From assembly GCA_949744505.1 (NCBI GenBank), contig CATJXY010000030.1:1-35906 (forward strand): a DNA stretch of 35,906 bases, in the 5' to 3' direction. Positions 1 to 35,906 of this stretch are shown here, in pieces. A model generated the notes under the pieces. It did not search any database and was not told where the DNA came from. It was given only the letters and a program-made list of their open reading frames with translations. The position numbers were made by a program, and so were the translations under genes. The stretch's first letter is position 1. The number at the start of each line of letters is the position of its first letter. Source of the DNA: an uncultured Erysipelotrichaceae bacterium (GTDB lineage: Bacteria > Bacillota_I > Bacilli_A > Erysipelotrichales > Erysipelotrichaceae).

Positions 1-2946
1 ATTACAGGGGGTACATTGTTACCAAAATCAAATAATAACGGAACACAGTGGGACGTTGGTGCAAATGGCGGAAAAGTTATCGTAACAGGTGGATCATTCT
101 TCCCGGCAAAATATGCGAGCAGTAGTACCGGATATAGCATTCAAGGAGCTGAAGTTGTCAGCTCTGATGGTACATCATTGACAATGGTTACAATTGACTT
201 GTCAAGTTATACATATAAAGGAGCAGACGGAACAGATAAATCTTTGGAGGCCGGAGATTATCTATACAGTTATAATGTTACAGTAGATGGTACACCGGTA
301 AGTCCTGAATATGGTCTTTCAACTAAATTGGATGGTACAAAGAAATTATATTTCTGGCTTCCTGCATCTTCTAAAGGTAAGACAGTAGCAATTTCAAATG
401 TTGTGTTACAAACGGCCGATGGAACAAAAGTAGATACAACCTATCCATTTACATTGGAAGAAGTAGGGGGTGCCGGTGGTGATGTCACGAAACGATATGT
501 AACTTTTGAAGTTGATGAAACCGAGTTCTCACCGGAATTAAAGGCTTTGATCAATAAGCGTTATGATGGATTGAGTTTCGATTGGGATTTGTTGAATACT
601 GAAATTGTAAAACAAAATATTTCAGTACCTCAACCGGTTGGCGGAACGATTGGTAAGGCTGATCAGCTAGAAGAAAGTGCCGTTCGTTTATTAGATGCAA
701 GTGGAAATACAACCGGTGAAGGAAGTAGTAAAGATGAATTCTATCAAGCCGGAAGTTACAAAATTACAGTAAATTATAAAGAATACGCATCAGATGCAAA
801 TTTCTCAAAGACATTCTGGGGACATCAAACAACATTGCAGTCTAAGATCACTCCGGCAGATACAGTAATTTTTAATGCAAACTATGATGCAACTTTCTAT
901 ACAGATAAAGACGGAAAGAATCAAGTGGATGAACTTATCTTGAATGCATCGGTAAGACCAAAAGACGGTGAAGCAAAAACATGTGCAGCTCCGGATGGAT
1001 ACATTCAATTCTATATCAATGGAGTAAGAGTAGGTGACCCTCAAAAGGTGACTCCACAAAGCTCTAGGGCAAGAAGTGCAGAAGATTCGAATGGATATCA
1101 GTATAGTAATGCAAGTATTACTTTAAAATTCAAAGATAATCCGGATTATCCGAAGGTACCGGATGTGAGTGCATTTGATGAAGATGCAGAAGAGAAGTTT
1201 GTTGTTACAGCGAAGTATTATGATGGAACAAACTATACAAAGAGCGAAGGAAGAGTAACGGCAATTGAGGAAGAGGAGGAAGAACCGGAAAACTTCCCGT
1301 TTGTAAATCCTCCGGTAGTAATGGTAACACCTGATGATCCAAATGAAATGGATCCGGATGAACCAATGGATGGAGATACAAAGAAGCCTGTTGAGATTGA
1401 GATAGAAGAAGGCGAAGATGGAAAAGATATCTTGCACAGCTATGTTTCAGATCGATTAAATGCAAAAGCAGAAGAAGGCAAAATAAAAGAAAAAGACGAA
1501 TTGATGGAGATGATGAATCATCGTTATGGATTCGTAAATCCAAATAATACAGTGTTGACCGTAGGCGGAAAAGCAGTAGTGATAGAAGAGATTGAAATCG
1601 AAGATTCAGAAGGAAATAAAGTGGATTCAATTGATCTATCAAAAGAAGGGAACTATAAATTAGTGACAACGGTAGAAGATGGTTTTGGAAATAAAACCAC
1701 GATTACATTGGATTATGGTGTAAAAGATATCGTGAAGAAAGACGATGAAACAGAAAAAGATCCGGTAGTAGATGTGGATACAGATGGCGATGGATTCCCA
1801 GATATTAATATTGATGATGATGGTGATGGGAAACCGGATGTGAATGTAGATACAGATGGTGACGGAACCCCTGATACAAATGTAGATACAGATGAGGATG
1901 GGAAACCGGATGTAAACATCGACAAAGACGGCGATGGAGAACCGGATTTGAACATCGTGGATAAAGACGGTGACGGTAAACCGGACAACATCGATCCAAA
2001 AGATCCGGATCAAGACAAAGAACCAAATGTGAATATCGTAGACAAAGATGGCGATGGCAAACCGGATGATCTTGATGATTTAACCAAAGAAGAAATCAAA
2101 GAGTTGGATCCGGATGTGAACATTGATACAGATAAAGATGGTAAACCTGATACAAATGTAGATACAGACGATGATGGGAAACCGGATGTAAACATTGATA
2201 AAGATGGTGATGGAGAACCGGATTTGAACATTGTGGATAAAGACGGTGACGGTAAACCGGATAATATCGATCCAAAAGATCCGGATCAAGACAAGGAACC
2301 AAATGTGAATATCGTAGATAAAGACGGCGATGGCAAACCGGATGACCTTGATGATTTAACCAAAGAAGAATTAGAAGAAACAAAACCGGATGTGAATATT
2401 GACACAGACGGTGATGGTAAACCTGATACAAATGTAGATACAGATGATGACGGTAAACCGGATGTAAATATTGATAATGATGATGATGGTAAACCGAATT
2501 TGAATATCGTAGATAAAGACGGTGACGGCAAACCGGATAATATTGATCCAAAAGATCCTGATCAAGATAAAAATCCGAATGTCAATATTGTAGATAAAGA
2601 CGGCGATGGTAAACCGGATGATCTTGATGATTTAACCAAAGAAGAACTAGGAGAAATCAAACCGGATGTGAATGTTGATACAACAGGTGATGGGAAGCCA
2701 AATATCAATATTGACAAAGATGGCGATGGTAAAGCAGACATCAATATCGATACAGATGGTGATGGAGTAGCAGATAAGAACGTTGACGCTGATGGCGATG
2801 GAATCGTAGATGTAACAGTCGTTGTAGAGGCTGTGGTAAATACGGGAGATGAAAGTCATACAGCTGGAATGTTCGTAATGATGATGAGTGCTCTACTCGG
2901 TATGATTTTCTTGAAATTCAGAAGTAAAAAGCTTAATCGTATCTAA
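1..2946 (+). CDS. Large cell-wall-anchored surface protein, 3' part (5' end outside window)
   Basis: The frame is open from the first base, so the true start lies upstream; the TTG at 16 has no convincing ribosome site. The visible part begins with beta-rich, Gly/Ser/Thr-rich sequence. A segment near 985-1240 (FYINGVRVGD ... TAKYYDGTNYTKS) resembles bacterial Ig-like domains that carry FYxxGxxVG. An acidic Pro/Glu linker follows (about 1260-1400). From about 1760 to 2810 come Asp-rich DxDxDGxPD repeats of the thrombospondin type 3/calcium-binding kind. The C-terminus is a sorting signal: VNTGDES (about 2834-2854), a hydrophobic span, then a basic tail (KFRSKKLNRI). V-x-T-G-D in place of LPxTG is common in this clade. 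It is therefore probably a sortase substrate displayed on the wall, with the repeats acting as a calcium-stiffened stalk. The ligand is unknown. A terminator follows directly. Confidence 0.85.
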   Translation: MTGGTLLPKSNNNGTQWDVGANGGKVIVTGGSFFPAKYASSSTGYSIQGAEVVSSDGTSLTMVTIDLSSYTYKGADGTDKSLEAGDYLYSYNVTVDGTPVSPEYGLSTKLDGTKKLYFWLPASSKGKTVAISNVVLQTADGTKVDTTYPFTLEEVGGAGGDVTKRYVTFEVDETEFSPELKALINKRYDGLSFDWDLLNTEIVKQNISVPQPVGGTIGKADQLEESAVRLLDASGNTTGEGSSKDEFYQAGSYKITVNYKEYASDANFSKTFWGHQTTLQSKITPADTVIFNANYDATFYTDKDGKNQVDELILNASVRPKDGEAKTCAAPDGYIQFYINGVRVGDPQKVTPQSSRARSAEDSNGYQYSNASITLKFKDNPDYPKVPDVSAFDEDAEEKFVVTAKYYDGTNYTKSEGRVTAIEEEEEEPENFPFVNPPVVMVTPDDPNEMDPDEPMDGDTKKPVEIEIEEGEDGKDILHSYVSDRLNAKAEEGKIKEKDELMEMMNHRYGFVNPNNTVLTVGGKAVVIEEIEIEDSEGNKVDSIDLSKEGNYKLVTTVEDGFGNKTTITLDYGVKDIVKKDDETEKDPVVDVDTDGDGFPDINIDDDGDGKPDVNVDTDGDGTPDTNVDTDEDGKPDVNIDKDGDGEPDLNIVDKDGDGKPDNIDPKDPDQDKEPNVNIVDKDGDGKPDDLDDLTKEEIKELDPDVNIDTDKDGKPDTNVDTDDDGKPDVNIDKDGDGEPDLNIVDKDGDGKPDNIDPKDPDQDKEPNVNIVDKDGDGKPDDLDDLTKEELEETKPDVNIDTDGDGKPDTNVDTDDDGKPDVNIDNDDDGKPNLNIVDKDGDGKPDNIDPKDPDQDKNPNVNIVDKDGDGKPDDLDDLTKEELGEIKPDVNVDTTGDGKPNINIDKDGDGKADINIDTDGDGVADKNVDADGDGIVDVTVVVEAVVNTGDESHTAGMFVMMMSALLGMIFLKFRSKKLNRI
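1834..2790 (+). repeat. Tandem 276-bp (92-aa) repeats encoding the Asp-rich stalk
   Basis: Three full copies lie head to tail at 1834-2109, 2110-2385 and 2386-2661, with a diverged partial fourth copy to about 2790. Each is exactly 276 bp and in frame. Every unit starts with PDVN(V/I)DTD and contains NIVDKDGDGKPD and DPKDPDQDK, ending in DDLDDLTKEE plus a variable tail. Inside each unit are smaller 36-39 bp sub-repeats of the DxDxDGxPD type. The spacing was checked on the shared string GATTTAACC at 2077, 2353 and 2629. Confidence 0.93.
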
Positions 2947-2963
2947 GAAACTTATAAATATTG

Positions 2964-2993
2964 AAGAGAGGCAAAATAGGGGCCTCTCTTTTC
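2964..2993 (+). terminator. Rho-independent terminator of the surface protein gene
   Basis: A 9-bp stem (AAGAGAGGC at 2964-2972 with GCCTCTCTT at 2982-2990) has a 9-nt loop and is followed by a T-rich tail, 17 nt after the stop codon. Confidence 0.85.
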
Positions 2994-3044
2994 TCTTTAC
3001 ACTCCGAAATGTCAGACTTAATAAAAATGTTAAATATAAATTGA

Positions 3045-3072
3045 TAAAAAAACGATACCGAAAAGATATCGT
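3045..3072 (-). terminator. Terminator of the TetR gene
   Basis: Read on the minus strand, ACGATA (3072-3067) pairs with TATCGT (3057-3052) around a 9-nt loop, followed by a run of seven or more T. It sits just beyond the minus-strand stop codon at 3085. Confidence 0.7.
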
Positions 3073-3084
3073 ATGTTGAAGCTA

Positions 3085-3675
3085 TTAGAAAAGCTCTTTC
3101 ATCTGTTTTAATCCTTCTTCGCTTAAATAAGGAATAAGGAGAGTCCAATGAAGATCAAGGAAATTTTGGGTTTGTAAATGTAAATCTTGGGTAAGGTCTA
3201 ATTTTCTGATCCATGCCAAATGGGCGAGCATGATCATTTCTATCCATGCTTGTTGAGCTGTTTTTGTGAAAGAAGAAGTAAAAAGACCAAGATGAGTTAA
3301 TTCTTCTAAAATCTCTGAAAGATTTTGATGTAACCGGGTAACGTTTGCTTGATTGGTTCTTGCGAATTCCTCATTGAGATTTGCTAATTCATCGGAAATG
3401 AAGAAAAATCTACTATCAATCAGACTTTGTATCATCTTATCTATTTGAATGTGTAAATCGGATAAAGATTCAGCATGTTTATTTTTTTCTAATAAATTGA
3501 TATTTTGCATCAATTCTTTTAAAATATCAAGTTTATGTTTGTAATGATAAGTAACATTTCCAACACTGATATTTAATTCATTGGCTATTCTTCTCATTGT
3601 GATATGTTGATATCCTTCTTCATTGAAAAGAGTTTGTGCCTTTTTTAAAATTTTTTCTCTTGTCGTATTTTGCAT
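3085..3675 (-). CDS. TetR/AcrR family transcriptional regulator
   Basis: A 196-aa protein with a classic N-terminal TetR helix-turn-helix: REKILKKAQTLFNEEGY (about 6-22), then ITMRRIANELNISVGNVTYHYKHK (about 25-48), where the usual L-Y-x-Y-F is Y-H-Y. The remaining 145 residues are helical and Leu-rich, as expected of the ligand-binding/dimer domain, and give no ligand clue. The ATG is preceded on the minus strand by GGTGAAA. The gene is divergent from the lipoprotein at 3789. Two near-identical palindromes lie in the intergenic promoter, so it probably represses that lipoprotein gene and perhaps itself. The family call is secure; the target is an inference from position. Confidence 0.9.
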   Translation of the reverse strand: MQNTTREKILKKAQTLFNEEGYQHITMRRIANELNISVGNVTYHYKHKLDILKELMQNINLLEKNKHAESLSDLHIQIDKMIQSLIDSRFFFISDELANLNEEFARTNQANVTRLHQNLSEILEELTHLGLFTSSFTKTAQQAWIEMIMLAHLAWIRKLDLTQDLHLQTQNFLDLHWTLLIPYLSEEGLKQMKELF

Positions 3676-3728
3676 GTTTTCACCATAATTATCGTACCAT
3701 ATTCATAAAAAAAATACAAATATAGCTA

Positions 3729-3756
3729 TTGACAATTAGTACATATGTGCTAATAT
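3729..3756 (+). promoter_or_regulatory. Promoter of the lipoprotein gene
   Basis: TTGACA (3729-3734) and TAATAT (3751-3756) are separated by 16 bp; TATAGT (3754-3759) is an alternative -10. Operator 1 lies between the two boxes. Confidence 0.75.
3737..3752. promoter_or_regulatory. Operator 1, probable TetR site
   Basis: TAGTACATATGTGCTA is a 16-bp near-perfect palindrome with one mismatched pair. It fills the -35/-10 spacer and touches the -10, the classic position for steric repression. It matches operator 2 at 14 of 16 positions. Confidence 0.65.
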
Positions 3757-3760
3757 AGTG

Positions 3761-3776
3761 TAGTACATGTGTACTA
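3761..3776. promoter_or_regulatory. Operator 2, probable TetR site
   Basis: TAGTACATGTGTACTA is a second near-palindrome, 24 bp centre to centre from operator 1. It overlaps the expected transcription start and ends just before the GGAGG ribosome site. Paired 16-bp palindromes suggest two TetR dimers on the promoter. Confidence 0.65.
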
Positions 3777-3788
3777 ATGGAGGAAAGT

Positions 3789-4406
3789 ATGAAAAAATTG
3801 ATTGCACTTATGGCAGTTTTGCTTGTTGTTATGAGTGGATGTAGCACTCAACAAGAATGTGAAAAATGTGAAGTTTGCACACCGTGTGAAACAGAGAATA
3901 AAGAAACGGTAGATAGCTACGCTTCAGCATCTCGTACTAAAGTTATGCTTGAAGGAGATCAAAAAACAGCAGCTATCGAAGCATTGCAACAAATCGATTC
4001 TGATTTAGCAACAAAGGCACAGGTAGAGGCAGAAGGATATGTAGCTCCGGAAGGAGAAGTTCATGTTCAAATTATGGGAATTAATCCGGATGGTACTCCT
4101 GGCATTTCTACTATTCATGCATGGCGTTTGGATGGTGAAACATTAACAGTAGTTTTGACAGATGGACAAAATGCTCAAAATCTTGCAAAGGTTGGGGCAA
4201 AGGGAACAATTCTGGTTCATGGAGAATCCTATTATCAACTTCATTTGCAGACATCCGAAGTAGTGGTCTTGGATTATTCTGATGAAAACTTTGAAAACGG
4301 TTTATTTAATTCTGCTTATTCAGGAGCAGCAGATAAGTTGTGTGAATACACAATTACATTTAAGGTCTTATCTGTAGAACAAGTTAACTTATATGTTCCA
4401 AATTAA
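3789..4406 (+). CDS. Lipoprotein with a CxxCxxCxxC cluster, possibly a split-barrel flavin-type fold
   Basis: The start at ATG 3789 is chosen because GGAGG lies 5 nt upstream and the protein then opens with a lipoprotein signal, MKKLIALMAVLLVVMSGC. The upstream in-frame ATG at 3777 would overlap the ribosome site. The lipidated Cys is followed within 10 residues by CEKCEVCTPC, a CxxCxxCxxC cluster that could bind metal or form disulfides. After a linker, the C-terminal ~140 residues (AAIEALQQIDSDLATKAQ; TIHAWRLDGETLTVVLTDGQ; KGTILVHGES) resemble the layout of pyridoxamine-phosphate-oxidase-like split beta-barrels, where a substrate-facing strand pair is followed by a KxGAKGT-type turn. That fold call is tentative. 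The gene is monocistronic, between the operator-bearing promoter and a terminator, so it is probably the main TetR target. Confidence 0.75.
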   Translation: MKKLIALMAVLLVVMSGCSTQQECEKCEVCTPCETENKETVDSYASASRTKVMLEGDQKTAAIEALQQIDSDLATKAQVEAEGYVAPEGEVHVQIMGINPDGTPGISTIHAWRLDGETLTVVLTDGQNAQNLAKVGAKGTILVHGESYYQLHLQTSEVVVLDYSDENFENGLFNSAYSGAADKLCEYTITFKVLSVEQVNLYVPN

Positions 4407-4457
4407 TTAAACATTCGTGTTTATTAATCCAAATATTCTGTAAAAAAGAAACTTAAT

Positions 4458-4488
4458 GATGCATTCTTGTGTGGGATGCATCTATTTT
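4458..4488 (+). terminator. Terminator of the lipoprotein gene
   Basis: GATGCA (4458-4463) pairs with TGCATC (4477-4482) and is followed by a T-rich run. Confidence 0.7.
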
Positions 4489-4491
4489 TTT

Positions 4492-4672
4492 GAGATCGAT
4501 TCTATGTTGAGTAGAAAGAGATTGGCTTTTTAGAACAATGTTTATTTACCGATTTAGAATGAAAGGAAAATACTATGATGAAGAGAAAGAAGTTGAAAAA
4601 ATGGTAAAGAAGATTGGGGGGAAGTGGAGGTTTTTTCACTCGTAAGGTGAGAACTTTTTTGCAATATCAATA
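4492..4672. other. Intergenic spacer without a supported gene
   Basis: This is the middle of the 394-bp gap between 4406 and 4801. It holds no ORF worth calling. A weak hairpin at about 4633-4660 (TTTTCAC with GTGAGAA, then six T) might be a second terminator. The right part of the gap carries the exporter promoter and palindrome. Confidence 0.5.
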
Positions 4673-4700
4673 TTGACAAATGATGAGGATGAATGATAAA
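4673..4700 (+). promoter_or_regulatory. Candidate promoter of the CydDC-like operon
   Basis: A perfect -35, TTGACA (4673-4678), lies 16 bp before a weak -10, GATAAA (4695-4700). The predicted start would fall just before the palindrome at 4712. Confidence 0.5.
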
Positions 4701-4711
4701 CTTAGGTATAT

Positions 4712-4727
4712 GTTAGTTATAACTAAC
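4712..4727. promoter_or_regulatory. Perfect 16-bp palindrome, probable operator
   Basis: GTTAGTTATAACTAAC is identical to its own reverse complement. It lies just downstream of the predicted start of the exporter operon. A degenerate second copy, AGTTA-N8-TAACT, occurs at 4767-4784. The shape fits a MarR-type or similar dimeric repressor; no such gene is in the window, so the regulator is unknown. Confidence 0.6.
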
Positions 4728-4800
4728 TTAAAGGGGCCTGATAAAGGCTTATATTTTTGGGTTGTTAGTTAGTCTTGTATAACTGAGAAAGGGGATAAAG

Positions 4801-6537
4801 ATGATTAAGAAAAGATTGTTGGATGAAGTGAAAGAAAGTAAAAAATATATTTTTGCGAATGTTTTTTTTCAATGGCTTTCATTAGGTGCTAATGCAATCA
4901 TGATGTTTAATATAGCCGTTTTTTGTGAGAAAGTTTATTACAGAATTTGTTCCTACGATGATTTGTTTCGTTTGTGTTTGGAGTTAGTTTTTTTAATTAT
5001 TGTAAGAAGCTTTTGTATGATTCAGGCAACAAAAATGAGCTGTCTTTCCTATAAAAGTGTAAAAAAGACATTAAGAGAAAAAATTTATACCAAGTTGTTG
5101 CGACTGGGAATGGCGTATAATGAAACAATTAAAACATCTGAAATTATACAGATTGCAGTAGAGGGAGTAGATCAATTAGAAACCTATTTTGGTTCCTACC
5201 TTCCACAATTGTTTTATAGTGTTTTGGCACCGTTAACTTTATTTGGCTTGGTCGCATTTATTGATTTGCCATCAGCCATCGTATTGTTGGTTTGCGTGCC
5301 GATGATTCCGTTTGCAATCGTGGTAGTTCAGAAATGGGCTAAGAAGTTGTTATCTAAATATTGGGGACAATATACGGCTTTAGGGGATACATTTTTAGAG
5401 AATTTACAAGGATTGACGACATTAAAAATTTATCAAACAGATGAAATGAAACATCAACTGATGAATGAAGAATCAGAAAAATTCCGTAAGATTACGATGA
5501 AAGTCTTAACGATGCAGTTAAACTCTATTACAATCATGGACTTAGTTGCCTATGGAGGAGCTGCTGCCGGAATGATTGTTGCTTTATGCCAATTTGAAGG
5601 TGGAAATATTGACTTGAAAGATTGTTTGTTGATCATTCTTTTAAGTGCTGATTTTTTTATTCCGATGCGGCAGTTGGGGAGTTTCTTTCATATTGCTATG
5701 AATGGAATGGCTGCCAGTGATAAGATTTTTAGACTTTTAGATGCGGAAGAACCTCCGGTGAAAAGTTGTGAAATCAAAGAAGAAAAGTGTATTGAGGGCA
5801 ATAATTTAAGCTTTTCATACCAAAAAGATCGAGAAATTTTACATCAACTTAATTTTACAGTACCCCAAGGGGGCTTTGTTGGAATTGTAGGTGAGAGTGG
5901 TTGTGGAAAATCCACACTAGCTTCAATTTTAATGGGAAGAAATAAGAACTATACGGGTTCAATCACAATTGGAAATGAATCGTTAAATGAAATTAAAGAA
6001 GAAAGTTTGATGGAGAATATCACTTACATTTCTCATAAAAGTACCTTGTTTAAGGGAACAGTGAGAGAGAATCTTTTGATGGGGAAAAAGAATGCCACGG
6101 ATGATGAACTTTGGGAAGTTTTAAAAGAGGTTAATTTGGCTGAGTTTATTAAAGGTAAGCATGGATTGGAAACAAAGTTAGATTCACAAGGGATGAATTT
6201 TTCCGGTGGACAGAGGCAACGATTAGCTTTAGCAAGAGCGATTCTTCATGATAGTCCGATTTATATTTTTGATGAAGCAACATCGAATATCGATGTGGAA
6301 AGTGAGAATCAGATTATGAAACAAATCGTGAAATTGTCAGAAAACAAAACAGTAATTTTGATCTCTCACCGATTGATGAATGTTGTTTCGGCCGATTTAA
6401 TTCTAGTGATGAAAAACTGTGAAATTGTAGGTCGTGGGCAACACGATGAGTTGTATCAAAAAAATTTGGTTTATAAAGAACTCTGGGAAGCGCAACAAAA
6501 GTTAGAAAAATATACAGGTCAAGGAGGAACATTATGA
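4801..6537 (+). CDS. ABC exporter half-transporter, CydD-like
   Basis: A 578-aa protein with an N-terminal membrane domain (several hydrophobic helices up to about residue 300) and a C-terminal ATPase. The ATPase shows Walker A GESGCGKST (about 364), signature FSGGQRQRLALARA, Walker B IYIFDEATSN and the H-loop SHR. The membrane-domain stretch around GDTFLENLQGLTTLKIY matches the CydD/CydC branch of type IV exporters. Family members have been linked to export of cysteine/glutathione and, more recently, to heme handling in cytochrome bd assembly; the substrate here is not shown. The gene overlaps the next half-transporter by 4 bp (ATGA), so the pair should form a heterodimer. It heads an operon behind a perfect palindrome. 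No cydAB genes are present. Confidence 0.85.
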   Translation: MIKKRLLDEVKESKKYIFANVFFQWLSLGANAIMMFNIAVFCEKVYYRICSYDDLFRLCLELVFLIIVRSFCMIQATKMSCLSYKSVKKTLREKIYTKLLRLGMAYNETIKTSEIIQIAVEGVDQLETYFGSYLPQLFYSVLAPLTLFGLVAFIDLPSAIVLLVCVPMIPFAIVVVQKWAKKLLSKYWGQYTALGDTFLENLQGLTTLKIYQTDEMKHQLMNEESEKFRKITMKVLTMQLNSITIMDLVAYGGAAAGMIVALCQFEGGNIDLKDCLLIILLSADFFIPMRQLGSFFHIAMNGMAASDKIFRLLDAEEPPVKSCEIKEEKCIEGNNLSFSYQKDREILHQLNFTVPQGGFVGIVGESGCGKSTLASILMGRNKNYTGSITIGNESLNEIKEESLMENITYISHKSTLFKGTVRENLLMGKKNATDDELWEVLKEVNLAEFIKGKHGLETKLDSQGMNFSGGQRQRLALARAILHDSPIYIFDEATSNIDVESENQIMKQIVKLSENKTVILISHRLMNVVSADLILVMKNCEIVGRGQHDELYQKNLVYKELWEAQQKLEKYTGQGGTL

Positions 6538-8201
6538 AAAAAAGAAAGAATTCAATAATCATGTTCCGATTAATTAAATTGGTAAAACCATTGGCTTTAA
6601 CAATGTTGATAGCCATTATAATGGGAGTATTTGGACATTTAGCGGCGTCGTTTATTACAATTTTTGCCGGGTTGGGAATTTTAAGTGTTTTAAATCAATC
6701 ACAATCTTTAACTATGTTGTTTATGGGAATGATACTCTGTGCTTTGATTCGTGGTTTTTTACGTTATGCGGAACAGTCTTGTAACCACTATATCGCATTC
6801 AAACTTCTTGCCTTGATTCGTGATGAAGTGTTTGGAGCTTTACGCAAGTTAGCACCTTCCAAATTAGATGGGAAGGATAAAGGAGATTTGATTGCCGTGA
6901 TTACTTCGGATATTGAACTTTTAGAAGTCTTTTATGCCCATACCATTTCTCCAATCGTCATTGCGATATGTTATTCCATTTTCATGATATGGTTTATTGG
7001 CAGAATCCATCCGTTTCTTGGACTTTGTGCTTTGTTGGTATACCTATGTATCGGAGCTTGTTTGCCTTTGATTATTTCCTCTTTGAATAAGGATAATGGA
7101 TTAAAATTCAGAATGTTGTCCGGAGAGTTAAGTGGGTTTCTATTGGAGGCTATTCGTGGATTGAATGAGACGATTCAGTATCATATGGGTGAAAAGTTTG
7201 TAAAAAAGATGAATCAAAAAAATGAGGAATTATTTGAGGTTGATCGAAGCATGAAAAAAACAACAGGATTTTGTACGGCTTTGAGTAATGCCTTGATTTG
7301 GGGATTTAATTTGATCATGTTTATTTCTGCCTTTGTATTATTTCAAAAAGGACAAATCAGTTTTGAGGGAATGCTTTTGGCTTGTTTAAGTTTAATGAGT
7401 TCTTTTGGTCCGGTCAGTGCTTTGGCAAGCCTGGGAAGTACGTTGCAAAATACAATGGCGGCCGGAAATCGGGTTTTGGATATTTTAGATGAAACTCCGA
7501 TTATAGAAGAAGTAACAGATGGAAAAGAAATTAAGTTTGAAAGTATAGAGTGTGAACATGTTGATTTTTCTTACCAAAGTGAGTTGATTTTAAAAGATTG
7601 TTCGCTTCATGTAGAAAAAGAAAGTATTATTGGTATCAGTGGAAAAAGCGGGTGTGGGAAGTCAACTTTACTAAAGTTGTTAATGCGGTTTTATGATCCA
7701 AGTCAAGGAGAAGTTAAAATTTCCAATGAATCGCTTAAAGGAATAAATTCAAGTTGTCTGCGTAATACAGAGAGCTTTATGATGCAGGATACACATTTGT
7801 TTTATGGAAGTATTTTTGAAAATTTGCGAATTGCCAAATGGGATGCCTCTTATGAGGAAGTAGAAGAGGCTTGTAAGAAGGCTTCGATCCATGAATTTGT
7901 CATGAACCTTCCGCATGGATATGACACGATGGTGGCAGAGTTGGGAGAATCTTTATCCGGAGGAGAGCGACAGCGAATTTCTCTGGCCCGGGCCTTCTTA
8001 CATCAGGCACCCTTGCTGTTGTTGGATGAGCCGACCAGTAATTTAGATAGTTTGAATGAAGCTGTGATTTTGAAATCGCTGGATGAAGAAAGAAAAGGAA
8101 AAACAGTGATCCTTGTTTCACATCGAGAATCTACGATGAAAATTGCAGATCAAGTATATGAAATGAGTGATTTATGTGCACCAATGGATAGAGTGAGTTA
8201 A
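6534..8201 (+). CDS. ABC exporter half-transporter, CydC-like
   Basis: A 555-aa partner of the preceding gene with the same build: about six hydrophobic helices, then an ATPase with Walker A GKSGCGKST (about 369), signature LSGGERQRISLARA, Walker B LLLLDEPTSN and the H-loop SHR. Both halves keep full ATPase motifs, so neither site looks degenerate. The start codon overlaps the upstream stop and has AAGGAGG just before it, so the two are translationally coupled. The following gene begins 3 nt after the stop. The pairing and the downstream ygbA-like gene suggest a role in redox or nitrosative stress, or in heme/thiol homeostasis; this is inference. The C-terminus is short and ends a few residues after the ATPase domain. 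Confidence 0.83.
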   Translation: MKKRKNSIIMFRLIKLVKPLALTMLIAIIMGVFGHLAASFITIFAGLGILSVLNQSQSLTMLFMGMILCALIRGFLRYAEQSCNHYIAFKLLALIRDEVFGALRKLAPSKLDGKDKGDLIAVITSDIELLEVFYAHTISPIVIAICYSIFMIWFIGRIHPFLGLCALLVYLCIGACLPLIISSLNKDNGLKFRMLSGELSGFLLEAIRGLNETIQYHMGEKFVKKMNQKNEELFEVDRSMKKTTGFCTALSNALIWGFNLIMFISAFVLFQKGQISFEGMLLACLSLMSSFGPVSALASLGSTLQNTMAAGNRVLDILDETPIIEEVTDGKEIKFESIECEHVDFSYQSELILKDCSLHVEKESIIGISGKSGCGKSTLLKLLMRFYDPSQGEVKISNESLKGINSSCLRNTESFMMQDTHLFYGSIFENLRIAKWDASYEEVEEACKKASIHEFVMNLPHGYDTMVAELGESLSGGERQRISLARAFLHQAPLLLLDEPTSNLDSLNEAVILKSLDEERKGKTVILVSHRESTMKIADQVYEMSDLCAPMDRVS

Positions 8202-8204
8202 GCT

Positions 8205-8555
8205 ATGAATAGAACGATTGAAGAGAAAAGAAAAAGGGAAAAACGTGTCGTAGAAGAAATGATTCGTCTTACATGTCGCAAGAAACATAAAACAAAGCAT
8301 GGATTATGCGAATCATGCGAAGAATTGCTGAAATATGCTCAAATTCGAAGTGATAAATGTCCTTTTATAGAGACGAAGACATTCTGCTCAAATTGTAACG
8401 TTCATTGTTACAAACCGGAGATGAGGATAAAAATCAAAGAGGTCATGCGGTTTGCCGGACCCCGAATGATTTTGGTCCATCCCTATTTAGCAGTGAGTCA
8501 TTTAATTGAATCAAAAAGAGAAAAGAAAAGGTTGGAATTGGAAAATGAAAGTTAA
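8205..8555 (+). CDS. YgbA-like nitrous oxide-stimulated promoter family protein
   Basis: A 116-aa soluble, basic, Cys-rich protein. It matches the YgbA family (nitrous oxide-stimulated promoter, PF11756) in size and pattern: an N-terminal EKRKREKRVVEEMIRLTCRKKH segment (residues 7-28), LCESCEELLKYA, KCPF, FCSNCNVHCYKPEMR, and the closing VMRFAGPRMILVHP. At least seven Cys in short-spaced pairs suggest a metal or Fe-S site. E. coli ygbA is induced by nitric oxide; its biochemical role is unsettled. The start lies 3 nt after the exporter stop with only a weak ribosome site, so translation is probably coupled. The end overlaps the next gene. I am confident of the family, not of the function. Confidence 0.85.
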   Translation: MNRTIEEKRKREKRVVEEMIRLTCRKKHKTKHGLCESCEELLKYAQIRSDKCPFIETKTFCSNCNVHCYKPEMRIKIKEVMRFAGPRMILVHPYLAVSHLIESKREKKRLELENES

Positions 8556-8931
8556 AAAGATTGTTTTTGTGATTTGTGGATGCATTTGTATTGGATTGGG
8601 ATATATCGGAATATTATTGCCGATTTTACCAACTGTTCCGTTTTTTCTGGCAGCGTTGTTTTTCTTTGCGAATAGTTCGGAACATTTGCATGATTGGTTT
8701 CTCAACACAACAATGTATAAGAAGCATCTAGAATCTTTTGTGCAGAAAAAGGCAATGAAACGATCTTCTAAAGCTATGATTCTCACTATGGTATGTATTG
8801 TTATGGCAATCGGATTTATTATGATGAAAAACTTGTTTGTTCCTCGAATTATTTTAGGAATTGTTTGGTTGGCTCATGTCGTCTATTTTGTGTTTGGAGT
8901 GAAAACTTTGCATGAAGAAACAATTGAGTAA
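8545..8931 (+). CDS. YbaN (DUF454) family inner-membrane protein
   Basis: The start at ATG 8545 is preferred over an upstream in-frame TTG (8506) because it gives the usual YbaN length (128 aa) and begins at the first hydrophobic segment. It overlaps the ygbA-like gene by 11 bp. Features: a first membrane span (residues ~3-35) with the family motif GxxLPILPTVPFFLAALFFF, then HDWFLNTTMYKKHLESF, and two closely spaced hydrophobic helices (about 72-110). This is the DUF454/YbaN pattern. The function is unknown. In other genomes it often sits near heme or respiratory genes, which agrees with the CydDC-like partners here. It ends the operon; no strong terminator follows directly. Confidence 0.85.
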   Translation: MKVKKIVFVICGCICIGLGYIGILLPILPTVPFFLAALFFFANSSEHLHDWFLNTTMYKKHLESFVQKKAMKRSSKAMILTMVCIVMAIGFIMMKNLFVPRIILGIVWLAHVVYFVFGVKTLHEETIE

Positions 8932-8944
8932 AAGATTCTTTTTC

Positions 8945-8974
8945 TTGAAATAAAGGAATTTTATCTAGTATAAT
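8945..8974 (+). promoter_or_regulatory. Strong promoter driving the intergenic RNA
   Basis: TTGAAA (8945-8950), an 18-bp spacer and a perfect TATAAT (8969-8974). The expected start is about 8981, exactly where the folded RNA begins. Confidence 0.75.
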
Positions 8975-8980
8975 AAGAGT

Positions 8981-9195
8981 GAAGAAGATAAGGTTGGAGC
9001 GATTTGGGGAAAAGATGAGTTTTGACATGTACTGGTTTTCCGGAATCTTATCTTATATGCACTGCAGTGTCTTCATTGACTTTTATCAAATCGGGAGGTC
9101 TCTAATTCAAAAGGAGTTATTCATTTTGTATTAGGGATCAGTCTGTTTAAATTTCTGTGAAGTTAACCAAGATGAATAATTCGTCTTGGTTTTTT
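8981..9195 (+). ncRNA. Folded intergenic RNA of unknown family (sRNA or leader)
   Basis: This ~215-nt stretch has no ORF of note but dense base pairing. Helix 1: 8981-8985 with 9070-9074, continuing 8986-8995 with 9044-9053 (10 bp, one G-U) around a small hairpin at 9059-9068 (CACTGCAGTG). Within it, 9008-9013 pairs with 9036-9041. Helix 2: 9097-9106 (GGTCTCTAAT) with 9130-9139 (ATTAGGGATC), continuing as CAAAA/TTTTG around an 11-nt loop. CGATTTG (9000-9006) is also complementary to CAAATCG (9087-9093), which would form a pseudoknot or an alternative fold. A strong terminator ends it. I find no match by eye to 6S, SRP, tmRNA, T-box or the common riboswitches. It could be an independent sRNA or an attenuation leader for the gene at 9218. 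Confidence 0.6.
9165..9195 (+). terminator. Strong terminator or attenuator ahead of the winged-helix gene
   Basis: AACCAAGA (9165-9172) pairs with TCTTGGTT (9184-9191), extended inside by GAAT/ATTC, with a T run to 9195. It lies 22 nt upstream of the ATG at 9218, so either it ends the RNA above or it gates expression of that gene. Confidence 0.88.
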
Positions 9196-9217
9196 CATTT
9201 AACACAGAGAGGATGAG

Positions 9218-10054
9218 ATGATGAAGAATAATAATGAAAAGGCACTGTATAAGCAAGGGTTGGATAACTGTAAAGAGAGATTACCTATTGAAATGATGGG
9301 TGGAAATGAAATTGAGGATAAAATGGAATTGTTTAAATCAGAAGACGATTGTAATTTGATAAGAATTCAAATAAGTAGATGGCATTCTTTTGATAAAAGT
9401 TATTTAATTGAATGTAAAAATATAGAAGGAAATATTTTTTCTGATTTGAAACAAGTTTCGACTTTTTTAAAAAATCATATTGTGATAACGAAGAGATTTT
9501 ATGCCGGAGGGTGTGATTATGTTTACAGCTATCCGATGGAAACAGTATATCAGGCCTTGTATGTTTGTTTGATGCGAAAGGATCTTATCGATCCCAGTCC
9601 CATTCAGGTAGATATATTTCAAAATAGAATGGAATTTTCTTGTAAGACGAATCAACAATTGAACTTGGATATCATTAAAATTTTGAAAAAACAGGGTCTG
9701 ATAATAGATGATAATGAGAGCATAAAATATCTTGAGGCTAACTATAAAAGAGAATTAAATCAGTCAATCAAGATAAATGAAGAAGAACGAGATCAGACCA
9801 TTATACTTGAGAATACATATTATAAGCCGGTGACATTGCATGCTATCAAAAAGCTTCGTATTTCAGCTAAAAAATGTTACGATATGATTTATCATCATCC
9901 GGGTATTCGCTTGACAGAACTTTCAAAATTGCTTGAAAAGCCTTATATTACGGTACAGACTGAAGTCCGTGTTTTAAGAAGAAAACAATTAGTTGAAAGA
10001 CGGGGAACAAGAGAACAGGGAGGGTATTATTGTATTGAAATTGAGATTAAATAA
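9218..10054 (+). CDS. Winged-helix protein related to AlbA/HATPase_c_4 regulators, degenerate
   Basis: A 278-aa protein. The C-terminal ~70 residues form a winged helix: KKCYDMIYHHPGIRLTELSK then LLEKPYITVQTEVRVLRRKQ, ending VERRGTREQGGYYCIE. The middle (about 105-145) reads YSYPMETVYQALYVCLMRKD ... PIQVDIFQNRMEFSC. That matches the shape of the GHKL-like segment of Schlafen/AlbA_2-type regulators (YPxxAlREAlvNAlvHRDY ... I.V.iFdDRiEI), but the key N and H-R-D-Y residues are changed and the N-terminal AlbA_2 domain is absent. So it is probably a DNA-binding protein that has lost ATP binding. The start has GAGAGG 5 nt upstream; ATG 9221 is an alternative. It directly follows the folded RNA. 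The target is unknown. Confidence 0.6.
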   Translation: MMKNNNEKALYKQGLDNCKERLPIEMMGGNEIEDKMELFKSEDDCNLIRIQISRWHSFDKSYLIECKNIEGNIFSDLKQVSTFLKNHIVITKRFYAGGCDYVYSYPMETVYQALYVCLMRKDLIDPSPIQVDIFQNRMEFSCKTNQQLNLDIIKILKKQGLIIDDNESIKYLEANYKRELNQSIKINEEERDQTIILENTYYKPVTLHAIKKLRISAKKCYDMIYHHPGIRLTELSKLLEKPYITVQTEVRVLRRKQLVERRGTREQGGYYCIEIEIK

Positions 10055-10081
10055 ATGAATTATCGAATTAATTTTGAATGT

Positions 10082-10110
10082 TTGAATTTATTTTATAACT
10101 AGAGTATAAT
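10082..10110 (+). promoter_or_regulatory. Promoter of the DegV gene
   Basis: TTGAAT (10082-10087), a 17-bp spacer and TATAAT (10105-10110), 55 nt upstream of the start codon. A short inverted repeat (ACGAT 10131-10135, ATCGT 10143-10147) lies just before the ribosome site. Confidence 0.8.
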
Positions 10111-10164
10111 GAGTGTACATAGTATTTAAAACGATGTCAGATATCGTGCAAGGAGGGATTTGGG

Positions 10165-11025
10165 ATGAAGGTTGCAGTGGTAACGGACAGCGGTAGTAAT
10201 ATTTATGCTCAAAAAGTTGAGATGGAAGGATTATTTAAACTTCCGCTTCAAATCAGCGATGGGGACAAAACTTATTTAGAAGGAGAAGAAATCGATTCAA
10301 AAAGCGTTTATGATCTGATTCATGAAGGGAAGCTTTTGAAAACCAGTTTACCTCCTCTTGGACGAATTGAAGAGCTATTTGAACAGCTTAAAAAAGAGGG
10401 ATATGAATTAATATTCGGTGTTCCTATTTGCAGTGGATTATCCGGAACAATTAATGCGATGAGGACAGCTGCTACGAATGTGGGAATAAATTTTGATTAT
10501 ATTGATTGTTATTCGACGGCCAGCAATGAACTTTATTTGGCAACAATGGCAAGAAAAATGTTTGATAAAGGAATGGATAAAGAAGAGATCAAAAAGAAGT
10601 TGCTTGCTTCTGCTGAGGACAGTGTGACTTATATTATTCCAAACGATTTAAATCATTTGGCAAGAGGAGGAAGATTGACACCGGTTGCGGCAGCGTTGGG
10701 CGGACTTTTAAAAATTAAGCCGATACTGAAAGTGGCAAAAGATACAGAAGGAAAAATTGATGCTTATTCGAAAGTAAGAACGATGTCGAAGGCACAGGAT
10801 ATTGTCATTGAAACATTAAAGGATGTTCATCATGTGGATGAAAATTGTTTAATTTGTATTGCGGATGTCGATGACAAAGAGGGCAGTGCAAAATATTATG
10901 AAAAAATGCGGGATGCATTTCCCAATACTGAGATATTCTGTGTTGATTTAATTTCAACAGTAGGAGTGCATACCGGAATCGGATGTTTGGGAATTCAATA
11001 TATCAGAAAGATTGAAATTGATTAA
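10165..11025 (+). CDS. DegV family fatty-acid-binding protein (FakB-like)
   Basis: A 286-aa protein of normal DegV length. Family marks: N-terminal VAVVTDSGSNI (residues 3-13), KTSLPPLGRIEELFEQL (about 53-69), PICSGLSGTINAMRTAA (about 91-107), the YIIPNDLNHLARGGRLTP segment, and LGGLLKIKPIL. The TS and SGLSGT motifs are the fatty-acid carboxylate-binding sites of FakB-type proteins. FakB delivers exogenous fatty acids to the FakA kinase, so this one probably takes part in fatty-acid uptake and phospholipid synthesis; the preferred chain is not visible. Start: AAGGAGGG lies 7 nt upstream of the ATG. It has its own promoter and terminator, so it is monocistronic. No fakA is in the window. Confidence 0.92.
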   Translation: MKVAVVTDSGSNIYAQKVEMEGLFKLPLQISDGDKTYLEGEEIDSKSVYDLIHEGKLLKTSLPPLGRIEELFEQLKKEGYELIFGVPICSGLSGTINAMRTAATNVGINFDYIDCYSTASNELYLATMARKMFDKGMDKEEIKKKLLASAEDSVTYIIPNDLNHLARGGRLTPVAAALGGLLKIKPILKVAKDTEGKIDAYSKVRTMSKAQDIVIETLKDVHHVDENCLICIADVDDKEGSAKYYEKMRDAFPNTEIFCVDLISTVGVHTGIGCLGIQYIRKIEID

Positions 11026-11042
11026 ATCTCATTGTGAAATAC

Positions 11043-11087
11043 AAGTAGGTAGTTTCTATGATTTTGTAGAAATTACCTGCTTTTTTT
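11043..11087 (+). terminator. Terminator of the DegV gene
   Basis: A long stem (AGTAGGTAGTTTCTA with TAGAAATTACCTGCT, few mismatches) is followed by seven T. Confidence 0.9.
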
Positions 11088-11336
11088 GTTGACGAAAAGA
11101 GGGGGAAGCGGAGGATAAAATGTATGTAGAATGTAATTTGTGGGTATCTAATTGACGATTTTGAAGTATTCACAGAATTATAAAACGATGATAGAATTCA
11201 ATTAAGAAAAAGGCGGATTTTAAACTAAAAGTAAGAGGATCAAACATTTGTGATTAAAAAGGAATTATGTTAATTAAAGGATATATAAGTTATGTTGTAT
11301 ATATTTTAAATTTAACTTATAAACGAGGAGAAATGT
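11088..11336. other. Spacer upstream of the unknown 448-aa gene
   Basis: No gene is seen. A weak promoter-like TTGACG (11152-11157) has no good -10 at the right distance. The notable element is a 9-bp inverted repeat, TATAAGTTA (11284-11292) with TAACTTATA (11313-11321), which ends 2 nt before the GAGGAG ribosome site and could be an operator or an RNA hairpin. Confidence 0.5.
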
Positions 11337-12683
11337 ATGGAAAAAGAAAAATTTTTAAAAGCAGTGAATGAAATCGCATGGCAAGGCGGACTCATGGAGA
11401 AAGAGGAATTTCAGATAGAGGGAAAAAGGTTTCCTATGATCAAGCGTGCAAAGTATCATCAAGATGGAGAAATGATTTTGAATTATGATTATTTTAATGA
11501 AACAGAATTTGAAAGAATTGTCTTAAGCCAAAACAAAGAAGAAATCTTTATGAATACAGAGAATCAATACAAATTTAATGCTTCGATTTATGCAATGTAT
11601 TCTTTTTATGATCTTATCTATCATAAACCATTAATTCGTAATGAATATCAATTGATCCATAAGAGAAATCAAATAGATTGGATCAATTATGTTTTGGATG
11701 AACAGTTTACCCAAAGGAGCAGTACAGATGCATGGGAAATTTATGAATTGATCCGAGATTGGAATCTTTTTGATAAAGAAGAGAGAATCATGGAAAGATG
11801 TACTTATTTTTGTGGGGAAATCTTATCTGTCATGAAATATCTCTATGTATCAAAAGGAAGAGAAGTATTAAAAGGAGCATTGGTAAATGAAGATTTTAGT
11901 GAAGAAGCACAAGATTCTGTGAGAGCGATTGATTTAGTGTTAAGTGTATCGGATTTGATTTATCAAATTAAAGAAGGGAAACGAATTTCAGACGAAGAAG
12001 AAGTTGAAAAACTTTTGATTATTCTTCAATTAGATAAAGATGGAAAATTAAATGTGAAGGGAAGTGAAGAAGAAAAGAAATTTGCATCGATTTCAATTCT
12101 TATTCCACCTGAGATATTAGTGAAAGCGATATGTGATGAGTTTGAAACGGATTTTTGGATTTGTTGGGATAAAGTCAAAAATAATAATCAATACCAAAAT
12201 ATTTGGAAGTCACTTGATCCGGCTTCTTATGATATGGCTGAAAAGTTGGACACCATCACTTTTTTGAACAGAAGCCGAGTGTTAAATGAAAAAAATAGAG
12301 GAAGGAGAAAATTCACAGAGGAAGATTTGATTTATTGTTGGGATAAAGTAGAATTGGATGAGATAAAGGATTTTTTGAAATTGATCCATGAAAAGTTTAA
12401 TTCGATAGGCGAAAATTGTGTGTCTGAAATTAAAATAAATAAAGTTGTGAGGGATGTTGTTGATGTTATAAAAATTCCAATGTTTAAAGAGATGTATTTG
12501 GATTTTAAAAATCATGAAAATGAAAAAAGCTATCAAACGGCAATGCATTTAATTGAAAATCAATTAAATGAGATGCGGACATTAAAAAATAAAGGTCAAA
12601 AAATGAAAGCAAAATATGAAATCAAGCATACATTAGCTCTTTTTAATAATATTCCGCTTCGTAAAAAGATCTTAGGATTTTAG
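11337..12683 (+). CDS. Protein of unknown function, 448 aa
   Basis: I do not recognise this protein. It is soluble by eye (no signal peptide or membrane span), highly charged and mostly helical. Near residue 274 it has FWICWDKVKNNN and near residue 331 LIYCWDKVELDE, so a short CWDKV motif is repeated about 57 residues apart, which may mark two copies of a small module. The C-terminal ~60 residues are Lys-rich and coiled-coil-like (HLIENQLNEMRTLKNKGQKM), ending in FNNIPLRKKILGF. The start has GAGGAG 9 nt upstream of the ATG. The ribosome site is preceded by a 9-bp inverted repeat. The gene stands alone between the DegV terminator and the two CotF-like genes. Composition is like its neighbours, so there is no sign of recent transfer. 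Confidence 0.75.
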   Translation: MEKEKFLKAVNEIAWQGGLMEKEEFQIEGKRFPMIKRAKYHQDGEMILNYDYFNETEFERIVLSQNKEEIFMNTENQYKFNASIYAMYSFYDLIYHKPLIRNEYQLIHKRNQIDWINYVLDEQFTQRSSTDAWEIYELIRDWNLFDKEERIMERCTYFCGEILSVMKYLYVSKGREVLKGALVNEDFSEEAQDSVRAIDLVLSVSDLIYQIKEGKRISDEEEVEKLLIILQLDKDGKLNVKGSEEEKKFASISILIPPEILVKAICDEFETDFWICWDKVKNNNQYQNIWKSLDPASYDMAEKLDTITFLNRSRVLNEKNRGRRKFTEEDLIYCWDKVELDEIKDFLKLIHEKFNSIGENCVSEIKINKVVRDVVDVIKIPMFKEMYLDFKNHENEKSYQTAMHLIENQLNEMRTLKNKGQKMKAKYEIKHTLALFNNIPLRKKILGF

Positions 12684-12754
12684 AAAATCAAAGTGATAAT
12701 TGAATATTCTTTTTTTAAATGTCCATAATGAATACTGTTAAGGAGGAAAACATT

Positions 12755-12946
12755 ATGACATTAACACCAAAGGATTGCCTTTATATCGAAGACTTAGTTA
12801 ATGCAATGGTCATTTGTATCAAGAAAAATGATTGTGAAATGGAAAAAGTGACCGATAAAAAGGTTCATCAGTTTTTAGAAAAGATTAATTCAGAATTAAA
12901 AGCACAGGCAGAGAAATTAGTCTGTATTATGGAGGAAAGCAAATGA
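12755..12946 (+). CDS. Small CotF-like partner protein, 63 aa
   Basis: The start at ATG 12755 is chosen over upstream in-frame starts because a perfect AAGGAGG lies 8 nt before it. The protein is a small helical polypeptide: LTPKDCLYIEDLVNAMVI, then KKVHQFLEKINSELKAQAEK. It overlaps the next gene by 4 bp (ATGA), so the two are co-translated. Short helical proteins of this type often sit beside CotF-like genes in Bacillota and share the T-x-K-D-x-L-Y-I-x-D opening. Whether it has any role in a spore coat is unproven. Confidence 0.7.
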   Translation: MTLTPKDCLYIEDLVNAMVICIKKNDCEMEKVTDKKVHQFLEKINSELKAQAEKLVCIMEESK

Positions 12947-13209
12947 ACTTTACTGAAAAAGAAATCGTAAATTGTGCTTTGATTTCATTAAAGCATTTGC
13001 GTATCATGGCAGCTTATGCAACAGAAGAGGCCGGTACAGAAGAATTGTATAAAAAAGAAAATGCCCTTTTTGAAAAGCTTTCAACTCTGCAAAGAGACGC
13101 TTATGATTTTATGGTAAAAGAGGGATGGACAAAAGTAAGTGCACAAACTGCTCAGGCAATCGAAAAGAGTGCAAAGAAACTTCGTAAAGAAGTGGATGAA
13201 TTAGCTTAA
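12943..13209 (+). CDS. Spore coat protein CotF-like, 88 aa
   Basis: An 88-aa all-helical protein matching the Coat_F family (PF07875) in pattern: an opening FTEKEIVNCALISLKHLRIM, a central helix AGTEELYKKENALFEKLSTL, and the hallmark DAYDFMVKEGWTKVSAQTAQ, where the family has xxFxxMxxxGWY. It has a GGAGG site ahead of the ATG and is coupled to the 63-aa gene. In Bacillus subtilis CotF is a coat protein, but CotF-like pairs also occur in bacteria not known to sporulate, where their role is open. A strong terminator follows. Confidence 0.75.
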   Translation: MNFTEKEIVNCALISLKHLRIMAAYATEEAGTEELYKKENALFEKLSTLQRDAYDFMVKEGWTKVSAQTAQAIEKSAKKLRKEVDELA

Positions 13210-13223
13210 GAAATAAAACAAAG

Positions 13224-13262
13224 CTCAAGTTTAAAAATTGAAAGCTTAAACTTGAGTTTTTA
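13224..13262 (+). terminator. Terminator of the CotF-like pair
   Basis: CTCAAGTTTA (13224-13233) pairs with TAAACTTGAG (13247-13256), 10 bp perfect, then a T-rich tail. Confidence 0.92.
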
Positions 13263-13355
13263 TTTTTGTATTTTAATGAAAAAGCATTCGTATTTCTAAT
13301 CATAATTTTTTTGTGGTTTGAAGCACTTTTATAGGAAAATCTTGTTAAAATAAGG

Positions 13356-13361
13356 TATACT
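13356..13361 (+). promoter_or_regulatory. Candidate -10 of the uvrA operon
   Basis: TATACT lies 39 bp upstream of the uvrA start. No good -35 is seen at 16-18 bp, so the promoter is weak or activator-dependent. Confidence 0.45.
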
Positions 13362-13399
13362 AATAGAGCAGAATAAGGATGTAGAATAGGAGGATTTGA

Positions 13400-16225
13400 A
13401 TGGAGCAGAATAAAATAAAAATAAAAGGGGCAAGAGTAAATAATTTAAAGAATATCGACCTTGAGATTCCTAGAAATAAATTAGTTATCATGACAGGTTT
13501 ATCCGGTTCCGGAAAGACCAGTCTTGCGTTTGATACAATTTATGCCGAAGGGCAAAGAAGATATGTAGAAAGTTTGAGTGCATATGCCAGACAATTTTTG
13601 GGTGGTGTTGAAAAACCGGATGTGGATTCTATAGAAGGACTTTCTCCGAGTATTTCTATTGACCAAAAAACGACAAGTAATAATCCTCGTTCTACGGTCG
13701 GAACGGTAACGGAGATTTATGATTTTTTGCGTTTACTGTATGCCCGTGCGGGAATTCCTTATTGCCCAAAGCACCATAGACCGATTCAGTCACAAACAAT
13801 CGGTCAAATGGTAGCTCGATGCATGGAACTTGAAACCGGTGCGAGAATGCAAGTTTGTGCACCTATAGCACGGTTAAAAAAAGGAACATTTAAAGATGTA
13901 TTTGATAAGCTTCGTAAAGAAGGGTATCTTCGTGTTTTCGTGGATGGTAAGATGCATCTTTTAGAAGAAGAACTCAATCTTGAGAAGAATAAAAAACATA
14001 ATATTGATGTCATTGTCGATCGAATTGTAAAAAATGAGGATTGTAAGTCACGTCTTCATGATTCTTTGGAAACAGCACTTAAGCTTGCGGATGGATTGGC
14101 CGTAGTTCGTATCCAAGAGGAAGAATTGATTTTCTCCAGCAATTACAGTTGTCCTGAATGTGGATTCAGTATTCCTCGCTTGGAACCGAGATTATTTTCA
14201 TTTAACAGTCCGTTAGGGGCATGTGATCATTGTAATGGTCTAGGCTTTACAGAAAGTGTAGATATTGATTTATTGATTCCTGATCGAGATTTGACAATCA
14301 GACAGGGAGCTATTCGTTATTATAAGAATATCGTAGACAGTGATAATTTAGAATGGCAGACATACTCTACTTTGTTGAGTGCCTATCATATTTCTTTGGA
14401 TAAGCCAATCAAAGAGATGACAAAAGAAGAGATGGATATTATTTTATATGGGTCTAAAGAACCGATTCGCTATACATTACATAGTCGCAGTGGAAACCAG
14501 ACGACAAGAAATGATTTTATCGAAGGGGCTGTGACATTGATTGAAAGAAGATACGTGGAAACAACGAGTAGTATGTCAAAAGAATGGTATTCCTCTTTTA
14601 TGACTGAAAGTGTTTGCCCGAAATGTCATGGTAAGCGGTTGAGTGAAGCGGCATTAAGTGTTTATGTGGGGGATAAAAACATTTATGATTTTACGGCAAT
14701 GAGTATCAAAGATGCACTTGGTTGGATGGATCATTTAGAATTGGATCCGACTCGAGCAGAAATTGCGCGGCTTGTTTTGCGTGAGATCAGAGGAAGATTA
14801 CAGTTTTTGAAAGATGTCGGATTGGAATATTTGACATTAGATCGTATTGCCGGATCCTTGTCCGGAGGGGAAGCCCAACGCATTCGTTTAGCAACACAGA
14901 TCGGTTCTCAGTTAACAGGAGTACTTTATGTTTTGGATGAACCTTCAATCGGATTACACCAACGAGATAATTCAAAATTGATTCAAACCTTGAAGAAAAT
15001 GCGTGATTTAGGCAATAGCTTGATTGTTGTAGAACATGATGAAGAAACGATGACGGAAAGTGATTGGATCGTGGATATCGGACCGGGGGCCGGTGTTCAC
15101 GGAGGAAAAGTGCTATTCAGTGGAACTCCGAAAGAAATAGAAAATTGTGAAGAATCGATTACCGGACAATATCTGAGTGGTAAAAAGAAAATTGAAATTC
15201 CTGAAAAAAGAAGAAAAGGGAATGGAAAATATTTGGAAATAAAAGGTGCAAAAGAAAATAACTTAAAAAATATCAATGTTAAGATTCCGCTTGGAACATT
15301 AACAATTGTTACCGGGGTCAGTGGTTCCGGTAAATCAACGTTGATTAATGAAATTTTATGTAAGACCTTGCAGAAAGCAATGGGAAAAACGAAGGTCAAA
15401 CCGGGATTATGCAAAGAAGTCAAAGGAATTGAAAATGTGGATAAAGTCATTCAGATTTCTCAAGATCCGATCGGAAGAACACCACGAAGCAATCCTGTAA
15501 CTTATACCGGTGTTTTTGATGATATTCGTGAATTGTTTGCGCAATGTCCGGAAGCAAAATTGCGTGGTTATGATAAAGGAAGATTTTCATTTAATGTCAA
15601 AGGGGGTCGATGTGAAGCTTGTTGGGGGGATGGAGTAAAACGTATCTCCATGAACTTTTTACCGGATGTATATGTTCCGTGTAGCGAATGTCAGGGGAAA
15701 CGATACAACGAAGAAACTTTGCAGGTTACATATAAAGGGAAAAATATCTATGATGTTTTAGAAATGACGGTAGAAGACTCGATTGAATTTTTCTCTTCCA
15801 TTAGTAAAATAAAAACCAAACTTCAAACTTTGCAGGATGTCGGTTTGGGTTATATCAAACTCGGACAATCGGCAACAACACTATCCGGAGGAGAAGCGCA
15901 GCGTGTTAAACTGGCAAGTGAACTTCAAAGACCGGCAACCGGAAAAACGGTTTATATTTTGGATGAGCCGACAACGGGATTACACAGTGATGATGTCAAT
16001 CGTTTGCTTAAAGTTTTACAGAGAATCGTAAATAATGGTGATACCGTGGTTGTAATCGAACATAATTTAGATATGATCAAATGTGCCGATCATTTAATTG
16101 ATTTAGGACCGGAAGGTGGCGATGAAGGAGGATGTGTTGTTGCAGCGGGGACTCCGGAAGTGGTTGCCAAGTGTGAGAAGAGCTATACCGGTCAATATTT
16201 GAAAAAGATGTTGGAAAAGGGGTGA
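13400..16225 (+). CDS. uvrA: UvrABC system protein A, DNA-damage recognition ATPase
   Basis: A 941-aa protein of standard length. First Walker A GLSGSGKTS (residues 33-41); zinc module CPECGF (about 251) to CDHCNGLG; signature SLSGGEAQRIRLA (about 487); Walker B VLYVLDEPSIGLH; second Walker A GVSGSGKST (about 638); C-terminal zinc module GRCEACWGDGV ... CSECQGKRYNEE; signature LSGGEAQRVKLA (about 828); Walker B VYILDEPTTGLH. UvrA dimers recognise helix-distorting lesions and load UvrB for nucleotide excision repair in the cytoplasm. The start has AGGAGG 8 nt upstream. uvrB, usually adjacent in Bacillota, is not in the window. The next gene begins a few bases past the stop, so uvrA heads the hprK operon. 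Confidence 0.98.
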   Translation: MEQNKIKIKGARVNNLKNIDLEIPRNKLVIMTGLSGSGKTSLAFDTIYAEGQRRYVESLSAYARQFLGGVEKPDVDSIEGLSPSISIDQKTTSNNPRSTVGTVTEIYDFLRLLYARAGIPYCPKHHRPIQSQTIGQMVARCMELETGARMQVCAPIARLKKGTFKDVFDKLRKEGYLRVFVDGKMHLLEEELNLEKNKKHNIDVIVDRIVKNEDCKSRLHDSLETALKLADGLAVVRIQEEELIFSSNYSCPECGFSIPRLEPRLFSFNSPLGACDHCNGLGFTESVDIDLLIPDRDLTIRQGAIRYYKNIVDSDNLEWQTYSTLLSAYHISLDKPIKEMTKEEMDIILYGSKEPIRYTLHSRSGNQTTRNDFIEGAVTLIERRYVETTSSMSKEWYSSFMTESVCPKCHGKRLSEAALSVYVGDKNIYDFTAMSIKDALGWMDHLELDPTRAEIARLVLREIRGRLQFLKDVGLEYLTLDRIAGSLSGGEAQRIRLATQIGSQLTGVLYVLDEPSIGLHQRDNSKLIQTLKKMRDLGNSLIVVEHDEETMTESDWIVDIGPGAGVHGGKVLFSGTPKEIENCEESITGQYLSGKKKIEIPEKRRKGNGKYLEIKGAKENNLKNINVKIPLGTLTIVTGVSGSGKSTLINEILCKTLQKAMGKTKVKPGLCKEVKGIENVDKVIQISQDPIGRTPRSNPVTYTGVFDDIRELFAQCPEAKLRGYDKGRFSFNVKGGRCEACWGDGVKRISMNFLPDVYVPCSECQGKRYNEETLQVTYKGKNIYDVLEMTVEDSIEFFSSISKIKTKLQTLQDVGLGYIKLGQSATTLSGGEAQRVKLASELQRPATGKTVYILDEPTTGLHSDDVNRLLKVLQRIVNNGDTVVVIEHNLDMIKCADHLIDLGPEGGDEGGCVVAAGTPEVVAKCEKSYTGQYLKKMLEKG

Positions 16226-16231
16226 TGAGTG

Positions 16232-17185
16232 ATGGATGAGTTCGAAGGAAAAGTCATGATCAAAGAAATTGTTGATTTCTTTGAATTAAAGCAACTTACA
16301 GGAAATGAAGAAAGTTTAAATCGATGGGTCATCGTATCCGATGTAAACCGTCCGGGATTGGAACTTACCGGATATCTTCAGCATTCCGAACCACGTAGAA
16401 TCGTTATTATCGGGGAAAAGGAAAAGAGCTATATTAAGCAACTTGATGAAAATATTCAAAGAGAGCGATTTAAGAATTTAACGGATGGATATACGCCGAT
16501 GATTATTTTGGCTAGAAATCTCCCATGTCCGCCGATTCTTTATGAAGTGGCTCAGCAACATAATTTTCCGGTATTTCAATGTGGCTTAAAAACATCACGA
16601 CTCATGGTAGATTTAGTCAGTTTCTTGGATGAAAGACTTGCGTTGAGTGATAATCTCCATGGGGTATTGATGAATATATATGGTAAAGGTGTCTTGATCA
16701 AAGGGGAAAGTGGTATGGGAAAAAGTGAAATTGCCCTTGAACTGATTCGTAGAGGACATCTTTTGGTGGCGGATGATCGTGTGGATGTGTTCCGTGTTCA
16801 TAACCGCATTATGGGATCTTCAACAGAGCTTTTAGCCGGTATGTTGGAAATCAGAGGTGTCGGGATCATTGATGTTGGAAGGATGTTCGGTGCCGGAGCG
16901 GTGCTTGAAAAATGCAATGTGGATTTTGCGATTAATTTAGTGCAGTATGATGAACAGAGTGAATACAATCGTATCGGAATTGAGAATGAAGAGTTTTTAG
17001 AAATTCTGGATGTTCAAATCCCGGCATTGACGATTCCTGTTAAATCAGGAAGATCCATGGCAATTATTATTGAAGCAGCAGTCATTAATTTTAACTTAAA
17101 ACAGAAAGGATATAATAGCGCAAAAGAGTTTGAGGCAAGGGTATATCAGTTTATTCAAGATAAGAATAAGCAAGCGGAGGAGTAA
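16232..17185 (+). CDS. hprK: HPr kinase/phosphorylase
   Basis: A 317-aa bifunctional enzyme that phosphorylates HPr on Ser-46 with ATP and reverses this with phosphate, yielding pyrophosphate. It is the sensor for CcpA-type carbon catabolite control. The N-terminal domain (KEIVDFFELKQLTG ... SDVNRPGLELTGY) matches the family. The catalytic core has HGVLMNIYGKGVLIKGESGM, with P-loop GESGMGKS (about 158), RGHLLVADDRV and the HprK signature LEIRGVGIIDVGRMFG. The GTG at 16229, the ATG at 16232 and ATG 16256 are all possible starts; 16232 is preferred because it keeps the extra N-terminal residues the family has. It follows uvrA by 6 nt and is followed 2 nt later by the lgt/ppaX fusion, as in the Bacillus hprK-lgt-ppaX order. 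Confidence 0.96.
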   Translation: MDEFEGKVMIKEIVDFFELKQLTGNEESLNRWVIVSDVNRPGLELTGYLQHSEPRRIVIIGEKEKSYIKQLDENIQRERFKNLTDGYTPMIILARNLPCPPILYEVAQQHNFPVFQCGLKTSRLMVDLVSFLDERLALSDNLHGVLMNIYGKGVLIKGESGMGKSEIALELIRRGHLLVADDRVDVFRVHNRIMGSSTELLAGMLEIRGVGIIDVGRMFGAGAVLEKCNVDFAINLVQYDEQSEYNRIGIENEEFLEILDVQIPALTIPVKSGRSMAIIIEAAVINFNLKQKGYNSAKEFEARVYQFIQDKNKQAEE

Positions 17186-17187
17186 TC

Positions 17188-18525
17188 ATGATTTACTTCT
17201 TAAATAATCCTGTTTTTTTGAAGCTTGGGAATCTTTCTATTGAATGGTTGACAATATGGGGATTGATAAGTGTTCATGTTGTCTTTCTTATTTCAAGAGA
17301 AATGTTAAAAAGAGAGGGAACGGCTTATTCTTATTCAGAGGATTTATTTATCGGAACACTTGTATTCGGAATCCTTTTTTCAAGATTTGTGTTTTGTTTG
17401 ATGAATGATTGGAATTTATACTTATCAAATCCGATACAAATATTAGATTTAAGAGTAGGTGGATTTAGTTTGCTCGGTGGGCTTTTAGGAGGCTTGATCT
17501 TTGCAGAACTTTACTGTAAGATGAACCGATTGAGTTTGCTTCGTACAAGCGATGCAATTATTCCGAACTTGTTTTGTGGGTATGCTATCTTTTTTATCGC
17601 AAAAGAGATTTTATATGAAACATATTCTTTTTATATCGGAGGAATATGTTTATTAGGTTTCATTTTGATTTCGATTTTGTGTCGTTGCAGTAAAAAAAGA
17701 AAAAGGGGAACCTTGACGTATTTATCACTCATTTGGTTTGGAATTGTTTCTTTATTTGTGAAATCAATCCGCAATCAATATATGTGTGGAATCGTTATTT
17801 TGATTATAGTAGGAATTATTGGTATATTAGGATGGATGGAAAGAATTATGAAAAAAGAAAAGCCTTTAATTTTATTTGACTTAGATGGGACTTTATTAGA
17901 TACACAACCGGCAATTTTTTACAGTTTTACAAAACTATTTGAGCATTATGCTCCCCAAACAGAAGTGAGCGAAGAAATTTTGAATAGTGTTTTAGGGCCT
18001 TCTTTAGAGTCATCTATAAAAAAATATTTTCCCAAAGAAGATACGAATAAGCTTGTAAATGAATATCGTAAACATAATATTGAGGCCCATGGGACTTTGG
18101 TTAAATCGATGGATGGGTGCAAGGAGCTTTTAGAGAAATTGAAAGCGGATGGATATCGAATGGCAATTATTTCTGCAAAGCGGAAGGATATTGTTGAATT
18201 AGGATGTCGTCAATGTGGAATCCTTTCTTATTTTGAAGTGATTTTAGGAAGTGAAGAAGTAGAGCGACATAAACCGGATCCGGAAGGATTATTAAAAGCA
18301 TGTCAATTGATGAAAGGATCAAAGGACCATGCCATTTATGTCGGGGATAGTGTGAGTGATATTCAAGCGGCAAAAAATGCCGGAATGTATTCAATCGGAT
18401 ATATCTTTAATCCGGCAAGAAAACAACAACTATTGGATTCAAAACCGAATGCGTGTGTTGATAATTTGTTGGATATAATTGAAATAGTGAAGGAGGATCA
18501 TACATGGACAGCCAATTTGATGTAA
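17188..18525 (+). CDS. Fusion: degenerate Lgt-like membrane domain + PpaX-type HAD pyrophosphatase
   Basis: A 445-aa continuous frame. Residues 1 to ~220 are a multi-span membrane domain with Lgt-like traits: VGGFSLLGGLLGGLIFAELY (about 90-110, where Lgt has GGMSFHGG) and SDAIIPNLFCGYAIFFIAKE (about 121-140, where Lgt has D-x-x-P ... GRIGNFINGE). The Lgt His and the Arg/Asn of GRxGNFIN are absent, so it is probably not a diacylglyceryl transferase. Residues ~223-445 are a HAD phosphatase: LFDLDGTLLDT (D231), IISAKRKD, RHKPDP and YVGDSVSDIQAAKNAG. Its cap (LGPSL ... YRKHN) matches PpaX, which removes the pyrophosphate made by HprK. The genes are separate in Bacillus (hprK-lgt-ppaX). An internal ATG (17848) with weak GGAAAG upstream could also give free PpaX. 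GGAGGAG precedes the start. Confidence 0.8.
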   Translation: MIYFLNNPVFLKLGNLSIEWLTIWGLISVHVVFLISREMLKREGTAYSYSEDLFIGTLVFGILFSRFVFCLMNDWNLYLSNPIQILDLRVGGFSLLGGLLGGLIFAELYCKMNRLSLLRTSDAIIPNLFCGYAIFFIAKEILYETYSFYIGGICLLGFILISILCRCSKKRKRGTLTYLSLIWFGIVSLFVKSIRNQYMCGIVILIIVGIIGILGWMERIMKKEKPLILFDLDGTLLDTQPAIFYSFTKLFEHYAPQTEVSEEILNSVLGPSLESSIKKYFPKEDTNKLVNEYRKHNIEAHGTLVKSMDGCKELLEKLKADGYRMAIISAKRKDIVELGCRQCGILSYFEVILGSEEVERHKPDPEGLLKACQLMKGSKDHAIYVGDSVSDIQAAKNAGMYSIGYIFNPARKQQLLDSKPNACVDNLLDIIEIVKEDHTWTANLM

Positions 18526-19424
18526 TTATTATCGGAGCAGGGCCGGCCGGAATGACCGCAGCGGTATATGCGACAAGAGCCGGACTGAAAACGGCAATTC
18601 TTGAATCTGGGGCACCGGGTGGAAAAATGGTAAAAACTTATGAAATACAGAACTGGCCGGGAATCAAAGAAATTTCCGGAGCGGATTTGGCCTTGCAGAT
18701 GTTTGAGCATTGTACTCATTTTGGAGCCGAATATTTATTCGGTGAAGTTGTACAGATTGAGAATGAAGAAAATGTAAAAAAAGTTCTGTGTCAAGATGGA
18801 ACGGTTTATTATAGTAAAGCCGTAATTGTAGCAACCGGAACAAAAGAGCGTTTGTTAGGAATTCCAAATGAGGAAAAGTATACCGGAAGAGGAGTTTCTT
18901 ATTGTGCGGTTTGTGATGGGATGTTTTTTAAAAACAAGACTGTTACGGTTATCGGGGGAGGAAATGCGGCACTGGAAGAAGCATTGTACTTGGCCGAATT
19001 AGCAGAAAAGGTAAGGATCGTTATTCGTAGAGATGTGTTTAGAGCCGATCCGATCATCCAAGATCGAATTTTAAATCATGAGAAGATCCAAATCATAAAA
19101 AAACATATTCCAATCGAAATATGCGGAGATGGTCAAAAAGTTACGGGAATTCGTCTTGAAAATGTTGAGGATCGCAGCTGTGTTGATTTAGAAACGGATG
19201 CAATTTTCCCTTATATCGGAGCGGATCCTTGCACGGAATTTATTCAAGATTTGAATATCTTGGATGAAAGAGGATATATTCTTACCAATGAAAAGATGGA
19301 AACCTCCGTTTTGGGAATTTACGGTGCAGGGGATTGCACACATAAAATATTAAGACAGGTCGTTACGGCGACTTCAGATGGAGCGATAGCAGCACAAAGT
19401 GCAACAAGTTATATAAAGGGGTAA
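18504..19424 (+). CDS. trxB: Thioredoxin reductase
   Basis: A 306-aa low-molecular-weight flavoenzyme that passes electrons from NADPH through FAD to thioredoxin. FAD-binding GAGPAGM (about 11-17), active-site disulfide CAVCDG (Cys about 134 and 137, canonical CAxCDG), NADPH-binding VIGGGNAALEEALYLA (about 150-165) with RRDVFRA, and C-terminal GIYGAGDCT. The NADPH loop carries IRRD-x-FRA, as in standard TrxR. The start overlaps the fusion gene by 22 bp and is preceded by AAGGAGG, giving translational coupling. trxB sits in the same cluster in Bacillus. It is followed 5 nt later by an OsmC-type protein, a sensible redox partner. Confidence 0.95.
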   Translation: MDSQFDVIIIGAGPAGMTAAVYATRAGLKTAILESGAPGGKMVKTYEIQNWPGIKEISGADLALQMFEHCTHFGAEYLFGEVVQIENEENVKKVLCQDGTVYYSKAVIVATGTKERLLGIPNEEKYTGRGVSYCAVCDGMFFKNKTVTVIGGGNAALEEALYLAELAEKVRIVIRRDVFRADPIIQDRILNHEKIQIIKKHIPIEICGDGQKVTGIRLENVEDRSCVDLETDAIFPYIGADPCTEFIQDLNILDERGYILTNEKMETSVLGIYGAGDCTHKILRQVVTATSDGAIAAQSATSYIKG

Positions 19425-19429
19425 AAAAT

Positions 19430-19819
19430 ATGGCAGAGAGGAAAAATTTAGTTGAATTTGAAAATGGTTTTGTTGGGGTCGTTCATGCAACGGGAATGGA
19501 TATTCCGGTAAAAAAAGAGGTTGTAGAACCGTATGATATGACTTTTGGAGCCTTGGCATCTTGTTTTTATAGCACATTTCTAAATTTTGTACAAAAGGAA
19601 AACTTAAATGTTCAAAAGGCCAAAATTATGGTTCGTGGAGATAAAAGAGAAACAGTCCCGACGACGTTATCCTGGGTAAATCTTGATATTGAATTAGTGA
19701 GTGATGAAACATATGAAGATTTAGAACAATGTGTTCTTCAAGCAAGTGAAACATGTTCTATGTATCAGATGATTTCACATGTGGCAAAAATGAGTTGGAG
19801 TCTGACCGTTCATAAATAA
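19430..19819 (+). CDS. OsmC family peroxiredoxin-like protein
   Basis: A 129-aa protein of OsmC/Ohr size. It has the two conserved Cys sites in the expected places: the first in FGALASCFYSTFL (about 44), the second in ASETCSMYQMISH (about 108). OsmC/Ohr proteins reduce organic hydroperoxides through this Cys pair, recycled by dihydrolipoamide or thiol systems. The first Cys is followed by F-Y-S-T rather than the Ohr T-x-x-T, and the second lacks Pro, so it belongs to the general OsmC group rather than Ohr. The start has AAAGGGG upstream. It ends the uvrA-hprK-fusion-trxB operon; a terminator follows 9 nt later. Confidence 0.88.
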   Translation: MAERKNLVEFENGFVGVVHATGMDIPVKKEVVEPYDMTFGALASCFYSTFLNFVQKENLNVQKAKIMVRGDKRETVPTTLSWVNLDIELVSDETYEDLEQCVLQASETCSMYQMISHVAKMSWSLTVHK

Positions 19820-19828
19820 ATCTAATAT

Positions 19829-19866
19829 AGTGACCTTGAATAGAGGATAAGAGGTCGCTTTTTTTA
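19829..19866 (+). terminator. Terminator of the uvrA-osmC operon
   Basis: AGTGACCT (19829-19836) pairs with AGGTCGCT (19852-19859) with one G-U, followed by seven T. It lies between the converging osmC-like and PRD-regulator genes. Confidence 0.85.
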
Positions 19867-19877
19867 TGGAAAGAAGA

Positions 19878-21806
19878 TTATTTAGAAGAGAAAAAGTTAT
19901 TGATAATATTGAAGAAATCATCAAAATTTTGTGCTGATAAAAGTTTAGAGATTGTAGTAGGGTCATCAAAAATATTAATCAACTGATCAAAGAATCTGGA
20001 AAAGATCCTACGTGAATTATCATTGATACCGATCATCGCAACGACATGAACTACCTTATTTTCTGACCATAAGATTCCGTCTTTAAATAAAGCGATGGAA
20101 ATAAAGCTTTTATGAGTACTTTTGGCGGTAAAAGAATGGGGAACGGCAATATCATGAAATGCGGTTGAAGAAATTGATTCTCGGTTTACGACATCATCGT
20201 AAAAGTCTTTGCCGGTATATCCTAAATTGAATAAATCTGAAGTCATAGAGAGAAGAGTTTGTTGTTTATCGGTAAAAGGCGGATCTTTGTAAAACAATTT
20301 TTCATCAAAGAAATTCAGAATATAATCTTTTAATTCATTTCTTTGCTTGATCAAGGATATTTCGTGAATGGCTTCTTCTAGTTTATCAAAATCTTCTTTG
20401 TTCAAAAAAGGATTGATATAAACTGTTTTTTGCGGAAGATTAAGATGACTTCCTGTTGAAAGAATGAATAGATCGATGTCTGTATTCAATTCATCAATAT
20501 AATCGCTTATGGGAATTACTTTTGAAATTACGATTCGATCTTGAAACCTTTCTTGAATTTTATTTAGTGAGGTTTTATAAAAGTCGTAGTAATGAATATA
20601 TACAAAAGCACAATTCACTTTACTGATTTTAGAAAAGGAACTCTCTTCGAAGTAAGAACCGATATGAAAAGAAATAAAGGCAATTTCGTCTTCATTTAAA
20701 AATAAATCATATTTTTGTTTAAGTTCTTGTGCAATAAATACGGCGATATCATAAATCAGTGGATATGTTAGCTTAATTGTATTGGCAAGTGGATTTTTTA
20801 CACTGAAATTATTATGAGTACGAAAGAAGAGATTTTGAATATGTAAAATAAATTTAGAAATAAAGCTTTCTTTAAATGGTAACAAATAATAATTTTTCTC
20901 GACTTTTTGAATTAAATCTTTTGTAATATCAATGTATTTATGATCAACATAGTTATGAATGTTACGCAAGTTGAGATGGTCATAATTAATTGTACCGATT
21001 CGATTGATATTATTAGTTATAATAAGGGTAATATTGATCAATTCGGATTCATTGAGTTGAATTCCGTATTCTTCCATGAAATAATCATTCATTTTATTTG
21101 CGGCTTGATAACTGTCGAAATGAAGCGGATTTTCACCTTGAATGCTTTCTAAGAGCTGATATCCATTTTCTATACGGTTAAGAATGATGATGAGATGCAT
21201 GGTTAAATTATTCAATGCGAAATCATTACATTCTAAATGACACTGATGTAAAATTTCTTTTAGTTTTGATTGCATTTCATTAAAATCGTAATGCATGTCA
21301 AATAAATAAAAACCACCTTGATAAAAATTGGTATTAAAAGAATAGTTTGAAATAAAAGAATACATTAACTTACGTAATGATTCTTCATTACCGGATAATC
21401 GAATTATATTTTTATTTCTGGTAATAATTAATCCGTATGAACTGATCAAAGATTTAATAGTATAAATATCTTTTTTTATCGTCACTTCACTTACAAAGAG
21501 TTCATCTGAAAAATCAAAAATATCATATCCTTCGGGATGAGTCAGTAATTTTTGCATAATGTAATTATGTCTGTTTTCTTGATCTGTAGGGGAACAAACT
21601 TGTTTAGAAACATAAATGTCGTATTTTCTTTTATCGATTTTATATCCTTGTGAACTTGAAATGATAATTTTATCTTCGTTATTAATGGTAGAAATGTATT
21701 TTCTGATCTGCCTTTCAGATACGGAAAGATAATTGGATAATTCATGACCTTTGACCCAATCTTTTTTTTGCATTAGATAATGTAGTAATTTTTTAGAATT
21801 TTCCAT
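19878..21806 (-). CDS. PRD-containing PTS transcriptional regulator (BglG/LicR-type)
   Basis: A 642-aa multidomain regulator. Two N-terminal helix-turn-helix modules (about 5-60 and 85-130), PRD1 (about 180-275) with HL at 204-205, PRD2 (about 290-390) with HIQ at 322 and FHIGSYFEE at 381, an EIIB-like segment (about 397-480) and a C-terminal EIIA domain with FHDIAVPHS (about 560). The EIIB-like loop reads VYIHYYDFYKTS where functional domains have Cys-x-x-Gly, so its phospho-Cys is missing. The second PRD1 His is replaced (ESELINITLIITN). It is divergent from the cellobiose-type PTS genes and probably activates them according to PTS phosphorylation and HPr. A GGAGATGG site precedes the ATG. 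Helix-turn-helix domains rather than an RNA-binding domain argue for a DNA-binding activator. Confidence 0.9.
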   Translation of the reverse strand: MENSKKLLHYLMQKKDWVKGHELSNYLSVSERQIRKYISTINNEDKIIISSSQGYKIDKRKYDIYVSKQVCSPTDQENRHNYIMQKLLTHPEGYDIFDFSDELFVSEVTIKKDIYTIKSLISSYGLIITRNKNIIRLSGNEESLRKLMYSFISNYSFNTNFYQGGFYLFDMHYDFNEMQSKLKEILHQCHLECNDFALNNLTMHLIIILNRIENGYQLLESIQGENPLHFDSYQAANKMNDYFMEEYGIQLNESELINITLIITNNINRIGTINYDHLNLRNIHNYVDHKYIDITKDLIQKVEKNYYLLPFKESFISKFILHIQNLFFRTHNNFSVKNPLANTIKLTYPLIYDIAVFIAQELKQKYDLFLNEDEIAFISFHIGSYFEESSFSKISKVNCAFVYIHYYDFYKTSLNKIQERFQDRIVISKVIPISDYIDELNTDIDLFILSTGSHLNLPQKTVYINPFLNKEDFDKLEEAIHEISLIKQRNELKDYILNFFDEKLFYKDPPFTDKQQTLLSMTSDLFNLGYTGKDFYDDVVNRESISSTAFHDIAVPHSFTAKSTHKSFISIALFKDGILWSENKVVHVVAMIGINDNSRRIFSRFFDQLINIFDDPTTISKLLSAQNFDDFFNIINNFFSSK

Positions 21807-21824
21807 TTGAATACCATCTCCAAA

Positions 21825-21848
21825 ATATTCTGTAAATATGAAGAATAT
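21825..21848. promoter_or_regulatory. Inverted repeat between PRD regulator and PTS genes, possible operator
   Basis: ATATTCT and AGAATAT form 7-bp arms around a 10-bp spacer. The centre is about 60 bp upstream of a candidate start for the PTS operon (weak -10 TATATA at 21886-21891, no good -35), a usual place for an activator site. Confidence 0.4.
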
Positions 21849-21921
21849 AACTTATTAAGAGTTTATCTTTATTTCTTACTATCATTATATAGAGTAGAAA
21901 AATTATGAACAAATACATAAG

Positions 21922-21945
21922 AGTTCCTACAAGAGGAACTTTTTA
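21922..21945 (+). terminator. Short hairpin and T run in the PTS leader (possible attenuator)
   Basis: AGTTCCT (21922-21928) pairs perfectly with AGGAACT (21934-21940) around a 5-nt loop, then TTTTT. It lies between the candidate promoter and the EIIB gene, so transcripts must read through it. Confidence 0.6.
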
Positions 21946-22003
21946 TATTTGAGGCATAAAAAGTGCATTGTTATGATAAAGACAACGAAAAGGAGGAAAT
22001 AAA

Positions 22004-22315
22004 ATGAAAAAAATACTTTTATGTTGTGGCTCCGGTGCTTCTAGTGGTTTTATGGCAAAAAATGCCAGCAATGCAGCAAAAGCAAGAGGCTTGGATGTAA
22101 GCATTAAAGCCAGAAGTGAATCAGAAGTGGAAGACTATCTTGATGATTTGGATTTGGTCATGGTAGGTCCACATTTCAAACACAGACTCGAAGCAATTAA
22201 AGAAATTGCGGAAGAGTACGATGTGCCTGTTACCCTCATTGATGGGCAGACTTATGGATCGCTGGATGGAGAAGGTCTGGTTGATCAAATTGTAGAGTTT
22301 TTAGGTTTAAAATAA
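22004..22315 (+). CDS. PTS cellobiose/lactose-type EIIB
   Basis: A 103-aa EIIB of the Lac/cellobiose family. The phospho-Cys lies in the opening P-loop-like turn, ILLCCGSGASSGFMA (Cys 7 or 8). The rest follows the CelA fold: DYLDDLDLVMVGPHFKHRL, then VTLIDGQTYGSLDGEGLVD. It accepts phosphate from EIIA and passes it to sugar bound by EIIC. The start has AGGAGG 8 nt upstream. First gene of the sugar operon, followed 31 nt later by EIIC. Substrate is probably a beta-glucoside such as cellobiose because of the GH1 enzyme downstream, but the sugar cannot be read from sequence. Confidence 0.93.
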   Translation: MKKILLCCGSGASSGFMAKNASNAAKARGLDVSIKARSESEVEDYLDDLDLVMVGPHFKHRLEAIKEIAEEYDVPVTLIDGQTYGSLDGEGLVDQIVEFLGLK

Positions 22316-22346
22316 TTTTGAATGAAATTAGAAAGGGTTAATCATT

Positions 22347-23582
22347 ATGAAAAAATTTATGGATTATGTGGAAACACATATTGCCCCGATGATTAAAAAA
22401 ATCGGAAGCAATGTATGGATCAGCGCAACACAAGAAGCGATTTTAGCAGCAGTCCCGGCAACTCTAGTTGGATCCGTGGCAACATTAATCAGTGTTTTTA
22501 GAGGATTCGGTTTATCATTTTTGCCGGATTTATCACAGTTGAGTAATTTCTCTTTTGGATTATTTGGGTTGTTTTTAGCATATGAGCTACCATGTATTAT
22601 CATGGAAAAGAAGCGTCAAAGAAAGATAGCAAGACAAGCCGGTCTTGCCGGATTGGGATTGTTCTTGTTGTTGGTATTCCCATATTTTGATGAAGCAGGC
22701 AATCTTGTCTTGACAACAGCCAATTTGGGTGCCGGTGGTATGCTTAATGCACTTGTTTCCGGGTATATTACTGCATTCGTATTTGGTATCTTTGCGAAAT
22801 TCTCTTTCTTCAAGGAAGATTCTTCATTACCACCTTTTATTATTACCTGGTTTAGTTCAATTATTCCATGGACACTTTGCTTGTTGTTCGGAATTTTCTT
22901 AACTTTCAATTTGCGATTTGATTTGATTGAAGCAATCAGAGCTTTATTACTGCCGATTTCAGCTTTCTCTCAATCATTTGGTGGTTTCTTATTAGTAGTT
23001 TTATTGATTCTGTTCATGTATTCATTTGGTATTTCGGCTTGGATTATTTATCCTTTATTGTCTTTGATCTGGATGGAAGGTCAAAATGCAAACTTGGCAT
23101 TAGTAGCACAGGGCTTGGCACCGACAAATATCCATACCTATGAAGTATTCCAAATGTGTTTTATCGGTGGACAAGGAGCGACCTTGGCATTGTGCTTATT
23201 TATGACTTTCTTGGCAAAATCAAAACGTATTAAAACAGTGGGAAGAGCGGCATTAGTCCCTTCTATCTTTAATATCAATGAGCCGATTGTTTATGGTGCA
23301 CCGGTTGCGTTTAACCCAACACTGATGATTCCATTCTGGCTTGCCGGTCTGGCAAACTGCGTAATTGTATGGATTGCATTTGCATCAGGATTCTGCACAG
23401 TCCCTATTGAACCATTCCGTATGACGATGCCATCTATTTTGTATGCACCTCTAGCATTAAAGTCAATTACCGGTTTGATTTTACATCTTGTATGTTTCGG
23501 TGCAACGGCAGTAATTTATTATCCTTTCTTCAAAGTTTATGATAAGCAGTGTTGCGAAGAAGAAAGTAAGACAAACGCTTAA
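22347..23582 (+). CDS. PTS cellobiose/lactose-type EIIC permease
   Basis: A 411-aa integral membrane protein with about ten hydrophobic spans, normal for CelB-type EIIC. Recognisable stretches: IWISATQEAILAAVPATLVG-like N-terminal region, the central FSQSFGGFLLVVLLILFMYS, and the signature SIFNINEPIVYGAPVAFNP (about 307-325), the sugar-binding N-E-P motif. It carries the sugar through the membrane during phosphorylation by EIIB. The start follows AAAGGG. It is followed 14 nt later by EIIA. The C-terminus is short and ends on a charged tail (EEESKTNA). Confidence 0.93.
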   Translation: MKKFMDYVETHIAPMIKKIGSNVWISATQEAILAAVPATLVGSVATLISVFRGFGLSFLPDLSQLSNFSFGLFGLFLAYELPCIIMEKKRQRKIARQAGLAGLGLFLLLVFPYFDEAGNLVLTTANLGAGGMLNALVSGYITAFVFGIFAKFSFFKEDSSLPPFIITWFSSIIPWTLCLLFGIFLTFNLRFDLIEAIRALLLPISAFSQSFGGFLLVVLLILFMYSFGISAWIIYPLLSLIWMEGQNANLALVAQGLAPTNIHTYEVFQMCFIGGQGATLALCLFMTFLAKSKRIKTVGRAALVPSIFNINEPIVYGAPVAFNPTLMIPFWLAGLANCVIVWIAFASGFCTVPIEPFRMTMPSILYAPLALKSITGLILHLVCFGATAVIYYPFFKVYDKQCCEEESKTNA

Positions 23583-23596
23583 AAAGGACGGTAAGA

Positions 23597-25416
<1,820 letters not shown>

Positions 25417-25442
25417 TTCAGAATCTTGTGTGAATAATATAG

Positions 25443-25480
25443 GCCTCGTTTCTTTAATAAATAGGAAGCGAGGCTTTTTA
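25443..25480 (+). terminator. Terminator of the PTS/GH1 operon
   Basis: GCCTCG (25443-25448) pairs with CGAGGC (25469-25474), extended by further pairs, then TTTTT. Confidence 0.9.
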
Positions 25481-25544
25481 TTTAAGATAGCTTGAATGTT
25501 ATAATTATGTTATTTATAATTATTTCAGAAAAGAGGAACAATCT

Positions 25545-26297
25545 ATGCCCTATATGAATTTAGATCATCTGGAATTATATTATGAGGAATTTGGATATGG
25601 AGAACCGATCTTGTTTTTACATAGTCACTTCAGTAGAGGAATTTTAGCATTTTCAGCACAGATACAACCGTTTGCGGGAAAATATCGTTGTATTTTTCCT
25701 GATTTTCGAGGGCATGGTCGATCAAAAAGTGAAGATCTATCATGGGATAGCAGAAGAAATGCGAAAGATATGTTTGATTTTTTAGATGCTTTGAAAATTG
25801 AACGAGTTCATTTGATCGGTTATAGTATGGGAAGTTATGTTGGATTATATATGGCAAGCATGTATCCAAAAAGAATTAAAAGTTTTATTGGAATCGGATC
25901 AAGCACAAAGCCCATGCCAAGCGGTTCGGAAGATTTCTTGCCGGAAAATGTGATCCTACATAATAATCAAAAACTGATTCAAGATACACTTGTTCGACAT
26001 TTTGATGCCCACCGAGGAAATTGGCAGGAATTTTTAAGACAAACAGTATCAGACTGGCAAAATCATCCGAGTCTATCGGATAAAGAATGGCAAGCAATTA
26101 CTTGTCCGCTTTTCTTTATTAATGGAGAATTGGATGAGTTTGGTTCGTGTCATGAATTGTTGAAAAAATGTCCTCATGCGCAAATTTATGAAGTACCGCA
26201 AGGAACACATCGTCCCCATTTTGTGATGGAACAAGGAAAAGAAATTAATGAAAAGATGTTGGCGTTTTTAGATAAACAAAGCGTTCAAGAAAAATAA
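25545..26297 (+). CDS. Alpha/beta hydrolase
   Basis: A 250-aa soluble alpha/beta-fold hydrolase. Elements in order: oxyanion-hole strand PILFLHSHFSRG (about 20-31), with HSH instead of the usual HGxxG; DFRGHGRS (about 53-60); nucleophile elbow GYSMGS (Ser 94); acidic residue in FINGELDEFGS; and the catalytic His in GTHRPHF. The layout resembles small esterase/lipase or hydrolase-type enzymes, but the substrate cannot be inferred. The start has AGAGGA 8 nt upstream. It stands alone between two terminators, inside the block that separates trxB from rapZ. Confidence 0.88.
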   Translation: MPYMNLDHLELYYEEFGYGEPILFLHSHFSRGILAFSAQIQPFAGKYRCIFPDFRGHGRSKSEDLSWDSRRNAKDMFDFLDALKIERVHLIGYSMGSYVGLYMASMYPKRIKSFIGIGSSTKPMPSGSEDFLPENVILHNNQKLIQDTLVRHFDAHRGNWQEFLRQTVSDWQNHPSLSDKEWQAITCPLFFINGELDEFGSCHELLKKCPHAQIYEVPQGTHRPHFVMEQGKEINEKMLAFLDKQSVQEK

Positions 26298-26304
26298 TAT
26301 AAAT

Positions 26305-26351
26305 TTGAGTGTTCTAAGCAAAGCTTTTTAATAAGAATAAACTCAACCTTT
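26305..26351 (+). terminator. Possible terminator of the alpha/beta hydrolase gene
   Basis: TTGAGT (26305-26310) pairs with ACTCAA (26341-26346) around a loop with a short inner AAGC/GCTT stem, and CCTTTTT follows. A long loop makes the call uncertain. Confidence 0.4.
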
Positions 26352-26389
26352 TTCATCATAAACTAAGACTATCGAAAGAAGTGAAGCTG

Positions 26390-26398
26390 TGGTAAAAT
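26390..26398 (+). promoter_or_regulatory. Candidate extended -10 of the rapZ operon
   Basis: TGG-TAAAAT lies 28 bp upstream of the rapZ start codon; the TG one base before the hexamer is the extended -10 motif. No strong -35 is visible. Confidence 0.45.
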
Positions 26399-26425
26399 AT
26401 AAGGACAGAAATTGGGGTGGCAGGT

Positions 26426-27289
26426 ATGAGAAAAAGAGTTGTTATTGTTACCGGAATGTCAGGAGCGGGGAAGACAAGTTCGATGGGAATTCTGGAAGAT
26501 ATCGGGTATCATTGTATCGATCGTTATCCGGCACAACTTTTAGATAGTCTTGTTGATTTGATCGAAAAAAGTAATGATCCACGATTTGATTATGTAGCAT
26601 TGGCTACTTCGGCAATTGATTTCCCGCAATTTATGCAATGCTTTTCGGGAAGTGATATGGATGTTCGGGTTCTTTACTTGGATGCTTCCAATGAAACTTT
26701 GTTGCTTCGTTATAAATCGACAAGAAGAACGCATCCGTTGTTGGTATCGAATTCTGCCAATACATTGGAAGAGGCTATCGGAATTGAAAGAGAAATGTAT
26801 AAAAATATCAAAGACACTGTTTTTCTTTCGGTTGATACAACGTTTTTAACACATCAGGAATTGAAAAAAAAGTTGGATAAATATTTTTCTCCTGCGCAAA
26901 GGCCGGTTTTTTCAATCAGTTTTATCTCTTTCGGGTATAAACACGGAGTACCGTTAGATGCAGATCTCATGTTTGATGTACGTTTTTTACCTAATCCTTA
27001 TTGGGTAGAGGAACTTCGTGATTATTCCGGAGAGGATGCGTGTGTATATGATTATGTGATCGAGAAAGCACAGACAAAAGAATTTTTGAAAAGATTACAG
27101 GCTTTTTTGGATTATGCATTTGAAGAATATGTGAAAGAAGGCAAAAATCATTTTACGGTTGCGATTGGCTGTACCGGGGGACAGCATCGTTCTGTTGCGA
27201 TTACAAATTATTTGTTTGACACATATAAAGTGAAATATAATTGTTTTAAAGAGCACCGTGATAAGAAGGAGCATCGAGATGAAAAATAA
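26426..27289 (+). CDS. rapZ: RapZ-type RNase adapter / nucleotide-binding protein
   Basis: A 287-aa protein (B. subtilis YvcJ, E. coli RapZ). The start at ATG 26426 follows GGGGTGG and gives the standard MRKRVVIVTGMSGAGKTS opening, with Walker A GMSGAGKT (residues 10-17). A GTG at 26417 is in frame but would add only three residues. Other landmarks: GYHCIDRYPAQLL (family has GYFCVDNLPxxLL), VLYLDASNETLLLRYKSTRR-THPL, ISFGYKHGVP, FDVRFLPNPYW and the C-terminal IGCTGGQHRSVAI with the nucleotide/metabolite-binding GGxHRS. In E. coli it guides RNase E to glmZ; the Bacillota role is less clear and linked to cell-wall precursor sensing. The tail carries a repeated EHRDKKEHRDEK. It overlaps yvcK by 11 bp. 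Confidence 0.95.
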   Translation: MRKRVVIVTGMSGAGKTSSMGILEDIGYHCIDRYPAQLLDSLVDLIEKSNDPRFDYVALATSAIDFPQFMQCFSGSDMDVRVLYLDASNETLLLRYKSTRRTHPLLVSNSANTLEEAIGIEREMYKNIKDTVFLSVDTTFLTHQELKKKLDKYFSPAQRPVFSISFISFGYKHGVPLDADLMFDVRFLPNPYWVEELRDYSGEDACVYDYVIEKAQTKEFLKRLQAFLDYAFEEYVKEGKNHFTVAIGCTGGQHRSVAITNYLFDTYKVKYNCFKEHRDKKEHRDEK

Positions 27290-28226
27290 AAAAATAGTAG
27301 TTATCGGTGGAGGTCATGGTCAATCAACGATTTTGCGTGGATTGAAAACAATTCATGATATCGATTTGACGGCAATTGTTACAGTAGCGGATGATGGAGG
27401 AAGTACCGGCAGATTAAGAAGGCAGTTTCATATTCCGGCAATGGGAGATATTCGTAATGTATTGTTGGCATTGGCTGAATCGGAAACATTGCTTAATGAT
27501 TTAATGGAGTATCGTTTTGAAGAAACAGAAGAAGACTCGGAAATCGGTGGACATAATCTCGGTAATTTGATTTTGACCGCAATGACACAACGATGTGGTA
27601 GCTTTATGGAAAGTATTGCAACTTTATCCAAGGTATTGCGTGTTAAAGGAGATATTGTCCCTAGTACATCACAAGTCATCACCTTGTTTGCGGAAATGGA
27701 AGATGGAACGATCGTTCGTGGGGAAAGTAATATTCCTAATATCAATAACCATATTTCAAAAGTATTTTATGAAGAAACGGTTCATGCGACAAAGGAATCA
27801 ATTGAGGCTATTTTGAATGCTGACTTGATTATTTTCGGAATCGGATCGGTGTATACAAGTATTTTACCAAATACGATCATTCCGGAAATCAAAGATGCCT
27901 TGAATCAAACCAAAGCTCTGAAATGTTATATATGTAATGCCATGAGTCAGCCGGGAGAAACCGATGGGTATACGATGGAAGATCATGTCCAAGCTATTGT
28001 GGATCACGGAAGTAATGTGGATGTGGTACTATATGCAAGTGACAGTATTCCGCCTCATGTGTTAAAACGATATGCCGAAGAGGGAAGCTGTCCGGTTGAA
28101 ATCAAGGCAAAAGATCACAATTATGAAATTATAAAGGCAAATTTATTAGAATTTAATTCTAATTTGATTCGCCATAATTCTTTAAAAATTAAGGAATCCA
28201 TTGAAGAAATATTGAAGAGGATGTGA
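27279..28226 (+). CDS. yvcK: YvcK/CofD-like gluconeogenesis factor
   Basis: A 315-aa protein of the CofD-like YvcK group. The start at ATG 27279 has AGAAGGAG 6 nt upstream, and the opening KKIVVIGGGHGQSTILRGLK is canonical. Further family marks: VTVADDGGSTGRLRRQF (with D-D-G-G-S-T-G), AMGDIRNVLLALAES, GHNLGNLILTA, GIGSVYTSILPN and AMSQPGETDGYT. YvcK binds UDP-sugars and adjusts carbon flow between glycolysis and the cell wall, affecting morphology on gluconeogenic carbon sources. It lies between rapZ and whiA, overlapping the first and 6 nt ahead of the second. Confidence 0.95.
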   Translation: MKNKKIVVIGGGHGQSTILRGLKTIHDIDLTAIVTVADDGGSTGRLRRQFHIPAMGDIRNVLLALAESETLLNDLMEYRFEETEEDSEIGGHNLGNLILTAMTQRCGSFMESIATLSKVLRVKGDIVPSTSQVITLFAEMEDGTIVRGESNIPNINNHISKVFYEETVHATKESIEAILNADLIIFGIGSVYTSILPNTIIPEIKDALNQTKALKCYICNAMSQPGETDGYTMEDHVQAIVDHGSNVDVVLYASDSIPPHVLKRYAEEGSCPVEIKAKDHNYEIIKANLLEFNSNLIRHNSLKIKESIEEILKRM

Positions 28227-28232
28227 TGCGGC

Positions 28233-29168
28233 ATGTCATTTACAACAGATATCAAAAAGGAAATCGTTCAAATTCAGTTGGAACCATGTTGTGAAAAAGC
28301 TCAGCTTGCGGCTTTGATTCAATTATGTTCTTCATTGAGTATTTCCGGTAATGGGATTGCATTACATGTAAAAACAGAAAATGCAGATACCGCAAAGCGA
28401 ATTTGGAAACTTGTAAAAGAGACATACCATGTAGATGGGGAACTGTCCATTGTCCGAAAAATGAAATTGAAGAAAAATAATGTATATCATATTAAATTTC
28501 AAAATCATGCAAAAGAAATATTAGAAGATTTGGGAATTTTAACGGAAGATGGATTACAAGAAAGACCATTCGGGTTGGAATTAAAGAAAGAATGCTGTGC
28601 CAAGTCATATCTCTGTGGGGCTTTTTTGGCATCAGGGAGTGCAAATGATCCGACTAAAACCAGCTATCATTTGGAAATTGCCGCGAACAGTCAAAAGCAT
28701 GCATCTTATATTCAAAGGTTGATGAAGCGTTTTAATCTGAATGCCAAAATTATTGAGAGAAGAAATCAGTTTGTTGTTTATTTGAAAATGTCTGAACAGA
28801 TTTCTGACTTCTTAAGATGCATTGGGGCGTTTGAAGGAGTCATGCGCTTTGAAGATGAGCGAATTACACGAGATTTTAAGAACAGCTTAACTAGGTTAGA
28901 TAATTGTGAAGTTGCGAATGAAATGAAAAGCCAAAAAGCTGCTAAAAGTCATTTGGATGATATCGAGAAAATTGAACGAGCCGGGAAAATGATCCTTTTA
29001 GATGAAAAATTAATGGATGTGGTTAAATTGAGAAAGGAATATCCGGAGGCAAGTTTATTGGAATTGTCTAAAGAGTATGAGAAAAGAACCGGTGTGGCTA
29101 TGAGTAAATCCGGAATGAAGCACCGATTTACCAAAATAAAAGAAATTGCATCGAAGATCACAGATTAG
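28233..29168 (+). CDS. whiA: DNA-binding protein WhiA
   Basis: A 311-aa WhiA. The opening MSFTTDIKKEIVQIQ, the LAGLIDADG-like fold region (CCAKSYLCGAFLASGSANDPT; GASL-type turn; YLKMSEQISDFLRCIGA), and the C-terminal helix-turn-helix, LDNCEVANEMKSQKAAKSHL followed by LSKEYEKRTGVAMSKSGMKH, are all as expected. WhiA controls sporulation genes in Streptomyces and cell division and chromosome segregation in Bacillus. It is the last gene of the rapZ-yvcK-whiA trio. In Bacillus crh follows; here an unusual SNase-like membrane protein lies 39 nt downstream. Confidence 0.96.
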   Translation: MSFTTDIKKEIVQIQLEPCCEKAQLAALIQLCSSLSISGNGIALHVKTENADTAKRIWKLVKETYHVDGELSIVRKMKLKKNNVYHIKFQNHAKEILEDLGILTEDGLQERPFGLELKKECCAKSYLCGAFLASGSANDPTKTSYHLEIAANSQKHASYIQRLMKRFNLNAKIIERRNQFVVYLKMSEQISDFLRCIGAFEGVMRFEDERITRDFKNSLTRLDNCEVANEMKSQKAAKSHLDDIEKIERAGKMILLDEKLMDVVKLRKEYPEASLLELSKEYEKRTGVAMSKSGMKHRFTKIKEIASKITD

Positions 29169-29207
29169 ATCTTAACTTATTGGGTAAACTAATCGTGGTG
29201 ATTAAAC

Positions 29208-29771
29208 ATGATTCTTTTTGTTGCTTTTGTTTTGTTAAATTCATTATTTGAAGCGAATGTTCTGTATACGGCACAGTCGATGAGCTGTGTTGATGGTGGA
29301 ATGCAGATAAATTATGAGGGGAATGTATATCCTGTTGAATTATTTAATATCGATCTGAGTACAGAAGGATATCTTCATGCATGTTCATTGATCGATCACG
29401 CCTCTGTTATTACTTTTGAATTTGATGAGTCCATCAATCGTGATACACCTCTTAATTTATGGATATTTTTAGATGGAGAACTTCTTCAAGAACGTTTGAT
29501 TCAAGATGGTAAAGCAACGGTTCGTATTCATAATCCGACATATAAATATATGGATCGATGCATGAGACTAAATGATAGCACCGATGTATTTGCACCACAG
29601 AGTATTTATAAAGATTCAAATTATACAAATAAAGGAGCGAGAATTTGTCTTTTTTTAGTGAGTGCTACGGTAATTTATATAGTGGGGTGGCTTGGACTCA
29701 TGATCAGAAAAAGAAAAAATGAATCCGCACTTGTAGGAGATGAAAAAAATAAAGACCAAACAGAAGAATGA
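29208..29771 (+). CDS. Membrane-anchored SNase-like protein with lost catalytic residues
   Basis: A 187-aa protein with an N-terminal hydrophobic leader (MILFVAFVLLNSLF), an extracytoplasmic domain (about 24-140), a transmembrane span (CLFLVSATVIYIVGWLGLMI) and a charged tail. The domain reads like a staphylococcal-nuclease/OB-type fold: GMQINYEGNVYPVELFNIDL aligns with the SNase G-x-x-x-VRLxGIDTPE strand, and LNLWIFLDGELLQERLIQDG aligns with LAYVxxDGxxLNExLIxxG. The active-site Arg and Glu (VRL, TPE) and the second Arg are missing, so it is not expected to cut nucleic acid. It might bind a ligand instead. It follows whiA by 39 nt without a clear terminator, so it may be co-transcribed. The fold is my reading by eye. 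Confidence 0.65.
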   Translation: MILFVAFVLLNSLFEANVLYTAQSMSCVDGGMQINYEGNVYPVELFNIDLSTEGYLHACSLIDHASVITFEFDESINRDTPLNLWIFLDGELLQERLIQDGKATVRIHNPTYKYMDRCMRLNDSTDVFAPQSIYKDSNYTNKGARICLFLVSATVIYIVGWLGLMIRKRKNESALVGDEKNKDQTEE

Positions 29772-29835
29772 TGAAAATTACAGACTATCCGACATTGTGG
29801 TAAAGAAAATTCTTTTTAAAAGACTTCAAATGAGA

Positions 29836-29841
29836 TATAAT
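29836..29841 (+). promoter_or_regulatory. -10 box ahead of the small membrane protein
   Basis: A perfect TATAAT lies 22 bp upstream of the start codon at 29864. The -35 region is only T-rich, with no TTGACA match. Confidence 0.5.
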
Positions 29842-29863
29842 AAAACCAAAGAAGGGTGTAACT

Positions 29864-30154
29864 ATGGAAATTGTTGAATTCATTGTCGGTGTTTTATGTG
29901 TTTTGGCAGCATTTACTGTTCTGAGATTTATGTGGCCGGTATTAGTTATCTTGGCACTTATTTGTTTTGGATATTCAATTTATGTTCGTTATCGGTTGAA
30001 TAAAGCGATACGTAAACAAAATGAAACTTATACCAATATGAATAGGCAATTTAATGAATATCAAAATAATCGCCGAGAAGAGGAAATTGAAAAGCCTGTT
30101 TCCGGCAATAAAATTATTGATGCAGAATATACAGAAAGAGATATAGATCAATAG
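29864..30154 (+). CDS. Small membrane protein of unknown function, 96 aa
   Basis: A 96-aa protein with one or two N-terminal hydrophobic helices (IVEFIVGVLCVLAAFTVLRF and MWPVLVILALICFGYSIYVR), a basic helix (RYRLNKAIRKQNETYTN), and a charged tail ending IIDAEYTERDIDQ. The closing I-I-D-A-E-Y-T is a motif often seen at the end of small Bacillota membrane proteins. No function can be assigned. The start has GAAGGGTG upstream and TATAAT 22 bp before it. It is followed 58 nt later by a GNAT gene. Confidence 0.7.
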   Translation: MEIVEFIVGVLCVLAAFTVLRFMWPVLVILALICFGYSIYVRYRLNKAIRKQNETYTNMNRQFNEYQNNRREEEIEKPVSGNKIIDAEYTERDIDQ

Positions 30155-30212
30155 TTATCTTATAAAGATTATTTTTGTGTGGGATTAAAGAGAAACGAGG
30201 AGGAAAAGACAG

Positions 30213-31127
30213 ATGGTGGTAAATGCGACAGTGCATGATAAACTACAAATATATGAATTGTGGAAAAAAGCATTTGCTGATCATGACGGCGGGTATATTG
30301 ATTATTTTTTCGGAGAATTATTTGCACAAAGCGATACGTTGATAGTTAAAGAAAACGGAAAAGTTCTTTCCACTTTGACACGAAGAAAAAATGATATCAT
30401 GCTTAACGGACGTATTTTAAAGGCTTCTTTTTTTCTTGGTGTTACGACAGTAGCGGAGTATCGGGGAAGAGGATTGATGCATGAAGTGATGAATGAAGCA
30501 CTTAAAGATGCTCAAAGACAAGAACTGATCACTTTGATACAAAGCGATCAACCGCAATTATATACTTCTTTTGGGTTTGAGACGGTTTATAAGAGAAAAC
30601 GATATGTAATTGAAAAAAATCAAGTTCAAAAATGTACGCTTCAAGGAGTGAGTGCGGCAGTGACCGATAAAGAGATGATGCTTGCATATGCCAGTTTTGT
30701 ACGGCATTTTGATGGATACTTAATTCGTGATGAAAAATACTTTGCCAGACTTAGAAGAGAAGTGACTGCACAGAAAGGGCAAATTGTTGCGTATTATAAT
30801 GCGGATAAGCAAATTGAAGGATATGTGATCCTTTATCCGGGTGATGGATGTATTTTGGCTCATGAAATAGTATATAAGAGTTCTTTGGCTTTGATCAAAC
30901 TTTTAAATGTGGCATTCAGAATGAATGAAAGAGTAATTTTGACAACATCGGAAGCGGAACAAATCGAAAAAGCTATTCCGGGAATTGAAGCAGAAAAGAT
31001 AGATTTTATGATGGCACGAATCAATGATTATGAATTGTTTAATCGATTCTATGGAAAAGATGTGAAAACTGTACAAGAAGCATTTCATTTGAGTAAAAAG
31101 CCATTATATTTACATGAATATGCTTAA
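30213..31127 (+). CDS. GNAT family N-acetyltransferase (Eis-like architecture)
   Basis: A 304-aa protein. The N-terminal half is a GNAT domain: DTLIVKENGKVLSTLTRR (beta strands 2-3), then the acetyl-CoA-binding motif FFLGVTTVAEYRGRGLMHEV (about 72-91, with RGRG-L-M) and LYTSFGFETVYKRKRYVIEK (about 114-133). The C-terminal half is a second, diverged domain (about 150-304), an arrangement seen in Eis-type and similar long GNAT proteins. The acceptor substrate is unknown. The start has a strong GAGGAGGA 7 nt upstream. It ends at a bidirectional terminator shared with the convergent small GNAT gene. Confidence 0.85.
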   Translation: MVVNATVHDKLQIYELWKKAFADHDGGYIDYFFGELFAQSDTLIVKENGKVLSTLTRRKNDIMLNGRILKASFFLGVTTVAEYRGRGLMHEVMNEALKDAQRQELITLIQSDQPQLYTSFGFETVYKRKRYVIEKNQVQKCTLQGVSAAVTDKEMMLAYASFVRHFDGYLIRDEKYFARLRREVTAQKGQIVAYYNADKQIEGYVILYPGDGCILAHEIVYKSSLALIKLLNVAFRMNERVILTTSEAEQIEKAIPGIEAEKIDFMMARINDYELFNRFYGKDVKTVQEAFHLSKKPLYLHEYA

Positions 31128-31132
31128 AAATA

Positions 31133-31156
31133 AAAAGACACAAAAGTGTCTTTTTT
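31133..31156. terminator. Bidirectional terminator between two convergent GNAT genes
   Basis: AAAAAGACAC (31133-31142) pairs with GTGTCTTTTT (31146-31155). T runs on both sides let it end the plus-strand gene and the minus-strand gene that stops at 31155. Confidence 0.9.
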
Positions 31157-31592
31157 AAATTGTATATATATACCAATCTTCGTTTAAGTGCTTAAAGCCT
31201 AATGATAAGAACATTTTTTTACTTTGCGAGTTAAATGAGTATATTTGCGCTTTGACTGTGTTTAACCCTTTTTCTTTTGCCAGTTCGATCATGTTGAGTA
31301 CGCATCGACGGCCGATATGCTTATTTTGATATGCTTCGCAAATGACAATACTGATTTCATTATCAACTAATGTAATATCACCAATTAAAACATCCTTATA
31401 TTGAATGTAATAGCAATCTCCATGCGTAGACAAATAATTGTACATGGCATGTAAACGGTCTAAAGTATATACAAAATCGATGTTATCTACTTGTTTACAA
31501 AGCTGTGGACTTTGGTACCACTTTAATGATACATCATCATTAGGGTAATATGGAATGAGGGATAATTCTGAATCAATCATTCTTTTTTTCAT
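31155..31592 (-). CDS. Small GNAT family N-acetyltransferase
   Basis: A 145-aa protein if it starts at the ATG at 31592. A longer in-frame reading (to 31766) would add a hydrophobic leader that overlaps both the minus-strand promoter and the divergent promoter, so it is unlikely. Features: acidic N-terminal strand, YYIQYKDVLIGDITLVDNEI (GNAT beta hairpin), EAYQNKHIGRRCVLNMIELA (acetyl-CoA motif, where the usual R/Q-G-x-G-x-G is K-H-I-G-R-R), and KKMFLSLGFKHLNEDWYIYT, the standard F-x-x-x-GF end. Substrate unknown. It converges with the preceding gene on a shared terminator and has a strong promoter of its own. Confidence 0.8.
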   Translation of the reverse strand: MKKRMIDSELSLIPYYPNDDVSLKWYQSPQLCKQVDNIDFVYTLDRLHAMYNYLSTHGDCYYIQYKDVLIGDITLVDNEISIVICEAYQNKHIGRRCVLNMIELAKEKGLNTVKAQIYSFNSQSKKMFLSLGFKHLNEDWYIYTI

Positions 31593-31617
31593 AATCTTGT
31601 TTTTCCTCGATGATAGT

Positions 31618-31646
31618 ATTATAACAATGTCGAAATTTTGAATCAA
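31618..31646 (-). promoter_or_regulatory. Promoter of the small GNAT gene
   Basis: On the minus strand TTGATT (31646-31641), a 17-bp spacer and a perfect TATAAT (31623-31618), 26 nt from the start codon at 31592. This position supports the short start. Confidence 0.8.
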
Positions 31647-31674
31647 GTATAAGGATAAAGATTGCCTATACGGA

Positions 31675-31703
31675 TTAACAAAAAACAACTTTTTTGATAT
31701 AAT
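31675..31703 (+). promoter_or_regulatory. Promoter of the first paralogous lipoprotein
   Basis: TTAACA (31675-31680), a 17-bp spacer and TATAAT (31698-31703). The run from -10 to the ribosome site resembles that ahead of the 32813 gene. Confidence 0.8.
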
Positions 31704-31732
31704 AAAATAAAAACAGGGAAGGAATAAAGAAA

Positions 31733-32521
31733 ATGAAAAAGTTATGTTTGTTTTTACTGGTAACACTGATGATTTTTTCTACATTTGGATGTTCCAAAGA
31801 AGAAAAAAGCGGTGAGATATCAAACAAAGGAAGCCAAGAAACGAGTGATTCTAAAGAAAGCGAAGAAGGAATTACGAATGATCTATTTAAACAGAGTGAA
31901 TATGATACAATTTCTGAGTATACACGCTTTTTAAAAGAGGCAAAAGGGAATGAAAAAAATATTGAGTTTTATTTAGATGAATATACAGAAGAAGAACATG
32001 TCGTAACGGTAGAAAATCCGACAGATTTATTTTATTTCTGTGACTTTACTTTAGATAGTACAGATAAAGACAGTGATTTTCTTGTTTTAGCAAGACCGCA
32101 TAGAAATGAATACTATTACAGACATTTTGATGATGTACCTGAAACTTATGTGATTAATGATGGTAAATTTTATGAGTTTACTTATCCGAATGCCGGATTT
32201 GATTACACAATCGAAGATGATGGAGACAGTGAAGGATATGTTTGGGAGAATGTGATTGTAGCTCCTGAGAATAATAATTTAGAGGCTCTGACACCGTTTG
32301 CGAAAAGAATGTATGCGGAATGTGTATTGACAGATCTTTGGTATGAATTCTATTATGTGTTTGATGATACTGTTGAGAAAGTTGAGTATGACGGATATTA
32401 CTATTATGATCTGGAAACAGCTAACTATGGATTTAAGGTTGATCTAGAAGAAAAGAAAATTACTTTCTATGAACCAAAAGAAGAGTCATGGGAAGAATGC
32501 TTATCAATTGAAATGGATTAA
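31733..32521 (+). CDS. Lipoprotein carrying the shared C-terminal domain (copy 1)
   Basis: A 262-aa lipoprotein: signal MKKLCLFLLVTLMIFSTFGC (Cys 20 lipidated), a Ser/Glu/Lys-rich linker, then a ~210-residue domain that starts at LFKQSEYDTISEYTRFL. The same domain forms the C-terminal part of the 34166 gene product; the two copies agree at roughly two-thirds of positions by eye, including NRNEYYYR-like, YTIEDDGDSEGY, YAECVLTD-WYE-YYVFD and DGYYYYDL. I do not recognise the domain; it is Tyr- and Asp/Glu-rich and probably beta-rich. It would sit on the outer face of the membrane. The start has AAGGAA upstream. A terminator follows. Confidence 0.85.
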   Translation: MKKLCLFLLVTLMIFSTFGCSKEEKSGEISNKGSQETSDSKESEEGITNDLFKQSEYDTISEYTRFLKEAKGNEKNIEFYLDEYTEEEHVVTVENPTDLFYFCDFTLDSTDKDSDFLVLARPHRNEYYYRHFDDVPETYVINDGKFYEFTYPNAGFDYTIEDDGDSEGYVWENVIVAPENNNLEALTPFAKRMYAECVLTDLWYEFYYVFDDTVEKVEYDGYYYYDLETANYGFKVDLEEKKITFYEPKEESWEECLSIEMD

Positions 32522-32528
32522 AATGCAA

Positions 32529-32560
32529 AACGAGTGATAATTTTGGTTCACTCGTTTTTA
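32529..32560 (+). terminator. Terminator of the first lipoprotein gene
   Basis: AACGAGTGA (32529-32537) pairs with TCACTCGTT (32548-32556), followed by T's. Confidence 0.9.
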
Positions 32561-32773
32561 AATTTTTCAGATAATTTCAGAATTGTTTCAAGGACATATA
32601 ATTTTGAAAAATATAAAATTGTATAAGATGCTCTATTTTTATAAAAAAGTATATTAGTTTTATTCCATTTTATATAATGTGAAAAGTGTGAGATTTACTT
32701 GAAATAATGGATAATTTTCTCTTTATTATGATTTATTGGAAATTTTTAAATGATACACAAAAATGATACTTTT

Positions 32774-32782
32774 TGGTATAAT
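32774..32782 (+). promoter_or_regulatory. Extended -10 promoter of the second lipoprotein
   Basis: TGG-TATAAT is a textbook extended -10, with no good -35. Bases 32770-32804 resemble the stretch around the -10 and ribosome site of the 31733 gene. The ~200 bp upstream (32561-32770) is AT-rich and holds nothing I can call. Confidence 0.6.
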
Positions 32783-32812
32783 AAAATTAACTTTAGGGAA
32801 GGAATCGAAAAT

Positions 32813-33970
32813 ATGAAAAAAATAGTATTATTTTTATTGGCCGGATTTATGATGATTTCTGTCATGGCTTGTTCAAAAGATGAAGAAACAGTTCAGGATG
32901 TGATGGAAAAAGTTCAACAAAACTACACGGATGTATTTGGCTTGGAAATGGATATGGATGCATCCTATACAATTTCTTTATCCGGATTAGAAATGAAAGC
33001 GGATATGAAAATGGAAACTCTTCAAGAGAATTTAGGAGATCCAAAGAATCTTGCGATGGAAATGGATATGGAACTGAGTATGCTTGGCCAAACGATGTCC
33101 ATGAAAGAATGGGTTAAAGACGGTGTGGCTTATATCGATGATTTTGAGACAAAGACGAAACAAGAATTGGATAATAATGATCTCTCTGAATTGGATGGAA
33201 AGTTTGGGGCTATTTCCAAAGATAGTTTAAAAGAATTCTCTGAAAATGCGCAAATGGAAAAAACAAATGATGGGTATATCATTTCCGGAAGCAGTGATTA
33301 TGCAAAGATGCTTGAAGAAATTATAGAAAGCCTTGGGTTGGCAGAGTCTTTGGGTACAGAAGTTTCTGAAGCCTTATCTAGTTTAAAAATAGAGAGCTTC
33401 AATATTAAATACACTATTACAAATGACTATGAAATAGAAAATGCTCATATTGATTTTAAGGCTACGATGAGTGTAGATGATCAAGAAGTGACAATGGATT
33501 TGAATTTGGATATGAATATAAAAACATATGATCAAACCCAAATCAAATATCCGGATTTCAGTGAATGGGATAATCCAAGTGGAAATGAAGATGTTTCGAG
33601 TGTTTCTTGTTCCTACGAGGGAGAAGGAATCAGCGAACTTATGATGATGCATGCTGAAGATGATACTGTAGTAGAGATTGAATCTTACATGGTTGTTGAT
33701 TATGCTACATATGATATTGGAAGTGATGAGGAAAAAGAAGCATTTATGGAGAACATGAAATCCATGTATCAAGCTTATGAGGGAGTAGAATGTTCCGTGG
33801 ATGATTTAGGTGAAGAAATGGGAATCGCTATTGCTATCGACATGAACAAGGTGAGCCTTTCAACTTTAGTTGAATTAGGGTTAGCTTCCGGAGATAGCAT
33901 AGAAGGACAAGGATTCAGTTTGATGCAATCTATTATCGGTCTTGAAGCAAGCGGATATGATTGTGAATAA
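32813..33970 (+). CDS. Two-domain lipoprotein with a YehR (DUF1307)-like C-terminal domain
   Basis: The start at ATG 32813 (AAGGA 9 nt upstream) is preferred over an in-frame ATG at 32750, which would precede the promoter. The 385-aa product opens with a lipoprotein signal, MKKIVLFLLAGFMMISVMAC. The N-terminal half (about 25-230) is Met- and Asp-rich with LolA-like repeats (EMDMDASYTISLSGLEMKAD; AMEMDMELSMLGQTMSMKEW), like DUF6612-type lipoproteins. The C-terminal ~120 residues (SCSYEGEGISELMMMHAEDD; YQAYEGVECSVDDL; MQSIIGLEASGYDCE) follow the YehR/DUF1307 layout, where CxY..., Gxx, and Lxx-GY/F are typical. Function unknown. It lies between two terminators. Confidence 0.82.
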   Translation: MKKIVLFLLAGFMMISVMACSKDEETVQDVMEKVQQNYTDVFGLEMDMDASYTISLSGLEMKADMKMETLQENLGDPKNLAMEMDMELSMLGQTMSMKEWVKDGVAYIDDFETKTKQELDNNDLSELDGKFGAISKDSLKEFSENAQMEKTNDGYIISGSSDYAKMLEEIIESLGLAESLGTEVSEALSSLKIESFNIKYTITNDYEIENAHIDFKATMSVDDQEVTMDLNLDMNIKTYDQTQIKYPDFSEWDNPSGNEDVSSVSCSYEGEGISELMMMHAEDDTVVEIESYMVVDYATYDIGSDEEKEAFMENMKSMYQAYEGVECSVDDLGEEMGIAIAIDMNKVSLSTLVELGLASGDSIEGQGFSLMQSIIGLEASGYDCE

Positions 33971-33978
33971 TTAAAACA

Positions 33979-34020
33979 AAGAATGTCACAGAGTTAAAAG
34001 TTTATTGTGGCATTCTTTTT
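33979..34020 (+). terminator. Terminator of the second lipoprotein gene
   Basis: AAGAATGTCACA pairs with TGTGGCATTCTT (one G-U), then TTTTT. Confidence 0.9.
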
Positions 34021-34104
34021 ATTTAGGATGCATAAAAATAGAAAAGGATTGTTTGAAACGATTCATTTGAAGGGGGATAAATGAACGAAAAACAGAGTTC
34101 GCAA

Positions 34105-34133
34105 TTGCAGGAAAAGACAAATTTAGATATAAT
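34105..34133 (+). promoter_or_regulatory. Promoter of the PH-like/membrane protein gene
   Basis: TTGCAG (34105-34110), a 17-bp spacer and TATAAT (34128-34133), 32 bp upstream of the start codon. Confidence 0.75.
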
Positions 34134-34165
34134 GAATTATGTAAATTTATTGAGGAGGGAAGAGA

Positions 34166-35572
34166 ATGAAAACGGCAGTAAAAAAATTTAAATCATATAT
34201 GCGCAAGATCGGTGCTTTATTTTCATTATCTTTAGCAGTGTTGTTTGCGGTAATCATTGCGGCATCCATGACAGCTTCAGATAGTGGAGAAGGATTTATG
34301 ATTGCCATGATCGTGGTTCTTGGATTTTTGGTTATCATGGTTTTTGCAATATTTGAACTTGTTACACTGATTGTTGCATCGGGATTTAAAAATTCAATAA
34401 AAAAACAAGAAGAAATAAACGGAGATTCTTTACAAGAGGAATGGGATCAAGATGTTACGGATCTTGGGAAGGGCTATTATCTGACAAAAGATTGGATTGT
34501 CAGTACTCATTCCCCGGCAATGGCATTTCATAAGAATACCATTGATGATTACACGGTTGAAAAGGATTTTGTGCGGGGAAAAGAAGTTCACATTTATACA
34601 TTGCGTGGGAATGGGGCTTCGATTCAGATGCGATTTACTGAGAATGGATCGGGAGAAAATCTAAGCAGTGTCAATAAATGGTTTAAAAGAAGAAGAGAAG
34701 AATTAAATGCTCTAAAGGCTGAAGCGGATCCTTCTTCACTTGAAGGGGAAACTGAAACTATGAGTGAGACTGTGGAAGAAGAGCGAATTCCAATTACAAA
34801 TAGACCGCAAAGGGATCCGAATTCCGCGAAAAAAGTGCTGGCAATCATTGGCTTTATTGGGGCATTGTTGGTATTATTGTTGATTACCTCATTTGTATCA
34901 GGGAAAGTTAATTCAAAGAAAGAAATCAATAAAGTTATCAAACAAAGCGAATATGATACGATTGATGAATATGCTGATTATTTGAAAGAAGCGGCAGGAA
35001 GCAATGAAAATATTGAATTCTATTTGGATGAATATTCTGATGGATATCATGTTGTCACAATTGAAAATAACGAAAATTCATTTTATTACTGTGAATTATT
35101 ATTAGATAGTTCCGATTCGGACAGTGAGATTCTTGTATTCGCAAGACCAAGAAGAAATGAGTATTATTATCGTGAGTTTACTGATGTTCCGGACACATAT
35201 GAAATAAAAAATGATAGTTTTTATGAGTTCACATATCCAAATGTAGATTTCAAATATACAATCGAAGATGATGGAGATAGTGAAGGATATATATGGGAAA
35301 ACTTGGTGGTTGCACCGGAACACTTAAATTTAGATGATATTTCTAAATTAGCTGAAAGATTATATGCGGAATGTGTTTTGACCGATGTTTGGTATGAAGT
35401 TTATTATGTTTTTGATGAAAATGTTGAAAAAGTAGAAGTTGATGGGTATTATTACTATGATCTTTCAACTGCCCAGTATGGGTTTGCCATTGATTTGGAA
35501 AATAAACAAATCGTATTCTATGAACTTATTGGTGAATCATTTGAAGAATGCATGACAATTGAAATGAAATAA
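34166..35572 (+). CDS. Membrane protein: PH-like cytoplasmic domain plus the shared extracytoplasmic domain (copy 2)
   Basis: A 468-aa protein. Two N-terminal membrane spans (about 11-33 and 43-70) are followed by a ~90-residue soluble stretch with alternating strands (GKGYYLTKDWIVSTHSPAMA; KEVHIYTLRGNGASIQMRF), reminiscent of bacterial PH-like domains and probably cytoplasmic. An acidic linker leads to a third span, LAIIGFIGALLVLLLITSFV (about 230-250). The C-terminal ~210 residues (KQSEYDTIDEYADYLKEAAG to the end) are the same domain as in the 31733 lipoprotein. The topology puts that domain outside the cell. The start has GAGGAGGGAAGAG upstream. It is the last gene before the rRNA operon. 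The pairing of an external sensor-like domain with an internal one suggests signalling, but no enzymatic motif is visible. Confidence 0.83.
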   Translation: MKTAVKKFKSYMRKIGALFSLSLAVLFAVIIAASMTASDSGEGFMIAMIVVLGFLVIMVFAIFELVTLIVASGFKNSIKKQEEINGDSLQEEWDQDVTDLGKGYYLTKDWIVSTHSPAMAFHKNTIDDYTVEKDFVRGKEVHIYTLRGNGASIQMRFTENGSGENLSSVNKWFKRRREELNALKAEADPSSLEGETETMSETVEEERIPITNRPQRDPNSAKKVLAIIGFIGALLVLLLITSFVSGKVNSKKEINKVIKQSEYDTIDEYADYLKEAAGSNENIEFYLDEYSDGYHVVTIENNENSFYYCELLLDSSDSDSEILVFARPRRNEYYYREFTDVPDTYEIKNDSFYEFTYPNVDFKYTIEDDGDSEGYIWENLVVAPEHLNLDDISKLAERLYAECVLTDVWYEVYYVFDENVEKVEVDGYYYYDLSTAQYGFAIDLENKQIVFYELIGESFEECMTIEMK

Positions 35573-35580
35573 AATTAAAG

Positions 35581-35664
35581 AAACAGATATATTTTGTTAA
35601 AGAAACTACATTTAAATTTAAAAAAATGAAAGTTTTGTTTATCAAAAAGTATCTGTTTTTATAT
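35581..35664 (+). terminator. Possible branched terminator after the PH-like gene
   Basis: AAACAGATA (35581-35589) pairs perfectly with TATCTGTTT (35650-35658) before a T-rich tail. The 60-nt loop contains a second short stem (AAACT/AGTTT). The long loop keeps this tentative. Confidence 0.45.
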
Positions 35665-35754
35665 ATTTCAAAGGAAAGAAAAAAGTTTATTCATAGAATT
35701 AATTTAAGGAAATGACAATGTTTGGATTTTTTTGTAAAAAAATCAAAAAAAAGA

Positions 35755-35783
35755 TTGACATTAATTTGCGAGAGGTGTATAGT
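35755..35783 (+). promoter_or_regulatory. Strong rRNA operon promoter
   Basis: A perfect TTGACA (35755-35760), a 17-bp spacer and TATAGT (35778-35783). Upstream A/T tracts, including an inverted GATTTTTTT/AAAAAAATC at 35725-35744, form a probable UP-like curved region. The sequence downstream is a typical rRNA leader. Confidence 0.9.
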
Positions 35784-35789
35784 AATGAA

Positions 35790-35906
35790 GCTGTCAAAAA
35801 GAACAGCACTTGATCTTTGAGAACTAAATAGAAACAAAATCACAACGTCAATGAGAAGAAAGACACGAGAAGTGTCGAAAAGATAAAAAGAGCGAGATCA
35901 AATGGA
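35790..35906 (+). promoter_or_regulatory. rRNA operon leader with boxA-like element; 16S begins at or past the window edge
   Basis: A hairpin GCTGT/ACAGC lies near 35791-35808. TGATCTTTGAGAACTAAATA (35811-35830) matches the boxA-like antitermination/processing element found before 16S in Bacillota (TGxTCTTTGAAAACT). A second hairpin, GACAC-GAGAA-GTGTC, occupies 35862-35876. The window closes with AAATGGA, the usual lead-in to GAGTTTGATC, the 5' end of 16S, so no rRNA gene is included. Confidence 0.85.

Follow-up and report, generated by a model that had tools for sequence, protein, structure and literature searches.

A putative default-off transcription attenuator upstream of a gene for an apparently truncated, probable winged-helix protein in an uncultured Erysipelotrichaceae bacterium

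Known Leader RNAs in the Same Genome

The described RNAs closest to the locus studied here are the T-boxes (RF00230) and the purine and lysine riboswitches (RF00167 and RF00168). T-box leaders run from a promoter over ~185 nt to a terminator found 20-28 nt before the gene, an arrangement shared by the leader of the gene that starts at position 9218 (gene 9218) of the window, the whole 35.9-kb stretch of DNA analysed. Purine and lysine riboswitches use loop-based tertiary contacts, as does the pseudoknot proposed below for the same leader.

A control scan covered 953 kb including the window, about half of the genome, with 873 ORFs of at least 90 codons, and collected noncoding stretches of at least 100 nt that close with a terminator in the vicinity of a start codon. 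The terminator lies 15-30 nt before the start in 11 of the 17 matches, one being the 9218 leader. The ten others comprise seven T-boxes, two riboswitches (purine, L199:4651-4797 in G000:C57; lysine, L203) and the leader of a ToxN type III toxin gene. All ten precede genes of known RNA-regulated kinds, leaving the 9218 leader alone without a family. Five T-boxes score above the curated cut-off (L174, L176 (1416), L157, L211 and L202 (9509)). The two others score 85.2 bits (L182:11099-11312, E 3.1e-19, before a class II D/K/N-type synthetase) and 90.3 bits (L206:11650-11859, E 1.5e-20, before PheS) against a gathering score of 93. The ToxN-type toxin of a type III toxin-antitoxin system (L208:15339-15830 in G000:C17, offset 40000) is identified by PF13958 with E 6.6e-43, and the terminator of its leader lies 18 nt before the start.

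Two side observations concern the riboswitches. The purine riboswitch L199 precedes an operon encoding an ABC ATPase and two permease-like proteins; judged by eye, this operon resembles polyamine-type importers, which would be an unusual target for this RNA if the annotation holds. A THF riboswitch is also found in the genome (L158:16731-16827, 91 bits).

Layout of the Locus

All features described below are on the forward strand. A sigma-70-type promoter, TTGAAA-18-TATAAT, lies at positions 8945-8974, directly after the stop codon (8931) of a DUF454 gene. The consensus scan bore out this element of the initial annotation with 11 of 12 consensus positions; four sites in the window, both strands taken together and this one included, match at least 11 of 12. 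The position of the promoter leads us to expect a transcript start at ~8981. The leader that follows was described as almost devoid of coding potential, and the codon usage of its short open frame, which ends at 9134 and counts 51 codons from 8979 or 39 from 9015, indeed scores as noncoding. The window has no tRNA or tmRNA gene.

The terminator scan placed an intrinsic terminator at 9165-9195, with a 12-bp stem (9165-9191) followed by a T-rich tail. Its fold of -13.6 kcal/mol and base-pair probability of ~1 in the ensemble agree with the strong terminator initially called there. A gap of 26 nt separates the stem from the start codon of the putatively regulated gene (9218-10054), which codes for a 278-aa product. 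The sequence also shows a likely ribosome-binding stretch upstream of the ATG at 9218, at positions 9203-9214 (around AGAGAGGATG). The consensus scan found no promoter-like site between the terminator and this start codon; gene 9218 therefore depends on readthrough.

Mutually Exclusive Pairings at the 3' End of the Leader

Positions 9097-9139 are predicted to fold into an 18-bp hairpin of -16.1 kcal/mol (z -5.1), a stability equalled by none of 300 shuffles. The hairpin was previously listed with 15 bp; we propose that it is an anti-antiterminator. The strongest feature of the leader was absent from the initial annotation. Positions 9108-9128, the proposed 5' arm of an antiterminator, pair with 9168-9188 inside the terminator (the 3' arm) at 19 of 21 positions counting G-U, with a duplex energy of -20.1 kcal/mol. 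This was equalled or beaten by 7 of 2000 local shuffles, restricted to the hairpin region, and by 15 of 1000 shuffles of the whole leader (0.35-1.5%). Formation of the duplex would disrupt the hairpin 9097-9139 as well as the terminator, which gives the duplex the form of an antiterminator. Forcing it costs a computed 12.7 kcal/mol, which argues for a default state that is off. The two-state switch suspected earlier thus gains support, from this pairing rather than from those listed at the time.

When the complementarity between upstream sequence and terminator is compared over the 11 leaders, the 9218 leader ranks first (z -2.5); the purine riboswitch reaches -2.0, the lysine riboswitch -1.8, and several T-boxes are near 0. 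The energy gap of 12.7 kcal/mol compares with 2.5 for the purine leader, 5.7 for the lysine leader and 6.7-15.9 for five T-boxes, values that rest on the best duplex with the terminator and not on a documented antiterminator.

The 5' Domain and a Possible Pseudoknot

The transcript 8981-9200 folds at -60.1 kcal/mol versus -46.7 kcal/mol for its shuffles (z -3.6). The statement that the leader folds well is correct for the transcript as a whole and not for its 5' part, because the 3' hairpin and the terminator account for the excess stability. Segments 8981-9095 (z +0.4) and 8981-9074 (z -0.4) are at chance level. The junction-like helix reported at 8981-9074 did not stand up to folding: it is only one of at least two competing folds, which pair 8984-8990 with 9068-9074 or 8985-8995 with 9044-9054. 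We delimit from these alternative helices and from inverted repeat I3 a 5' domain at 8984-9074, a candidate sensor region. Its unremarkable stability is weak evidence against function, since fold z-scores close to zero are common among true leaders; unusual stability is also missing from the purine leader and from several of the T-boxes.

The complementarity between 9000-9006 and 9087-9093 noted earlier is real. The heptamer CGATTTG at 9000-9006 (inverted repeat I6) is complementary at 7 of 7 positions to 9087-9093, forming a perfect 7-bp duplex of -5.7 kcal/mol. Its partner CAAATCG is carried by the loop (9085-9093) of a weak 7-bp hairpin at 9078-9100 (-3.3 kcal/mol). This hairpin shares positions 9097-9100 with the hairpin 9097-9139, so that the two compete, and folding predicts it in the nascent RNA when the 3' end lies at 9110-9128. 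By a test picked after the sequence was seen, 0.17% of shuffles have a hairpin in this position together with a 7-nt match to its loop further upstream. The putative pseudoknot would favour antitermination because the loop pairing stabilises hairpin 9078-9100, which keeps hairpin 9097-9139 from forming.

Searches for Known Families and Relatives

Rfam 15 has no family at gathering in the 35.9-kb window, and matches at E<=10 are limited to eukaryotic miRNA and snoRNA noise; the initial failure to recognise a known family therefore holds. A T-box was rejected because RF00230 gives no match at E<=10 and neither GGTGG nor GGNACC is found in 8975-9217. 6S RNA (RF00013) was rejected as well: the 6S RNA of this genome is encoded on another contig (G000:C34:4523-4690) and the leader gives no match to the family.

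Searches of 273 genomes of the family yielded no homologue of the leader, the many matches of ~20-60 nt being what chance would give, and 316 genomes of the order yielded none either. The same holds for the 392 sampled genomes of the phylum, where two ~50-nt matches were restricted to the AT-rich sequence of the promoter. Plasmids and phages were searched with the same outcome, and exact pieces of the leader sought in viral contigs returned nothing useful. The genomes searched include no further member of the genus to which the source genome belongs.

Gene 9218 and its Neighbourhood

The product of gene 9218 has no Pfam match at 0.001, and HATPase_c_4 gives no match at E<=5. The later part of the phrog_12156 (helicase) profile aligns to residues 47-157 with E 1.8e-6. 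The carboxyl terminus shares 29% identity over 114 residues with a 509-aa AlbA_2/HATPase_c_4 protein of another genome (G006), and weak MarR/TrmB matches suggest a winged helix at the C-terminus. The N-terminal AlbA_2 domain present in the G006 relative was not found in the 278-aa product. The protein thus looks like a truncated member of the AlbA_2/HATPase_c_4/winged-helix proteins that keeps the winged helix and lacks AlbA_2. Its earlier description as a degenerate regulator is supported, as only the middle and C-terminal parts of such proteins match. Structure prediction from the single sequence gave a pLDDT of 34. No close relative of the gene was found in GTDB contigs, viral contigs, the class sample, plasmids or phages.

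The set of genes upstream, an ABC transporter pair followed by YgbA_NO and DUF454 (the latter two at 8205-8931), recurs in the family. The gene after DUF454 differs between relatives, and the leader with gene 9218 therefore occupies a variable position. A search for congeners via DUF454 gave nothing above ~60% identity. DUF454 relatives of 50-60% identity belong to Lachnospiraceae, Ruminococcaceae, Treponema and Erysipelotrichaceae records, a scattered distribution that suggests horizontal transfer.

Proposed Attenuation Mechanism

We favour, with a probability of roughly 0.62, the reading that 8981-9195 acts as a default-off transcription attenuator in the 5' leader of gene 9218. The model starts from promoter and terminator sequences that are observed, from mutually exclusive pairings with their computed energies and from a layout common to known leaders. 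Attenuators are marked by a terminator shortly before the gene, by the lack of another promoter for that gene, by an antiterminator that excludes the terminator and by readthrough that responds to a signal; the sequence and its predicted pairings show the first three, and the fourth is what the model predicts. Transcription would start near 8981. By default, the hairpin 9097-9139 would form as the RNA emerges, then the terminator 9165-9191, and RNA polymerase would stop at ~9195, 22 nt before gene 9218. To switch on, the hairpin 9097-9139 would have to be prevented from forming or be opened, upon which 9108-9128 would capture 9168-9188 and the terminator could not form. The likeliest trigger would be a ligand, RNA or protein that stabilises the hairpin 9078-9100 while the loop of this hairpin is paired with 9000-9006. 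Gating by a signal and the choice of gene 9218 as target are what we infer from this architecture.

Three observations speak for the attenuator reading: the antiterminator pairing, the spacing of 26 nt between terminator and start codon, and the leaders of like layout in the control scan. The reading is weakened above all by the failure to find a leader homologue in the family, order, phylum, plasmid and phage collections, by an energy gap that is large compared to those of the purine and lysine leaders, and by a 5' domain that is not unusually stable. Since the target gene is degenerate, the leader may be decaying too. A further step, which we regard as possible but doubtful, is that the 5' domain and the long-range pseudoknot are the sensor of an undescribed class of riboswitch or RNA-sensing element that activates a regulator by antitermination and is confined to a sparsely sampled genus.

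Alternative Explanations

The alternative that survives best, though we hold it unlikely, is that gene 9218 is not regulated at all. The terminator would simply end the ABC-YgbA-DUF454 operon, the hairpin would be incidental and the gene a decaying, barely expressed import. There is indeed no other terminator between the DUF454 stop and 9165, the gene content after DUF454 is variable, and gene 9218 is truncated relative to its family and was found nowhere else in our searches. However, a near-consensus promoter separates the DUF454 gene from the terminator, the alternative pairings are better than chance would give, and the 278-codon frame is intact and preceded by a ribosome-binding stretch. 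The control scan also goes against this explanation, as the ten comparable layouts in the sampled genome all precede genes of RNA-regulated kinds.

Next in rank, and improbable in our view, comes a stand-alone sRNA of ~215 nt that is transcribed from its own promoter to its own terminator; gene 9218 would then lie downstream by chance and be expressed via incomplete termination. The promoter, the stable 3' hairpin and the terminator would make a complete sRNA gene, no relative was found that ties the leader to gene 9218, and the 6S RNA of the same genome is likewise upstream of a gene and ends in a terminator. Yet the gap between terminator and start is 84 nt for 6S, whereas the spacing of 26 nt seen here otherwise marks leaders in this genome. 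An sRNA would not need the antiterminator complementarity, gene 9218 would be left without a promoter of its own, and the leader is not 6S, which sits elsewhere in the genome. The initial annotation had left the choice between an sRNA and an attenuator; the antiterminator pairing, the 26-nt gap and the ten same-genome leaders favour the latter and make the former less likely.

Ribosome-mediated attenuation, in which a ribosome translating the 39-codon frame 9015-9134 would determine whether the antiterminator or the terminator forms, is quite improbable. The frame ends inside the hairpin 9097-9139, a geometry that would let a ribosome open the hairpin, and GGGGA is found just before the ATG at 9015. 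This is, however, a weak Shine-Dalgarno match, the frame scores -0.13 per codon against -0.03 for the 1st percentile of real 39-codon stretches, and a ribosome at the stop codon would, judging from its footprint size, also sit on part of 9108-9128 and so keep the antiterminator from forming.

A type III-like RNA-protein toxin-antitoxin pair, with the leader as RNA antitoxin and gene 9218 as toxin, would have the same order of promoter, RNA, terminator and gene as the ToxN locus of this genome, but is very improbable: tandem repeats are absent from the leader (though the ToxN leader region likewise yielded no calls), the 9218 product has no ToxN match and resembles a truncated AlbA_2-family/winged-helix protein, and PADLOC yields only weak CARF-type matches.

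Significance

The attenuator would be of a known kind and its sensor, if any, without a family. If confirmed, it would be an RNA switch that has no family and acts on a regulator, and as such a candidate for ligand discovery. The analysis further points to an inexpensive screen for orphan switches, which would look for noncoding leaders that lack an Rfam match and whose terminator lies 15-30 nt ahead of a start codon. Such a screen is useful because the layout marked known RNA-regulated kinds of gene in 10 of 10 other cases here, and it may find switches that escape comparative methods when no relatives are available.

Comparison with Known Systems

The 9218 locus shares with ToxIN type III loci the succession of RNA, terminator and gene with a short gap; it differs from them by the absence of repeats in the RNA and by an unrelated protein. 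6S RNA has a similar length and, in contrast to the proposed leader, stands alone. Gene 9218 is not an aminoacyl-tRNA synthetase, an amino-acid transporter or a biosynthetic gene, which sets its leader apart from the T-boxes. The likeness to the T-boxes, present seven times in the same genome, extends to the default-off state predicted here and to the large computed energy gap. Unlike the purine and lysine riboswitches, the leader has no aptamer match and no relatives were found in our searches; it has in common with them the strong choice between antiterminator and terminator and the same spacing from terminator to gene.
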